Shown piece after piece: positions 1 to 64,000 of a stretch of 64,000 bases of DNA. Source of the stretch: Jeotgalicoccus saudimassiliensis. Its GTDB lineage: Bacteria; Bacillota; Bacilli; Staphylococcales; Salinicoccaceae. Location of the stretch: positions 682,001-746,000 of the forward strand of contig NZ_CCSE01000001.1 of assembly GCF_000756715.1 (NCBI RefSeq), written 5' to 3'. The notes below the pieces were generated by a model that worked only from the letters and a program-made list of their open reading frames with translations, searched no databases and had not been told where the DNA came from. Positions within the stretch are counted from its first letter, which is position 1. Each line of letters starts with the position of its first letter. The position numbers and the translations under genes were made by a program.

Positions 1-896
1 ACTCGGGTGCCGGTAAAAGTACACTTGTCAGACTGATTAATTTGCTGGAAAGACCGTCTGAAGGCACAGTGACTGTCGGAAATGACGTTCTGACAGAATT
101 GTCACCGAAAGATCTCCGTATCAGACGCCAGAAAATCGGGATGATTTTCCAGCAGTTTAATTTAATCGAATCAAAAACGGTATATGAAAATATAGAATTT
201 GTTCTTAAAGCCAGTAAATACAATAAAAAAGACGTACCGGCAAGGATTAAAGAACTGCTTGACCTCGTCGGCTTAAATGACAAATCAAATATAAGTGCCG
301 GCAATTTAAGCGGCGGGCAGAAGCAGCGGATCGGCATTGCAAGAGCACTTGCCAACAATCCCGACATACTGCTCTGTGATGAAGCAACGAGTGCGCTCGA
401 TCCGGATACGACAAAGAGTATACTGAACCTTCTTAAAAGTATTAACCGGTCGCTCGGAATTACGATGGTTGTCATTACTCACGAAATGGAAGTGATTAAA
501 GAAATCGCGGACCGTGTCGGGGTAATGTCTGCCGGAGAAATTATTGAAACCGGTGAAACTTACAGCGTGTTCAGCCATCCGAAGGAAGAAATTACGAAGG
601 ATTTTGTACAGGAAATATATAATTTTGAAGTGCCTGCACAAATTAAGGAAACGCCTGAAAACCAGGTCATCACCATTCAATTTCTGAGTGAGAATGCTGA
701 AGAAAATTATTTAAATCAGCTGTACCGCGACTTTGATTTAAGCATCAGTATTTTAAATGGCCGCATTGAATATATTAAAGAAAAACCGCTCGGTTTTCTC
801 ATGTTCCAGGTGTCGGGAGACACTCCGGAAATCGACCGTCTTAAATCACACATCGATAATACACACGGCATAGAAAGGGTGGGTTATATTGGATAA
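1..896 (+). CDS. metN: Methionine ABC importer ATP-binding protein MetN (5' end outside window)
   Basis: ATPase of the MetNIQ D/L-methionine importer, acting on the cytoplasmic face of the membrane. The reading frame is open from the window edge (codons in phase with position 3), so the true start lies upstream. Walker A (SGAGKST, nt 3-23) opens the window. It is followed by the Q-loop FQQFNL, signature LSGGQKQR, Walker B LLCDEATSALD and H-loop VITHE. The last 80 or so residues after FEVPAQIKETP look like the C-terminal NIL domain, which in this family senses methionine and shuts down transport. The stop overlaps the metI start by 8 bp, so the two are translationally coupled. Confidence 0.93.
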   Translation, partial: SGAGKSTLVRLINLLERPSEGTVTVGNDVLTELSPKDLRIRRQKIGMIFQQFNLIESKTVYENIEFVLKASKYNKKDVPARIKELLDLVGLNDKSNISAGNLSGGQKQRIGIARALANNPDILLCDEATSALDPDTTKSILNLLKSINRSLGITMVVITHEMEVIKEIADRVGVMSAGEIIETGETYSVFSHPKEEITKDFVQEIYNFEVPAQIKETPENQVITIQFLSENAEENYLNQLYRDFDLSISILNGRIEYIKEKPLGFLMFQVSGDTPEIDRLKSHIDNTHGIERVGYIG

Positions 897-1548
897 CTTA
901 AATCAGCTTTGGCCATTACTTTACCGTGCACTGCTTGAAACGGCACTGATGGTTTCAATTTCAATATTTTTTGCAGTTCTTATCGGTCTGCCGCTTGGCA
1001 TACTGCTATATATTACGCAGCACCCGCTGCTGTTTAAAATTAAGCCTTTAAATGCAACGCTCGGCTGGCTCGTAAATATTATCAGATCTTTTCCTTTCAT
1101 TATTTTAATTGTGGCAATTATGCCTTTTGCAACGTGGCTTGTTAATGCTTCGCACGGACCTGTCTTTGCCAGCGTGGCACTATCCATTGCGGCAGTGCCG
1201 TTGTTTGCGAGACTCGTTGAATCGAGCTTTAACAGTGTTAAAGACGGAGTGATTGAAGCAAGTATTGCCGGTGGTGCCCCGATTTACTTAATCGTTACCG
1301 ATGTCCTGCTGCCTGAAGCGAGAAAGAGTATTACACAGGCGATTACACTGACAATTATTTCAATTATTGCATTCAGTGCAACAGCCGGTGTTGTCGGCGG
1401 AGGCGGTGTCGGTGACCTTGCGATCCGTTACGGATACTACCGGTACGATACGTTAACGATGATCGTAACAGTTATTGTACTTGTTATTATCGTACAGATT
1501 GTCCAGTGGGCAGGAGACTTTATATCTAACAGACGGGAGGAACGGTAA
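889..1548 (+). CDS. metI: Methionine ABC transporter permease MetI
   Basis: Membrane permease of the MetNIQ importer, 219 aa, the usual length. It has about five hydrophobic segments, and the cytoplasmic coupling loop (EASIAGGAPI...LLPEA, around residues 124-143) that docks on MetN. The start is TTG at 889, which overlaps the metN stop by 8 bp (TTGGATAA). The same kind of 8-bp overlap recurs elsewhere in the window. The gene runs directly into the metQ-like gene with no gap. Confidence 0.92.
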   Translation: MDNLNQLWPLLYRALLETALMVSISIFFAVLIGLPLGILLYITQHPLLFKIKPLNATLGWLVNIIRSFPFIILIVAIMPFATWLVNASHGPVFASVALSIAAVPLFARLVESSFNSVKDGVIEASIAGGAPIYLIVTDVLLPEARKSITQAITLTIISIIAFSATAGVVGGGGVGDLAIRYGYYRYDTLTMIVTVIVLVIIVQIVQWAGDFISNRREER

Positions 1549-2355
1549 ATGCGGGGAATTATAATATTTTTAATCGGTACATTGGTCGTTATTGCAGGTA
1601 CCGGCCTTCTTCTATATGAAGATGAAGGCGAAGTGATTACAATCGGCGCATCCAGCGGACCGTTCGCTGACATGGCGACATATGCGTTGAAACCTGTACT
1701 TGAAGAAGAGGGATATTCAGTTGAAGTGGTGGAATACAGCGACTATATTCAGCCGAATAATGCACTGGCAAACGGGGATTTAGATGCAAACCTGTTCCAG
1801 AACGTCCTCTTTATGGAAAGTTTTAATGAAGAAAACGGTGCGGATTTAAAAAATATTATCCAGGTGCCGACAGCACCGATGGGACTTTACAGCAGTGAGT
1901 TCTCCTCGGTGGAAGATATTGCCTCCGGCAGTGAAGTGGCACTGCCGCTCGATCCGGTTAACTCAAGCCGCGGATTTTTAACATTGCAGGATGCAGGACT
2001 GATTACAATCAGCGAAGATGCAAATATGTTTGCGATTGATGAGAAAGATATTATCGACAATAAGAAAAATCTCGAGTTTATTTACCAGGATGCCGGACAG
2101 CTGCCGAGAAGTGTGGATCAGATTGGTCTGTCACTCGTACCGGGTAACTTTGCACTCGCCAGTGAGATGAAGCTGAGCGATGCAATTGCACTCGAGAATA
2201 TGAACGAAAACTTCAGAAACCAGGTTGTAATTAACAATGAAGATACCGGCTCTAAAATGGAAGAGGATTTAATCAATGCGGTACAGTCCGACGAATTTAA
2301 CCGGGTAATTGATGAAGACTTTAAAGGCTTTGATAAACCTGAGGAGGACGAATAA
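1549..2355 (+). CDS. metQ: MetQ/NlpA-family methionine-binding protein with N-terminal membrane anchor, no lipobox
   Basis: Extracellular substrate-binding component of the adjacent MetNI importer, 268 aa. Residues 4-22 form a hydrophobic helix. The NlpA/MetQ binding domain follows (ITIGASSGPFADM from about residue 30, then the typical YSDYIQPNNALANGDLDANLFQ block). Homologues are normally lipoproteins with a Cys at the signal-peptide cleavage site. No cysteine is present near the N-terminus here, so the protein is probably held by an uncleaved helix or is secreted. It starts immediately after the metI stop with a GGGAGGAA-type ribosome site inside metI. The family assignment is firm; methionine as ligand is inferred from MetN/MetI. 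Confidence 0.88.
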   Translation: MRGIIIFLIGTLVVIAGTGLLLYEDEGEVITIGASSGPFADMATYALKPVLEEEGYSVEVVEYSDYIQPNNALANGDLDANLFQNVLFMESFNEENGADLKNIIQVPTAPMGLYSSEFSSVEDIASGSEVALPLDPVNSSRGFLTLQDAGLITISEDANMFAIDEKDIIDNKKNLEFIYQDAGQLPRSVDQIGLSLVPGNFALASEMKLSDAIALENMNENFRNQVVINNEDTGSKMEEDLINAVQSDEFNRVIDEDFKGFDKPEEDE

Positions 2356-3510
2356 ATGGCAAGTGAACTTTTAAATTCATTAAGTCCGAGTTACTTCAGC
2401 AGTATGATGAATCAGAAACTTGAAGTGGGAAATAAGCCGCTGTTAAATCTCGCGGTGGGAATTCCTGACGGACGGACTCCGAAAGTCATTACGGATGCAG
2501 TGAAAACAGCAATCGATAAAGAAGAGAACCAGAAATACGGTGCATTCCGCGGAAAGGCGGAATTAAAAGCCAGTATTAAACGTTTTTATAAACGGACATA
2601 CGATGTAGAGCTTGAGGATGAAAATATTGCGATATTGTTCGGTACGAAAAATGCTCTTGTAAATTTCCCGATGGCACATGTCAATCCGGGTGCGGGTATT
2701 ATGCTGCCGAACCCGGGATATGCGGATTATATAACCGCAGTAGAACTGGCACAGGCGGAACTGATAGATATGCCGCTCCTTGAAGAAAATAATTATCTGC
2801 CGGACTTTGACGCACTGGAATCAGAGCTTAAAAAAACGGATCTTATCTATTTAAACTATCCGTCGAATCCGGTCGGTGCTGCAGCGGATAAAGCATTTTT
2901 TGATGATGTAATTCAGCGGTTTAAAGGAACCGGCACACAGGTTGTTCATGATTTTGCTTATTCCGCATTCGGTTTTAACGGTAAACATCCGAGTATACTG
3001 ACGAGCGACCCGGATTTTGAAATATCGATGGAAATTTATTCACTGTCAAAAGGATTTAATATGTCAGGCTACAGAATCGGCTTTGCAGCAGGAAATAAAG
3101 AGATGATCGAGAGCATTAATAAGTTTCAGGACCATACGAACGCCGGTGTATTCGGCGTCACGCAGGACGCTGCAATCGCTGCACTCGATAATGCGGACAC
3201 TCTGATTCCGGCCCAGAATGAAATTTTCAGAAAGCGGAAAGACTTCGTTAATCAGTCACTTAAACAGTTAAATATTCCGATCGAACCGATTCAGGGCGGC
3301 ATATTCGGATGGGTAAAAGTACCTGAAGGATTCAGCGGTGAAAGTTTCGTTACCTATCTGCTGAAAAATCAGTCGATTTTAGCGACGCCCGGTAAGCCGT
3401 TCGGCGACCGTGCAGAAAATTATATCCGTATCTCACTCGCTGTACCTGATGAAGATCTGGAAGCATTTGCAGAAAGACTCGATGAGATTAAAACACTCTG
3501 GCAAGATTAG
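2356..3510 (+). CDS. Class I/II PLP-dependent aminotransferase
   Basis: Cytoplasmic fold-type I aminotransferase of 384 aa. The cofactor lysine is K232 in SLSKGFNMSGYR, with the phosphate/substrate contacts NYPSNP (167-172), VHDFAYS (around D199) and a C-terminal YIRISL arginine. It begins directly after the metQ stop behind a GAGGAGGAC ribosome site, so it is the fourth gene of the metNIQ operon. The context suggests transamination in methionine or keto-methylthiobutyrate metabolism, but the substrate cannot be read from sequence. Aspartate or aromatic aminotransferase activity are alternatives. Confidence 0.85.
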   Translation: MASELLNSLSPSYFSSMMNQKLEVGNKPLLNLAVGIPDGRTPKVITDAVKTAIDKEENQKYGAFRGKAELKASIKRFYKRTYDVELEDENIAILFGTKNALVNFPMAHVNPGAGIMLPNPGYADYITAVELAQAELIDMPLLEENNYLPDFDALESELKKTDLIYLNYPSNPVGAAADKAFFDDVIQRFKGTGTQVVHDFAYSAFGFNGKHPSILTSDPDFEISMEIYSLSKGFNMSGYRIGFAAGNKEMIESINKFQDHTNAGVFGVTQDAAIAALDNADTLIPAQNEIFRKRKDFVNQSLKQLNIPIEPIQGGIFGWVKVPEGFSGESFVTYLLKNQSILATPGKPFGDRAENYIRISLAVPDEDLEAFAERLDEIKTLWQD

Positions 3511-3511
3511 T

Positions 3512-3540
3512 TTATTGTGTATGTCGAAATGTGGTATTAT
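3512..3540 (+). promoter_or_regulatory. Candidate mreC promoter
   Basis: Extended -10 TGG-TATTAT at 3532-3540, with a weak -35 (TTATTG at 3512-3517, 17-bp spacer). It lies 30 bp before the mreC start, just after the aminotransferase stop. The -10 is convincing and the -35 is poor. Confidence 0.4.
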
Positions 3541-3570
3541 TTACCCAGATATTAATTTTTTGGGGGCGGC

Positions 3571-4425
3571 ATGAGAGTGACTAAGTTTTTTAATAGAAAC
3601 CGCATGTTAATCGTGCTGTTTGGCATAGTGGTGCTCATTGCACTAATCGGTTTTTCGCTGACGGACAGAGATTCGACAACAAAGGCCGAACAATTTACCG
3701 GTGATACGGTTGCAGCAACGCAGCAGGCCGTTAACGCACCGTTTGGTTTTATCGGTAATATATTTTCCAATATTACCGGAAGTTTCAGTGCCCTGGAGGA
3801 AAATGAGGAGCTGAAACAGCAGCTCGACATGCTGCCGCAATTAAAGGCTGATAACGAACGTCTTGCTGCAGAGAATGAGGAACTGCGGAAATCGCTTGAA
3901 GTAAGTTCGAGCATGGCGTATGAAACTGTAAATGCGCGTGTTATTTCACGTGCGCCGGACCAGTGGCTGGACTCATTTACTATCGATAAAGGAGAAAAAG
4001 ACGGCGTTAAAGAAGGCATGGCGGTGTCGACATCCGAAGGGCTTGTGGGTATCGTAACCCGGGTTAACGGCGGTTCAAGTTTTATCGAAATGATTTCGAC
4101 GAATGCTTCGCAGAATAATATGTCTGTGGAAGTGAGACATAACGAAGAAGCGGTCTATGGGAACATCCGTAACTTCGATACTGAAAAAGATGTACTTGTT
4201 GTAGAAAATATAAAGAGCAAGGTCAAGCTTGAAGAAGGCGATGAAGTATTCACTTCCGGTCTGACGGGCGCTTTCCCCGAGGGGATTGTTATCGGTAAAG
4301 TTGTGGAAGTGGAAAATGATGAGTACGGTCTGAGCCAGAATGCGTATGTACAGATGAACAGCGATCTTAATGATGTGGATACCGTGTTTGTCTTAAAACG
4401 CGATCCTGAATCATTGGAGGACTGA
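3571..4425 (+). CDS. mreC: Rod shape-determining protein MreC
   Basis: Cell-shape and septal/lateral wall scaffold protein, 284 aa. Residues 12-30 form a single transmembrane helix. Residues 73-112 are a heptad-rich coiled coil (LEENEELKQQLD...ENEELRKSLE). The rest is the extracellular beta-rich MreC domain. The start ATG follows a GGGGGCGG ribosome site at 3561-3568. It is paired with mreD 5 bp downstream, and mreB is not in this window. Coccoid staphylococcal relatives keep MreCD without a complete rod elongation system, which would fit the family assignment. Confidence 0.93.
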   Translation: MRVTKFFNRNRMLIVLFGIVVLIALIGFSLTDRDSTTKAEQFTGDTVAATQQAVNAPFGFIGNIFSNITGSFSALEENEELKQQLDMLPQLKADNERLAAENEELRKSLEVSSSMAYETVNARVISRAPDQWLDSFTIDKGEKDGVKEGMAVSTSEGLVGIVTRVNGGSSFIEMISTNASQNNMSVEVRHNEEAVYGNIRNFDTEKDVLVVENIKSKVKLEEGDEVFTSGLTGAFPEGIVIGKVVEVENDEYGLSQNAYVQMNSDLNDVDTVFVLKRDPESLED

Positions 4426-4430
4426 CAGTA

Positions 4431-4949
4431 ATGCAGATGATAGTAATTTTCATTATCGGAATAATTCTGATGTATATGGATATGGCATTTGCCGGTTTCA
4501 GTCCGATGACTGTATTCGGCATTGAAGTCTACTTCGTACCGAAGCTGCTGTTTATGTACATCCTGCTGCTGACGATTTACGCAGGCCCGAGAATCAGCAT
4601 GCTGTTTGCGGTACTGTTCGGAATTATGCTCGATATATACATCGGCTCTCTGTACGGCATTCATATTTTCGGATTTATTGCGTTTGTTATTTTTATGCAG
4701 GCTGCATTCAGAGTGTTTTACAGAGACTTTGTTGCAATGGCATTTGTCGTACTCTTAAATTCGTTTTTATTCGATCTTTATCAGTACGCAGTGTACAGTG
4801 TGCTCGACTTTATATCGATGCCGCTGTTTGACTATATTACACTCCGTGCAATACCGAGTGTGCTGATCAGTGCGCTGTTTTTCGTAGTCCTTTATGTGCT
4901 TGCGATTCAGACGGCAAAAGTCAGAAAAGAATTCAGGAGAAGTAATTGA
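4431..4949 (+). CDS. mreD: Rod shape-determining protein MreD
   Basis: Integral membrane partner of MreC, 172 aa, with about five hydrophobic segments and the short charged tail typical of the family. It starts 5 bp after mreC and uses GGAGG within the mreC end. Its TGA stop (4947-4949) lies inside the -35 hexamer of the rplU promoter, so transcription of the ribosomal operon begins immediately after translation of mreD ends. Confidence 0.92.
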   Translation: MQMIVIFIIGIILMYMDMAFAGFSPMTVFGIEVYFVPKLLFMYILLLTIYAGPRISMLFAVLFGIMLDIYIGSLYGIHIFGFIAFVIFMQAAFRVFYRDFVAMAFVVLLNSFLFDLYQYAVYSVLDFISMPLFDYITLRAIPSVLISALFFVVLYVLAIQTAKVRKEFRRSN

Positions 4950-4974
4950 CACATTGAATTATATTTTATATAAT
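4946..4974 (+). promoter_or_regulatory. Consensus sigma-A promoter of rplU-prp-rpmA
   Basis: TTGACA (4946-4951), 17-bp spacer, TATAAT (4969-4974): a perfect match to the vegetative consensus, as expected for a ribosomal protein operon. The -35 contains the mreD stop codon. Transcription should start near 4981. Confidence 0.88.
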
Positions 4975-4980
4975 ACAGTA

Positions 4981-5075
4981 GTTGATGAAACGTAAACATC
5001 AACCGCACATATATAGGTCGAAGCGGATATATCCCACCTATAGTGGCGTGTCTTTAAATAATAGGAGGTGTAAGT
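4981..5075 (+). promoter_or_regulatory. L21 leader RNA
   Basis: A roughly 95-nt untranslated leader between the promoter and rplU. It contains self-complementary blocks (GTTGATG...CATCAAC around 4980-5001, and the CCGCACATATATAGG / CACCTATAGTGGCG region). Position and sequence style match the L21 leader family of Firmicutes, proposed to mediate autoregulation by a ribosomal protein. The assignment rests on synteny and recognisable pieces, not on a covariance search. Confidence 0.72.
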
Positions 5076-5384
5076 ATGTTTGCAATCATCGAAACAGGTG
5101 GTAAACAGGTAAAAGTTGAAGAAGGTCAATCAATCTTCGTTGAGAAACTGGAAGTTGAAGAAGGTGCTGAGTTCACGTTTGACAAAGTACTTTTTGTTGG
5201 AGGCGACAGTGTTAAAGTTGGAGTTCCTACAGTTGAAGGTGCTACTGTTACAGCTACAGTTGAGAAGCACGGACGTGGTAAAAAGATTAACGTTATCAAG
5301 TTCAAACGCAGAAAAAACTACAGCCGTAAACAAGGTCATCGTCAGCCATATACTAAACTGACAATCGGCAAAATCAACGCGTAA
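5076..5384 (+). CDS. rplU: 50S ribosomal protein L21
   Basis: Large-subunit protein L21, 102 aa, full length. It opens with the family signature [11 protein letters not shown] and ends with the basic [19 protein letters not shown] segment that contacts 23S rRNA. A strong AGGAGGTG ribosome site precedes the ATG. First gene of the rplU-prp-rpmA operon. Its TAA overlaps the prp ATG by one base (TAATG), coupling the two. Confidence 0.97.
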
Positions 5385-5704
5385 TGATCAGAGTTATCGT
5401 TGCACGTAACAGTAAAAACCATATTACCGGATTTACGATGGACGGTCACGCGGACTTTGATGTTCACGGAAAAGACCTCGTATGTGCAGGTGCTTCGGCA
5501 GTTGTGTTCGGAAGTGTGAATGCGCTATTTGCGCTGACTGATTACGAGCCGGCTATCGATATGGCCGATGAAGGTGGATATTTAAGTGTTAAGCTTGAAG
5601 ATACATCAGATGACAACGTTCAATTGATTTTGGAAACAATGATTGTGTCATTAAAAACTATTGAATCAGAATATAACGAATTTATAAAAATTGAACAAGA
5701 GTGA
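5384..5704 (+). CDS. prp: Ribosomal-processing cysteine protease Prp
   Basis: Cysteine protease (YsxB family), 106 aa, that removes the N-terminal extension of ribosomal protein L27 in Firmicutes whose L27 is made as a precursor. The catalytic pair is visible as H22 (DGHADF) and C34 (DLVCAGAS), the positions known for the S. aureus enzyme. The substrate is encoded by the next gene, which carries the matching cleavage motif. Placement between rplU and rpmA is conserved. Confidence 0.93.
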
Positions 5705-5714
5705 GGTGTATAGA

Positions 5715-5999
5715 ATGCTTAAATTAGACTTACAGTTCTTCGCATCGAAAAAAGGGGTAGGGTCGACTAGAAACGGTCGTGACTCTGAATCAAAACGCCT
5801 TGGTGCTAAAAGACAAGATGGACAATTCGTAACAGGCGGATCTATTTTATTCCGTCAGCGCGGTACTAAAATTCACCCAGGTGAAAACGTAGGACGCGGT
5901 GGAGATGACACACTATTCGCGAAAATCGACGGTGTTGTTAAATTCGAGCGTGTCGGACGCGACAAAAAACGTGTTTCTGTATATCAGGAAGCAAAATAA
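5715..5999 (+). CDS. rpmA: 50S ribosomal protein L27 with cleavable N-terminal extension
   Basis: Large-subunit protein near the peptidyl-transferase centre, 94 aa precursor. I choose ATG 5715, behind GAGGTG at 5702-5707, and not an in-frame upstream start at 5691, because the known extension begins MLKLDLQFF. Prp should cut between FF and ASKKG, exposing the N-terminus that reaches the tRNA acceptor ends. The gene is followed by a strong terminator that closes the operon. Confidence 0.96.
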
Positions 6000-6008
6000 T
6001 AATTTTGT

Positions 6009-6037
6009 GGCATCAGCTTCTGCTGATGTCTTTTTTT
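6009..6037 (+). terminator. Intrinsic terminator of rplU-prp-rpmA
   Basis: Nine-bp stem (GGCATCAGC with GCTGATGTC, one G-T pair), TTCT loop and a run of T residues at 6031-6037, starting 9 bp after the rpmA stop. Confidence 0.9.
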
Positions 6038-6042
6038 ATGAA

Positions 6043-7367
<1,325 letters not shown>

Positions 7368-7377
7368 GTGATTATAA

Positions 7378-7971
7378 ATGTATCAGTATATAAAAGGTAA
7401 GCTGACGGAAGTCAAACCTTCAGGTGCGACGGTTGAAACGGGCGGTATCGGTTATCTGCTGCTCGTTCCGAATCCGTTTCGTCTTGAACGCCATATCAAT
7501 ACAGATGTAACGATTTTTACCGAGCTCATCGTGAGAGATGACTCACACACGCTTTACGGTTTTACGAGTGAAAGCGAAAAATCAATGTTCAAATCATTGT
7601 TGAAAGTGACGGGAATTGGTCCTAAGAGTGCCTTGGCTATACTTGCTGCAGCGACGCCAAACGAAATAATCAGTGCAATCGAAAGAGAAGATAATGCCTT
7701 TATGCAGAAGTTCCCGGGTATCGGTAAAAAGAGTGCCAGCCAGATCATTCTGGACTTAAAAGGCAAGCTGAAACCGGATGGATCGGCAGAACCAGCAGCG
7801 GTGCCGGCATCTCCAAAAGATGATGTTTACGTAGAGGAAGCATTGATGGCACTTGAAGTACTCGGGTATTCGAAACGTGAACTGACACGCATTGAGAAAA
7901 AACTTGTTAAAGAAAATATCGGTTCTGTCGATGAGGCTGTGAAGCTTGGATTGAAACTGTTACTAAATTAA
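7378..7971 (+). CDS. ruvA: Holliday junction branch migration protein RuvA
   Basis: Junction-binding subunit of the RuvAB motor, 197 aa. It has the N-terminal OB domain ([12 protein letters not shown]), tandem helix-hairpin-helix motifs ([13 protein letters not shown] around 75-87, [10 protein letters not shown] around 111-120), a flexible linker rich in Pro/Ala/Ser, and the C-terminal RuvB-contact domain ([12 protein letters not shown]). It lies 13 bp before ruvB in the usual ruvAB order. Confidence 0.96.
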
Positions 7972-7984
7972 ACGGGGTGAAGTA

Positions 7985-8983
7985 ATGGATGAACGTATTT
8001 TAGATGAGCATGAGCACGATAATGAAGCGTCGCTGGAATTATCGCTCCGGCCGACAAAGCTGCATCAGTATATCGGTCAGGATGCACTTAAAAGCAACCT
8101 GAGCGTATTTATCGAAGCAGCGAGAATGCGCGAAGAAGCGCTGGATCACGTCATACTGCATGGCCCGCCGGGGCTCGGTAAGACGACGCTTGCAAACATT
8201 ATCGCTGCGGAAATGAACGTTAATATTAAGACGACATCCGGACCGGCCGTTGAACGTGCCGGCGACCTCGCTGCGATTTTATCCAGTTTAGAACCGGGTG
8301 ATGTTCTTTTTATCGATGAAATTCACAGGCTGCCGCGTTTTGTTGAGGAAATTTTATACTCTGCAATGGAGGATTTCTTTATCGATGTTGTAATCGGTCA
8401 GGGAGATGAAGCGAGAAGTATCCGCATCGACCTTCCGCCTTTTACACTCGTCGGTGCAACAACGCGGTTTGGAAGCCTTTCTGCACCGCTTAGAGACCGT
8501 TTCGGTGTGCAGCTGAGACTGCAGTATTACGACCTTGACAGTCTCAAGCTGATTATTGAACGGACGGCGGATATTTTTGAAGTGGCCATTCCGGAAAACA
8601 GCCTGAATGAGCTGGCGAAAAGATCCCGCGGTACACCGAGAATTGCCAACAGGCTGCTTCGCAGGGTGAGGGATTTCTCGATGGTAAAAGGTGAAGAAGC
8701 AATTACACTTGAAACGACAAACTATGCACTGAAAGTGCTTGAAGTCGATCCGGAAGGACTCGAACCGATCGACCATAAAATTATGCGTACAATTATCGGT
8801 ACATACGGCGGCGGTCCGGTCGGACTTGAAACTGTAGCAGTATCAATCGGTGAGGAAGTCGTGACACTGAACGATGTGTACGAACCGTATTTAATTCAGC
8901 GCGGATTTTTAGAGCGTACACCGAGAGGTCGTAAAGCCACAGCCAAATCATTTGAGTATTTTAAAAATATTGATATGAACTAG
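7985..8983 (+). CDS. ruvB: Holliday junction branch migration ATPase RuvB
   Basis: AAA+ motor of branch migration, 332 aa. Walker A is GPPGLGKTT (60-68), Walker B FIDEIHRL (109-116), and the sensor motif is GATTRFG. The C-terminal winged helix contains [19 protein letters not shown] precedes the ATG. Cotranscribed with ruvA and followed 20 bp later by queA, an arrangement common in Bacillales. Confidence 0.97.
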
Positions 8984-9003
8984 GCTGGTTTAGGAGGAAA
9001 CAC

Positions 9004-10026
9004 ATGAAGTTGGAAGAATTTGATTTTCATCTGCCTGAAAATTTAATCGCGCAGACACCGTTAAAAGACCGTACAAGTTCACGGCTGCTTGCAGTTAATA
9101 AAGCGGCAGGCGAACTTTCGGATAAACACTTTTACGATGTTGCCGATTACTTTAACCCGGGCGACGTACTCGTGTTAAACGATACGAAAGTACTGCCGGC
9201 AAGATTGTTCGGTGTAAAAGAAGACACCGGCGCCAAAATTGAAATGCTCCTTTTAAAACCGATTGACGAAGGATACGAAGTGTTAATCCGTCCGTCAAAA
9301 AAAGTGAATATCGGCACGCGTGTCGTGTTCGGTGAAGGCAAGCTGACGGCAGAATGTACTGCGAAATTCGAAGAAGGCATTCATCATATGAAATTAATTT
9401 ATGACGGCATTCTGGAAAACGTTCTGGATGAGCTTGGTGAAATGCCGCTGCCGCCGTATATTAAAGAAAAACTTGATGATAAAGACCGATATCAGACCGT
9501 CTTTGCACGTGAATCGGGTTCAGCTGCAGCACCGACAGCGGGACTGCACTTTACTGAGGAACTGATGCAGGAAATTAAAAATAAAGGTGTGGAAATTGTA
9601 TACATTACGCTGCACGTCGGACTCGGAACATTCCGTCCTGTCGCTGCAGATACGATCGAAGACCATAAAATGCACAGCGAATTTTATACGATGACAGCTG
9701 ATGCGGCGAAAACGCTGAACGATAAAAAAGCAGCAGGGGGGAAAATTATCAGTGTCGGTACGACAAGTACGCGCACACTTGAAACAATTATTCACGACCA
9801 CGGAGAATTTAAAGAAGCATCCGGATTTACTGATATTTTTATTTATCCGGGATTCGAATACAAAGCAGTGGACGTTTTAATTACCAATTTCCACCTGCCT
9901 AAATCGTCACTGGTCATGCTGGTCAGCGCGTTCAGTTCACGTGAACACATTTTAAATGCATACGCACATGCGGTGGATTCGGAATACCGTTTCTTCTCGT
10001 TCGGCGATGCGATGATCTTACATTAA
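9004..10026 (+). CDS. queA: S-adenosylmethionine:tRNA ribosyltransferase-isomerase QueA
   Basis: Penultimate queuosine step: transfers the ribosyl part of SAM onto preQ1 at tRNA position 34 to make epoxyqueuosine. 340 aa, full length, with family blocks [38 protein letters not shown] and [11 protein letters not shown]. It has a strong AGGAGG ribosome site. In relatives tgt follows within a few bases. Here a 646-bp tandem hairpin array separates the two. Confidence 0.96.
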
Positions 10027-10094
10027 ATATTTTTGCGGTAAGTAGTGAAGTATGGGGGTTTTGCGTGTGGGCTGTGTTCGCGTTTGATGATGCT

Positions 10095-10740
10095 GGTGTA
10101 CTTCGAGACATTAACGAGGTGCACCGGCGGAGTTTGGTGTACTTCGCGGCATTAACGAGGTGCACCGGCGGGCTTAGGTGTACTTCGCAGACTTAACGAG
10201 GTGCACCGGCGGAGTTTGGTGTACTTCGCAGACTTAACGAGGTGCACCGGCTGGTTTTGGTGTACTTCGCAGACTTAACGAGGTACACCGGCTGGTTTTG
10301 GTGTACTTCGCAGACTTAACGAGGTTCACCGGCGGGCTTAGGTGTACTTCGCGACATTAACGAGGTGCACCGGCGGAGTTTGGTGTACTTCGCAGACTTA
10401 ACGAGGTGCACCGGCGGGCTTAGGTGTACTTCGCAGACTTAACGAGGTGCACCGGCGGGCTTAGGTGTACTTCGCAGACTTAACGAGGTGCACCGGCGGA
10501 GTTTGGTGTACTTCGCAGCATTAACGAGGTGCACCGGCGGAGTTTGGTGTACTTCGCAGACTTAACGAGGTGCACCGGCGGGCTTTGGTGTACTTCGCAG
10601 ACTTAACGAGGTGCACCGGCTGGCTTTGGTGTACTTCGCAGACTTAACGAGGTACCCCGGCTGGTTTTGGTGTACTTCGCAGACTTAACGAGGTGCACCG
10701 GCGGAGTTTGGTGTACTTCGCAGACTTGACGAGGTGCACC
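10095..10740 (+). repeat. Array A: sixteen tandem hairpins with exact 41-bp period
   Basis: Units start at 10095 and recur every 41 bp without drift, the last hairpin ending at 10740. Each unit has an 11-nt arm GGTGTACTTCG, a 9-nt loop (mostly CAGACTTAA), an 11-nt arm CGAGGTGCACC and a 10-nt linker. The linker comes in several shuffled versions (GGCGGAGTTT, GGCGGGCTTA, GGCTGGTTTT, GGCTGGCTTT). As plus-strand RNA the arms pair over all 11 positions, using two G-U pairs. On the minus strand those become mismatches. No T-run follows any unit. The stretch 10027-10094 holds nothing I recognise. The array ends 75 bp before tgt. Shuffled linkers suggest a copy-number-variable repeat. Confidence 0.95.
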
Positions 10741-10773
10741 AAGCCATCCACACGGCAGACTCATTACAATTAA

Positions 10774-11961
<1,188 letters not shown>

Positions 11962-11979
11962 GCAGGAGGAAATTGCGCA

Positions 11980-12237
11980 ATGGAATTACTCGTAACTTTC
12001 GCACCGATAATCGTTTTAGTTTTAGTTATGTATTTCTTAATGATCCGCCCGGCTCAAAAGAGACAGAAGCAGGTTCAGGAAATGCAGGCAGGACTGCAAA
12101 AAGGCGATGAAGTTATTACAATCGGCGGCATGCACGGCACAGTAGAATCATTCGACCAGAAGCACATGTACCTACGTACTGACGAGTCGGCTGTTCTTAA
12201 GTTTGACCGTGTTGCACTAAAAGAAGTTGTAAAATAA
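11980..12237 (+). CDS. yajC: Preprotein translocase accessory subunit YajC
   Basis: Small membrane protein that associates with SecDF, 85 aa. Residues 5-23 form one transmembrane helix (FAPIIVLVLVMYFLMIRP), followed by the basic PAQKRQKQ stretch and the conserved KGDEVITIGGMHGTV cytoplasmic domain. Behind AGGAGGAAA. A terminator separates it from secDF, which has its own promoter. Confidence 0.94.
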   Translation: MELLVTFAPIIVLVLVMYFLMIRPAQKRQKQVQEMQAGLQKGDEVITIGGMHGTVESFDQKHMYLRTDESAVLKFDRVALKEVVK

Positions 12238-12250
12238 ATACATGAAAACC

Positions 12251-12278
12251 AAAGTCGGCGTTCGTCGGCTTTTTTTAT
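12251..12278 (+). terminator. Intrinsic terminator after yajC
   Basis: Stem AGTCGGCG (12253-12260) with CGTCGGCT (12263-12270) using two G-T pairs, extended by A-T pairs, then seven T residues. Confidence 0.85.
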
Positions 12279-12306
12279 TTAACTTTGGAATTTTTAACGT
12301 TATAAT
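12278..12306 (+). promoter_or_regulatory. Candidate secDF promoter
   Basis: TATAAT at 12301-12306 with a weak TTTAAC (12278-12283) 17 bp upstream, 30 bp before the secDF start codon. The -10 is consensus; the -35 is poor. Confidence 0.5.
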
Positions 12307-12336
12307 TAACTCATTGTAAAAGTTAGAGGTGTACAC

Positions 12337-14616
12337 GTGAAAAAGAAATCCAGTAAATTAATTATTGCTCTGATGATTGTTGTCGTACTGTTTACAACAA
12401 TCGCATTAACGCTGAAAGATGTATTGAATGATGTAAATCTCGGACTGGATCTCCAGGGCGGTTTTGAAGTGCTTTATCAGGTTGAACCGCTTGAAGAAGG
12501 GGATACGATTGATGAGAAGGCGGTCCGGAGTACAGCATCCACGCTGGACGCGAGGGTTAACGTACTCGGTGTTTCCGAACCGAATATACAAATCGAGGAT
12601 AACAACAGAATCCGGGTGCAGCTTGCAGGTGTCGATGATCAGCAGGAAGCCCGCGAGCTGTTAAGTACGCAGGCTGAACTGACAATCCGTGACGTGGACG
12701 ATAATGTTCTGTTATCCGGTAAAGATCTTGTCCAGGGCGGAGCTTCGCAGGACTATGATGAGATGAATAACGCTATGGTATCTCTTGAACTGCGGGATAA
12801 CAACAAATTTAAAGAAGTGACTGAAGAAATTTCAAAAAGACCGCCGGGTGAAAACCTGATGGTTATATGGATGGACTTCGTTGAAGGTGAAGATTCATTT
12901 AAAACCGAAGTTCTGAAAGAAGATCCGAAATTCATCTCTGCACCGACAGTATCACAGCCGATCAACTCGACTGACGTGATGATTTCAGGCGGATTTGAAG
13001 GGCAGGAAGGTGTAGAGCGTGCACAGAATATAGCCGCGCTCTTAAACTCCGGTTCACTGCCGGTTAAACTGACAGAAGTGTATTCCACTTCAGTAGGTGC
13101 CCAGTTCGGTGAACAGGCGCTAGATGAGACGGTTACTGCCGGTTTAATCGGTGTTGCGCTCGTCTTCCTGTTTATGCTGATATTCTACCGTATCCCGGGA
13201 CTCGTTGCAGTCATTACACTGACGGTTTATATATTCCTGACACTTGCAGGGTTTAATGCAATCAGCGGTGTACTGACACTGCCGGGTATTGCGGCACTGA
13301 TTTTAGGTGTCGGTATGGCAGTCGATGCGAACATTATACTGTATGAACGGCTGAAAGATGAACTGCGCATCGGACGCAGCTTAAAACAGGCTTATATAAA
13401 AGCGGCATCCTCTTCACTGTGGACGATAGTGGATGCCAACCTGACGACATTAATTGCTGCAGTAGTACTGTTCATTTTTGGTACGAGCAGTGTTAAAGGT
13501 TTTGCAACAATGCTGATGCTGTCGATTATAATGAGCTTTGTCACAGCAGTATTCCTGACCCGTGTCATTATGTCACTGTTCGTTCAGTCGAACTACGCAC
13601 GCGGTAAAAACGGCTGGTTCGGTGTCAGTACGAAAAATACACACAGCATTTCAGAAGGTAAGGATATTGAAGACTTAACCACACCGTGGGACCGTTTTGA
13701 TTTTATCAAACACGCGAATAAGTTTTTCATCTTCAGCGGGCTGCTCCTCGCAGCAGGTCTGATAATCCTGTTTATCTTTAAGCTGAATCTCGGTATCGAC
13801 TTCACGAGCGGTACGAGAGCGGATATTACTACGGACGGCAATGCATCTGTTGAGCAGGTTGAAAGTGAACTTGAGTCGCTCGGCATTCCGCCTGAAAACC
13901 TGACGGTATCGGGAGAAGATACGGTCGTAGCACGTTACGGTGTGGATCTGGCACAGGAAGAAGTCACTTCCATGCAGACTCACTTTAATGATATGTACGG
14001 ACATGAGCCGATGGTCAGTACTGTCAGTCCTGTAATCGGTCAGGAACTTGCGCAGAATGCAATTATTGCACTGATTATCGCATCAGTCGGTATTATTATT
14101 TATGCTTCGATCCGGTTTGAATGGAGAATGGCGCTGCCGGCAGTGGTGGCACTTCTGCACGACGTCCTGATTATACTGGCTGTATTTTCTATATTCCGTA
14201 TCGAAGTGGATATCACGATCATTGCAGCAGTGTTAACGGTCGTCGGATATTCAATTAACGACACAATTGTGACGATGGACAGAATACGTGAAAATAACCG
14301 TAAGATTAAAGTGTTCAGAAGCGAAGCTGAGATTAATATGGTCATCAACAGGTCGCTGAGACAGACAGCAACACGTTCGATCAATACGGTACTTACTGTA
14401 TTAATCGTTGTTGTGTTCCTCGTGTTCTTCGGTGCAGCGTCAATTTTCAACTTCTCACTCGCACTGTTAATCGGTCTTGTGAGCGGTGTGTATTCTTCGT
14501 TCTTTATCGCGATTCAGCTGTGGGGCGTATTAAAACGCAGACAGCTTAGAAAACTGGGCGGTGAAGTTACAGTTTACACAGAGAAGTCAAAAAATGACGA
14601 TAAAGTGGTAGTGTAA
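12337..14616 (+). CDS. secDF: Fused protein translocase subunit SecDF
   Basis: Proton-driven accessory of the Sec translocon, 759 aa. The single polypeptide joins SecD (first half, with VNLGLDLQGG and a large extracytoplasmic P1 domain) and SecF (second half, from about residue 450, with LNLGIDFTSGT). About twelve transmembrane helices are expected, six in each half. Conserved helix blocks include GVGMAVDANIILYERLKDE in SecD and VVGYSINDTIVTMDRIREN in SecF. The fusion is the rule in Bacillales. GTG start behind AGAGG; flanked by terminators, so probably monocistronic. Confidence 0.96.
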   Translation: MKKKSSKLIIALMIVVVLFTTIALTLKDVLNDVNLGLDLQGGFEVLYQVEPLEEGDTIDEKAVRSTASTLDARVNVLGVSEPNIQIEDNNRIRVQLAGVDDQQEARELLSTQAELTIRDVDDNVLLSGKDLVQGGASQDYDEMNNAMVSLELRDNNKFKEVTEEISKRPPGENLMVIWMDFVEGEDSFKTEVLKEDPKFISAPTVSQPINSTDVMISGGFEGQEGVERAQNIAALLNSGSLPVKLTEVYSTSVGAQFGEQALDETVTAGLIGVALVFLFMLIFYRIPGLVAVITLTVYIFLTLAGFNAISGVLTLPGIAALILGVGMAVDANIILYERLKDELRIGRSLKQAYIKAASSSLWTIVDANLTTLIAAVVLFIFGTSSVKGFATMLMLSIIMSFVTAVFLTRVIMSLFVQSNYARGKNGWFGVSTKNTHSISEGKDIEDLTTPWDRFDFIKHANKFFIFSGLLLAAGLIILFIFKLNLGIDFTSGTRADITTDGNASVEQVESELESLGIPPENLTVSGEDTVVARYGVDLAQEEVTSMQTHFNDMYGHEPMVSTVSPVIGQELAQNAIIALIIASVGIIIYASIRFEWRMALPAVVALLHDVLIILAVFSIFRIEVDITIIAAVLTVVGYSINDTIVTMDRIRENNRKIKVFRSEAEINMVINRSLRQTATRSINTVLTVLIVVVFLVFFGAASIFNFSLALLIGLVSGVYSSFFIAIQLWGVLKRRQLRKLGGEVTVYTEKSKNDDKVVV

Positions 14617-14630
14617 AAATAGTAAATCAA

Positions 14631-14658
14631 AACGTCCGGGTGCGCCCGGGCGTTTTTT
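14631..14658 (+). terminator. Intrinsic terminator of secDF
   Basis: Ten-bp stem AACGTCCGGG / CCCGGGCGTT with TGCG loop and T-run to 14657, 14 bp after the stop. Confidence 0.92.
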
Positions 14659-14673
14659 AAAAAGGTGATAATT

Positions 14674-16914
14674 ATGTTTACATCAAAATATACATGGCAG
14701 GTACGTGAACGTACACAAAAGCTGAGTGAAGACATTAAAAAAGAATATAAGCTGAATCATCTGGAAACAACGCTGCTTGAAAACCGCGGCTATCATTCTA
14801 CGGAAAAAGTCGACGAAATACTGGCACCGTCTGAATATAACTGGCAGTATATGCCGAATATAAATGAAGCGGCTCAGGTGATTCAAAAGCATCTGGACAA
14901 TGACTCCCGAATTTTAATTTACGGAGATTACGATGCTGACGGAATTACGAGTACGACGATTTTGTACGATGCATTGAAAGCACAAAATGAAACCGTCTTT
15001 TATTTTATTCCAAATCGCATGGAACACGGTTACGGGCCGAACTATGATTTCTTTGAATTTGAAGTTGTCGGCAATGTGGATCTTGTGATTACCGTAGATA
15101 ACGGTGTAGCAGCAGCGAAAGAGATTGCACTGCTCCGTGAGAACGATATCGATGCAGTGATTATCGACCATCACGAGTTTGCTGATGAAATTCCCGATGC
15201 AGTGATCGTCCATGCAGGATTTCCTGACAGCAAATATCCGTTTCAGCATCTTGCAGGGGTTGGTGCGGCATATAAAGTGCTGCAGGCTCTCGGACTCGAT
15301 AAAGATGAATATCTGGGACTCGTTGCAATCGGGACAGTCGCTGATATCGTCTCCATGACCGATGAAAACAAATATCTTGTAACACGTGGTCTTGTGGAAC
15401 TGAACCAGCGTATGCCGCTCGGATTATCGACTCTGTTGAAAATGAGCAACCATTCAGGCAGTATCGATGAGGAGACAATCGGTTTCACTATAGCACCCAG
15501 GCTGAATGCAACAGGCCGTATGGATGAGGCATCAATCGGAGTGGAGCTGCTAATGGCGGACGATGAAAACCGTGCGTACGAAATTGCATCGGCTATCGAA
15601 GAACTCAACACGGAACGAAAAGCGCTTGTTGAAACGATTTATAAAGAAGCGGCTGAACAGGTCGATGAAAATAATGAAATCAATATCGTCACAGGAGATG
15701 ACTGGCACCAGGGTGTACTCGGCATTGTGGCATCACGGCTCGTCGATGAATTCGGCAAACCGGCTGTTGTCATGTCAAACGACTTCGATGTATATAAAGG
15801 CTCAGCGCGATCAATTGAGGGTATCGATCTTCTCGGCATGCTGAAGAAGTTTCCCGATTACTACAATACGCTCGGCGGTCATGCACAGGCGCTCGGATTG
15901 TCTGTTTATGAAGATTCGATTGAAGAATTTAAAAAGACAGTGACCGGACATTTCAATGAACTGGCTTTAAACTTAAAGCCGGTTCAGTATGTTGATTACA
16001 AAGTGACAAATGATAACCTGACCCTGAAGGAATTTGAACGTATCAGACGCCTGAAGCCGTTCGGCAAAGATTTTAATACGCCGGTATTTATGATTACAAA
16101 TCAGACGGTTAAAAGTATCCGACAGGTCGGCAAGGACTTATCACATATAAAAATTACACTGCAGGAACTCGATATCGATATTATTGGATTTAAGTTCGGT
16201 TTTCTGCACAATGAAGTGCAGAGCGGGGATAAAATCAGTTTAATCGGTACGCTGAATATTAACGACTTTAACCATAAGCGAACACTGCAGATGGTGCTCA
16301 TGGATGCGAGAATTGATGATCTTCAGATTATCGATATGCGGTCGAAAAACGAACAGGACTTTTCACTGATTAAACAGGATGATTTGTTCCTGATAAATGA
16401 AGACACTAACGATAAAGAAAATTATTTTAAATATGGCGAAGCACTGCCTATCGCAGTCAATACTCTCGTGCTCCGTGATATTCCTTACGACCTGGAAGAG
16501 CTGAAAACGTCTCTGAAAGGACTGCAGGCATCCAAGATTTTCGTTATTTTTAATGACAGAAACGAACTGTTCTTTGAAGGACTGCCGTCAAAGCAGTTAA
16601 TCGAACAGACAGATGAGCTTATTATGAATGCAGAAGACGGCGCAATCGATTTAACTATTCATGCACCGCACCTTGCGAAGCGTATCGGCACCTCGATGAG
16701 AAATTTAAAAATAATTATCGATATTTTAGCAGATTTGTCACGAATCCGTCTGGAAAGTGGTATAGTATATAAGGATGAGGTACAAAGCGTAATTAATATA
16801 GAAAACAGTCAATATTTAAAACGCTTAACTACTAAAATTGAAGCCGAGGCAAAACTTAAAATGTCCTCCGGCCAAAATATGAAAGATTATTTACGTACAT
16901 TGATCACAACGTAA
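14674..16914 (+). CDS. recJ: Single-stranded-DNA exonuclease RecJ
   Basis: 5'-3' exonuclease of the DHH family in recombination and mismatch/base-excision repair, 746 aa. Motif I is DYDADG (85-90), with DHH at 165-167. A DHHA1 region follows ([18 protein letters not shown]), then an OB fold and a long C-terminal extension typical of Bacillales RecJ. ATG 14674 is preferred to the in-frame GTG 14665, which lies in the ribosome site AAAAAGGTG. Followed directly by apt, usual in this phylum. Confidence 0.95.
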
Positions 16915-16927
16915 ATTGGAGGAAATT

Positions 16928-17446
16928 ATGGATTTAAAACAGTATGTATCAGAAGTTGAAAACTGGCCGAAAGAAGGTGTCAGTTTTAAAGACATCACTA
17001 CAATTATGGACAACGGTCCGGCATATAAATATGCAACGGACCAGATTGTAGACTACGCAGCAGCAAAAGATGTAGATATCGTTGTCGGACCTGAAGCACG
17101 CGGATTTATTATCGGCTGCCCGGTTGCCTACAGCATGGGAATCGGTTTTGCACCGGTACGTAAAAAAGGCAAACTGCCTCGCGAAGTACTGGAATTTGAA
17201 TACGATCTTGAATACGGCACAAATGTGCTGACAATGCACAAAGACGCAATTAAGCCCGGTCAGCGTGTACTTATTACAGATGACCTGTTAGCTACAGGCG
17301 GCACAATCATGGCGACGATTAAACTAATTGAAGCCATGGGCGGCATTGTAGTGGGTATTGCATTCCTTATTGAACTCGAATATTTAAATGGAATGGAATT
17401 ACTTGAAGGTTATGATACAATTTCATTAATCAAGTACGAAAGCTAA
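16928..17446 (+). CDS. apt: Adenine phosphoribosyltransferase
   Basis: Purine salvage: adenine plus PRPP gives AMP. 172 aa, full length. The PRPP-binding loop is [13 protein letters not shown] (114-126), and the flexible catalytic loop spans [12 protein letters not shown] 16928 follows TTGGAGGAAA, overlapping the recJ stop region. An in-frame TTG at 16916 lies within that site and is unlikely. Between recJ and relA as in other staphylococci. Confidence 0.96.
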
Positions 17447-17448
17447 GA

Positions 17449-17475
17449 AAAGCCTGTATATACAGGCTTTTTTCT
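17449..17475 (+). terminator. Intrinsic terminator after apt
   Basis: AAGCCTGTA / TACAGGCTT palindrome centred at 17459-17460 followed by six to seven T residues, directly after the apt stop. Confidence 0.85.
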
Positions 17476-17552
17476 TTATAGTGCTGTTTCTTTAGATATA
17501 TATTTGTAGTATTATTATTTTATATATGAATTTACGGAAGGGTGGCGTGATC

Positions 17553-19727
17553 ATGGACAAGGAATACCCGTATGAAGCATCAGATGTTTTTAATATGTGT
17601 GTTGAATATCTTGACGACAGTGATATGCAGATGATCAAAAAGGCATATGAGCTGGCACGTGAAGCACATGAGGGACAGTTCCGTAAAAATGGTCTGCCTT
17701 ATATCGCACACCCTGTACAGGTTGCGGGAATTTTAGCAGAGCTGAAACTCGACGCACCGACAATTGTTGCAGGTTTTCTGCACGATGTCGTTGAAGACAC
17801 GACGTACACTTTTGATGACCTGATTGGCATGTTCAATGAAGAAGTAGCAATTATCGTAGACGGTGTAACAAAACTTGAAAAAGTAAAATACCGTTCGCAG
17901 CAGGAACAGCAGGCTGAAAACCACCGCAAGCTGTTTATCGCAATAGCAAAAGATATACGGGTGATTCTAGTTAAACTCGCAGACCGTCTGCACAATATGC
18001 GCACGCTGAAAGCCATGCCTGAAGAAAAACAGGTCCGGATTTCCCGCGAGACGCTGGAAATATATGCACCGCTCGCTCACCGTCTCGGTATCTCAAGCAT
18101 TAAATGGGAACTGGAAGACATATCGCTCAGATACATAGAGCCCGGACAGTATTTCCGTATCGTCAGTCTGATGAAAAAGAAACGCAGTGAACGGGAAAAC
18201 GTAATCGACGAAGCCATAGAAAAAATTGATTCGGAACTCGATGACACGGCAATAAGTCATAATTTATCGGGGCGTCCGAAACATATATACAGCATCTATA
18301 AAAAGATGCAGAAAAGCTCAAAACAGTTCGAACAGATATTTGACCTGCTGGCCATCCGCGTGCTCGTCAATGATGTGCGTGACTGTTATGCGGCGCTCGG
18401 TATTATTCATACAATCTGGCGACCGATGCCGGGACGTTTTAAAGACTATATCGCAATGCCGAAACCGAACATGTACCAGTCCCTTCATACGACTGTTGTC
18501 GGACCGAACGGGGACCCGCTTGAAATCCAGATCCGCACACACGAGATGCATGAAATTGCAGAACACGGTGTCGCAGCACACTGGGCTTACAAAGAAGGTG
18601 TCAGTGCCGATAAGGCATCGCTTGATGCGCGATTAGACTGGTTTAAAGATATTGTCGGCAATGAAACAGACAATCCGGATGCAGAAGAATTTATGGCTGC
18701 ACTGAAAACAGACTTATTAAGCGATAAAGTTTACGTATTTACACCCGACGGTGATGTTATTGAACTGCCGCAGGGTGCAATTCCAATTGACTTTGCCTAT
18801 CAGGTCCATTCGGAAGTCGGGAACAAAATGGTCGGTGCAAAAGTGAACGGCAAAATTGTGCCGATAGATCACGAACTTGAAACCGGGGATATTCTGGAAA
18901 TCAGAACGAGCAAACAGTCATACGGTCCGAGTATCGACTGGCTGAAAATGGTTAAAACGTCCAGTGCACGGAATAAAATCCGGTCATTCTTTAAAAAGCA
19001 GGACCGTAAAGTCAATATCGAAAAGGGCCGTCAGGCAGTTGATCAGGAAATTAAAGTGCGCGGCTACAATCCGGATGACGTCATTCAGGAAGACAATGTT
19101 GCCGGTGTGCTTTCACGATATAATCTGAACGAGGAAGATGACCTGTTTGCAATGATCGGCTTCGGCGGAGTCACTGCAAACCAGGTGACGAACCGTCTCC
19201 TTGAAAAGATTAAAGAAGCGGAAACGAAGACCAATCAGATCGAAGAAATCGACCGCACGCACCACTATAAGGAAATTACGACAGAATCCGGTGTATATGT
19301 TGAAGGTATGGATAACATGCTCATCAACTTATCCAAATGCTGTAATCCGATCCCGGGCGATGATATTATCGGTTATATAACAAAAGGCCACGGAGTAAAA
19401 GTACACGTGGTGACTTGTCCGAATATCGTTCATGAAACCGAGCGGCTGATCGATGTGGAGTGGGTCGGTAATAAGAGTGTCGACAAACGTTATCAGGTTG
19501 ACCTTGAAATTACAGGTTACGACCGGAACGGACTCGTCAATGAAATACTGAACTTAATTTCCAGTCTGAAAGTGCCGATTACACGAGTAAACGGACTTGC
19601 AGACGAAACGAAGCAGGCGAAAGTCAGCTTATCGATTATGGTGCCGAACAAACATGAACTGCACCGTGCAGTCGACAGAATCAAACAATTAAAAGACATA
19701 TACAGCGTTGAACGCGTATTTAAGTGA
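17553..19727 (+). CDS. relA: Bifunctional (p)ppGpp synthetase/hydrolase RelA/Rsh
   Basis: Long RelA-SpoT homologue controlling the stringent response, 724 aa. The N-terminal HD hydrolase domain is intact (IAHPVQVAG with H53, FLHDVVEDT with H77-D78). The synthetase domain carries [13 protein letters not shown] and [13 protein letters not shown] ([16 protein letters not shown]), zinc-finger/RIS ([12 protein letters not shown]) and ACT domains follow. Both activities should be present. ATG 17553 (MDKEYPYEA) matches staphylococcal N-termini and follows GGAAGGGTGG. The in-frame ATG 17526 lies before that ribosome site. Confidence 0.96.
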
Positions 19728-19737
19728 GGTATAAAGG

Positions 19738-20190
19738 ATGAAAATCATTTTACAGAAAGTTTCACACGCACTTGTTGCCAATAACGAAATGTATAATGAA
19801 ATAAACGACGGCTACTGTCTGCTTGTAGGTGTCAGTAAAACTTCGACAGAAGAAGATGCCCGTGTCCTTGCACGCAAGATTGCGAATGCCCGTGTTTTTG
19901 AAGATAAAGACGGTAAAATTAATTTATCGATTAAAGAAGTCGGCGGCGAGATTTTAAGTGTGTCTCAGTTTACACTGTATGCCTCAACAGCTAAAGGCAA
20001 CCGTCCGAGCTTTACCGGAGCTGCTTCAGGCGAAGACGCCCGAGTGCTTTACAGAGTATTTAACGAAGCACTGCGTGCAGAAGACCTTGTCGTAAAAGAA
20101 GGGTTCTTCGGTGAGCATATGGACGTGAAGCTGACTAATTCCGGTCCGATTACGATTATTTATGAAGCCGAGGGCGGTAAAATAGTCTGA
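19738..20190 (+). CDS. dtd: D-aminoacyl-tRNA deacylase
   Basis: Hydrolyses D-aminoacyl-tRNA (and Gly-tRNA-Ala) to keep D-residues out of proteins. 150 aa, full length. Diagnostic motifs are LSVSQFTLYA (residues 75-84) and the Gly-cisPro loop TNSGPITI (138-145). 10 bp after relA, and its TGA overlaps the amidase ATG by one base. The relA-dtd-amidase order is typical of Staphylococcaceae. Confidence 0.95.
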   Translation: MKIILQKVSHALVANNEMYNEINDGYCLLVGVSKTSTEEDARVLARKIANARVFEDKDGKINLSIKEVGGEILSVSQFTLYASTAKGNRPSFTGAASGEDARVLYRVFNEALRAEDLVVKEGFFGEHMDVKLTNSGPITIIYEAEGGKIV

Positions 20191-20933
20191 TGGATTCAAT
20201 AAAAAAAGGCTTCAAAAAACTGCTGGATGCAGCCGGTTATTTTCTGAAGTATAAAAAACATCTGTATATTAAACCGCTGTTCTTCATTATCATCGCATTG
20301 ATTATCGTACTGGCATCTGCTTACATTTATAAAAATGTGCTGCATGAGCCGGAGGATTTAATTACGATGGATTTCAGTAACGATGATGTTGAGGAAGAAA
20401 TGGATTATGATTTCAGCGGTACAACAATTGCACTAGATCCCGGCCACGGGGGAGATGATCCCGGTGCACCGAGCAAATACGGTGAGGATGAAGATCACGT
20501 CGTCTATTCAATCGCATCAGAGCTTGAACAGGAGCTGACGGATGCCGGGGCAAAAGTCATTATGACGCGCGGCAAAGACGAAACGGTCAGTCTCGACGGG
20601 CGAAAGGTAGAGGCGGATTTATTTATCAGCCTGCACAGTGATGCCTTCGATGATCCGGCAATTTCAGGATTTACGACCTATTACACTTATCCGAATCAGG
20701 AAGAATTCGGACAGCATTTAAACGCGGCGCTCGATAAGCGTTCGCTGCTGTATAACCGGGGCAACCAGGTGATGGAATACCAGGTGGTCTGGCAGCTCGA
20801 TTATCCGGGCGTGCTGATTGAGCTCGGCTATTTAAGCAATGAGTTCGATGACTATATTTTAAATCAGGAAGATTATCAGGGCGAAATGGTGACGGCAATT
20901 ATGGAAGGAATCCACAGTTATTTAAACCGTTAG
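20190..20933 (+). CDS. lytH: LytH-like membrane-anchored N-acetylmuramoyl-L-alanine amidase
   Basis: Zinc amidase of the Amidase_3 family, 247 aa. Residues 27-47 form one transmembrane helix, so the catalytic domain (about 76-245) lies outside. Zinc/catalytic residues are visible: H86 in LDPGHGG, a Glu in the GEDEDH stretch (99-102), H149 in SLHSDAF, and the catalytic Glu in VLIELGYLSN. In S. aureus the protein at this locus, LytH, strips stem peptides from nascent glycan at the membrane and limits wall synthesis. The same role is inferred here from locus and layout. Confidence 0.88.
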   Translation: MDSIKKGFKKLLDAAGYFLKYKKHLYIKPLFFIIIALIIVLASAYIYKNVLHEPEDLITMDFSNDDVEEEMDYDFSGTTIALDPGHGGDDPGAPSKYGEDEDHVVYSIASELEQELTDAGAKVIMTRGKDETVSLDGRKVEADLFISLHSDAFDDPAISGFTTYYTYPNQEEFGQHLNAALDKRSLLYNRGNQVMEYQVVWQLDYPGVLIELGYLSNEFDDYILNQEDYQGEMVTAIMEGIHSYLNR

Positions 20934-20934
20934 C

Positions 20935-20963
20935 TTGACAAAGATATATAATCTGACTATTAT
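20935..20963 (+). promoter_or_regulatory. Promoter of the hisS-aspS T-box transcript
   Basis: TTGACA (20935-20940), 17-bp spacer, TATTAT (20958-20963). It begins one base after the lytH stop. Confidence 0.8.
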
Positions 20964-20969
20964 AAAGAA

Positions 20970-21248
20970 CATAATTCAAACTTAATACATTTACTTCGTA
21001 ACGAAGAGAGTATCTATAATGAGTCACAGAGAAATTCACCCCGGGCTGAAAGTGAATACTTCAAATGATACTTGCCGACACTTCGTATAAGAAGCTGTAT
21101 ATACAGCGGTCACAGCCGTTATCTGTAATAGAGAGTACATATTTATTTGTGCTGAACCTAGGGTGGCAACACGACCATTTCGTCCCTTATACCGTTATTC
21201 GGTATGAGGGGCTTTTTATTTTATATAAAACATTCAGGAGTGATTGAA
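20970..21248 (+). promoter_or_regulatory. T-box riboswitch leader controlling hisS-aspS
   Basis: tRNA-sensing leader filling the 315-bp gap before hisS. Stem I base pairs GAAG (21003-21006) with CTTC, and GTATC (21010-21014) with GATAC (21067-21071). Between them lies a specifier loop reading TTGCCGACA. The distal AGAGA box and GCTGAAAG are at about 21028-21052. The T-box sequence AGGGTGGCAACACG is at 21160-21173. It is followed by an 11-bp terminator stem (21184-21194 with 21200-21210, one G-T pair) and T-run. The specifier reads GAC (Asp, 21077-21079) followed by A. The overlapping GACAC also contains CAC (His, 21079-21081). Confidence 0.88.
21184..21219 (+). terminator. Regulated T-box terminator before hisS
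   Basis: CCCTTATACCG pairs with CGGTATGAGGG around a TTATT loop and is followed by CTTTTTATTTT. It competes with an antiterminator formed by the T-box sequence 10 bp upstream. Confidence 0.85.
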
Positions 21249-22511
21249 ATGATACAGGTACCGAGAGGAACACAGGACATACTGCCTTCCGAGTCTTATA
21301 AATGGCAGTTCGTTGAAAAGAAACTATTTGAAATCGCAAAAAACTACAATTACGATGAGATCCGTACACCGGTGTTTGAATCTACCGACCTTTTCGTAAG
21401 AGCAGTCGGCGGTTCAACTGATATTGTAAACAAGGAAATGTATACGTTTCAGGATAAAGGAGACCGCAGCTTAACACTGCGTCCGGAAGGGACAGCGCCG
21501 GTAGTGCGCAGCTACATCGAAAATAAAATGCAGCACAACGTGGAGCAGCCGGTTAAATTATTCTATGTTGCACCGATGTTCCGCTACGAACGTAAACAGA
21601 AAGGACGCTACCGTCAGTTTGTTCAGTTTGGTGTTGAGGCAATCGGTGTTGAAGATCCGTTAATCGATGTGGAAATGCTAAGCATGCTGATGCACATATA
21701 TCAGTCATTCGGACTGAAAAACCTGAAGCTTGTTATTAACTCTATCGGTGATATCGACAGCCGTGCACAGTACAACAAAGCACTCGTTGAACACTTCTCA
21801 CCGCGTATCGGTGAGTTCTGCCAGGATTGCCAGACGCGTATTGATTCAAACCCGATGCGTATTCTCGACTGTAAAAAAGACAGAGATCACGAACTGGTGA
21901 AATCAGCACCGCGTATTTACGATTATTTAAACGATGAATCTAAAGCGTACTTCGAATCAGTGAAGACGAAGCTCGATGAACTCGGCATTAAATATGAAGT
22001 GGATTACAATCTCGTACGCGGACTGGATTATTACACGCACACTGCATTTGAGCTGATGAGCGATGCTGAGGGCTTCGGTGCAATTACGACACTGTGCGGC
22101 GGCGGACGTTACAACGGTCTGCTGGAGATGATGGACGGTCCTGATAAGACGGGAATCGGCTTTGCTTTAAGTATTGAGCGTCTCCTGCTGGCACTTGAAG
22201 CTGAAGGCATTGAAATTCCTGAAAATAAAGGAATCGACTTATATATCTGCACGATGACTGATGAAGCGCGTGACGCTGCGGGGACACTGCTTCACAAACT
22301 GCGAAAGAGAGGCATCAGTGCGGATATGGATTATGAAAACCGCAAGCTGAAAGCACAGATGAAAGATGCTGACAGAAAAAATGCACAATACACTGTCGTA
22401 CTTGGTGACGATGAATTAAACAGCCAGTCTGCAAGCTTAAAAGAAATGGCGACAGGCGAAACAGAGAAATTATCATTTGACGAAATTATTAATACACTGG
22501 AGGAATTGTAG
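21249..22511 (+). CDS. hisS: Histidyl-tRNA synthetase
   Basis: Class II synthetase, 420 aa. Motif 2 is RYERKQKGRYRQF, the histidine-A motif RGLDYYTHTAFE, and the C-terminal HGTP anticodon domain covers the last 95 or so residues. ATG 21249 (MIQVPRGTQDILP) is the family start, after CAGGAGTGA. An in-frame ATG at 21204 lies inside the terminator region. Abuts aspS, and both depend on the upstream T-box. Confidence 0.96.
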   Translation: MIQVPRGTQDILPSESYKWQFVEKKLFEIAKNYNYDEIRTPVFESTDLFVRAVGGSTDIVNKEMYTFQDKGDRSLTLRPEGTAPVVRSYIENKMQHNVEQPVKLFYVAPMFRYERKQKGRYRQFVQFGVEAIGVEDPLIDVEMLSMLMHIYQSFGLKNLKLVINSIGDIDSRAQYNKALVEHFSPRIGEFCQDCQTRIDSNPMRILDCKKDRDHELVKSAPRIYDYLNDESKAYFESVKTKLDELGIKYEVDYNLVRGLDYYTHTAFELMSDAEGFGAITTLCGGGRYNGLLEMMDGPDKTGIGFALSIERLLLALEAEGIEIPENKGIDLYICTMTDEARDAAGTLLHKLRKRGISADMDYENRKLKAQMKDADRKNAQYTVVLGDDELNSQSASLKEMATGETEKLSFDEIINTLEEL

Positions 22512-24275
22512 ATGACACGTATATATTCTAATGAAGTAACACTTGAAAAAGTCGAAGAAACAGTTCATCTGCAGGGCTGGGTTCAAAAACGACGAGACCT
22601 TGGCGGACTGATTTTTATCGATTTAAGAGATAAGAACGGGTTGATTCAGGTTGTATTCAACCCTGACGTATCAGAAGAAGCACTGAACATTGCCGATAAA
22701 ATCCGTACTGAATTTGTAGTGGATATTAAAGGAACAGTGAAAAAACGCGATGAAAAACAGGTCAATAAAAATATCGCGTCCGGAGAAATTGAAGTGTACG
22801 CAAAAGAGATTGAAATTCTCGCTAAAGCGAAAACACCGCCGTTCCAGGTGAGCGATGACAATATCAATGAAGACACGCGTCTGAAGTACCGCTACATTGA
22901 TCTCCGCCGTCCGAAACTGCAGGATATTTTAAAAACGCGTTCGAAAATTAATAAAGCAGTCAGAGATTTTCTTGCAGAAGAGGATTTCATGGATATTGAA
23001 ACTCCTGTACTGTCGAAATCCACACCTGAAGGTGCACGTGATTACCTTGTACCGTCACGTGTTCACCCGGGCGAGTTTTACGCGCTGCCGCAGTCTCCGC
23101 AAATATACAAGCAGCTGTTAATGCTCTCGGGTATGGAACGCTACTACCAGATTGTAAAATGTTTCCGCGATGAGGATCTCCGTGCCGACCGTCAGCCTGA
23201 GTTTACTCAAATCGATATCGAGAAGTCATTTACCGACCAGGAAGATATTATCGATATGAACGAACGTCTGATTCAGCACTTGATGAAGACGATTAAAGGT
23301 CTTGATATTCCTGCACCGTTCCCGCGTATTACGTACGATGATGCGATGGCGCGCTACGGCGTCGACAAACCGGATACTCGTTTTGGTCTGGAACTGCAGG
23401 ATTTAAGCGGGTTCAGCAGTACTGTTGACTTTAAAGTATTTAAAGCAGCTGTTGAGTCGGGCGGATCAGTGAAAGCGATTGTCGTTCCGGGCGCTGCACC
23501 TGACTTTTCACGTAAAGACATCGACAAACTTGAAGCATTCGTTAAAAACTACGGTGCGAAAGGTCTTGCATGGATGAAAGTAAACGAAGAAGGTCTGCAG
23601 GGACCAATTGCGAAATTCTTCGACGATGAGAAAAAACAGGAATTAACGGATACATTATCGATAAGTACGGATGATCTTGTATTATTCGTCGCTGATAAAA
23701 ATTCGGTTGTACATGCCGCACTTGGTAACCTCCGTAACAAACTCGGCAAGGATCTTGGTCTGACTGACAAAGAGCAGTTCAACTTTATCTGGGTAACGGA
23801 CTGGCCGTTATTTGAGTACGATGAAGAACTCGGGCGCTACTTTGCGGCACACCATCCGTTCACGTCACCGAAAGCTGAAGATATCGGCAAGCTTGAAACT
23901 GCACCGCATGAAGTGAAAGCCAATGCGTACGATATCGTGCTTAACGGCTACGAGCTCGGCGGCGGTTCAATCCGTATCAGCGATGCTGAACTGCAGGAGA
24001 GAATGTTCAGAGCGCTCGGCTTTACTGACGAAGAACGCGACAGCCAGTTCGGCTTCCTGATCGAAGCATTCCAGTACGGTGCACCGCCGCACGGAGGAAT
24101 TGCATACGGTCTTGACCGTTTCGTTATGCTGTTAACAGGTTCGGATAATATCCGCGACGTTATCGCATTCCCTAAAACACAAAACGCAAGCGACCTGATG
24201 ATGAACGCACCGTCGGGTGTGTCAGAAGATCAGCTGAAAGAACTGCATATAGACACACAAGTTGATAAAGACTAA
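22512..24275 (+). CDS. aspS: Aspartyl-tRNA synthetase
   Basis: Class IIb bacterial-type synthetase, 587 aa. It has the N-terminal OB anticodon domain ([15 protein letters not shown]), motif 2 [18 protein letters not shown], the bacterial GAD insertion (about residues 280-410), and motif 3 [16 protein letters not shown] 22512 directly follows the hisS stop, with GGAGGAA inside hisS. Whether it also charges tRNA-Asn depends on gatCAB elsewhere in the genome. Confidence 0.96.
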
Positions 24276-24282
24276 GAAAAAA

Positions 24283-24321
24283 GGGTAAACTGAGGTTGTA
24301 AGACCTTAGTTTATCTTTTTT
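24283..24321 (+). terminator. Intrinsic terminator of hisS-aspS
   Basis: A 13-bp stem (24284-24296 with 24303-24315, two G-T pairs), TGTAAG loop and T-run. Confidence 0.9.
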
Positions 24322-24339
24322 AATTTATAGGAGGCGCAT

Positions 24340-25074
24340 ATGCAGTCATTTCTTGATCCCAATGCACAGACAGTACAAATAGGGGATTACAATCACGCGA
24401 TTTATCTCGCGGGTATTGCAATCATTTTATTTTTACTGTTTAAGTTCAGGTATCAGATTAAAGAAAATTCCGGGCGTGTTATGCTCGGCATACTGGTTTT
24501 TGCTGTTGTTCAGCGGATTGTCAGCGTGAGCTATTACGTTATCATCGGTGAGTTTACAGTAACTGATTCACTGCCTCTGCACATTTGCAGAGTGGTGTGT
24601 TATCTAATCATTATTCAATTTTTCGTTAAAAAGGAATGGCTCGATCAGGTAATTTTTTATTTTGGATTATTTGCATATGCTTCATTTATATACCCCGTCG
24701 GCATCTCACCGGCAATTCACATGCTGGGTATATCGTTCTTTATGCTGCACAGTTTAATAATCGTCTATCCGATTTTCAGGTATTTCACGCATGGATTTAT
24801 ACCTTCTTTGAAAGGTTCATTCCAGTCTGCAATATTGTTTGCGGTATATTTAACAGGTATGCAGCTGTTAAACAATGCTATCGGCAGCAACTATTTTTAT
24901 ACAGAAGACAGACCATTTATGCACGACTTAAGTGAACCGGTATACTTCTTTCTGAACATGTTCGGAATTGCCGTCGGTTTTATAATCACAGCTTTAATTA
25001 TACGGCTGGTAATTAATTTAGTCAGTGCCGGTAAAGAAAAACACAAAGGAAATGAAGAAAAAACACTGGTGTAA
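24340..25074 (+). CDS. TIGR02206/YwaF-family integral membrane protein
   Basis: Polytopic membrane protein of 244 aa with about six to seven hydrophobic helices and the characteristic central segments LPLHICRVVCYLI and HSLIIVYPIFRY. The family is widespread in Firmicutes and its function is unknown to me. Behind ATAGGAGGCG. Its stop codon sits in the loop of a terminator shared with the convergent oxidase operon. I assign no function. Confidence 0.75.
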   Translation: MQSFLDPNAQTVQIGDYNHAIYLAGIAIILFLLFKFRYQIKENSGRVMLGILVFAVVQRIVSVSYYVIIGEFTVTDSLPLHICRVVCYLIIIQFFVKKEWLDQVIFYFGLFAYASFIYPVGISPAIHMLGISFFMLHSLIIVYPIFRYFTHGFIPSLKGSFQSAILFAVYLTGMQLLNNAIGSNYFYTEDRPFMHDLSEPVYFFLNMFGIAVGFIITALIIRLVINLVSAGKEKHKGNEEKTLV

Positions 25075-25089
25075 CACCAGTGTTTTTTT
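25060..25089. terminator. Bidirectional terminator between YwaF-like gene and oxidase operon
   Basis: AAACACTGGTG / CACCAGTGTTT, 11 bp, flanked by A residues on the left and T residues on the right, so it can work for both converging transcripts. The 3-nt loop is the TAA stop of the plus-strand gene. Confidence 0.88.
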
Positions 25090-25095
25090 GTGCAT

Positions 25096-26772
25096 TTACC
25101 AGAGTCTGAATCCTTTTGCTCCGGGTATATTTTCTGTAAACATCTGTGTAATCGGTACCGTGTACGCGATTAAAATAAGGAATATTGTAATGATGATTAA
25201 AAGCCGCCAGTTTTCAACCCATTTTACAGGCGGTGCGTCCTGGTCCATAAACATTGCAACCGGGAACTCTTCCGGTTCAGTTTGTTTTGGTCCTGTAATG
25301 AGTTTCAGGAACATCAGTATAGCGATAATGATGGCGATAAACAGAAACGAACCGCCGACAGCCTGCATTACCTGATACGTAATCCATTCCCCGGCTATTT
25401 CAGCTCCGCCGTATTCAGAGAACGTCGAACGTCTAGGTGCACCCCGAAGTCCTGCCCAGTGCATCGCAAGGGACATGATCCCCATACCGAGTGCCCACGT
25501 ATAAGCCAGAAACAGACCGAGTCTGTTGGCAATTTTATCAATTTTTCTGCCGGTAATGTGCGGCAGCAGGAACAGCATTGCAGCAAAGTACGTCAGTATA
25601 ACCGGTGCGCCGACTGTAATGTGGAAGTGGCCGACGACCCATATAGTGTTATGTATCAGCTGGTTCATCTGGCCGGAGGCGTTAATTATACCGCCAAGTC
25701 CGCCCGGAATGAAAAACAGCATGCCGATAAACACAAGCGCAAAACGGGCATCTGTCCACGGCAGCTTTTTAAACCAGTCGAGGAGACCTGTTGCACCCTG
25801 CTTTCGTCCGTATGTTTCAAAGACGGCAAACATACTGAATGCAGTCATTAGAGACGGTACGATAACCATGAATGTCAGTACAACCTGAAGTCCTTTCCAG
25901 AATGCATCGATGCCGGGATCTACAAGCTGGTGGTGAATTCCGACCGGAATACTGAAAAACAGAAACAGGACGAATGACAGACGGGCGAGGTTATCAGAGA
26001 AACCTTTCGTGCCTAATACTTTCGGAATAATTGCATACCAGACCATATAAGCAGGAAGCAGCCAGAAGTATACGAGCGGGTGGCCGAAGTACCAGAACAG
26101 CGTACGGCTGAGCGTAATGTTTATCGTCTCAACCCAGCCGAGAGACCACGGGATAAACTGGAACAGGACGGCTGAAGCGACACCAATCGTACAGACGATC
26201 CACATGACGTTGTTAATTGCAGTCATGTAGCTTAACAGCGGTGTTTTCTGTCCTTTGTTTTCTTTTCTCCATCTAAAGTATCTCATCAGCTGGCCTGCTA
26301 CTGAAATCCATGTCCCGACGATGACGAATGTCAGACCGATATAGTGGATTGCATGTGCCTGAAGCGGTGCGTAAAATGTATATAATACTGTTGCTTCGTT
26401 TAATGCAATCATCGAAGCTGACATCAGTGTACCTGCAGTCATGACCCAGAAACCGACCCATCCGAGTCTCCGTTCTGTATTGTTCAGTGCACCTGCAGTT
26501 CTTGAGAGCGCAGCAATCTGAAAGCCCATTATGAAGAAGAATGTCATAACCAGTGCAAGAATAACACCGTGAAGCGTTAAGAGCTGATAATAGCCGATGC
26601 CAAAAGGCAGCTCAAACTGACCCGAGCGGACCAGTGTCTGCAGCAGTCCGGCAGTTCCGCCGATCAGCAGTGCAAATGCAACCCATGCCATGTTGGCCAG
26701 TATCAGTCTGCTGTCTTTTTTGTCGACTGTTGTTTTACTTGAAAAAATTTCAGAACCGGTATAATTACTCAT
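25096..26772 (-). CDS. cbaA: ba3-type cytochrome c oxidase subunit I
   Basis: Catalytic heme-copper oxygen reductase subunit, 558 aa, with about 13 membrane helices. Metal ligands are visible: the low-spin heme His in LTLHGVILAL, the CuB His with cross-linked Tyr in FGHPLVYFWLLPAY, the HH pair in IHHQLVDPG, and the two heme His in VVGHFHITVG. Similarity and length match the B-family (ba3) group, which uses a single proton channel, rather than aa3 oxidases. ATG at 26772 is preferred because GGAGGT lies 7-12 bases before it. It overlaps the subunit II stop by 8 bp (ATGAGTAA). Confidence 0.93.
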   Translation of the reverse strand: MSNYTGSEIFSSKTTVDKKDSRLILANMAWVAFALLIGGTAGLLQTLVRSGQFELPFGIGYYQLLTLHGVILALVMTFFFIMGFQIAALSRTAGALNNTERRLGWVGFWVMTAGTLMSASMIALNEATVLYTFYAPLQAHAIHYIGLTFVIVGTWISVAGQLMRYFRWRKENKGQKTPLLSYMTAINNVMWIVCTIGVASAVLFQFIPWSLGWVETINITLSRTLFWYFGHPLVYFWLLPAYMVWYAIIPKVLGTKGFSDNLARLSFVLFLFFSIPVGIHHQLVDPGIDAFWKGLQVVLTFMVIVPSLMTAFSMFAVFETYGRKQGATGLLDWFKKLPWTDARFALVFIGMLFFIPGGLGGIINASGQMNQLIHNTIWVVGHFHITVGAPVILTYFAAMLFLLPHITGRKIDKIANRLGLFLAYTWALGMGIMSLAMHWAGLRGAPRRSTFSEYGGAEIAGEWITYQVMQAVGGSFLFIAIIIAILMFLKLITGPKQTEPEEFPVAMFMDQDAPPVKWVENWRLLIIITIFLILIAYTVPITQMFTENIPGAKGFRLW

Positions 26773-27256
26773 TCTCAGTACCTCCATTTACGACTTTAAT
26801 AACCGATGTCATATCTGCATGTCCGACACCGCAATATTCATTACAGACAATAAGATGTTCACCTGGTTCATCGAATGTCATTTCATATGTAGAAATTAAT
26901 CCCGGTTCAGCCATCATATTTACGTTTGTGCCGACGACCTGGAAACCGTGAACAACGTCCGGACTTGTGACGTGGAATTTAACTGTTGAACCTGCCGGAA
27001 TTTCAACTTCTCCCGGTTCGTACATAAATGCACTCGCGATAAAGTACAGATCATAATCGTGACTGCCTTCAGTCGCTTCTTTTAATCCGGGTTCGCTGAA
27101 ACGCGCATCTTCGCGTATATGTTCCGGATGTATTGTTTCAATACCGCTTGCAGCCGGCGTGTGTCCGCCGTGAACAGCTGAAATACCTAATATAATTAAA
27201 AATATTGCAAGAGAAGCTGTTCCGAGTGAAATCCAAATTTTTTCGTATTTATGCAT
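26765..27256 (-). CDS. cbaB: ba3-type cytochrome c oxidase subunit II
   Basis: CuA-bearing electron-entry subunit, 163 aa. Residues 10-32 form one N-terminal membrane helix, then a cupredoxin domain. The CuA ligands are seen as VVHGFQV (His) and CNEYCGVGHADM (Cys-x3-Cys, His, Met). The short length and single helix fit the ba3 class. It overlaps subunit I by 8 bp and lies 11 bp after the small subunit gene. The enzyme would accept electrons from a membrane or small cytochrome c. Confidence 0.92.
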   Translation of the reverse strand: MHKYEKIWISLGTASLAIFLIILGISAVHGGHTPAASGIETIHPEHIREDARFSEPGLKEATEGSHDYDLYFIASAFMYEPGEVEIPAGSTVKFHVTSPDVVHGFQVVGTNVNMMAEPGLISTYEMTFDEPGEHLIVCNEYCGVGHADMTSVIKVVNGGTENE

Positions 27257-27267
27257 ATCAGTTCACC

Positions 27268-27432
27268 TTACATCCTTTCCATAAATAAAATAAATGCGCC
27301 GAACCAGCTTAACAGCATCAGTCCGCCAATTGCCATAACCATCATAAAAGTACCGCGCAGATCGAGTTTGTGATGGTCATTCTCATCATGCTTATTTTCT
27401 ACCTCTGTTATTTTGTCCTTTTCTTCAGTCAT
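27268..27432 (-). CDS. Small single-helix subunit of ba3-type oxidase (subunit IIa-like)
   Basis: A 54-aa reading frame from ATG 27432 (MTEEKDKITEVENK...) to TAA 27268. The first 25 residues are charged with a His pair (DHHKLDLRG). One membrane helix follows (about 29-50, MMVMAIGGLMLLSWFGAFIL) and a short MERM end. AAGGTGAAATC gives a ribosome site. Size, topology and position directly before cbaB match the small subunit (CbaD/IIa) of ba3 oxidases. It is easily missed because of its length. Confidence 0.82.
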   Translation of the reverse strand: MTEEKDKITEVENKHDENDHHKLDLRGTFMMVMAIGGLMLLSWFGAFILFMERM

Positions 27433-27496
27433 GATTTCACCTTCTTTTCCATACGTTTTGTATAGCTAAATTGTAAAATAGAATCATTTGGAAAAA

Positions 27497-27512
27497 AGTG
27501 ATAAATATCACA
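27497..27512. promoter_or_regulatory. Fnr/CRP-type operator between oxidase genes and fnr
   Basis: Inverted repeat GTGATAAATATCAC at 27498-27511, i.e. AGTGA-N6-TCACA in context, one base off the TGTGA-N6-TCACA box used by Bacillus Fnr and other CRP-family proteins. A further half-site (TTGTGATAAT) follows at 27515-27524. It lies between divergent genes and covers the expected -35/spacer region of the fnr promoter. Confidence 0.7.
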
Positions 27513-27515
27513 CTT

Positions 27516-27524
27516 TGTGATAAT
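27516..27524 (+). promoter_or_regulatory. Candidate extended -10 of fnr
   Basis: TGT-GATAAT at 27516-27524, 29 bp before the fnr start codon. The -35 position (27496-27501) overlaps the operator, which would allow autoregulation. Confidence 0.4.
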
Positions 27525-27552
27525 ATTTAATAAAATGACGGAGGAGCCGACC

Positions 27553-28248
27553 ATGAATAATAAAACCATCTTTTATCCCGAAACGCTTATTAGCCTGATC
27601 GAACAAAGCGGCAACAGCATATCGTTTAAAAAGGGTGAATTTATTTATCATCCGGGTGATCCGACTGCTTACATTTATACAGTTCAACAGGGACAGGTGT
27701 TTATAAGCAGAATGCAGGAAGAGGGGGCGGAACTGGCAACCAACCTGTTAAAAGAAAAGGGAATATTCGGTGCAGTTACGCTGTTTTGCGGGCCGAAGGC
27801 GCATACAGCATCGGCAAAAGCGAAGACCGATGTAACTGTGTGCAGGCTGCCGCAGAAAGAGTTTGAGGCGCTGGTGCTTGACAATGAGACGGTAAAAACC
27901 GAATGGATGCGCTGGATGGAAATCGACCGTCAGCGTGCGATTACGAAAATCCGTGATAATGTAATGTACGGCAAACTCGGTGCACTGTGCTCGAACCTGA
28001 TCCGGCTGTCGAACTCATTCGGCGAGGAAGTGCCGGAAGGCATACGTATTACGACGAAAATTACCAACCAGGAACTCGGCGTCATTTGCGGTACATCCCG
28101 TGAAGTTGTCAACAGACTGCTCGGCGATTTGAAGAGGGAAGGAATCATCTCGGTAGAGCAAAAAATTATTACGATTCATAACATGGAAAAACTGCGTCAC
28201 TTAATCAATTGCGAGAATTGTCATATCGACGTCTGTCAGGTATTTTAA
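27553..28248 (+). CDS. fnr: Crp/Fnr-family regulator with C-terminal CX2CX4C cluster (Bacillus-type Fnr)
   Basis: Oxygen-responsive transcription factor candidate, 231 aa. Residues 20-115 form the cyclic-nucleotide-binding-like sensor domain and about 115-145 the dimer helix. The helix-turn-helix lies at about 171-199 (TNQELGVICGTSREVVNRLL). The C-terminus carries C220, C223 and C228, the CX2CX4C spacing that in B. subtilis Fnr binds a 4Fe-4S cluster together with an Asp in the dimer helix. D135 (KIRDNVMYGK) is a likely equivalent. ATG 27553 follows GGAGGAG. It is divergent from the ba3 oxidase genes. Confidence 0.87.
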   Translation: MNNKTIFYPETLISLIEQSGNSISFKKGEFIYHPGDPTAYIYTVQQGQVFISRMQEEGAELATNLLKEKGIFGAVTLFCGPKAHTASAKAKTDVTVCRLPQKEFEALVLDNETVKTEWMRWMEIDRQRAITKIRDNVMYGKLGALCSNLIRLSNSFGEEVPEGIRITTKITNQELGVICGTSREVVNRLLGDLKREGIISVEQKIITIHNMEKLRHLINCENCHIDVCQVF

Positions 28249-28267
28249 AGCGCTTACATGCTTTTTG
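28247..28267 (+). terminator. Weak terminator after fnr
   Basis: AAAGCG / TGCTTT with a 6-nt loop followed by T residues. Short stem with one G-T pair. Confidence 0.45.
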
Positions 28268-28296
28268 TTTTACTTCTCAATATTATGTGGTATTAT
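28268..28296 (+). promoter_or_regulatory. Promoter of 6S RNA
   Basis: Extended -10 TGG-TATTAT (28288-28296) with weak TTTTAC (28268-28273) 17 bp upstream. Confidence 0.55.
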
Positions 28297-28302
28297 AGTG
28301 TT

Positions 28303-28503
28303 AATAGAAATTCCTGAAGAGTTCGTGATGTGTTGACTTATATTTTGACCTAACACCTTTTTTATCGGGAGCCTAATTGGTTTTCCCTCGAAAAACAAGC
28401 CTATGTACGCAGTAGGACGTTTGGAGTTGGAAACAGGGCACCCACCTGCAAATAGCAGGCCAAAATAATCAACTATAACACACGGCTTACGTTGGGTATT
28501 TCG
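28303..28503 (+). ncRNA. ssrS: 6S RNA
   Basis: Regulator that binds the housekeeping RNA polymerase holoenzyme by mimicking an open promoter. Recognised from blocks shared with Bacillales 6S RNA: ATTCCTGAAGAGTTCGTGAT near the 5' end, TTTTGACCTAACACCTTTTT, the GGGAGCCTAATTGG...AAACAAGCC hairpin, GGAAACAGGGC, CACCTGC...GCAGG, and CTTACGTTGGGTATTT at the 3' end. The ends pair to form the closing stem. Exact termini are estimated. A terminator follows immediately. Confidence 0.9.
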
Positions 28504-28504
28504 G

Positions 28505-28536
28505 TAGTCACCAAGTTTACTTGGTGGCTATTTTTT
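28505..28536 (+). terminator. Terminator after 6S RNA
   Basis: TAGTCACCAAG / CTTGGTGGCTA, 11 bp with one G-T pair, TTTA loop, six T residues. Confidence 0.9.
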
Positions 28537-28596
28537 GTGGATTTTGATGGGGAATCTGTGAGTGGGCTCACGTGATGTGCTCATTGATTGAGTATA

Positions 28597-28841
28597 GCGT
28601 TTATCATGATCCGAGCGGTGTTCTTTGTGAGGGTTGGGCGTTTATCATGCCAGAGAGATGTGTTCATTGTCACAGTAGGACGTTTACTGTGCCAGAGAGG
28701 TGTGTTCTTTGTCACAGTAGGGCGTTTATCGTGCCAGTGAGCGTAGTTCTTTGTCACAGTAGTGCGTTTACCGTGCCAGTGAGCGTTGCTCTTTGTCACA
28801 GTAAGGTGTATATCGTGACAGTGAAATTCGCTCATTGGCAC
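28597..28841 (+). repeat. Array B: about six tandem imperfect hairpins, 41-42-bp period
   Basis: Units align on GCGTTTA-like anchors at 28597, 28638, 28680, 28722, 28764 and 28806. From the second unit on, each has a 27-nt imperfect hairpin, at 28647-28673, 28689-28715, 28731-28757, 28773-28799 and 28815-28841. The arms are of type GTGCCAGTGAGC and GTTCTTTGTCAC, paired with one or two mismatches and G-U pairs. Several differences between units keep pairing (GTTC to GCTC, T-T to A-T). The first unit is degenerate, and 28537-28596 holds a further decayed copy with a small GTGAG/CTCAC hairpin. It lies between 6S RNA and the convergent rarA. Confidence 0.85.
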
Positions 28842-28873
28842 AGCAGCGCTCAAAGAACCTCCAAAACGTAAAT

Positions 28874-28898
28874 AAACCCGCCCATCCAGGGCGGGTTT
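28874..28898 (-). terminator. Terminator of rarA
   Basis: AAACCCGCCC / GGGCGGGTTT, 10-bp perfect stem with a 5-nt loop, 12 bp past the rarA stop. On the minus strand it is followed by TTTATTT. Confidence 0.75.
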
Positions 28899-28910
28899 AC
28901 CATAAATATA

Positions 28911-30209
28911 TTATTTTTTACGGCCGTAATCCGAATCTTTGTTCATTTTTTTAAGGTTGTGATAAGTTTCGTTTAATGATTGTTCGTATTTGCTAATGCC
29001 ATCGTCTTTATAGTAACGCTGGTTGATCAGCGTATCCGGAAGATACTGCTGGGCGACGACGTGGTTAGGATAGTTGTGAGGGAACTTGTAGCCGACCGCG
29101 TTGCCGAGTTCTTTCGCGCCTTTGTAATGACCGTCGCGCAGGTGTCTAGGCACAGCGCCGCCGCGTCCTTTACGGACGTCTGATAATGCGTTGTCGATGC
29201 TCGAAATCGCTGTGTTTGATTTTGGCGAGAGTGCGAGTTCTATAACTGCCTGGGATAAAGGTATACGTGCTTCCGGAAATCCGAGCCGCTCGGCACTGAT
29301 TATTGCGTCCAGTGTACGGGATGCAATGTTCGGATTTGCGAGGGATACGTCTTCATAACTGATAACGAGCAGCCGGCGGGCGATTGTTACAAGATCCCCG
29401 GCTTCAATGAGGCGGGCGAGATAGTGGAGTGATGCATCGACATCGCTGCCGCGGATTGATTTTTGCAGACCGCTCATAACATCGAAATGCATATCTCCGT
29501 CCTTATCGTGAAGGAATGCGGATTTCTGCATACAGTCGAGCGCATCCTGCAGTGTTATTTTAATGATCTCATCATCATTTGTTTCCGTACTTAACGCTGC
29601 GAGTTCGAGTGCGTTCAGTGCACTCCGAACATCTCCGTGTGCCGATGTTACGAAGTGTTCTACAGCATCATCTTCTATTTCGATATTGTATTCCCCAAGA
29701 CCGCGTTCTTTATCTTCCAAAGCGCGGAATACTGCAGTTTTAATATCTTCGGTGTCGAGCGGTTCCAGTTCAAATATCCGGGTCCTCGAACGGATTGCAG
29801 GATTGATGGCGTGGAATGGATTCGATGTCGTTGCCCCGATTAGAATAATCGTGCCTTTTTCGAGGTGGGGCAGGAGGAAGTCCTGCTTTGCCTTATCGAG
29901 GCGGTGTATTTCGTCCAGCAGCAGTATCACACTGCCGCTCATCTTACCTTCTTCTGCAACGATCTGCATATCTTTTTTCGTATCCGTTACGGCATTTAAC
30001 GTGCGGAATTTATATTTAGTTGAGCCTGCGATGGCACTTGCGATACTCGTTTTACCGATGCCCGGCGGGCCGTAGAGAATCATCGAAGACAGTCTTTTTG
30101 CATCGACCATTCTTCTGATAATTCCGCCTTTGCCGACGAGATGCTGCTGACCGAGCACTTCATCGATCGACTGCGGACGCATGCGGTAACTTAATGGTTG
30201 TTTATTCAT
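28911..30209 (-). CDS. rarA: Replication-associated recombination protein RarA (MgsA)
   Basis: AAA+ ATPase related to clamp loaders that acts at stalled replication forks, 432 aa. Walker A is GPPGIGKTS (47-55), Walker B ILLLDEIHRL and sensor 1 GATTSNP. The C-terminal MgsA tetramerisation domain (SAERLGFPEARIPLSQAV, YKFPHNYPNHVV) is complete. AAGGTGAAATACT ribosome site. Divergent from cymR, 83 bp away, as in other staphylococci. Confidence 0.95.
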   Translation of the reverse strand: MNKQPLSYRMRPQSIDEVLGQQHLVGKGGIIRRMVDAKRLSSMILYGPPGIGKTSIASAIAGSTKYKFRTLNAVTDTKKDMQIVAEEGKMSGSVILLLDEIHRLDKAKQDFLLPHLEKGTIILIGATTSNPFHAINPAIRSRTRIFELEPLDTEDIKTAVFRALEDKERGLGEYNIEIEDDAVEHFVTSAHGDVRSALNALELAALSTETNDDEIIKITLQDALDCMQKSAFLHDKDGDMHFDVMSGLQKSIRGSDVDASLHYLARLIEAGDLVTIARRLLVISYEDVSLANPNIASRTLDAIISAERLGFPEARIPLSQAVIELALSPKSNTAISSIDNALSDVRKGRGGAVPRHLRDGHYKGAKELGNAVGYKFPHNYPNHVVAQQYLPDTLINQRYYKDDGISKYEQSLNETYHNLKKMNKDSDYGRKK

Positions 30210-30248
30210 AGTATTTCACCTTATTTTAAAAGATATGTTATATTTAAT

Positions 30249-30254
30249 TATAAT
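30249..30254 (+). promoter_or_regulatory. Candidate -10 of cymR
   Basis: TATAAT at 30249-30254, 38 bp before the start codon. The -35 (TTAAAA, 17 bp upstream) is poor. Confidence 0.4.
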
Positions 30255-30292
30255 ACAAAGAACAGATGAACTAAAATTATTGAGGTGTAAGA

Positions 30293-30709
30293 ATGAAAAT
30301 ATCCACTCGCGGAAGATATGGTTTGTATTTTATGCTGACTCTGGCGAAAGATTACGGCGTTAAAAAGCGCAGCGTAAAATCAGTCGCGACAGAGCGCGAT
30401 ATCAGCGACCTGTATTTAGAGCAGATCGTTGCGAACTTAAAGAAAGACGGCCTGGTGAAAAGTACGAGAGGTGCTTACGGCGGCTATGAGCTGAATTTCC
30501 CGCCCGATGAAATTACAGTCGGTCAGGTATTCAGTGCAGTTGAGGAAAACATTATGATTGTCGATGCGGATAATCATGAAACGAAAAACGAAAGTTTCTT
30601 GTGGAAGCGTATCAGGGATGCAGTTAACGATGTGCTGGACCATACGACACTGCACGATATAGTCGATAATGATACAGACGACTTTGACGGCTATATGTTC
30701 TACATTTAA
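30293..30709 (+). CDS. cymR: Rrf2-family cysteine metabolism repressor CymR
   Basis: DNA-binding regulator of sulfur assimilation and cystine uptake, 138 aa. It has the typical N-terminus MKISTRGRYGLYFML, winged-helix recognition region DLYLEQIVANLKKDGLVKSTRGAYGGY (written here as a span, residues about 39-66), and the conserved tail DDFDGYMFYI. It contains no cysteine at all: residue 25, a Cys in S. aureus CymR, is Lys here. It thus lacks Fe-S ligands of the IscR type, and direct thiol sensing is not possible. In related genomes the cysteine desulfurase gene follows. Here that gene is 8.7 kb away. Confidence 0.9.
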   Translation: MKISTRGRYGLYFMLTLAKDYGVKKRSVKSVATERDISDLYLEQIVANLKKDGLVKSTRGAYGGYELNFPPDEITVGQVFSAVEENIMIVDADNHETKNESFLWKRIRDAVNDVLDHTTLHDIVDNDTDDFDGYMFYI

Positions 30710-30730
30710 ACAATTAAACTTTTACAGATA

Positions 30731-30776
30731 AAACCCGTCCGCCGGACTGCCAAAAAGCAATCCGGCGGACGGGTTT
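30731..30776. terminator. Large bidirectional terminator between cymR and the UbiB-like gene
   Basis: Perfect 16-bp stem (30731-30746 with 30761-30776) with a further 3-bp TGC/GCA pairing inside the loop. T-rich sequence follows on the plus side and TTTT on the minus side. Confidence 0.88.
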
Positions 30777-30815
30777 ATGTTTATGTTTATGTTTATGTTT
30801 ATGTTTATGTTTATG
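30774..30815 (+). repeat. TTTATG hexanucleotide microsatellite, seven copies
   Basis: Seven perfect copies of TTTATG start in the terminator stem and end 8 bp before the stop of the convergent UbiB-like gene. Perfect short repeats of this kind change length by slippage. Confidence 0.95.
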
Positions 30816-30822
30816 TCTGAAA

Positions 30823-32508
30823 CTAAAATCGTCCGGATTTGACTATCGACCATAACAGCCATGCAAACATAATCATTGCGAATATCGCGGCGATTTCTAT
30901 AATGGGAATTCTGAATATAATACTGCCCTCGCCAAGCAGCGCAGAACCGACGATTAAGCCGACCATAACGATACTGAAAGCAAGAAGGACAATACTGAAC
31001 GACAGTCTGTTAATGACTCTGTCGAGATGTTTTGAAAACTGTGAACGGCCTTTAACATCAATTTCAATCGGCAGATTCTGATTTTTTAATCCTTTTGAAA
31101 ACTGATGAACGTTTTCTGTCACTTCGCGCAGTTCACTTCCGAGCTGCTGGATTTCATCAATCTGGAAATTCAGCAGATTTTTCGGATTATACCTCTCGAG
31201 AAGCAGTGCTTTTCCGAATGGCTCGGCAACATCCATAATGCTGAAGTCCGGATCCAGCTGACTGACGACACTTTCAAGCGTGAGCAATGTTTTCGCAAGT
31301 ATCGTAAAGTCCTGCGGCAGTTTAATTTTATACTTATTGGCAATGCCGAATAAATCATTGACTGCATCGCTGAAGTTCAGTTTTGCGAGCGGCACGTCGT
31401 AATACTTGTCCCGCATAATTTCAGCTTCGCGGTTTAAATCACGCATCGATACATCAACCGGCACAACACCCATTTTAACGATGGCTTTAACGACACCGCC
31501 TGAGTCTTTGCGCATCAATGAAATGAGCAGGGAACCAAAATTATTTTTCAGGTCGCTCGTCAGCCGGCCGATCATGCCGAAGTCTAAAAAGGCGAGCGTG
31601 CCGTCATCGAGAACACTGACATTACCGGGGTGCGGGTCGCCGTGGAAATATCCCTCTTCAAATATTTGCTGGAAAATCGCACGGGCCAGTGTATTTGCGA
31701 CCTCACTTTTGTTAATCCCCATCTCATCGAGCTTCATAAGATTATTCACGGGCACACCTTTTATAAAGTCCATGACCATGACATTTTTAGTCGAATATTC
31801 CCAGTAAATCTCAGGGATTTTAATGGCAGGGTCGTTCTTATGTGTTTTACCGATACGTTCGACGTTCCGGGCTTCAATTGTATAATCGAGCTCGTTAATC
31901 AGAGCATCGGAAAACTCATCTATCATATCCGTCACCTGATAGTTACGGGCCCATTCAAGATTCGACTCGGCCAGTCCCGCAAGATGGCGCAGTATTTCAA
32001 GATCTGTCCGTACCGTCTTTTCAATATTTGGACGCTGAATTTTAACAGCGACATCTTCACCTGTATGCAGCATTGCCCGGTGAACCTGGCCGATTGAAGC
32101 AGAGCCGACAGGTTTATCGTCAAAAATCATAAAGAGCTCGTCAATCGGTGCTTCGAGGGACTCTTCGATTAATCTGCGCGCTTCGTCCGGCGGGAACGGG
32201 GGCACATGACTCTGAAGTTTTTCCAGTTCGGCAATTAAATCCGGAGGGAGTAAATCGCCTCTCATCGACGCTATCTGGCCGAGTTTAATAAACGTCGTGC
32301 CCATTTCCTCGATAAAAATGCGGATTCTTTCCGCATAGGTTTTCTCGAGTACTTCATCGTTCTGCTGGCGCAGTAAAATACGCCTCGGCAGTGAAATTAC
32401 GCGGTCCAGACCGATTTCTTCTATGAGGAAGCCCAGTCCGCTTTTTGAGAACTGCATTGCAATTTCACGATAGCGGTTAATATAATTCACCCGTGTCTGA
32501 AGACTCAT
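30823..32508 (-). CDS. ABC1/UbiB-family atypical protein kinase-like protein
   Basis: Membrane-associated atypical kinase/ATPase, 561 aa. The diagnostic KxGQ motif is KLGQ (75-78). The family VAVKIQRP lysine strand, the catalytic-loop block YFHGDPHPGN and the DFGMIG metal motif are all present. Two hydrophobic helices close the protein (about 495-555). Relatives act in quinone biosynthesis or membrane lipid homeostasis. The substrate in Firmicutes, which make menaquinone, is uncertain. Transcribed towards cymR. Confidence 0.85.
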   Translation of the reverse strand: MSLQTRVNYINRYREIAMQFSKSGLGFLIEEIGLDRVISLPRRILLRQQNDEVLEKTYAERIRIFIEEMGTTFIKLGQIASMRGDLLPPDLIAELEKLQSHVPPFPPDEARRLIEESLEAPIDELFMIFDDKPVGSASIGQVHRAMLHTGEDVAVKIQRPNIEKTVRTDLEILRHLAGLAESNLEWARNYQVTDMIDEFSDALINELDYTIEARNVERIGKTHKNDPAIKIPEIYWEYSTKNVMVMDFIKGVPVNNLMKLDEMGINKSEVANTLARAIFQQIFEEGYFHGDPHPGNVSVLDDGTLAFLDFGMIGRLTSDLKNNFGSLLISLMRKDSGGVVKAIVKMGVVPVDVSMRDLNREAEIMRDKYYDVPLAKLNFSDAVNDLFGIANKYKIKLPQDFTILAKTLLTLESVVSQLDPDFSIMDVAEPFGKALLLERYNPKNLLNFQIDEIQQLGSELREVTENVHQFSKGLKNQNLPIEIDVKGRSQFSKHLDRVINRLSFSIVLLAFSIVMVGLIVGSALLGEGSIIFRIPIIEIAAIFAMIMFAWLLWSIVKSGRF

Positions 32509-32544
32509 AAGCCGGTCACTCCTAAAGTTTAAATACTAATCTTT

Positions 32545-32573
32545 ATTATAGATGTGTCAGTATTTTAGTTAAA
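32545..32573 (-). promoter_or_regulatory. Candidate promoter of the UbiB-like gene
   Basis: On the minus strand TATAAT (32545-32550) lies 17 bp after TTTAAC (32568-32573), 37 bp ahead of the start codon. Confidence 0.45.
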
Positions 32574-32583
32574 GGATAATCCC

Positions 32584-33936
32584 TCAGAAAAACTCTTTAA
32601 ACAACGCTTTAATTGCCGGTTCATGATCTTTTGTTTTTATTGCAAACATCATACTGTACTCCGTTGAACCCTGGTTCATCATGCGGATGTTGACCTGTTC
32701 TTTTGCGAGAGCTGCCGTAACACGGCTGACGATACCCACCTGACGGGCCATGCCGAGTCCGACGATAAAGAGCATGCTCAGATCTTCTTCGACTTCAATC
32801 CATTCAGGCTCAAGCTGAATATCGATTTCGTCGATAATTTTCTCGAGAGAGTCATTATTGTCGAACTGATTTGAACGCATAATAATCGAAATATCATCAA
32901 TCCCGGAAGGCATATGCTCGTATGAAATCTGATAGTCTTCAAGAATCTGCAAAATACGTCGCGTAAAGCCGACTTCTTTGTTCAGTAAATATTTGTGCAG
33001 TGAGATGGAAGTAAATCCTTCATCACAGCTGAAGCCGATAACCGGAATATCCGGATCAAGGTCGCGTTCGGGTACAATTTTAGTTCCCTCGATATGCGGG
33101 GCATTCGTATCGCGGATCATAACAGGGATCTTTTCCTGATACAGCGGTTCAAGTGCTTCATCGTGGAAAATACCAAAACCGGCATATGCAAGTTCGCGCA
33201 TTTCGCGGTATGTAATTTCCTCGATTTTGTATGGATTGTCGATAATGCCTGGATGTGCTGCATAAATGTGTGATTCATCTGTATAATTTTCATACAGTTC
33301 TGCTCGGATACCGCGTGCAATAATAGCACCTGTAATATCAGAACCGCCGCGTGCGAACGTCACGATGTTACCGTTGTCTGCGATCCCGTAAAATCCAGGA
33401 ATGACCAGAACATCTTCGGGATAGTCTTTTAATTTGCTGATGTTTTCGTATGAACCAGGGATCAGTCTTGCGTTCGCAGGCGTATTCGTAACTTTTATGC
33501 CTGCTTCTTCCGGTGATACGTATTTAGCGTTTACACCAAGCGAGTTGAAGTAGGAGCTGATCAGGCGGGCATTAAAATCTTCGCCGCGGGACTTCAGTGC
33601 ATCGAGCAGTTCTTCATCGTCTTCAATCGTCGTTAAATAGCTGCGCAAAATGTTTTCAAAATCATCGAGCAGCGAACGGTCGACTGCAAGTTCGTCAATA
33701 ATTGATTCATAGCGTTTTAATATTTCACTTAAAGCATCTTCGGTATCGAGGCCGGAAATTTTGCTGGCGTGGAGTGCAATGAGCATATCGGTTACTTTTA
33801 CATCGTCATCGTGTCTCTTTCCGGGCGCGCTCACCACGATGGTTTTAATGTTTTTATCGTTTTGGACTATGGATGCGACTTTCTTAATTTGTGTTGCATT
33901 AGACAGGGAACTTCCACCAAATTTAGCTACTTTCAT
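32584..33936 (-). CDS. Aspartate kinase
   Basis: First step of the aspartate pathway to threonine, methionine, lysine and diaminopimelate, 450 aa. The kinase domain starts with KFGGSSLSNA (5-14) and includes ARGGSDITGAI. Two ACT domains occupy about residues 300-450 (GFTSISLHKY, LSMLFIVGLGMARQVG), giving feedback control. ATG 33936 follows AAAAGGTG; an in-frame GTG at 33945 is in that ribosome site. Divergent from hom-thrC-thrB, which suggests a threonine-oriented isozyme. Other isozymes may exist elsewhere, so I leave the symbol blank. Confidence 0.9.
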   Translation of the reverse strand: MKVAKFGGSSLSNATQIKKVASIVQNDKNIKTIVVSAPGKRHDDDVKVTDMLIALHASKISGLDTEDALSEILKRYESIIDELAVDRSLLDDFENILRSYLTTIEDDEELLDALKSRGEDFNARLISSYFNSLGVNAKYVSPEEAGIKVTNTPANARLIPGSYENISKLKDYPEDVLVIPGFYGIADNGNIVTFARGGSDITGAIIARGIRAELYENYTDESHIYAAHPGIIDNPYKIEEITYREMRELAYAGFGIFHDEALEPLYQEKIPVMIRDTNAPHIEGTKIVPERDLDPDIPVIGFSCDEGFTSISLHKYLLNKEVGFTRRILQILEDYQISYEHMPSGIDDISIIMRSNQFDNNDSLEKIIDEIDIQLEPEWIEVEEDLSMLFIVGLGMARQVGIVSRVTAALAKEQVNIRMMNQGSTEYSMMFAIKTKDHEPAIKALFKEFF

Positions 33937-34019
33937 ATTAAACACCTTTTTTTATATTAGTTTTAGGGTCTTATAATACATTAAAAGTTTAGAAAAGTGT
34001 AGAGTTTTCAGAATACATC

Positions 34020-34048
34020 TTGAATTTTTTTCTGAATCGCTCTAATAT
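34020..34048 (+). promoter_or_regulatory. Candidate promoter of hom-thrC-thrB
   Basis: TTGAAT (34020-34025), 17-bp spacer, TAATAT (34043-34048), 36 bp before the hom start. No T-box or attenuator is visible in this 147-bp divergent region. Confidence 0.5.
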
Positions 34049-34083
34049 AAGTGTTTATAACTAACTCAATATTGGAGGTCACT

Positions 34084-35292
34084 ATGAATAAGAAAATTGC
34101 TTTACTCGGTATGGGCACTGTGGGCAGCGGTGTCGTTAATTTAATACGAGAAAATGAAGACTTGATACATTCATCGTCAGGGGTGGGCTTTACGATTACC
34201 CACGTTTTGGTTACGGATACGACCAAGACCAGAACCGCTGATGTATCAAACATTCGGGTGACTGATGATATTACGGAAATAGAAAATGCCGATATCGACC
34301 TTGCAGTGGAAGTAATGGGAGGTATCGACAGCACGAAAGAAATTATTAAAAGATTTTTACAAAAAGGCATTCCGGTCGTGACGGCGAACAAGGATATGCT
34401 TGCTGTTCATATCGATGAACTGGAACAGACCGCTGCGGAGAATAATACGGCGCTGTACTACGAAGCGGCAGTTGCAGGCGGCATTCCGATTATTCACACA
34501 TTGCAGCACAGTTTAAATGCAAATAAGATATCAAAGGTAATGGGAATTCTGAACGGTACGACGAACTACATCTTATCGAAGATGGCGTTTGACGGCTGGG
34601 AATACGACGATGCATTAAAAGATGCACAGGCAATCGGCTACGCAGAAGCGGACCCGACAGCCGATGTAGAAGGTATCGATGCAGCGCGTAAAACACTGCT
34701 TCTTGCTCGCCTTGCATTCGATAAAAAGTTCACACTCGATCAGGTAAAGCTGAACGGCATTTCGGGGGTGGATATTAAAGATATAGAACTAGCCAAAAGT
34801 GCAGGCTTAACTTTAAAACTGCTCGGTGTGGCGGAAGATCTGCAGGGTAAATACAATCTTGCGGTTGAACCGATTTTCGTTGAAACGACACATCAGCTGG
34901 CGAACGTACATTATGAAAAGAATGCGGTATTCGTTAACGGAAATATGCTCGGTGAAGCAATGTTCTACGGTCCGGGTGCCGGCAGTTATGAAACTGCATC
35001 AGCCGTCGTAAGCGACATGATCAACAGTGCTGTGATTACAGCGGAAGCGAAAAATGTGCCGGCAGAAAACGGCGAACTTGCTGAGGAGCTCGCAGACAGT
35101 GCATACTATTTAAGATTTAATGAATCATTACACGATGTACAGTCATTCCTTGCTTCACTTGATGTGCAGTTTGAAAATATAGATACAGAAGAAGCGGCGT
35201 TCAGAACGGTTAAAATGAGCGGTGCAGTATTACAGCAGATTAAAGATAAATTCGCGGTTGCCGCGGCATATAAAATAAATGGAGCTGAATAA
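34084..35292 (+). CDS. hom: Homoserine dehydrogenase
   Basis: NAD(P)-dependent reduction of aspartate semialdehyde to homoserine, 402 aa. It has the Rossmann motif [13 protein letters not shown] near the N-terminus, then the signature [11 protein letters not shown] and the catalytic region [12 protein letters not shown] with DAARK. The C-terminal ACT-like segment is only about 70 residues, shorter than the S. aureus enzyme (about 426 aa in total), so feedback control may differ. ATG 34084 follows GGAGGTCACT. Three-gene operon with thrC and thrB, gaps of 2 and 1 bp. Confidence 0.94.
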
Positions 35293-35294
35293 TC

Positions 35295-36356
35295 ATGACT
35301 TGGCAGGGTGTCCTAAAAGAATATAAAGAATATTTACCAGTAACAGAAAACACACCGGAATTGACTTTGTATGAAGGTAATACTCCATTAATTAAATTGG
35401 AAAAGCTGTCTCTTGAACTCGGCATAGAACTGCATGCAAAATTCGAAGGTCTGAACCCAACAGGTTCGTTTAAGGACCGGGGGATGGTGCTTGCAGTGGC
35501 GAAAGCGAAAGAAGACGGTGCACACACTGTAATTTGTGCGTCAACGGGGAATACATCAGCTGCAGCATCTGCTTATGCCGCTCGTGCCGGATTGAATTCA
35601 ATCGTTATTCTGCCCGAGGGCAAAGTGGCTGTCGGTAAAGTAACCCAGGCGATGATGTCGGGTGCAAAAACTGTAACGATAGACGGCAACTTTGACGATG
35701 CACTGAAAATCGTCCGTAAAATTTCCGCAGAGAACGAAGGTATTGAACTGGTTAACTCGTTAAATCCGTACCGTATCGAATGTCAGAAGACAGCTTCTTT
35801 TGAAGTGGTGGATGCACTCGGTAAGGCACCGGACTACTTATGTATACCTGTCGGTAACGCAGCAAACATTGCGGCGTACTGGAAAGGGTTTAAAGAATAT
35901 AACGAGAAAAAAGGCTCGGCTTTACCGAAAATGTTCGGCTTTGAAGCTGAAGGCTCCGCTGCAATCGTTAAAGGTGAAATTATCGAAAACCCTGAAACAG
36001 TCGGCACGGCAATCCGTATCGGAAACCCTGCAAGCTGGGACAAAGCTGTGGCGGCACGCGACGAATCAGGAGGTAAAATCGATTCGGTAACAGACGATGA
36101 AATTCTCGCGGCTTATAAACGCGTAGCATCTTCTGAAGGTGTATTCTGTGAACCGGGCTCTGCTGCATCACTCGCAGGTGTCATTAAATCCGTGGAAAAC
36201 GGCAGCATTAAAAAAGGTTCCACAGTCGTAACCGTGCTGACTGGGAATGGTCTGAAAGACCCGGACACTGCGATGGAAGTTGCACTCGACCAGCCGAAAA
36301 AACTGCCGATGGATGAGCAGGTTATCGTAGAATATATCGAAAGTCTGGAACAGTAG
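35295..36356 (+). CDS. thrC: Threonine synthase
   Basis: PLP enzyme converting O-phosphohomoserine to threonine, 353 aa, the short class. The cofactor lysine is K60 in [10 protein letters not shown]. The phosphate-binding region is [12 protein letters not shown], and the C-terminal serine/glycine loop [11 protein letters not shown]. It starts 2 bp after hom, with GGAGC in the hom end as ribosome site. Confidence 0.95.
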
Positions 36357-36357
36357 G

Positions 36358-37236
36358 ATGGCTGAGTTATCGTTAAAAATCCCGGCGTCGAGTGCAAACC
36401 TCGGACTCGGATTTGATTCAATCGGTGTTGCTGTTAACAAATTTCTGTATATTGAAGCGAATCTGTCGGATACTTTTAAAGTATCGTTTAAAGACTTTGC
36501 ATTATCCGTGCTGCCGTCCGATGAAACAAATTTAGTGTTCACGACAGCACGCAATATTGCCGGTAAATACGGTAAGGAACTGCCCGCGCTGCACATCGAA
36601 ATGCAGAGCGAAATTCCGTTGTCCCACGGTCTCGGTTCGTCATCCAGTGCGATTGTCGCAGGTATCGAAATCGCTGATCACTTCCTCGGACTTAACTTAT
36701 CCGATCACGATAAAGTGCTCCTCGGCTGTGAAATCGAAGGGCACCCGGATAACATCGGTCCGTGTATTACCGGCGGTGCTTTCGTCGGATATTATCAGGA
36801 CGGCGAGCTGTTTTACTATCATCTCGACCTCGATAATATCGGTCTGATTATCAGCGTGCCGGAGTATGAAATAAATACTGAAGAGGCACGCGACGTACTG
36901 CCTAATGCTTACACTAGAAGTGAAGCGGTGGCACAGAACGCACTTGCCAATGTGATGATTCTGGCACTTCATAACAAAGATTACGGTCTGATGGGCGAGC
37001 TCATGATGAAAGACAGTTTCCACGAACCGTACCGTCAGCCGCTGATTAAAGAATTCGACGACATTAAAAAATCTGCACTGGATGCAGGAGCACTTGCTAC
37101 GGTAATCAGCGGTGCCGGTCCGACAGTGCTGACCCTTGCAGAAGAAGATGCGCTTGACACAGTACTTCAGAAACTGCAGTCAGTTGAAGATGTGCATCAT
37201 GAAATTGTCAGCGTCTATACGAAAGAGGGAGTTTAG
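36358..37236 (+). CDS. thrB: Homoserine kinase
   Basis: GHMP kinase phosphorylating homoserine for ThrC, 292 aa. The ATP motif is PLSHGLGSSSSA (87-98). Motif 1 is PASSANLGLGFD (9-20) and motif 3 VISGAGPTVL near the end. It begins one base after the thrC stop. No terminator is obvious after it; the next gene begins 58 bp on. Confidence 0.95.
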   Translation: MAELSLKIPASSANLGLGFDSIGVAVNKFLYIEANLSDTFKVSFKDFALSVLPSDETNLVFTTARNIAGKYGKELPALHIEMQSEIPLSHGLGSSSSAIVAGIEIADHFLGLNLSDHDKVLLGCEIEGHPDNIGPCITGGAFVGYYQDGELFYYHLDLDNIGLIISVPEYEINTEEARDVLPNAYTRSEAVAQNALANVMILALHNKDYGLMGELMMKDSFHEPYRQPLIKEFDDIKKSALDAGALATVISGAGPTVLTLAEEDALDTVLQKLQSVEDVHHEIVSVYTKEGV

Positions 37237-37294
37237 CAGCCGGTGAAAAGGGAACAGTGATATGAGTTAAATAATATCGCAGAGGACTGATATA

Positions 37295-37732
37295 ATGGCT
37301 TGGAATATGCAGGACTATCCCGATTCACTGAAGAATTTTGACGAACTCGAACGGAAGAAAATAATCGATATAGCAAATGCACTGCTCGACAGCGGATACA
37401 GTGAGGAGCGTGCGATACCAATCGCAACATCCGAAGGTAAAGACTGGTATAAAAACGCGTCGGATAAAGAAAAGAAAGAATTTGAAAACGAAGATAATCC
37501 GTCTAAAAACGACACACACGATACAGAAAGTGCGAATCCGGATCTGCTGGATGAAGACGTTGTTGTGAAATACGACGACGAAAGAGACGAATGGACAGTG
37601 AAATCCGTTAAGGCAGAGCGCGCAGCCGGAACTTATCAATATAAAAACGAAGCTGTGGAGCGCGCGAAGGAAATTGCCGAGAATAAAAACTCAAACGTTG
37701 TGACGTATACGAAAGACGGCAAAAAAGAATAA
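37295..37732 (+). CDS. DUF2188-type small hydrophilic protein
   Basis: Acidic soluble protein of 145 aa. The first 60 residues (MAWNMQDYPDSLKNF, RAIPIATSEGKDWY) resemble a ChaB-like helical module seen in staphylococcal DUF2188 proteins. A charged low-complexity linker covers about 61-88. The C-terminal DUF2188 unit (residues 89-145) ends with the typical EAVERAKEIAENKNSNVVTYTKDG pattern (residues about 118-141). No catalytic residues are evident. AGAGGAC ribosome site. Function unknown; stress association is only a guess. Confidence 0.75.
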   Translation: MAWNMQDYPDSLKNFDELERKKIIDIANALLDSGYSEERAIPIATSEGKDWYKNASDKEKKEFENEDNPSKNDTHDTESANPDLLDEDVVVKYDDERDEWTVKSVKAERAAGTYQYKNEAVERAKEIAENKNSNVVTYTKDGKKE

Positions 37733-37745
37733 ATTCTATTGGGAG

Positions 37746-37770
37746 AGGGCTGATTTTCAGCCCTTTTTTT
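37746..37770 (+). terminator. Terminator after the DUF2188 gene
   Basis: AGGGCTGA / TCAGCCCT, 8-bp perfect stem, 3-nt loop, seven T residues. Confidence 0.9.
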
Positions 37771-37822
37771 GTTTGGGGTTGGAGCGTTTTGTATGTGGAG
37801 ATGTACGGGAAGTGGTGGATTG

Positions 37823-38171
37823 ACAACGGTGGCGTGCCGTTGTGTACCGAGAGGGCTGGAATGACAACGGCGAACGCCCGTTGTAAACCGGGAGGGCTGG
37901 AATGACAACGGTGATTCCCCGTTGTGAACTATGGGTGCTGGATTGACAACGGCGACTGCCCGTTGTGAACCGAGAGTGCTGGAATGACAACGGTGATTCC
38001 CCGTTGTGAACTATGGGTGCTGGATTGACAACGGCGACTGCCCGTTGTGAACCGAGAGTGCTGGAATGACAACGGTGATTCCCCGTTGTGAACCGGGAGG
38101 GCTGGAATGACAACAGTGATCCCCCGTTGTGAACCAGGAGTGTTGGATTGACAACGGCGAACGCCCGTTGT
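37823..38171. repeat. Array C: nine tandem hairpins with exact 41-bp period
   Basis: ACAACGG, a 7-nt loop and CCGTTGT, then a 20-nt linker, repeated at 37823, 37864, 37905, 37946, 37987, 38028, 38069, 38110 and 38151. All arms are perfectly complementary except one A-C mismatch in the eighth copy. Loops fall in two classes, TGATTCC-like and CGAACGC/CGACTGC-like. They alternate in copies 3-7, where an 82-bp two-unit block is duplicated. Linkers also alternate (GAACCGAGAGTGCTGGAATG versus GAACTATGGGTGCTGGATTG). It lies between converging genes. The stretch 38172-38235 is C/A-rich and holds nothing I recognise. Confidence 0.95.
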
Positions 38172-38235
38172 CAATCAATCCACCCAATCCACCCAAACTT
38201 ACTAACTCCAACTTCAACCCACTCCCAAACTCACC

Positions 38236-38278
38236 AAAAAACAGCAGGACCGCCTCATAAAAAAGGCGGTCCTGCTGT
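38236..38278 (-). terminator. Terminator of the LLM oxidoreductase gene
   Basis: Perfect 14-bp stem (38241-38254 with 38265-38278). On the minus strand it is followed by a T-run (38236-38240). Confidence 0.88.
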
Positions 38279-38292
38279 CTGCATAACAAAAA

Positions 38293-39300
38293 TCATTCGA
38301 TTTCCGCGTTATATTCCTTCACGGCTTCTTCAAACAGGTCATATGACTTCAATAACTGATCCATATCGTATATATATGCGGTCATAATGATTTCATCGAC
38401 TCCGAATTTTTTCTGGAAGTCTTTCAGCTGTTCAACTGCATCGTCTTTCGTCCCGAAAAACTGTATCGGGAATGAGCTGTTGATTGCCATTTCTTCCCGC
38501 GGTGACCAGATGCCGTCCATTGAATCGACCGGCGGCTGGAGCTGGTCGCGCTTATTGCGGATCAATCCGAGTATTGTCTGGTAATGTGTTGTCGCCAAAT
38601 ATTCTGCTTCAGCTCGCGTATTTGCCAAAATCGCATTGTTCGACACCATCTTATACGGCTCAGCCAGTTGTTTGCCGGGTTTAAAGTTTGCTTCATAAAT
38701 TTCAAATGCATCTTTCATCTGTGCCGGTGCAAAGTGAGCGGCAAAGGCATACGGCAGGCCGAGACTTGCTGCTATGTGTGCAGAGTCGGTTGATGAACCG
38801 AGTACATAAAGCGGAATTTCAGTGCCTGCACCCGGATACGCAATTAATGAAGTACCTGAATCTGATAAATATCGCTGCAGCTCTTCGATTTCATCTTTAA
38901 ATGAAAATACGCCTTCATGGTTATTGCGGCGGATTGCATTTGCTGTCAGCATATCCGTTCCCGGTGCACGACCGAGTCCGAGATCCAGACGGTCGCCGAA
39001 TATTGCATGGAGTGTCCCGAATTCTTCGGCGACGATGTACGGCGAGTGGTTCGGCAGCATCACACCGCCGCTTCCGACGCGCAGGTGCTCGGTGTTGTGC
39101 AGTATATGCTGAATGAGCTGGCGCGTCGCACTCGACGCCACAGACACCATGTTATGGTGCTCGGAAACCCAGTAGCGCTGATAACTTGAGCCGTCCACGT
39201 GTTTGGCGAGCTTTATCATGTCTTCGAATGCGCCTTTTGCATCCGAACCCTGACGGACTGGCACCAGATTCAGTACCGATATATTTAATTTCTTAGTCAT
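38293..39300 (-). CDS. LLM-class flavin-dependent oxidoreductase
   Basis: Luciferase-like TIM-barrel monooxygenase of 335 aa that uses reduced FMN. Recognisable blocks are SVLNLVPVRQG, YWVSEHHN, VGSGGVMLPNHSP, LGRAPGTD and YVLGSSTDSAHIA. It belongs to the group often annotated as alkanal monooxygenase-like with no known substrate. ATG 39300 is chosen over upstream in-frame starts because GGAGGTTTCAAG lies directly before it. Divergent from the cysteine desulfurase gene. Confidence 0.88.
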   Translation of the reverse strand: MTKKLNISVLNLVPVRQGSDAKGAFEDMIKLAKHVDGSSYQRYWVSEHHNMVSVASSATRQLIQHILHNTEHLRVGSGGVMLPNHSPYIVAEEFGTLHAIFGDRLDLGLGRAPGTDMLTANAIRRNNHEGVFSFKDEIEELQRYLSDSGTSLIAYPGAGTEIPLYVLGSSTDSAHIAASLGLPYAFAAHFAPAQMKDAFEIYEANFKPGKQLAEPYKMVSNNAILANTRAEAEYLATTHYQTILGLIRNKRDQLQPPVDSMDGIWSPREEMAINSSFPIQFFGTKDDAVEQLKDFQKKFGVDEIIMTAYIYDMDQLLKSYDLFEEAVKEYNAEIE

Positions 39301-39380
39301 CTTGAAACCTCCATGTAAATTAACTGTCATATAGTATTCTCTTATAATCAAACAGAAAAGTATAAAAATCTGCCTGAACG

Positions 39381-39389
39381 TGGTAAAAT
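39381..39389 (+). promoter_or_regulatory. Candidate extended -10 of the cysteine desulfurase operon
   Basis: TGG-TAAAAT at 39381-39389, 37 bp before the start codon. No clear -35. Confidence 0.38.
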
Positions 39390-39426
39390 CTATAAGAATT
39401 AAAAGTAGATGATGGGTAGGGATAAC

Positions 39427-40560
39427 ATGTCAATTTATGTGGATTATGCAGCCACGACTCCTATAGATGAAGAAATTTTAAAAAGTATGCTGGATTCGGC
39501 GGGTAAATTCGGCAATCCGTCCAGCATTCACCGTGTCGGTAAAGAGGCGAAAGCTTTTTATGAAGCATCCCGCAAAACGATTGCGAAACGCCTGAACGCA
39601 CACCCGGACGAAATTGTGTTCACGGGCAGTGCAACAGAAGCGAACAATACGGTTATTAAAAGTGCCGCGGCTTTTTACGATGCACCTCACATTATTACGA
39701 CGAATGTCGAACATGCGTCGGTGAAGGAAACATACGCTGAACTGGAAGATACGTGCAATGTGACATATCTGAACGTCGATAAAAACGGACAGATTAATAT
39801 CGATGAGCTGAAAAACGCATTGACTGAACAGACAAAACTCGTGTCGATTATTATGGTTAACAACGAGACAGGCACTATTCAGCCGATGTCTGAAATTGCG
39901 GAAGTGATGAAAGACAGCAGTGCACTTCTTCATATCGATGCGGTACAGGCATTTAAACAGCTGCCGGTTGATGTCGAAGCGCTGAACTGTGATTTTCTCA
40001 CGCTGAGCGGTCATAAACTGTATGCTCCAAAAGGCATCGGTGTACTGTATGTCAAACGCAATACCCATCTGAAAAGAATGATTACAGGCGGATCGCAGGA
40101 GCGGGAACGCCGTGCCGGGACAGAGAATACACTGTACGCACACGCAATGATGAAAGCAGTGGAACAGGCGGATGACAATAGAGCCGAAACTGCTGACACG
40201 CTTAAAGCGTTAAAAAATACACTGCTGACAGCACTTAAAAATGAAGGTGTGCCGTTCGAAGTGAACGGCGGCACAAACACGCAGACGAATCATATCGTTA
40301 ACGTGTACTTTCCATGGAGTACGTCGGAGTACCTCCTGACAGCGATGGATATGGCAGGCATATACGCATCGGGCGGCTCGGCATGCAACGCAGGGACTGT
40401 ACAGCCGTCACACGTCATTAAAGCAATGTACGATGAAGACCGCGCACGCAGTTCGATCCGTTTCAGCTTCGGTGAAGCACTGACAGAAGATGATATGAAG
40501 TTTATCGCAGAAAAACTGAAAACTATTTATACAGGTTTAAATACGCACGAATCGATATAA
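39427..40560 (+). CDS. Cysteine desulfurase (IscS/NifS family, YrvO-like)
   Basis: PLP enzyme taking sulfur from cysteine as a persulfide, 377 aa. The cofactor lysine is K197 in LSGHKLYAPKG. The persulfide cysteine is C320 in SGGSACNAGT. It sits 29 bp before mnmA, the arrangement in which YrvO supplies sulfur for 2-thiouridine in tRNA. ATG 39427 (MSIYVDYAATTP) is the family start, with AGGGATAAC ahead. In B. subtilis and S. aureus this gene follows cymR directly. Here an 8.7-kb block separates them. Confidence 0.92.
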   Translation: MSIYVDYAATTPIDEEILKSMLDSAGKFGNPSSIHRVGKEAKAFYEASRKTIAKRLNAHPDEIVFTGSATEANNTVIKSAAAFYDAPHIITTNVEHASVKETYAELEDTCNVTYLNVDKNGQINIDELKNALTEQTKLVSIIMVNNETGTIQPMSEIAEVMKDSSALLHIDAVQAFKQLPVDVEALNCDFLTLSGHKLYAPKGIGVLYVKRNTHLKRMITGGSQERERRAGTENTLYAHAMMKAVEQADDNRAETADTLKALKNTLLTALKNEGVPFEVNGGTNTQTNHIVNVYFPWSTSEYLLTAMDMAGIYASGGSACNAGTVQPSHVIKAMYDEDRARSSIRFSFGEALTEDDMKFIAEKLKTIYTGLNTHESI

Positions 40561-40574
40561 TTTTAAAGAAATGA

Positions 40575-41692
<1,118 letters not shown>

Positions 41693-41693
<1 letters not shown>

Positions 41694-42337
41694 TGTTTGA
41701 GTATCAGAAGCATATCGAATCCGGAGAACACGAAAAAGCACTGGAACTGATTTTTAAAACGATTGACGACAACCCGAAGGATGAAACGCACTATATTAAC
41801 GGTGCAATCGTTCTGAGCAGTATCGGCAAACTTGAAGAAGCGGAACGGTTCCTGCAGCAGGCTCTTGTACTGAAACCCGACAGTTTCAGCGCGGGGTATA
41901 CACTTGCAAATCTGTACTTTAACGCTGAACGCTATAAAGAAGCGCTGACATTGTATTTAAATGTTTACGATAAACATTTCGAAGACAGCGATTTGAACTT
42001 TATGATTGCACGTTCATATGTAAATACAGGCGATCTTGCGATGAGCATACCGTTTTTTAATACCGCGCACAGTAAAAACGAAAACGATACGGACATTAGT
42101 TTTGAGTACGGCCTGACACTGTGTCAGCTGGAACAGTATGAGCCGGCACAAAAGCTGCTTAAATCCGTAACGGAAAAAACCAGTCACGCAGATGCAGAGT
42201 ATAATCTCGGCCTTGCAACATATATGAAAGACGAAGACGTTGAAACCGCACGTAAACATTTTAAACGTGCAGCGGAAATTCAGCCCGATCATCATCTGGC
42301 GCAGCATGCATTGAAAAAATTTGAAGAGCTGGGGTAG
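41693..42337 (+). CDS. Tetratricopeptide-repeat protein
   Basis: 214 aa made mostly of helical TPR units of 34 residues: EKALELIFKTIDDNPKDETH, KLEEAERFLQQALVLKPDSF, and the last near VETARKHFKRAAEIQPDHHL. No signal or membrane segment. It is a conserved passenger between mnmA and recD2 in staphylococci. Protein-protein interaction is expected but the partner is unknown. Confidence 0.87.
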
Positions 42338-42343
42338 ATCAAT

Positions 42344-44707
42344 ATGACACAGGATGCACAGACATCAATTTATGATGAACTTTATATTGTGGGGGACGTG
42401 GACCGTGTTATCTTCATGAGTGAAGATACACGGTTTCATGTGCTGCGTGTAAATGTGTCTAAAACAAATACCCGGTTTAAAGAAGATGCGATTGTGACAG
42501 GTCATTTCCACGATATTCAGGAAACTGAAAGCTATAGATTTACCGGTAAAGTAACTCAGCATGCCCGTTTTGGTGAGCAGTTCAGCGCGTCGGAATTTAA
42601 AAAGGAAATTCCGAATACGAGCCACGGACTCGTACAGTATTTCTCAAGCGATAAATTCCCCGGCATCGGAACAAAGTCGGCAGAAAAGATAGTCGATGCA
42701 CTGGGTCTTGATGCGCTCAGTAAAATCGCGAAAGATGACAATGCACTGAATGAAGTCAGAGGTCTGACAAAGGCAAAAAAACTGCAGATTATGGAAACCG
42801 TCCGCAGCTCAAATGTTGCGGACGAGGCATATCTGCTGATGATTAAACTGAATATCGAGCCGTCAAAGCGGTCTAAAATTATCGATACATATAAAGGAGA
42901 TACGCTGAACATTCTTCAGAATCATCCGTATCAGCTCGTCAGTGATATTTTCGGTATCGGCTTTAAAAAGGCGGATCAGATAGCGCTGAATGCAGGCATC
43001 GAACCGGATGACCCCGAGCGGCTTGTTGCCGGGGTGATGTTTACGCTGAATGATGAAATTACAAGTATCGGCCATACCTATATTCTGCACGATGAACTGG
43101 CGGAAAAAACGCTGGAACGTTTAAATACATCGGGCATGTATTTCCGGACGGATGATGTCCGGGTTGCCGTCGAACAGCTCGCGCTGCATAAGAAGCTGAT
43201 TATTACCGATGACCGGGTGACGCTGCCGAATATATATTATTCCGAACATAAAGCATCGGAAAAAGTCAGTCAGCTGCTCGCGCATAATCACGATGAAATT
43301 AATATCGATGATGCAAAAGCTGTTATTAACGGAATTGAAAATACACTGGCTATCGATTACAACGATAATCAGCGCGCCGCCATCCTAAATGCACTGACAG
43401 AAAAAGTGTCTATTATTACCGGCGGGCCGGGTACAGGGAAAACGACCATCGTTAAGGGCATCATTACTTTGTATCAGGAAATATTTGAGTACGAAGACTA
43501 CGATTCATATAAACCGAAAAATTATCCCATTAAACTCGTCGCACCGACCGGCAGGGCGTCAAAACGGATGGCGGATACGTCCGGTATTGAAGCAAGTACG
43601 ATACACCGGCTGATCGGCTGGGGGCAGGATACTGCGGTCGACGATATTATCGACAATGAAATCGAAGCGGAACTGATTATCATCGATGAGATGTCGATGG
43701 TGGATACGTGGCTTTTTTATCAGTTTATGCAAAACGTCATGCCCCATACGAAACTCGTTTTCGTAGGAGACAGTGCCCAGCTGCCGTCAGTCGGTCCGGG
43801 AACGGTATTTAAAGATTTAATCGGCTCAGGCACAATCAGGACGACAATTCTCGATACGGTGTACCGACAGGGTGAAGGTTCATCGATTGTTAAACTCGCA
43901 TATGACATCGACAAAGGTGTGCCGATGAATATAAGCGATAAGTTTAAAGACAGACTGTTTATACCTGCCGGAACGGATCAGATAGCGGAAGTGGTGGATA
44001 CAGTCGTTTCAAAAGCGGTGGACAAAGGTTACGATATGCGTGATATCCAGGTGCTGGCGCCAATCTACAGAGGACCGGCGGGTATCAACATACTGAACCA
44101 GCTGCTGCAGAAAATATTAAATCCACATGCCGAAGATAAAACAGAACTTCAGTTCGGCGATAAAATTTTCCGTACCGGTGACAAAGTCATCCAGCTGATT
44201 AACCGGACTGAGGATAATATCTTTAACGGTGACTCGGGTATAATTGACGGCATTTATTTTAAGGACACCGACGACGTTGAAAAAGACACGCTTGTTGTCG
44301 ATTACGACAATACAAAAATTGCATATGAACGGAGCGACCTCACCGAACTGTCACATGCTTATTGTACGAGTATTCATAAAGCCCAGGGGAGCGAGTATCC
44401 GATAGTGATTATGCCGATCGTGTCGAGCTATTATCATATGCTGATGAAAAATATTATTTATACGGGAATTACACGGGCGAAAGAATCGCTTATTCTGTGC
44501 GGGGATGCCAATGCATTTTACGGGGGAATTAAACGTGAAGGCATTCCGAGAAATACGATGCTGCAGGAGTTTCTGAAAAAGTACTGCAAAGTGTACGATA
44601 AGAACCCGGAAGATCTGCCGGATTATTTAACAGAGGAAATGGTCGAAAGTATGACGGTTGATCCGATGATCGGCATGGAGGGCGTTACGCCTTATGAATT
44701 TGTTTGA
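42344..44707 (+). CDS. recD2: ATP-dependent helicase RecD2
   Basis: 5'-3' superfamily 1B helicase of bacteria lacking RecBC, 787 aa. An N-terminal OB-like region comes first, then tandem helix-hairpin-helix motifs (FPGIGTKSAEKI, IFGIGFKKADQI). The motor has Walker A GGPGTGKTTI, motif II IIDEMSMVD, and the C-terminal AYCTSIHKAQGSEYP / YTGITRAK motifs. It acts in replication fork maintenance and mismatch/oxidative damage repair. The TGA stop is embedded in the -35 of the alaS T-box promoter. Confidence 0.95.
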   Translation: MTQDAQTSIYDELYIVGDVDRVIFMSEDTRFHVLRVNVSKTNTRFKEDAIVTGHFHDIQETESYRFTGKVTQHARFGEQFSASEFKKEIPNTSHGLVQYFSSDKFPGIGTKSAEKIVDALGLDALSKIAKDDNALNEVRGLTKAKKLQIMETVRSSNVADEAYLLMIKLNIEPSKRSKIIDTYKGDTLNILQNHPYQLVSDIFGIGFKKADQIALNAGIEPDDPERLVAGVMFTLNDEITSIGHTYILHDELAEKTLERLNTSGMYFRTDDVRVAVEQLALHKKLIITDDRVTLPNIYYSEHKASEKVSQLLAHNHDEINIDDAKAVINGIENTLAIDYNDNQRAAILNALTEKVSIITGGPGTGKTTIVKGIITLYQEIFEYEDYDSYKPKNYPIKLVAPTGRASKRMADTSGIEASTIHRLIGWGQDTAVDDIIDNEIEAELIIIDEMSMVDTWLFYQFMQNVMPHTKLVFVGDSAQLPSVGPGTVFKDLIGSGTIRTTILDTVYRQGEGSSIVKLAYDIDKGVPMNISDKFKDRLFIPAGTDQIAEVVDTVVSKAVDKGYDMRDIQVLAPIYRGPAGINILNQLLQKILNPHAEDKTELQFGDKIFRTGDKVIQLINRTEDNIFNGDSGIIDGIYFKDTDDVEKDTLVVDYDNTKIAYERSDLTELSHAYCTSIHKAQGSEYPIVIMPIVSSYYHMLMKNIIYTGITRAKESLILCGDANAFYGGIKREGIPRNTMLQEFLKKYCKVYDKNPEDLPDYLTEEMVESMTVDPMIGMEGVTPYEFV

Positions 44708-44732
44708 CACTAACAGATTAAAAAATTATAAT
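44704..44732 (+). promoter_or_regulatory. Consensus promoter of the alaS T-box transcript
   Basis: TTGACA (44704-44709), 17-bp spacer, TATAAT (44727-44732): perfect consensus. The recD2 stop TGA (44705-44707) is part of the -35. Confidence 0.87.
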
Positions 44733-44738
44733 TGGAAT

Positions 44739-44954
44739 TAATAAAAGCTGAAATTTTGAATATGCGGTAAAAATTTTAGAGACATTGTGGCTGGTGAAAA
44801 CAATGATACCCCGTATATGTGCTGTTTTTCGGTCAGTTTAAGAAATACTAAAGTGATGACACAGTCATAATTTGGGTGGTACCGCGGTAACAACCGTCCC
44901 TTTTTAAGGGGCGGTTTTTTTGTTTTATTTTATAATTTAACAGGAGTGATAACT
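44739..44954 (+). promoter_or_regulatory. T-box riboswitch leader controlling alaS
   Basis: Leader with a distal stem-I segment (AGAGACATTGTGGCTGG...AACAATG, about 44780-44812) and a near-perfect T-box sequence GGGTGGTACCGCGG at 44874-44887. The terminator is AACCGTCCCTT / AAGGGGCGGTT (44892-44902 with 44906-44916) plus T-run. A candidate alanine specifier GCT lies at 44821-44823 on the 3' side of stem I. The T-box and terminator are certain in type; the specifier placement is tentative. Confidence 0.88.
44892..44921 (+). terminator. Regulated T-box terminator before alaS
   Basis: 11-bp stem with one G-T pair, TTT loop, seven T residues. Uncharged tRNA-Ala should favour the alternative antiterminator. 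Confidence 0.87.
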
Positions 44955-47585
44955 ATGAAAAATTTAACAGGCAATGAAGTACGCCAGATGTTTTTAGATT
45001 ACTTTAAAGCACATGACCACATGGTTGAGCCGAGCGCACCGCTCGTACCGATTGATGATGACTCACTGCTCTGGATCAACTCGGGTGTTGCAACACTGAA
45101 AAAATATTTTGACGGCCGTGTTGTCCCGAAAAATCCGCGTATCGTTAACGCGCAAAAAGCAATCCGGACGAACGATATTGAGAACGTCGGTTTTACTGCA
45201 CGCCACCATACGTTCTTTGAAATGCTCGGTAACTTCTCGATCGGCGATTACTTCAAGGAGGAATCAATCGTCCGTGCATGGGAATTTCTGACACATAAAG
45301 ACTGGATCGGTTTTGACCCGGACCTGCTGTATGTTACAGTGCACCCGGAAGACAGTGATGCACTGAATATCTGGAAAGAAGTCATCGGGCTTGATGAATC
45401 GCGCATCATCCGTATCGAAGGGAATTTCTGGGATATCGGTGAAGGCCCGTGCGGACCGAACAGTGAAATTTTCTACGACCGCGGCGAAGACTACGATACA
45501 GTCACACCGAAAGAAGAAATGTATCCGGGAGGAGAAAACGAACGCTACCTTGAAATCTGGAATCTCGTATTCAGTGAATTCAACCATAATAAAGACGGCA
45601 GCTACACGCCTCTTCCCAAACAAAATATTGATACAGGCATGGGGCTTGAACGTATTGTCAGCGTCATTCAGGATGCGAAAACAAACTTCGATACAGATCT
45701 GTTTACACCGATTATCGGTGAAGTGGAAAAAGTCAGCGGCAAAAAATACGGTGAGTCTGCTGAACTGGACACTGCATTCAAAGTAATTTCAGACCACATC
45801 AGAACAGTGACATTTGCAATTGCAGACGGTGCACTGCCTTCGAACGAAGGACGCGGCTACGTACTCCGCAGACTGATCCGCCGTGCAGTCAGATTCAGTA
45901 AAGATCTGAACATCGACAAAGCATTTATGTATAACCTGGTCGATGTCGTCGGCGATGTAATGGGCGAATTCTACCCGAACGTTAAAGAAAAAGCATCATT
46001 TATTAAAGATGTAGTTAAAGGTGAAGAGGAACGTTTCCTTGCGACGCTTGATGACGGTATTAAAATTTACCAGGGCCTCCGTGACAGTGCACTGAAAGGC
46101 GATAAAACAATTGCAGGAACAGATGCGTTTAAACTGTATGATACGTACGGTTTTCCGTATGAACTGACAGTGGAATACGCGGCGCTTGACGGACTGACAG
46201 TCGATGAGGCGGCATTCAATGAAGAAATGTCTGCACAGAAAGAACGTGCAAGACAGGCGCGTAAAGCAGGGGACTCAATGCAGGTGCAGTCGGAAACGTT
46301 CCACAGCATTACAGATGCGAGCGTCTTTACCGGATACGACAGCACTAAAGCTGAAAGCAGACTGCTTTATATCGTGTCGGACGACAAAGTTGTCAATGAA
46401 TACAGCGGTGAGGAACCGGTTGAAGTCATATTCGCAGAAACGCCGTTCTACGCTGAGAGCGGGGGGCAGATTGCGGATACAGGCATCATTTCAAATGAAC
46501 ACGTAAAAGCGGAAGTGGATTACGTTTATAAAGCGCCTAACGGCCAGAATGTTCACGTCATCCGTGTTGTTGAAGGCACGCTGACTGCGGGTGCTTCATA
46601 TAGTCTTGAAGTAAACAGGGAAAAACGCAACTTCGTTATGAAGAACCATACAGCGACTCACCTGATGCATCAGGCATTAAAAGATGTTGTCGGTGAACAT
46701 GCGAATCAGGCAGGTTCACTTGTCCAGGCAGAACGTCTGCGCTTTGACTTCTCACATCTCGAGTCTTTATCAAAAGAACAGCTGACTGAGATTGAGAATA
46801 TCGTCAACGAAAAAATCTACGCAGGTTTAAACGTGGCGATTGCTGAAATGCCGATTGCTGAAGCGAAAGCTAAAGGTGCAATGGCTCTGTTCGGTGAAAA
46901 GTACGGTGATGTCGTACGCGTTGTTGATATCGATCAGTACTCGGTTGAACTGTGCGGCGGTATTCATGTGAGAAACACTGCAGATATCGGTGTGTTCAAG
47001 ATCGTTTCAGAAAGCGGAATCGGTGCAGGTATCAGACGTATTGAAGCTGTAACGAGCAAATATGCGATTGAACTGTACAAAGAGTATGAAACAACAGTTG
47101 AAAACATTGCCGGCACTGTAAAATCGAAACCGGGCAATGTGGAGCACAAAATTACACAGCTGTTAGATGAGAAGAAAGAACTTCAGGATGCTTACGATAA
47201 ACTAAAAGCTGAATTGCAGCAGTCGAAACTGAATGACTTAAGCGATGCAACAGTTGAAGTAAACGGCGTAAGGGTTATCAGAAAAGAAGTTGAGGCAAAC
47301 GATGCGAAAGATCTCCGCGCTCAGATGGATTTAATTAAATCCCAGAACCAGGATTCTGTCGTTGCACTTGCTGCAGTAACAGGGGACAAAGTATCTCTCG
47401 TAGTCACGGTACCGAAAGAATTAACATCGAAAGTGCGTGCCGGTGATATTATGAAAGGCATGGCAAACATCGTGGATGGTAAAGGCGGCGGCCGGCCGGA
47501 CATGGCGCAGGGCGGCGGTACAAATGTTGAAAGTATAACAGCATCATTACAGTTTGTTGACGAGTATATTAAAGATTTTCTTTAG
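44955..47585 (+). CDS. alaS: Alanyl-tRNA synthetase
   Basis: Class II synthetase with editing function, 876 aa, full length. It has the catalytic domain (motif 2 region [16 protein letters not shown]) and the editing-site HxxxH in [12 protein letters not shown]. The zinc motif C-x-G-x-x-H is in ELCGGIHV, followed by a coiled coil (about 720-755) and the C-Ala domain. ATG 44955 follows CAGGAGTGA; an in-frame GTG at 44946 overlaps that site. Expression is set by the upstream T-box. Confidence 0.97.
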
Positions 47586-47596
47586 GACTTGTAAAA

Positions 47597-47605
47597 TGAT
47601 ATAAT
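47597..47605 (+). promoter_or_regulatory. Extended -10 promoter of ireB-ruvX-yrzB
   Basis: TGA-TATAAT at 47597-47605, 39 bp before the chosen ireB start. The -35 is poor. Confidence 0.5.
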
Positions 47606-47643
47606 TACCAATAAATAAAGAAGAAAGAATAGGAGTGCTATTT

Positions 47644-47907
47644 GTGGACCAGTTCGATAAAACAATGAAATTCAGTGTTGATGAACGTAAAGAAGAAAAC
47701 GTCAAAGCGGTGCTCACTAACGTTTATAACACATTGGAAGAACGCGGCTATAATCCTATTAATCAGATCGTCGGTTACCTTCAAAGCGGAGATCCAGCCT
47801 ATATTCCGCGTCATAATGAAGCGCGTAACCAGATTCGCCACGTTGAACGCGATGAAATTATGGAAGTGTTAGTTAAAAACTATGTTTCCAAAGAGATAAA
47901 TGGTTAG
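47644..47907 (+). CDS. ireB: IreB-family regulatory phosphoprotein (YrzL, UPF0297)
   Basis: Small conserved protein of 87 aa. In enterococci IreB is phosphorylated by the Ser/Thr kinase IreK and affects cephalosporin resistance. The near N-terminal FDKTMKF carries the conserved threonine. The family block [18 protein letters not shown] follows. GTG 47644 is chosen because AGGAGTG (47631-47637) lies 6 bp before it. It overlaps ruvX by 8 bp (ATGGTTAG). Confidence 0.9.
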
Positions 47908-48331
47908 AGTTCTCGGGCTTGATGTAGGCACAAAAACGATCGGTGTAGCATTAAGCGATGCACTGGGATGGACAGCTCAAGGACTGACAACGCTTAAAGT
48001 AAATACGCATGCCGATGATTACGGCATCGATCAGGTGGCAGAACTTGCAAAGACACACGAAGTGGATACAATCGTTGTCGGACTGCCTAAAAACATGAAC
48101 AACACTATCGGCGAAAGCGGGGAAAGATCACAGCATTTTGCCAAATTACTTGCGCTTGAACTCACAGATGTTAAAATTACTCTGTGGGACGAGCGGCTGA
48201 GTACTGTAGCAGCTGAAAGATCCCTTCTTGAAGCGGACTTATCACGCAAGAAAAGAAAAGCGGTTATCGATAAGATGGCAGCAGTATTTATATTACAGGG
48301 CTATTTGGATAACCCCAACAAAGGAGCATAA
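47900..48331 (+). CDS. ruvX: Putative pre-16S rRNA nuclease / Holliday junction resolvase-like RuvX (YqgF)
   Basis: RNase H-fold protein of 143 aa with [16 protein letters not shown] at the N-terminus, VVGLPKNMN in the centre and the C-terminal acidic region [13 protein letters not shown]. The family matures the 5' end of 16S rRNA in E. coli. A recombination role was proposed first. The alaS-ireB-ruvX-yrzB order is conserved in Bacillales. Confidence 0.92.
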
Positions 48332-48333
48332 TT

Positions 48334-48639
48334 ATGAGCGGAGAAAACACTGAGTTCAACAAAGAAGAAGAACTTCTCACACTTTATGATGAGGACGGTT
48401 CCGAAGTACTTTACCGTAAAATGTTAGAATTTTACCACCCGGATTTTGATAAAAACTATGTAATCCTTGCTGAAGAAGGTAATTTCAGCGATGAAGAGGA
48501 AGACATAGAGCTGATTCCGATGATTAACGTGCCGGATGAAGACGGAGACGGCGGTAAGTTCCTGCCGGTTGAAACTGACGACGAGTGGGACATGATTGAA
48601 GAAGTTGTTAACACACAAATGGACGACTACGACGAGTAA
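48334..48639 (+). CDS. DUF1292 protein (YrzB family)
   Basis: Very acidic 101-aa protein with the family core [20 protein letters not shown] and a highly acidic second half ([24 protein letters not shown]). Function unknown. It starts 2 bp after ruvX with AAAGGAGC as ribosome site and is closed by a terminator. Confidence 0.88.
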
Positions 48640-48648
48640 AATTATTCA

Positions 48649-48682
48649 AGCTTCCAATATAATTTATTGGAAGCTGTTTTTT
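48649..48682 (+). terminator. Terminator after yrzB
   Basis: AGCTTCCAATA / TATTGGAAGCT, 11-bp perfect stem, 5-nt loop, G and six T residues. Confidence 0.92.
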
Positions 48683-48698
48683 CAGACAGGAGAGAAAT

Positions 48699-49826
48699 AT
48701 GAGTAAATACGATGATGTAAAATTTTCGAAAAATGTATCATCGTACCTGACTCTGTTCATCGTGCTTGCGCTGCTGATCGTAATTGTAATTGGGATTATA
48801 TCTGCCTTTTTATACATACGCGGCGGATTGCAGCCGGTAGATGAGGATTCAACTGAAACAGTTGAACTCACAATCGACCAGGGATATTCTGCCGGAGATA
48901 TCGGTGATATTCTCGAAGAACAGGGCATCGTTAAAAATGGTACGATGTTTGAACTATATTTACGCTTAAACAGTATTTCAAGCTACCAGGCGGGGACATA
49001 TCAGATGTCGCCGGCGATGGACTTCGAGCAGATTGCCAGAACGCTTGAATCCGGTACGGTTTATCAGGAAGTGCTGCACCGTGTCACAATTCCGGAAGGA
49101 TACACAATTAAGGAAATTGCCGGACAGCTGGAAAGTAATTTACCGGTATCGGCAGATGATTTCATGGCATTGATGGAAGACGAAGCATTCATTAAAGAGC
49201 TGATTGCCGAATATCCTGAGATGCTGACTGATGAAATACTTGCTGAAGATATTAAATATCCTCTTGAAGGATACTTATATCCTGCAACATATGATATTAC
49301 GACAGAACAGCCCGACTTAAAACAGCTGGTCAGAAATATGCTGACGGCAACACAGCAGAACAGTTACAGCCTCTATACGTCCGTACCTGAGTATACGATT
49401 ACGTATGAGGGCGAACCGATGGAGCTGACTTTCCATGAGTTCCTGACATTCTCTTCGCTGATTGAAGAAGAGGCGACATCGCTTGCTGACCGTTCGCGAA
49501 TTGCGAGCGTGTTCCTGAACCGTATGTCAGTCAATCCGGCAATGCCGCTGCAGACTGACCCGACTGTGCTTTATGCTCTCGGCGAGCATCAGGAAGTTGT
49601 GCTGTACGAAGACCTTGAAGTCGAAGATCCCTATAACACTTATTTAAATACAGGGCTGACACCGGGTCCAATTGCTGCACCGGGTCAGGAATCACTGCAG
49701 AGCACATTGAACCCGTCGAACACGGATTATTTCTACTTCCTGGCTGACAGTGAAGGGAATAACCACTTCGCGGAAACATACGATGAGCACCTCGTAAACA
49801 GAGAAAAATATATAGATAACCAGTAA
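48699..49826 (+). CDS. mltG: Endolytic murein transglycosylase MltG
   Basis: Membrane-anchored lytic transglycosylase thought to end nascent glycan strands, 375 aa. Residues 17-40 form one transmembrane helix, followed by a LysM-like segment (TIDQGYSAGDIGDILEEQG, about 70-88). The YceG domain has the catalytic Glu in LIEEEATSLADR, and PLQTDPTVLYALG and TGLTPGPIAAPG downstream. Behind AGGAGAG, 17 bp after the preceding terminator. Confidence 0.94.
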   Translation: MSKYDDVKFSKNVSSYLTLFIVLALLIVIVIGIISAFLYIRGGLQPVDEDSTETVELTIDQGYSAGDIGDILEEQGIVKNGTMFELYLRLNSISSYQAGTYQMSPAMDFEQIARTLESGTVYQEVLHRVTIPEGYTIKEIAGQLESNLPVSADDFMALMEDEAFIKELIAEYPEMLTDEILAEDIKYPLEGYLYPATYDITTEQPDLKQLVRNMLTATQQNSYSLYTSVPEYTITYEGEPMELTFHEFLTFSSLIEEEATSLADRSRIASVFLNRMSVNPAMPLQTDPTVLYALGEHQEVVLYEDLEVEDPYNTYLNTGLTPGPIAAPGQESLQSTLNPSNTDYFYFLADSEGNNHFAETYDEHLVNREKYIDNQ

Positions 49827-49879
49827 AAGAGCTCTTTTCAAAAAGCGCTGAATATGGTACTATCTTTTGTAATGGACTA

Positions 49880-49914
49880 ACAACTGATAACTTATGTTAT
49901 CAGTTGTATTTTTT
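49880..49914 (+). terminator. Terminator of mltG
   Basis: ACAACTGATAAC / GTTATCAGTTGT, 12-bp perfect stem, TTAT loop, T-run. Confidence 0.92.
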
Positions 49915-49929
49915 GTATATGGTGATTAG

Positions 49930-50538
49930 ATGGAACTTATAAATTATGTTAAAGATCTGAATACGAATGAAGAATTGTTCCCTGCTATTCACCGGTACGC
50001 AGTTGAAAACCGCGTGCCGATAATAGACAGCGATGCACTGAACGTTGTCAAACAGTACATCGCAATTAAAGGTGCCAAAAATATTCTGGAAATCGGTACG
50101 GCAATCGGCTACAGTGCACTGCATTTTGCAAGTGCAGCTGAAGGTGTTCATGTGACGACAATCGAAAAAGATGAGACAAGTCATGAAATTGCCCGCCGGA
50201 ATATCGGCGAGAGTGCATACAGCGGTAATATTAAAGCAATTCTTGCAGACGCTAAGGAAGCAGAACTCGGAGATGCTGAATTCGATTTTCTGTTTATCGA
50301 TGCATCCAAAGGAAACAATCAGTTATTCTTTGATAAATATAAAGAATATTTAGCTGACGGTGCATTAATCATCGTCGACAATATATTTGTCCGCGGCCTG
50401 ATTGCGGACGATAATGTTGAGAATAAAAATAAACGCAAACTGCGCGACAAAGTCAGAGCGTTTAATCAGTCAATGAAAGACAGCGAGTACACGACGTCAT
50501 TTTTAAATGTCGGTGACGGCCTGCTCGTAATTTACTAA
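49930..50538 (+). CDS. trmR: SAM-dependent O-methyltransferase, TrmR-like
   Basis: Class I methyltransferase of 202 aa with SAM motif [16 protein letters not shown] and the metal-site block [10 protein letters not shown] / VDNIFVRG of the catechol-O-methyltransferase group. In B. subtilis the gene at this locus (yrrM, trmR) methylates 5-hydroxyuridine-34 of tRNA to 5-methoxyuridine. The two U32-peptidase genes that make the hydroxyuridine (trhP1/P2, yrrN/yrrO) normally lie next to it but are absent here. The function is inferred from locus and family. Confidence 0.82.
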
Positions 50539-50552
50539 GGGTGTGTAACAGA

Positions 50553-51173
50553 ATGGATAAACCGACAATTATCGGTATCGCCGGAGGTTCCGGTTCAGGT
50601 AAAACTTCAGTAACCAGAAAAATTATGGAATCACTTGAAGGTCACAGCATTGTATTAATCGAACAGGACTATTACTATAAAGACCAGAGTCATAAAACTT
50701 TCGAGGAACGTCTTGAAACAAATTATGATCATCCATTCGCGTTCGATAATGATCTGCTGATTGAACATATTCAGCAGCTGATGAACCGTGAAACGATTGA
50801 TATTCCAACTTACGATTATGCAAATCATACGAGAAGCAGCGAAACAATCAGAGTGGAGCCGAAAGAAGTTATCATTATCGAGGGAATATTTGCTCTTGAA
50901 AATGAAGAACTGCGCAACCTGATGGATGTTAAGCTGTATGTCGATACGGATTCCGATATACGGATTCTGCGCCGTCTGAGCAGGGATATTAAAGAACGCG
51001 GCCGTTCAATGGAATCAGTCATTGAACAGTACTTATCAGTCGTGCGCCCGATGCACCTGCAGTTTATCGAGCCGACAAAGCGCTTCAGTGATATCATCAT
51101 TCCGGAAGGCGGCGAAAACATTGTTGCGATAGATATTATTACAACTAAGATACGCTCGCTGGTAAACGAATAA
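50553..51173 (+). CDS. udk: Uridine kinase
   Basis: Phosphorylates uridine and cytidine for pyrimidine salvage, 206 aa. P-loop [11 protein letters not shown] (10-20), substrate motifs DYYYKD and NYDHPFAFD, and the [12 protein letters not shown] lid. ATG 50553 is chosen; the upstream in-frame GTG 50541 lies in the ribosome site AAGGGTGTG. Order udk-greA conserved. Confidence 0.95.
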
Positions 51174-51209
51174 AATATTAGAAGTAATTTAATTAACGGA
51201 GGATTTACG

Positions 51210-51686
51210 ATGGAAAATAAAAAAGAATACCCAATGACACAAGCTGGTTATGATCAGCTTCATGTAGATTTAGAAGAATTGAAAACGGTTAAACGCCCGG
51301 AAGTAGTAGAAAAAATTAAAGTTGCACGCAGCTTTGGAGACCTTTCGGAGAACTCGGAGTACGATGCAGCAAAAGACGAGCAGGGCTTCGTCGAAAAGGA
51401 AATTACAAAAATTGAAGAAATGATCAGACACGCTGTAATTATCGAAGATACCGGTGACAACAACACTGTCTCACTTGGCAAGACGGTTACTTTTAAAGAA
51501 ATTCCGGACGGCGACGAAGAGTCGTATCAGATTGTCGGAAGTGCGGAAGCTGATCCGTTTGAAGGGAAAATTTCAAACGAATCTCCGATGGCACAGTCAC
51601 TTCTCGGTGCAAAGCTTAATGACGAAGTAAAAGTTGCTTTACCAAACGGCAGCGACATGAAAGTTAAGATTGTTAAAATTGACTAA
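51210..51686 (+). CDS. greA: Transcription elongation factor GreA
   Basis: Rescues backtracked RNA polymerase by stimulating transcript cleavage, 158 aa. Residues 12-75 form the N-terminal coiled coil with the acidic tip ([15 protein letters not shown]). The C-terminal FKBP-like domain carries [23 protein letters not shown] ribosome site. Overlaps mtnN by 8 bp. Confidence 0.97.
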
Positions 51687-52380
51687 TTATACAATCGGCA
51701 TCATCGGTGCCATGGAACCGGAAGTTGAAATATTAAAAAATGCAATGGTCATTGAAAAAGAAGTACCTGTTGCGCATACGACTGCATATGCAGGGACTTT
51801 GAACGGACAAAACATTGTGCTTGTACAGTCCGGTATCGGGAAAGTAAATGCGAGTATCATTACTGCTCTGATTCTTGAGCGTTTTGATATCGACTATATT
51901 ATTAATACCGGTGTTGCAGGGGCAATGGGGGAAAACCTCATGGTTACGGATATGGTTGTGTCAACTGCCGTTGCACACCACGACGTGGATGCGACAAACT
52001 TCGGTTACAGCTACGGACAGGTTCCGGGAATGCCGGAAGTTTATACCGGCGATGACAAGTTAATTAAAAGTGCTTTAACGGCACTGTCATTAAACGACGA
52101 AATTAACGGCAGCAGCGGTCTTGTTGTAAGCGGTGATTCATTTATCGACAGCGATGAAGAAAAGAATCATATTTACGGTAATTTCCCCGATGCGATGTGC
52201 GTAGACATGGAATCTTCAAGTATTGCACAAACATGCTGGCAGTTTAACACGCCATTTGTGATTATCCGCTCGATGAGTGATTCTGCAAATGATGCAGCTG
52301 ATATGAATTATGAAGAATTTCTTGCGAAAGCTTGCGTACACTCGTCCGAAGTTGTAAAATCAGTATTAAGAGAACTGTGA
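51679..52380 (+). CDS. mtnN: 5'-methylthioadenosine/S-adenosylhomocysteine nucleosidase
   Basis: Hydrolyses MTA and SAH in methionine/SAM recycling and feeds the LuxS pathway. Core motifs are [12 protein letters not shown] at the start, [26 protein letters not shown] and [10 protein letters not shown] with the catalytic Asp in MSDSAND. About 233 aa. The start is uncertain: TTG 51679 gives an 8-bp overlap with greA (TTGACTAA), parallel to metN/metI, while an in-frame TTG at 51670 is also possible. No clear ribosome site precedes either. Confidence 0.9.
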
Positions 52381-52393
52381 TGTGGAGGTTACT

Positions 52394-52492
52394 ATGTTAT
52401 TTTTAATGATCCTTTCAATTGTAATAACGGTTATTATCGGTTTCGTTGTATTTACTGAAACTGACACAGAAGATCCTGAAATAATCGAGTAA
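52394..52492 (+). CDS. 32-aa single-pass membrane peptide
   Basis: Short reading frame from ATG 52394 to TAA 52490-52492. A strong TGGAGGT ribosome site lies at 52382-52388, and a strong terminator follows 8 bp after the stop. The first 22 residues are hydrophobic (MLFLMILSIVITVIIGFVVF), the last ten acidic (ETDTEDPEIIE). Good initiation signals, a membrane-helix-plus-acidic-tail pattern and operon position after mtnN argue that it is real. I do not recognise a family. Confidence 0.68.
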   Translation: MLFLMILSIVITVIIGFVVFTETDTEDPEIIE

Positions 52493-52499
52493 GCGAAGC

Positions 52500-52528
52500 G
52501 CACCTTAATTTTTTAAGGTGCTTTTTTT
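52500..52528 (+). terminator. Terminator after greA-mtnN and the small membrane peptide
   Basis: GCACCTTAA / TTAAGGTGC, 9-bp perfect stem, TTTT loop, seven T residues. Confidence 0.92.
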
Positions 52529-52562
52529 GTGTTAATATGAATTTAATTTCCGAGGAGATTTT

Positions 52563-53087
52563 ATGAAAATTATAGAAGATAAGTTTCTGCCAAGCCACTT
52601 TGTTACCCGTTATGAGGATATTACGCCCGAATTTTTAAAAGCGCATAATATTAAAGCAGTCATGACGGATCTCGATAATACGCTCGTAGCATTCGATGAA
52701 CCGGATGCGAATGACAATGTGCTGAAGTGGATTAAAACACTGGAAGAATCGAATATTAAACTGCTTATTTTGTCTAACGGCAATCACAAACGCGTGGCAG
52801 GCTTTGCGGAGCCGCATGGTATTGATTATATTTCATCTGCCAAAAAACCGATGCTTGCGAATTTTCACCGCGGCTTAAAACTGCTCGGTACCAAAAAAGC
52901 GAATACTGTTATGGTGGGCGATCAGCTGATGACGGATATATTTGGTGCGAACCGCGCAAAAATTAACAGCATTCTGGTTGTACCCGTAAAAGAGAAAGAC
53001 GGCTGGGCGACCTACTTAAACCGCAGAATAGAACGTGTTATAATGAAGTACTTTAAAAAGAAAAACATGATTACATGGGAGGAATAA
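52563..53087 (+). CDS. yqeG: YqeG-family HAD phosphatase
   Basis: Haloacid-dehalogenase-type phosphatase of subfamily IIIA, 174 aa. Motif I is MTDLDNTLVAF (nucleophile Asp), motif II LILSNGN and motif III MVGDQLMTDIFGANRA. Related to phosphatidylglycerophosphate phosphatases; substrate not proven for Firmicutes. First gene of a tightly packed operon running to yqeM. Confidence 0.9.
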   Translation: MKIIEDKFLPSHFVTRYEDITPEFLKAHNIKAVMTDLDNTLVAFDEPDANDNVLKWIKTLEESNIKLLILSNGNHKRVAGFAEPHGIDYISSAKKPMLANFHRGLKLLGTKKANTVMVGDQLMTDIFGANRAKINSILVVPVKEKDGWATYLNRRIERVIMKYFKKKNMITWEE

Positions 53088-53088
53088 T

Positions 53089-54195
53089 GTGACTGATATA
53101 AAATGTGTCGGATGCGGAAGCATTTTACAGACAGAAAACAAAAATGAAGAGGGATACATTCCATCAAGCGGGCTTCATAAGGAAGAACCAATCTGCCAGC
53201 GCTGCTACCGTTTAAGACATTATAACGAAGTGCAGGAGCTGGACGTGGACTCGGGAGATTTTTTAACGATGCTGAACTCGCTGTACGAAACAGACAGCCT
53301 GATTGTTAAAGTGATTGATGTCTTCGACTTTGAAGGGAGTATTATTCCGTCGTTTAACCGTATAGTCGGTGACAAGAAGGTACTTGCAGTCGTTAACAAG
53401 ATAGATTTATTCCCGAAATCAACAAATACAAGCCGTCTCGTTGAACGTGCAAAGAAAATGCTGAAAGATGCAGGCATCACAGCAAATGATACAGTTGCAA
53501 TCAGTGCATTAAAAGGGCAGAACCTGGATACGCTGATGAAGAAAATCAGCGAGATGGCAAAAGGCAAGGATGTTTATATTGTCGGCACGACAAACGTCGG
53601 AAAATCGACACTGATCAACAAACTGCTGGAAGATAATACAGGCTTTAAAAATGTAATTACAACGAGTAATATTCCGGGGACAACACTCGGGATGATTGAT
53701 ATTCCGCTCGGAGACTCACAGACGTTGTATGACACTCCGGGAATTGTCGTTGAATCGCAAATTTCACATTATGTGAAAGTCAGCGATTTAAAATACGTTT
53801 CTCCGGCGAAGGAAATCAAGGCGAAAACCTTCCAGCTGAACAGCGGACAGACATTGTTTGTCGGCAACCTGGCACGCGTGGATTATACAGAAGGCGAAGC
53901 GAACAGTTTCTCAGTATACTGCAACCATCATCTGAATGTGCACCGTACGAAAACAGTCAATGCTTCCGAGTTTTACGATAAGCACTATAATGGACTTCTC
54001 GCACCGCCGGAACTTGAAGAAGCTTATTTAAGTACAAACTTCGACGTCCACGACTTTACACTCGAAAATGCCAGCGATATTTTAATCAGCGGACTGACAT
54101 TTGTGTCGGTGGCAAAATCGGCGAAAGTCAGCGTAACTGTTCCGAAAGGCGTTAATGTATCCGTACGTTCAACTATCTTTAAAGGAGTGCAGTAA
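53089..54195 (+). CDS. yqeH: Ribosome biogenesis GTPase YqeH
   Basis: Circularly permuted GTPase required for 30S assembly, 368 aa. The N-terminal zinc finger uses C6, C9, C36 and C39. The G motifs appear in permuted order: NKIDLFP (G4), then GTTNVGKSTL (G1) and DTPGIV (G3). The C-terminal domain resembles RNA-binding TRAP-like folds. GTG start one base after the yqeG stop, with GGAGGAATAAT ahead. Confidence 0.94.
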   Translation: MTDIKCVGCGSILQTENKNEEGYIPSSGLHKEEPICQRCYRLRHYNEVQELDVDSGDFLTMLNSLYETDSLIVKVIDVFDFEGSIIPSFNRIVGDKKVLAVVNKIDLFPKSTNTSRLVERAKKMLKDAGITANDTVAISALKGQNLDTLMKKISEMAKGKDVYIVGTTNVGKSTLINKLLEDNTGFKNVITTSNIPGTTLGMIDIPLGDSQTLYDTPGIVVESQISHYVKVSDLKYVSPAKEIKAKTFQLNSGQTLFVGNLARVDYTEGEANSFSVYCNHHLNVHRTKTVNASEFYDKHYNGLLAPPELEEAYLSTNFDVHDFTLENASDILISGLTFVSVAKSAKVSVTVPKGVNVSVRSTIFKGVQ

Positions 54196-54197
54196 AG

Positions 54198-54992
54198 ATG
54201 AATTATGCAGTAATCGGCTATCCGCTCAAACATACGCTGTCACCGGTGATTCACAATGCCAATTTTAACGCATTGGATATAGATGCGGACTACAGTGCAC
54301 TTGAAATTAAGCCGGAAGCGCTTAATGAAATTAAAACGTATGTGGAGGAGAAAAATCTGTCAGGCTTTAACGTTACAGTGCCGCACAAGGAAAATATTAT
54401 GCAGTATCTGGACGAAATCGCGCCGGCAGCTGAAAAAATCGGGGCTGTCAATACAGTACATGTAAAAAATGGCCGATATTACGGTTATAATACTGATATC
54501 ACCGGCTATATGAAGGCGTTTAATGAGGCTTTCGGAAGCGGAAAGCGCAGCATCCTGATTCTCGGTGCCGGCGGGGCGGCGAAAGCTGTACACCGGGCAC
54601 ATGCGGATAATGGAGACGATGTTACAATCCTTGCCAGAAGAGCCGAAAGTTTTGAATCATTTAAAACTGATGACTTTAAACATGTGCTAAATACCGAGTT
54701 TGAAGGCGGGACATACGATGCAGTAATTAATGCGACACCGCTCGGTCTGAATGGTGAAGACGTCTTTAAGATGATGAATCTTGACCCGTCGTTTATAACA
54801 GAAGACACTGCAGGTATGGATTTAATTTATAATCCGGCACACACGCCGTTTATGAGTTACTTTAAAAAGAATGCAAACGGACTTTCAATGCTTGTGAATC
54901 AGGCACTGGATGCGTTTGAAATATGGACTGCCAAAACAGGCAGAAATGATGCAGTGCAGCATGCACTGGAAGGATTAATGGAGGAAAAATAA
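54198..54992 (+). CDS. aroE: Shikimate dehydrogenase
   Basis: NADPH-dependent reduction of 3-dehydroshikimate in the aromatic pathway, 264 aa. Substrate residues are seen in HTLSPVIHN and NVTVPHKENI (catalytic K64) with NTDITGY. The nucleotide motif is ILGAGGAAKAV. AAAGGAGTG ribosome site in the yqeH end. Its TAA overlaps the yhbY ATG by one base. Confidence 0.95.
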   Translation: MNYAVIGYPLKHTLSPVIHNANFNALDIDADYSALEIKPEALNEIKTYVEEKNLSGFNVTVPHKENIMQYLDEIAPAAEKIGAVNTVHVKNGRYYGYNTDITGYMKAFNEAFGSGKRSILILGAGGAAKAVHRAHADNGDDVTILARRAESFESFKTDDFKHVLNTEFEGGTYDAVINATPLGLNGEDVFKMMNLDPSFITEDTAGMDLIYNPAHTPFMSYFKKNANGLSMLVNQALDAFEIWTAKTGRNDAVQHALEGLMEEK

Positions 54993-55285
54993 TGACATTA
55001 ACAGGTAAACAGAAACGCTACTTGCGCTCACTGGCTCATCATGAAAAGCCGTTGTTCCAGGTAGGTAAAAACGGTGTGACAGAAAACTTTGTCGAACAGT
55101 TTGATGATGTTCTTGAAAAACGCGAACTTGTAAAAGTTTCAGTACTGCAGAACTGTATGGAAGATAAAGACTCAATCGTTGAAGCACTTGTTGCGGGAAC
55201 AGGTTCTGAGCTTGTACAGGTAATGGGCAGCACGATTGTACTTTACAGAGAATCGAAGGATAACAAAGAAATAAAACTGCCATGA
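54992..55285 (+). CDS. yhbY: YhbY/CRM-domain ribosome-associated RNA-binding protein
   Basis: Single CRS1-YhbY domain of 97 aa that associates with pre-50S particles. The GKNGVTENFVEQ loop (a GxxG-type RNA contact) and the LTGKQKRYLRSLAHH start are typical. It overlaps aroE by one base and nadD by four (ATGA). Confidence 0.93.
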   Translation: MTLTGKQKRYLRSLAHHEKPLFQVGKNGVTENFVEQFDDVLEKRELVKVSVLQNCMEDKDSIVEALVAGTGSELVQVMGSTIVLYRESKDNKEIKLP

Positions 55286-55845
55286 AAATAGGTGTATTCG
55301 GCGGAACGTTTGATCCGGTACATAATGGTCATATTAATGCTTTTGCAGAAACTTATATCGGTCTTGAACTCGATAAGGTCATTATTGTGCCGACTTTCAT
55401 TTCGCCGTTTAAAAAAAAGACAGGTTCGACTGACAGACATCGTTTAAATATGTTAAAACGCGCGGTTAAAAATTACGATTTTGCAGAAATAGATACTTTT
55501 GAACTCGACCAGCAAACAGTAACGTATACTTTTGACACTTTGAAGTATTTGAAAGAGAAATACCCGGACGATGAATTGTATTTTATTATCGGTACAGATC
55601 ACTTTATTACATTTGATAAATGGGCGAATGCAGATAAGCTGCATGATCTTGCCAAATTTGTCGTGCTGGACAGAAATGATGAGCTGTATAACGTGAAAGC
55701 ACCGTTTATTAAACTTAATACGAATATCGTTGAAGTTTCATCGACGCTTATAAGGGAGCGGCTGAAAACAAATACGGAAGTCAGACACTTAATGCATGAA
55801 GAGGTGTACGGATACATTAAGGAGCAGCGATTATATGAAACGTAA
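55282..55845 (+). CDS. nadD: Nicotinate-nucleotide adenylyltransferase
   Basis: NAD synthesis: nicotinate mononucleotide plus ATP gives deamido-NAD. 187 aa. Nucleotidyltransferase motifs GGTFDPVHNGH (7-17) and the C-terminal VSSTLIRERL are both present, with IGTDHFITFDKW in between. Overlaps yhbY by 4 bp and yqeK by 11 bp. Confidence 0.95.
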   Translation: MKIGVFGGTFDPVHNGHINAFAETYIGLELDKVIIVPTFISPFKKKTGSTDRHRLNMLKRAVKNYDFAEIDTFELDQQTVTYTFDTLKYLKEKYPDDELYFIIGTDHFITFDKWANADKLHDLAKFVVLDRNDELYNVKAPFIKLNTNIVEVSSTLIRERLKTNTEVRHLMHEEVYGYIKEQRLYET

Positions 55846-56404
55846 AGAAGCATTGAAAGTTGCAGCAGATAAACTGCCGAAAAAAAGATTTAAGCATTGT
55901 GAACGCGTAGCTGAAACAGCGGTACAAATGTCGGAAATATTTAAAGCGGACAAAGACAGATGTTTTCTCGCAGGTATACTGCACGATTATTCGAAATACG
56001 ATGACTTAAGCAAAATGTATCAGACAGTAACGGCTGAACAGCTCGATCCTGAACTGCTTGAGTATAAGTCGGAAGTGCTTCACGGACCGGTTGCAGCGGT
56101 AAAAATTAAAAATAAGTTTAACATTATAGATGAAGAAATTTTAAATGCAGTGGCACACCATACATCAGGTGCAAAACAGATGGGTCTCATCGAAAAAATT
56201 ATTTACGTTGCAGATTACATTGAGCCGAAACGTACACAGCCCGGTGTGGACCAAATCCGTGATATTGTATTTAAAGAAAAAAATCTGGACTTAGCGGTGT
56301 ATACAATTACAAAAGCGAACGTAAAACATCTGCTGAATAAAGATCAGACGATTTACCATAAAACGATAGAATGTCTCAATTATTATAATATGGCCAGGGA
56401 GTGA
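55835..56404 (+). CDS. yqeK: HD-domain hydrolase YqeK (Ap4A hydrolase-type)
   Basis: HD-superfamily phosphohydrolase of 189 aa. Members cleave diadenosine tetraphosphate symmetrically. Metal ligands are seen in KHCERVAETA, LAGILHDYSKY and VAHHTSG, with VADYIEPKRTQPGVDQIR following. ATG 55835 (MKRKEALKV) lies after AAGGAGCAG, overlapping the nadD end. Longer in-frame starts would run deep into nadD. Confidence 0.92.
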   Translation: MKRKEALKVAADKLPKKRFKHCERVAETAVQMSEIFKADKDRCFLAGILHDYSKYDDLSKMYQTVTAEQLDPELLEYKSEVLHGPVAAVKIKNKFNIIDEEILNAVAHHTSGAKQMGLIEKIIYVADYIEPKRTQPGVDQIRDIVFKEKNLDLAVYTITKANVKHLLNKDQTIYHKTIECLNYYNMARE

Positions 56405-56408
56405 CGGA

Positions 56409-56747
56409 ATGCAGAGTAAAGAAGTATTGGAATTAATGGTGGAAGCATGCGACGATAAGCGCGCTGCAGATATAAAAGTATATGATGTGAAAGAAACGAG
56501 TCCGGTAACGGATTATTTCGTAATATGTCACGGTAACTCGGAGCGTCAGGCTCAGGCAATCAGTGACGAAGTCAGAGAAGTTGCACATAAAAACGGTCTT
56601 GATATAAGTATCGAAGGACAAAAACAGGGAAAATGGATTCTTTGTGATGTCGGCGATGTTATCGTTCATATTTTCCAGAAAACAGAACGCGAATATTATA
56701 ACCTTGAGCGTTTATTCAAAGATGCCGGTGATACTATTGGAGGCTAG
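56409..56747 (+). CDS. rsfS: Ribosomal silencing factor RsfS
   Basis: Binds uL14 on the 50S subunit and blocks subunit joining when nutrients are scarce. 112 aa, full length. Core motif ADIKVYDVKETSPVTDYFVI and the conserved IEGQKQGKWILCDVGDVIVHIF region. 4 bp after yqeK. Its end overlaps the methyltransferase start. Confidence 0.95.
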   Translation: MQSKEVLELMVEACDDKRAADIKVYDVKETSPVTDYFVICHGNSERQAQAISDEVREVAHKNGLDISIEGQKQGKWILCDVGDVIVHIFQKTEREYYNLERLFKDAGDTIGG

Positions 56748-57459
56748 CGAATACAAAACATTCGCCAAAGTGTACGATATATTAAATTATGATATGCCGT
56801 ATAATTTGTGGCTCGATATTATTAACGAAGTGAAAGGGAATGCACAGTCGGTACTCGATATCGGTGCAGGTACCGGAGAAATTTTAAAATCACTTAAAGT
56901 TAAAAGAAAACTCGGCATCGACAATTCACAGGAAATGGTGAATATTGCACATGTAAATGATCCGGACAGCGAATATCGCGTACATGATATGGTGACGATG
57001 GATCTTAATGAATCATTTGAGCTGATTACTGCGACTGCGGACGTTTTAAACTACGCTCCGTCTGAAGAAGCATTTACTGCAGTATTAAAAAACGTTTATA
57101 ATCATCTCGCAGAGGGCGGGGTATTTGTCTTTGATGTGCACACTGAACATAAAATGCAGAATGACTTTAATTTTGAATTGTATTCAGACAGTACAGAGGA
57201 TATTTTCTATACATGGCAGACGATTCCCGGTGAACAAGAACTGAGCGTCTGGCATGAAATGACATTTTTCATTCGAAACAGTGCAAATCTGTATGAAAAA
57301 CACGAAGAAACTCATTATCAACAGACGTATAAACACAGTGAAATTTTAAAAATAGCAAATGACACCGGGTTTATTATCGATAAATCATTCAGCGACTTTG
57401 ATATTAATAATGTTATTACTGAAGTGGCTGAAAGAAACTTTTATGTACTGAAGAAATAA
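56737..57459 (+). CDS. yqeM: Class I SAM-dependent methyltransferase YqeM
   Basis: Methyltransferase of about 240 aa with motif I VLDIGAGTGEILKSL and motif II-like LITATADVLNYAP. Last gene of the yqeG operon. Substrate unknown. The start is uncertain: TTG 56737 (MEASEYKTFAKVYD) fits family N-termini and overlaps rsfS by 11 bp, while an in-frame ATG at 56722 would add five residues. No terminator is clear after it. Confidence 0.85.
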   Translation: MEASEYKTFAKVYDILNYDMPYNLWLDIINEVKGNAQSVLDIGAGTGEILKSLKVKRKLGIDNSQEMVNIAHVNDPDSEYRVHDMVTMDLNESFELITATADVLNYAPSEEAFTAVLKNVYNHLAEGGVFVFDVHTEHKMQNDFNFELYSDSTEDIFYTWQTIPGEQELSVWHEMTFFIRNSANLYEKHEETHYQQTYKHSEILKIANDTGFIIDKSFSDFDINNVITEVAERNFYVLKK

Positions 57460-57507
57460 ATTTTAACGTTTTGCAGGTTTATAAATTAACTTGTACGAAA
57501 AAAAAAT

Positions 57508-57520
57508 AAAACGCCGTTTT
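57508..57520 (+). promoter_or_regulatory. ComK-type AT-box upstream of comEA
   Basis: AAAA-CGCCG-TTTT at 57508-57520, an exact AAAA-N5-TTTT box as bound by the competence regulator ComK. It is 46 bp upstream of the comEA start and just before a TATATA/TATAGT -10-like stretch (57525-57534). The second box usually paired with it at fixed spacing is not obvious. Confidence 0.5.
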
Positions 57521-57565
57521 TCCCTATATATAGTATGAGAGGTATTTTTTACGGGGAGGAACAGG

Positions 57566-58195
57566 ATGGATATTAAATCATTTTTTGAACAGTACAGGTT
57601 TTATGTCATAGGTGCATGTGTAATACTTGCGGTAATCATTTATTTTTCAGTGACAGCTTTGAATACACCGGCTGACAGTTTAAGTTTGGATGAAAACGTT
57701 ACAGAAGCGGCTTTAACGGAAACAGAAGCAGCAGCTGAAACACCGCCCGTAACGACAGTGTTTGTGGAAGTGAAAGGTGCCGTTGAATCACCCGGCGTCT
57801 ACGAACTGCCTGCAGATGCGAGAGTGACAAACCTGCTGGACATTGCGGTGATCACTGAAAATGCGGATCTTATGACAGTGAATCAGTCGGCGAAACTTGC
57901 CGATGAAATGGTGATTTATATTCCGTATGCCGGTGAAATTGATAAGGCAGCTGGAATTGATACAATAGCGCCCGCAGGCTCATCGGAAGATTCTTCCGGT
58001 GATCTTGTGAATATAAACACAGCCGGTATGACTGAACTGACCACGTTAAATGGTATCGGAGAGAAGAAAGCACAGGCAATTTTAACTTACCGCGAGGAGC
58101 AGGGATTATTCAAAACACCCGAAGAGATTAAAAATATACCCGGCATCGGTGACAAAACATTTGAAAACCTGAAGCCGTACATCACAACAGACTGA
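57566..58195 (+). CDS. comEA: Competence protein ComEA
   Basis: Membrane-anchored DNA receptor for transformation, 209 aa. One N-terminal transmembrane helix (about 12-30). A Thr/Glu/Ala-rich linker follows, then an SLBB-type domain (TTVFVEVKGAVESPGVYEL). The C-terminal tandem helix-hairpin-helix DNA-binding unit is LVNINTAGMTELTTLNGIG and FKTPEEIKNIPGIGDK. GGGGAGG ribosome site. First gene of comEA-comEB-comEC. Confidence 0.94.
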   Translation: MDIKSFFEQYRFYVIGACVILAVIIYFSVTALNTPADSLSLDENVTEAALTETEAAAETPPVTTVFVEVKGAVESPGVYELPADARVTNLLDIAVITENADLMTVNQSAKLADEMVIYIPYAGEIDKAAGIDTIAPAGSSEDSSGDLVNINTAGMTELTTLNGIGEKKAQAILTYREEQGLFKTPEEIKNIPGIGDKTFENLKPYITTD

Positions 58196-58204
58196 GGTGG
58201 CATT

Positions 58205-58666
58205 ATGCGGATTAACTGGCATGAATATTTTATGGCACAGGCAATGCTGCTGTCGCTCCGTTCAACATGTGAACGATTGAGCGTCGGTGCGACAATCGTA
58301 AAAGACAACCGGATAATTGCAGGCGGATATAACGGCTCCGTATCCGGGGAAGTCCACTGTGTGGACGAAGGATGCTACGTCGAGGACGGTCACTGCATCA
58401 GAACTATACACGCCGAGATTAACGGACTGCTTCAATGTTCGAAATTTGGTGTGTCGACAGAAGGTGCATCGGTGTATGTCACTCATTTTCCCTGCATAAA
58501 TTGTACTAAATCACTGATTCAGGCAGGCATTAAAAATGTATATTACCGTGCTGACTATAAAAACCATCCGTACGCAATAGAACTGTTAAATAAAAATAAT
58601 GTGAATTATGAGCTGATCGAGCTCGATAATAAAAAAGTGAACATGTATTTTGAGTCAATCGAATGA
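58205..58666 (+). CDS. comEB: ComE operon protein 2 / dCMP deaminase-like
   Basis: Zinc-dependent cytidine/deoxycytidylate deaminase-family protein, 153 aa. Zinc and catalytic residues are in TIHAEINGLL (His, Glu) and FPCINCTKSL (two Cys). In B. subtilis the gene is not essential for DNA uptake. A dCMP deaminase role in dUMP supply is inferred from family. Overlaps comEC by 4 bp (ATGA). Confidence 0.92.
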   Translation: MRINWHEYFMAQAMLLSLRSTCERLSVGATIVKDNRIIAGGYNGSVSGEVHCVDEGCYVEDGHCIRTIHAEINGLLQCSKFGVSTEGASVYVTHFPCINCTKSLIQAGIKNVYYRADYKNHPYAIELLNKNNVNYELIELDNKKVNMYFESIE

Positions 58667-60918
58667 AAATGTTCTACTTATTTGTATCTGTTATAACCGG
58701 ATGTATAATTACTGTAAGCCCCGTTGCGGGCTTATTTTTTTATGCAATTTTACTGTACAGCGTTCATATAAAAAACGGAAGCCTGCCGTTTAAATGTCTG
58801 CTGACGCTTCTCGCTGTTTTGTCTGCAATGTATTACAAAGCACCGGATACACAGCTGGATGGCGGTCATCTGACTCACGTTGTTATCGAAGACTATAAAT
58901 ATTATACGGACAGCCTGCAGTACATTGTTTCAAGCAGCGGTAAAACCTATGAACTGTACGATGAGAGCGGTGAACACCGGCTTTTAATCGGCAGCGTGTG
59001 CTCCGGCAGCCTGCCTGTCACTGTGCCCGGCGAGCAGCGTAACTTTATTAAACAGGACGGGCAGGCAGCACTCAGAATAAACGGGGTTTCCGGGAGAATA
59101 TATTTAAGCAGTACTGATTTTCTGGACTGCCATCCGGGAACACTCAGTTTGTCACAGTATTTCTCTATCATCCGGTATCAGTATATGTCGAAAATGCTCG
59201 AATCAACGAAGCATGATTACAAATTTGATCTGCTGACGCTGTCAGTCGGCAATAAAAATTACATCAGTCCTGAATTTTTTGATGCTCTGCAGAAACTCGG
59301 AATATATCATCTTTATGTCATTTCCGGTACTCATGTCGCTTTCTTGAGTGCCGTCATATTTGGAGTACTTAAATTTTTAAGAGTACCGCTTAATTCAATT
59401 AAACTCGTCATTATTACGTCCCTGCTTGTGTTTCTCTTTTTAAACTTCCTGTCCCCAAGTGTACTGCGTGCTGTTTTTATGGGGGTGCTGCTGCTCATCT
59501 GCTCATTTTTTAAAAAGAAACCGTACCTTGCGATTATTTCATTGAGTGCACTCGTTCAGCTTGCAGTTAATCCGCACATCATCTTTCATGCCGGTTTCCA
59601 GCTGTCCTATATAACCACATATATTATACTGCTGACACGTCCGCTGTTTATACATTACAGCGCGCCAGTGCAGCTCATACTGGTTACAGTAATCAGCGAG
59701 CTGTCTACTCTCGTCATCGTGCTGATTCATTTTAACGAGATCAGCTTAAGCGGGCTGCTGCTCAATATTATTTTTATACCGTTCTTTTCGTTCATCATAT
59801 TTCCCGGTGTTATTATTTATAATCTGCTGCTGTTTTTAAATATGACATCTGTTGTGGATGGTTTTTATCATGTGCTGTTTGGGACGATGAAAGACTGCAT
59901 ATATTATATTTCAGAGACGTTTAAACACCGGCTTCCGGTTAAAAATCTGACGCCTGCAGCTGTCATTATACTGTTGGTACTGACTTATAGCATTATGGTA
60001 AACATACTCCTTTTGAATATTAAAAAGACGGGGCTTGCCATCGTTATATTTATTGCGGTCATAATGATCAGTCAAAAGACGTGGAACAATGACTATACAC
60101 TCACGATGACCGATGTCGGACAGGGAGATGCGTTTGTTATTCAGGATCATCAGAGTGGTAAGACGGTTCTTCTTGATACAGGCGGTAAATTTCAGCATAA
60201 AGAGCAGGGAATCAGTTTAAGCGATAAAACGCTGCTGCCGTATTTAAAAGAACAGGGGATTGATTTTATCGATGTAATGATTATCAGCCACCTGGATCTC
60301 GACCACAGCGGGGAAGTACTTCACATACTGGATAATATACAGACCGGCAGTATTGTCATGAATACTGAAGATGTAAAATTCGATGAGTGGGCGGTAAATC
60401 TAAAGGCATCAGACCGTGTGAAAATTCATAACAGTTCAGCGGCAGGCGATTTTACACTCGGAAATATGTATTTTGAAAACTTAACAGCTGATACTGCTGC
60501 TGACTCAAATGAACAGTCGGTGGTGCTTAAAGTGCATCTCGGTGAGTTCAGCGTACTGTTTACTGGAGATATCGGTCTCGTAACCGAGGAAAGTTTGGTT
60601 AAAAAATATAATCTGAAAAGCGATATTTTAAAAGTCGGCCATCACGGCAGTGATACGTCGAGCGGAGAGGAATTTATAAATGAAGTGGACGCGGATATCG
60701 CCTTAATATCAGCGGGTGTAAACAACCGGTATAACCATCCGCATGACACTGTAATTAAAACTTTAAGCGGGAGCAGAATTATCAGTACGAAAGAAAAAGG
60801 CATGGTGGAGTTTAGTATTAATCATGATACAATATGTATCCGTGCAAAATTAGATGCTGCTAATGATCAGTGTTTAAAAAAAGGCATAAAAAAAGAGCCG
60901 GATAACCGGCCCGATTAA
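58663..60918 (+). CDS. comEC: DNA internalization channel protein ComEC/Rec2
   Basis: Membrane channel for transforming DNA, 751 aa. An N-terminal helix pair is followed by an extracellular OB-like DUF4131 region. The central polytopic Competence domain holds YVISGTHVAFLSAV (about 222-235). The C-terminal metallo-beta-lactamase domain (TDVGQGDAFVI, ISHLDLDHSGE, KVGHHGSDTS) could degrade the non-transported strand. No frameshift or stop is seen, so the gene looks functional. Confidence 0.94.
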   Translation: MKMFYLFVSVITGCIITVSPVAGLFFYAILLYSVHIKNGSLPFKCLLTLLAVLSAMYYKAPDTQLDGGHLTHVVIEDYKYYTDSLQYIVSSSGKTYELYDESGEHRLLIGSVCSGSLPVTVPGEQRNFIKQDGQAALRINGVSGRIYLSSTDFLDCHPGTLSLSQYFSIIRYQYMSKMLESTKHDYKFDLLTLSVGNKNYISPEFFDALQKLGIYHLYVISGTHVAFLSAVIFGVLKFLRVPLNSIKLVIITSLLVFLFLNFLSPSVLRAVFMGVLLLICSFFKKKPYLAIISLSALVQLAVNPHIIFHAGFQLSYITTYIILLTRPLFIHYSAPVQLILVTVISELSTLVIVLIHFNEISLSGLLLNIIFIPFFSFIIFPGVIIYNLLLFLNMTSVVDGFYHVLFGTMKDCIYYISETFKHRLPVKNLTPAAVIILLVLTYSIMVNILLLNIKKTGLAIVIFIAVIMISQKTWNNDYTLTMTDVGQGDAFVIQDHQSGKTVLLDTGGKFQHKEQGISLSDKTLLPYLKEQGIDFIDVMIISHLDLDHSGEVLHILDNIQTGSIVMNTEDVKFDEWAVNLKASDRVKIHNSSAAGDFTLGNMYFENLTADTAADSNEQSVVLKVHLGEFSVLFTGDIGLVTEESLVKKYNLKSDILKVGHHGSDTSSGEEFINEVDADIALISAGVNNRYNHPHDTVIKTLSGSRIISTKEKGMVEFSINHDTICIRAKLDAANDQCLKKGIKKEPDNRPD
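60888..60910 (-). terminator. Terminator of yqzM inside the comEC 3' end
   Basis: GCCGG / CCGGC with a 4-nt loop. On the minus strand it is followed by TC and seven T residues (60888-60894). It lies within the last codons of comEC. On the plus strand there is no T-run, so it is not a comEC terminator. Confidence 0.6.
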
Positions 60919-60928
60919 TTATTATCGA

Positions 60929-61063
60929 TTATCCCGCTACGATAGCGAAGATTTGTGGAATGACATAAATTACAGTAAGTGCCACGAATCCAACTATGAA
61001 AGCAAGACCAGCGTCGATAACGTCATTGTTTTTTGACTGAACATTTTTCTCAAACTTATTCAT
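60929..61063 (-). CDS. yqzM: YqzM-family small membrane protein
   Basis: 44-aa protein from ATG 61063 to TAA 60929. The N-terminus MNKFEKNVQSKNNDVIDAG is nearly the family signature. A single membrane helix follows (about 19-41). A GGGGG ribosome site sits 8 bp upstream, and a TATACT -10 lies at 61091-61096 on the minus strand. YqzM is conserved beside comEC/holA in Bacillales; function unknown. Confidence 0.87.
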   Translation of the reverse strand: MNKFEKNVQSKNNDVIDAGLAFIVGFVALTVIYVIPQIFAIVAG

Positions 61064-61117
61064 GTAATTACCCCCTAAACACTTACTTACAGTATAGGCT
61101 AAATTTAATTAAAAAGC

Positions 61118-61123
61118 TATAAT
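61118..61123 (+). promoter_or_regulatory. Candidate -10 of holA
   Basis: TATAAT at 61118-61123, 29 bp before the holA start; poor -35. Confidence 0.4.
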
Positions 61124-61152
61124 AGATTTATAAACTTTAAGGAGCATTATTT

Positions 61153-62115
61153 ATGGAACTGCTGCAACTTCTGTATGGCACAAATATTATCCGCATAGAA
61201 GATAAAATTAAAAGTATCGCGAAAGAATACGTCGGCACGCTCGACGATTTTAACTATACAAAATTAAACTTTAAGGAAACTCCGGTTGAACAAATTATAG
61301 AAGAAGCACAGACACTGCCGTTTCTTGCTGACAAAAAAGTCATTGTCGTTGAAGAGGCTGTGCTGTTTACTGCTCAAAAGACCGGGTCGGCTGTAAATCA
61401 TAATATCGATCTGCTTATCGACTACATTACTAATAAGAGCGATGATACGCTGATTATCTTTGCAGTTATTTCAGAGAAACTGGACAAACGCAAAAAAATT
61501 ACGAAGCTGATTGCCGAACGGGGCAGACAGATTGAAATTAATGAAATGAACGAAAAAGAGCTGATGAATTACGTCCGTTCCGTGTTTGACAGAAACGATC
61601 TTGAAATTTCATCAGAAGCACTGGAGCTGCTCCTTGAAAAAACGAGTTATAAATACGAAGCGGTACATAACGAAGTGACAAAACTGGTGCTGTATGCTGA
61701 CGGTAATATTACGGTGGATGATGTCGAAAATGTCGTGAGTGTGTCACTGGAACAGAATGTTTTTCTGCTCACTGACTTTATATTAAAAAACGAAAAGCAG
61801 AAAGCTGTTAATCTGGCAAGAGAACTTATTCTTCAAAAAGAAGAGCCGATGAAGCTGCTTCACCTCGTGATCGGCCAGTTCAGACTGCTCTATCAGGTGA
61901 AAATTTTAAACGGGGAAGGGTATCAGGAGGACAATATCGCGCGTACGCTTAAAGTTCATCCGTACCGCGTGAAACTCGCTCAGAGACATACGAGAAAGTA
62001 TCCGCTCGATGTACTGCTCGAAAAAATGGTGATCTGCCGGGATATCGATTACAAGTTTAAATCGAGCTATCTCGACCGGGACGCGCTGTTTGAATTATTC
62101 ATTCTTGAAATATAA
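61153..62115 (+). CDS. holA: DNA polymerase III subunit delta
   Basis: Clamp-loader wrench subunit that opens the sliding clamp, 320 aa. N-terminal block LLQLLYGTNIIRIEDKI, the beta-contact region LPFLADKKVIVVEEA, and the C-terminal collar domain LHLVIGQFRLLYQVK / KYPLDVLLEKMVICRDIDYKFKSS (span about 277-312) are typical of Firmicutes HolA. AAGGAGC ribosome site. Convergent with rpsT through a shared terminator. Confidence 0.93.
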   Translation: MELLQLLYGTNIIRIEDKIKSIAKEYVGTLDDFNYTKLNFKETPVEQIIEEAQTLPFLADKKVIVVEEAVLFTAQKTGSAVNHNIDLLIDYITNKSDDTLIIFAVISEKLDKRKKITKLIAERGRQIEINEMNEKELMNYVRSVFDRNDLEISSEALELLLEKTSYKYEAVHNEVTKLVLYADGNITVDDVENVVSVSLEQNVFLLTDFILKNEKQKAVNLARELILQKEEPMKLLHLVIGQFRLLYQVKILNGEGYQEDNIARTLKVHPYRVKLAQRHTRKYPLDVLLEKMVICRDIDYKFKSSYLDRDALFELFILEI

Positions 62116-62124
62116 AAGACAAAA

Positions 62125-62156
62125 TAAAAAAACCTTCATAATGAAGGTTTTTTTAT
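62125..62156. terminator. Bidirectional terminator between holA and rpsT
   Basis: AACCTTCAT / ATGAAGGTT palindrome (62131-62139, 62141-62149) flanked by seven A residues on the left and seven T residues on the right. Confidence 0.9.
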
Positions 62157-62401
62157 TAGTTAGCCATTAATTTTGATTTCATACGGCTCGCTTTGTTAGC
62201 ATGAATGTGATTGCGTTTAGCAGCTTTGTCAACAAGTTTGACAGCTTTAGAAACTAATTCAGCTTTGTTCTCAGCGTTCTCACTCTTAGCAGTTTCAGCT
62301 TGTTTAACTGCAGTACGCATAGCGTTTTTCTGAGCGATATTAAGATTCTGAGCAGCTTCGTTAGTTTTTACACGTTTGATTGCTGATTTAATATTAGGCA
62401 T
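62156..62401 (-). CDS. rpsT: 30S ribosomal protein S20
   Basis: Primary 16S rRNA-binding protein, 81 aa, all-helical and lysine-rich. It starts MPNIKSAIKRVKTNEAA and ends with the RNHIHANKASRMKSKL block. ATG 62401 has a strong GGAGGTGA ribosome site, so the longer in-frame reading from 62479 is not the start. Monocistronic with its own promoter and terminator. A 16-bp palindrome lies in the leader. Confidence 0.96.
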   Translation of the reverse strand: MPNIKSAIKRVKTNEAAQNLNIAQKNAMRTAVKQAETAKSENAENKAELVSKAVKLVDKAAKRNHIHANKASRMKSKLMAN

Positions 62402-62418
62402 AATGTCACCTCCGACAT

Positions 62419-62434
62419 AAAGTTGTACAACTTT
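62419..62434 (-). promoter_or_regulatory. 16-bp palindrome in the rpsT leader
   Basis: AAAGTTGTACAACTTT, perfectly self-complementary, lies between the predicted transcription start (about 62444) and the ribosome site (62407-62412). In RNA it could form a 6-bp stem with GTAC loop. In DNA it could be an operator. Confidence 0.6.
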
Positions 62435-62450
62435 TATTGCAACAACAGAT

Positions 62451-62479
62451 ATTTTACCAAATCTAAACTTATTATGCAA
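62451..62479 (-). promoter_or_regulatory. Promoter of rpsT
   Basis: On the minus strand TTGCAT (62474-62479), 17-bp spacer, TAAAAT (62451-62456) with an extended TGG ahead of the -10. Confidence 0.7.
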
Positions 62480-62497
62480 TAATCAATCCGAAATGAA

Positions 62498-62526
62498 TTG
62501 AAGTTAGTGCCATGCATTGATATAAT
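62498..62526 (+). promoter_or_regulatory. Promoter of lepA
   Basis: TTGAAG (62498-62503), 17-bp spacer, TATAAT (62521-62526) with extended TGA, 37 bp before the lepA start. Confidence 0.7.
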
Positions 62527-62562
62527 TATAACATTGTAAACATGAAGAGAGTTGGATTTTAA

Positions 62563-64000
62563 ATGAACAATATGGAACGTTTGAAAAGACAGGAAAATAT
62601 AAGGAACTTCTCTATCATTGCTCATATAGATCACGGTAAGTCATCTTTGGCTGATAGGTTACTCGAAAACACACGCTCGGTTGAAGGCCGGGATATGAAA
62701 GCGCAGCTTTTGGATTCAATGGATATTGAAAGAGAACGCGGTATTACAATCAAGCTTAATGCTGTCCGTTTAAAGTATACGGCAAAAGACGGCGAGGAAT
62801 ATACTTTCCATCTTATCGATACGCCGGGACACGTCGACTTCACATATGAAGTATCGCGTTCGCTCGCGGCATGTGAAGGGGCTATACTCGTCGTTGATGC
62901 AGCGCAGGGTATCGAGGCGCAGACACTGGCTAACGTTTACCTTGCGCTCGATAACGACCTTGAGCTGATTCCGGTCGTAAACAAAATCGACCTGCCGGCA
63001 GCAGATCCGGACAGAGTTGCAGCAGAAGTTGAAGATGTTATCGGTCTGCCGCAGGAAGATGCGATCTACGCTTCTGCCAAGGCGAATATCGGTATTGAGG
63101 AAATACTCGAGCGAATCGTTCAGGAAGTTCCGGCACCGCAGGGTGACCCGGAGGCACCTTTAAAAGCGTTAATTTTTGACTCTGTATTCGACCCGTACCG
63201 CGGTGTTATTTCATCGATCAGAATTGTCGACGGCACTGTGAGAGCGGGAGATAAAATCCGTATGATGTCATCGGGCAAGGAATTCGAAGTTAACGAAGTC
63301 GGTATCAACACACCGAAACAGCTTGCTGTCGATGAACTGACTGTCGGCGATGTTGGATACATTTCGGCATCGATTAAAAAAGTCGGTGATTCACTTGTCG
63401 GTGATACGATTACAAGTGCCGAAAACCCTGCACCAAAACCGCTCCAGGGGTATAAGAAGATGAACCCGATGGTATTCTGCGGAATCTATCCAATCGATTC
63501 TTCAAAGTACAACGACCTGCGTGAAGCGCTTGAAAAGCTTGAACTGAACGACTCATCGCTTCAATATGAACCGGAGACATCACAGGCGTTAGGTTTCGGC
63601 TTCCGTACGGGATTCCTCGGCCTTCTGCACATGGAAATTGTTCAGGAGAGAATTGAGAGAGAATTCGGTATCGACCTGATTGCGACAGCACCGTCTGTTA
63701 TATACAGCGTCGACCTGACTGACGGCACTGAAGTCAGAGTGGATAACCCGGCACAGATGCCGGACCCGCAAAAAATCGACAAAATTCATGAGCCATACGT
63801 TAAAGCGCAGATTATGGTACCGAACGATTATGTCGGTGCAGTAATGGAACTCTGCCAGAAAAAACGCGGTAACTTTATGACGATGGATTATCTCGATGAT
63901 GTGCGTGTTAACATCATTTACGAAATTCCGTTATCGGAAATTGTGTTCGACTTCTTCGATCAGCTGAAGTCTCACACGAAAGGCTACGCATCGCTTGATT
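62563..64000 (+). CDS. lepA: Elongation factor 4 (LepA), 3' end outside window
   Basis: Translational GTPase implicated in initiation/30S assembly and back-translocation. 479 codons are present and the frame is open to the edge. G1 is AHIDHGKSS, switch I/G2 RERGITI, G3 DTPGHVDFT and G4 NKIDLP. The LepA-typical [14 protein letters not shown] region follows. The start ATG 62563 gives [17 protein letters not shown]; a second ATG three codons on (62572) is possible because the ribosome site (GAGAGTTGGA) is weak. Roughly the last fifth is missing. Confidence 0.95.

Follow-up and report, generated by a model that had tools for sequence, protein, structure and literature searches.

The queA–tgt locus

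The window analysed here, a stretch of 64,000 nucleotides from the 2.19-Mb genome of Jeotgalicoccus saudimassiliensis (G000, C1:682001–746000), contains an array of hairpins between the genes queA and tgt. The features of the locus, in window coordinates, are as follows.

9004–10026, + strand: queA, the gene upstream of the array; an ORF of 340 amino acids with a match in all relatives
10021–10027, + strand: left copy of CATTAAA, a possible target-site duplication, at the queA stop codon (junction compared with the empty site of G004)
10028–10094: left flank of the insert, G/T-rich and without a terminator-like site
10095–10740, + strand: hairpin array, 16 units of 41 bp (TRF and unit table)
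10741–10796: right flank of the insert, without a + strand promoter-like site
10797–10803, + strand: right copy of CATTAAA, just 5′ of the tgt ribosome-binding site (junction comparison)
10816–11961, + strand: tgt, the gene downstream of the array, with an ATG start (the ORF list has a GTG upstream at 10807)

The 16-hairpin array described in the initial annotation is real. TRF reports a period of 41 with 15.8 copies and 0% indels at 10094–10740, and a unit-by-unit readout from 10095 to 10740 gives exactly 16 hairpins (15 × 41 + 31 bp), the final one being without a linker. Each unit is an 11-bp imperfect palindrome, composed of the arm GGTGTACTTCG, a 9-nt loop, the arm CGAGGTGCACC and a 10-nt linker. 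All 16 units carry the same 5′ arm, and the 176 arm pairs on the + strand comprise 145 Watson–Crick pairs, 29 G.T pairs and two mismatches. With wobble pairs allowed, the unit hairpin is equalled by none of 400 unit shuffles. Five types of linker occur, in mixed order, in keeping with the shuffling that had been described. A coding repeat is rejected, because 41 is not a multiple of 3, and so is a CRISPR array, since the whole unit is repeated, including loop and linker, rather than a constant repeat with unique spacers.

The two genes are normally neighbours that are interrupted here, as had been stated: they are adjacent in nearly all of 80 named genomes, with gaps of 0–176 bp (mostly below 60), and in 6 of 8 congeners as well. 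The exceptions among the 80 are the Jeotgalicoccus array itself (L009) and a 264-bp gap (L029) that stems from a truncated queA match. The tgt protein is 97–98% identical to those of Jeotgalicoccus nanhaiensis and one other Jeotgalicoccus, and its ATG at 10816 lies 75 bp beyond the array end. A consensus scan from the end of queA to tgt detected neither a promoter-like site on the + strand nor a terminator-like site, in agreement with the earlier remark that tgt has no apparent promoter, and a read-through transcript would therefore carry 16 stem-loops.

As RNA, the queA–tgt gap folds far better on the + strand (z of −12.8) than on the − strand (z of −2.9), because the two mismatches between the arms of the consensus unit form G.T pairs on the + strand. 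The orthologous array in the congener G005 likewise folds better on its sense strand. These properties, together with the lack of a detected promoter or terminator, are what would be expected if the stem-loops acted in the transcript, stabilizing upstream mRNA, stalling exonucleases or lowering downstream expression, with tgt uncoupled from queA. Set against this are the absence of any Rfam family matching the queA–tgt array and the properties of the arrays elsewhere, described below.

A dispersed class of palindrome arrays

The unit found between queA and tgt recurs as arrays at five further genomic sites, in either orientation, and the window holds two more arrays of the same kind with unrelated units.

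28613–28843: second array of the class, period 42, between convergent genes
37811–38178: third array of the class, period 41, between convergent genes, with orthologues in G003, G004 and G007

The queA–tgt array thus belongs to a class of non-coding palindrome arrays that is dispersed through the genomes of Jeotgalicoccus and its relatives; with the same unit at six genome places and the class at dozens of loci, the supposed tie to queA or tgt is not supported. In total, 22 arrays were found in 464 kb sampled from G000. Five of the sampled stretches had been picked around known copies of the queA–tgt unit, and the density was taken from the unselected stretches, where nine arrays per 364 kb correspond to about 54 per genome. 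The density is higher in the sister genome G004 (400 kb, partly picked for orthology), and the estimate from sampled stretches is about 50–100 arrays per genome. The class spans one family (f1) and one genome of a second family of the same order (f2), and no array above threshold was found in 519 kb around tgt from 75 other Bacilli genomes. Searches of open-licence papers, which are weak evidence of absence, returned no description of these arrays.

A compilation of 90 non-coding arrays from Jeotgalicoccus and related genera comprises 51 unit families at 66% cyclic identity; coding-looking arrays were dropped from it, except for two of odd period (30 and 48) that still look coding. The periods are 41 (56 arrays), 42 (7), 50 (1), 51 (14), 52 (4), 61 (3) and 81 (1, probably a doubled unit), with four others, so that 63 arrays fall at 41–42, 19 at 50–52 and three at 61. 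The odd periods are 30, 36, 37 and 48, of which 36 comes from another family. The 37-bp repeat, at L164 6726–6813 (G002), adjoins two 41-bp arrays and is the sole non-coding exception to the 41/51/61 rule within the genus. A lag spectrum computed from k-mers over all intergenic DNA, independent of TRF, has lags of 41 and 82 in Jeotgalicoccus, 51 and 41 in G010, and 61, 52 and 51 in G033. The steps of 10 bp correspond to 4, 5 and 6 helical turns at about 10.2–10.3 bp per turn, from which we infer that the quantised periods reflect helical phasing.

No k-mer is common to the unit families beyond the level of shuffles, and the candidate core motifs CAATGAGC and GACAATG are not in excess over shuffles. 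A single sequence-specific binder is therefore unlikely. A 10-bp harmonic in base composition, of the type seen in gyrase and nucleosome sites, is at most weak across many tests.

With gene pairs called by a simple ORF caller, the 77 array-bearing pairs comprise 48 convergent, 27 co-directional and two divergent ones. Convergent pairs thus make up 62% of those with an array, as against 12% of the others (292/2518), giving an odds ratio of 12.6 and a p value of 8e-25, which is optimistic because sites common to several species were counted repeatedly. Within Jeotgalicoccus, arrays occupy 34/160 convergent, 19/1001 co-directional and 1/165 divergent gaps. Random scatter through the genome had been named in the initial annotation as an outcome that would refute its reading; the scatter is found, at dozens of loci, but the randomness is not, most arrays lying in convergent gaps.

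This placement bears on the proposal of a function in RNA. Many arrays start directly past the terminator-like stem-loop of the left gene, as read by eye, and so lie beyond it between convergent genes. Among 24 co-directional arrays, only 11 fold better on the sense strand, which argues against a general RNA role, and the copy of the queA–tgt unit in L130 (10126) is antisense within a co-directional gap. We consider it unlikely that the class acts through its transcripts; at queA–tgt alone, where neither promoter nor terminator was found between the genes, an effect of the array on tgt mRNA is possible.

Several observations concern the array-bearing gaps themselves. The 45 bp flanking convergent Jeotgalicoccus arrays contain about 64–68% G+T and 11–12% C, and the G/T richness runs in the read-through direction from both sides. 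A 51-bp array at L186 4878–5114 (G010) opens with a palindrome that itself resembles a terminator, with stem-loop and T run, and arrays may accordingly grow out of terminators. The 42-bp array of the window follows a 6S RNA gene at 28308–28502 on the + strand (Rfam RF00013, 88 bits); the corresponding gap in seven congeners holds different arrays or none.

Evolution at orthologous sites

Three orthologous sets were compared: queA–tgt (G000, G005 and G007), 37811 (G000, G003, G004 and G007) and 635732 (G000, G003 and G004). At all three loci the 41-bp period is kept, with a unit identity in the aligned register of 49–80%. In each set a single dyad axis comes out best among 41, and double compensatory changes number two at queA–tgt, three at 37811 and seven at 635732. 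Sites are mostly common to several species, with diverged units, and the copy number at a given site can be zero, one, two or many units, depending on the species. At queA–tgt, the variability in copy number that had been anticipated is seen between species, with 0 units in G004, G001 and G003, about 6–8 in G005 and G007, and 16 in G000.

Degenerate arrays in G004 (period 41) and G010 (period 51) separate the parts of the unit. Identity between units is 0.70–1.00 in the arms, 0.43–0.52 in the loops and 0.31–0.39 in the linkers, and the lengths of the parts are exactly constant. Such conserved half-sites, inverted and held at a fixed spacing while the sequence between them varies, form the pattern expected of phased DNA sites.

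The strongest rival account, and a serious one, is mutational. The hairpin-opening nuclease SbcCD introduces double-strand breaks at intervals of 10 bp (PMC6265447). Palindromes extruded as hairpins or cruciforms could be cut by this nuclease and repaired with tandem duplications, its steps of about 10 bp setting the length of the duplication, and arrays without any cellular function would persist only in harmless gaps. The 10-bp interval matches the steps between the periods, single-palindrome and two-unit forms occur at sites where sister species carry long arrays, and an insert does least harm in convergent gaps. That arms stay alike while loops and linkers drift to near-random identity is not, however, a prediction of copying alone. 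The dyad axis is also kept with compensatory changes, although template switching from arm to arm could do that as well. The gene sbcD is present in 47/47 genomes searched, with and without arrays, so its presence alone does not discriminate. On balance we regard a purely mutational origin as possible but somewhat improbable.

The queA–tgt array also bears on how arrays arise. Direct repeats of 7 bp flank the insert (CATTAAA in G000, TACTAAA in G005), each matching the end of queA in its own lineage, and the empty site in G004 has a single copy of the 7-bp sequence. In the queA–tgt tree, G000 groups with G004, G005 with G007 and G001 with G003, and only G000, G005 and G007 have the array. This pattern, seen at one site, points to separate insertions that each duplicated their target. 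In register, G000 and G005 units agree at 26/41 positions, and there may thus instead have been one shared ancestral insertion, followed by losses.

A MITE-like element, brought in by a trans-acting transposase that duplicates the target and expanded afterwards, would account for the direct repeats, the empty site and the dispersal of the queA–tgt unit to six places. The right copy of the repeat has a mismatch in G007, however, and no other clean empty site was found. Array flanks lack general terminal inverted repeats, own pairs matching no better than cross pairs (p of 0.68); a partial terminal inverted repeat at the G005 queA–tgt array was dismissed as not representative of arrays elsewhere. 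A Y1_Tnp/RAYT match is absent from G000, and the sharing of most sites between species, with units already diverged, also speaks against mobility. We consider such an element very unlikely as the source of the class. A phage or plasmid origin, which likewise found no match in phage and plasmid records, was rejected.

Known repeat classes and a possible role in the DNA

In kind and placement, the arrays resemble the REP/BIME elements of Escherichia coli, being short imperfect palindromes in many copies, intergenic and regularly spaced, with mixed linkers. REP/BIME elements lie at gene 3′ ends, between convergent or co-directional genes and seldom between divergent ones (PMC3733652); the arrays, too, are 3′ of genes and avoid divergent promoters (2/77 pairs). 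On other defining features they do not qualify as REP elements, however. One or a few families with a GTAG or CGTC tag would be expected, whereas the 51 families and the k-mer comparison reveal many unrelated units and no common motif. Unlike REP/BIME, the arrays are purely head-to-tail, with up to 16 units, and their period is fixed at whole helical turns. A REP system with a RAYT was rejected, the cognate transposase being absent: PF01797 (Y1_Tnp) has no match in G000 and matches in one of nine Jeotgalicoccus genomes, G006, where eight partial Y1 transposase matches were seen (L118–L121), several of them at contig ends.

The STAR elements of Staphylococcus aureus and S. lugdunensis combine a 14-bp motif with 40–44 bp spacing and locus-specific spacers that expand and contract (PMC3532100). 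They share with the arrays the order Staphylococcales, an intergenic location and a variable copy number. Membership of the STAR family was nevertheless rejected, the motif TNTGTTGNGGCCC having 0 matches in 1,388,108 bases of Jeotgalicoccus and in 0/90 units. The array periods of 41–42, 50–52 and 61 also differ from that of STAR (about 54–58), for which no palindromic unit is reported (PMC3532100).

Plasmid iteron and partition-site arrays have sites at whole-turn spacing, with conserved half-sites and free spacers. The arrays described here have the same whole-turn spacing and conserved half-sites with a free spacer; unlike plasmid arrays, they occupy dozens of chromosomal loci, have no motif in common across arrays and have no known cognate protein. 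To our knowledge, no binder of the arrays has been described. In this bacterium and its relatives, repeat lengths that are almost always 41, 51 or 61 bp, one turn apart, point to a little-known structural element of the DNA more than to a device regulating tgt.

The account that we tentatively favour, while rating it slightly below even, is that of a DNA-level element in which helix-phased inverted half-sites manage supercoiling or chromosome structure where transcription converges. Each unit would provide two inverted half-sites, and spacings of 41–42, 50–52 or 61 bp, equal to 4, 5 or 6 turns of B-DNA, would place all palindromes of an array on the same face of the helix. The arrays would act as double-stranded DNA, forming cruciforms or offering phased sites to a protein or topoisomerase, and might serve at converging transcription in the manner of gyrase-binding BIMEs. 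In E. coli, gyrase binds and cuts BIMEs, its sites are enriched in BIME-2, and the flanks of its motif are helically periodic (PMC6379681). The queA–tgt copy would be a later insertion of an array into the operon, with read-through to tgt tolerated. The observations behind this account are the clustering of periods, the convergent placement, the conserved dyad axis with compensatory changes, the conservation of the arms and the lack of a sense-strand preference. Against it, the unit families lack a common motif, the composition harmonic is weak, convergent placement is also expected of a neutral insert that avoids promoters and operons, period differences of 10 bp could also be produced by a nuclease working in 10-bp steps, and the + strand of queA–tgt folds much better as RNA.

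A broader version, which we put forward as a speculation with a rather low chance of being correct, is that helically phased arrays mark convergent 3′ ends throughout the chromosome in this branch of the Staphylococcales. Selection would act on geometry, meaning the palindrome and the whole-turn period, and leave the sequence free, and the arrays would be read by a factor recognizing DNA shape or cruciforms instead of sequence, for example in order to absorb or resolve supercoils between converging transcription units. Dispersed non-coding repeats of bacteria are usually defined by their sequence; these arrays vary freely in sequence and have lengths quantised by one turn of DNA, in dozens of unrelated unit families from several genera, and compensatory change keeps their palindromes. 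The testable question is whether the arrays are phased DNA sites or cruciforms at converging units, or the footprint of a hairpin nuclease with 10-bp steps, and either answer would inform the long-open role of intergenic palindrome arrays in bacteria.

Two further elements were noted in the window. A ribosomal protein L21 leader (Rfam RF00559) lies at 4991–5063 on the + strand, and at 30773–30816 the hexamer GTTTAT forms a perfect repeat of 7.3 copies, a candidate slippage site.
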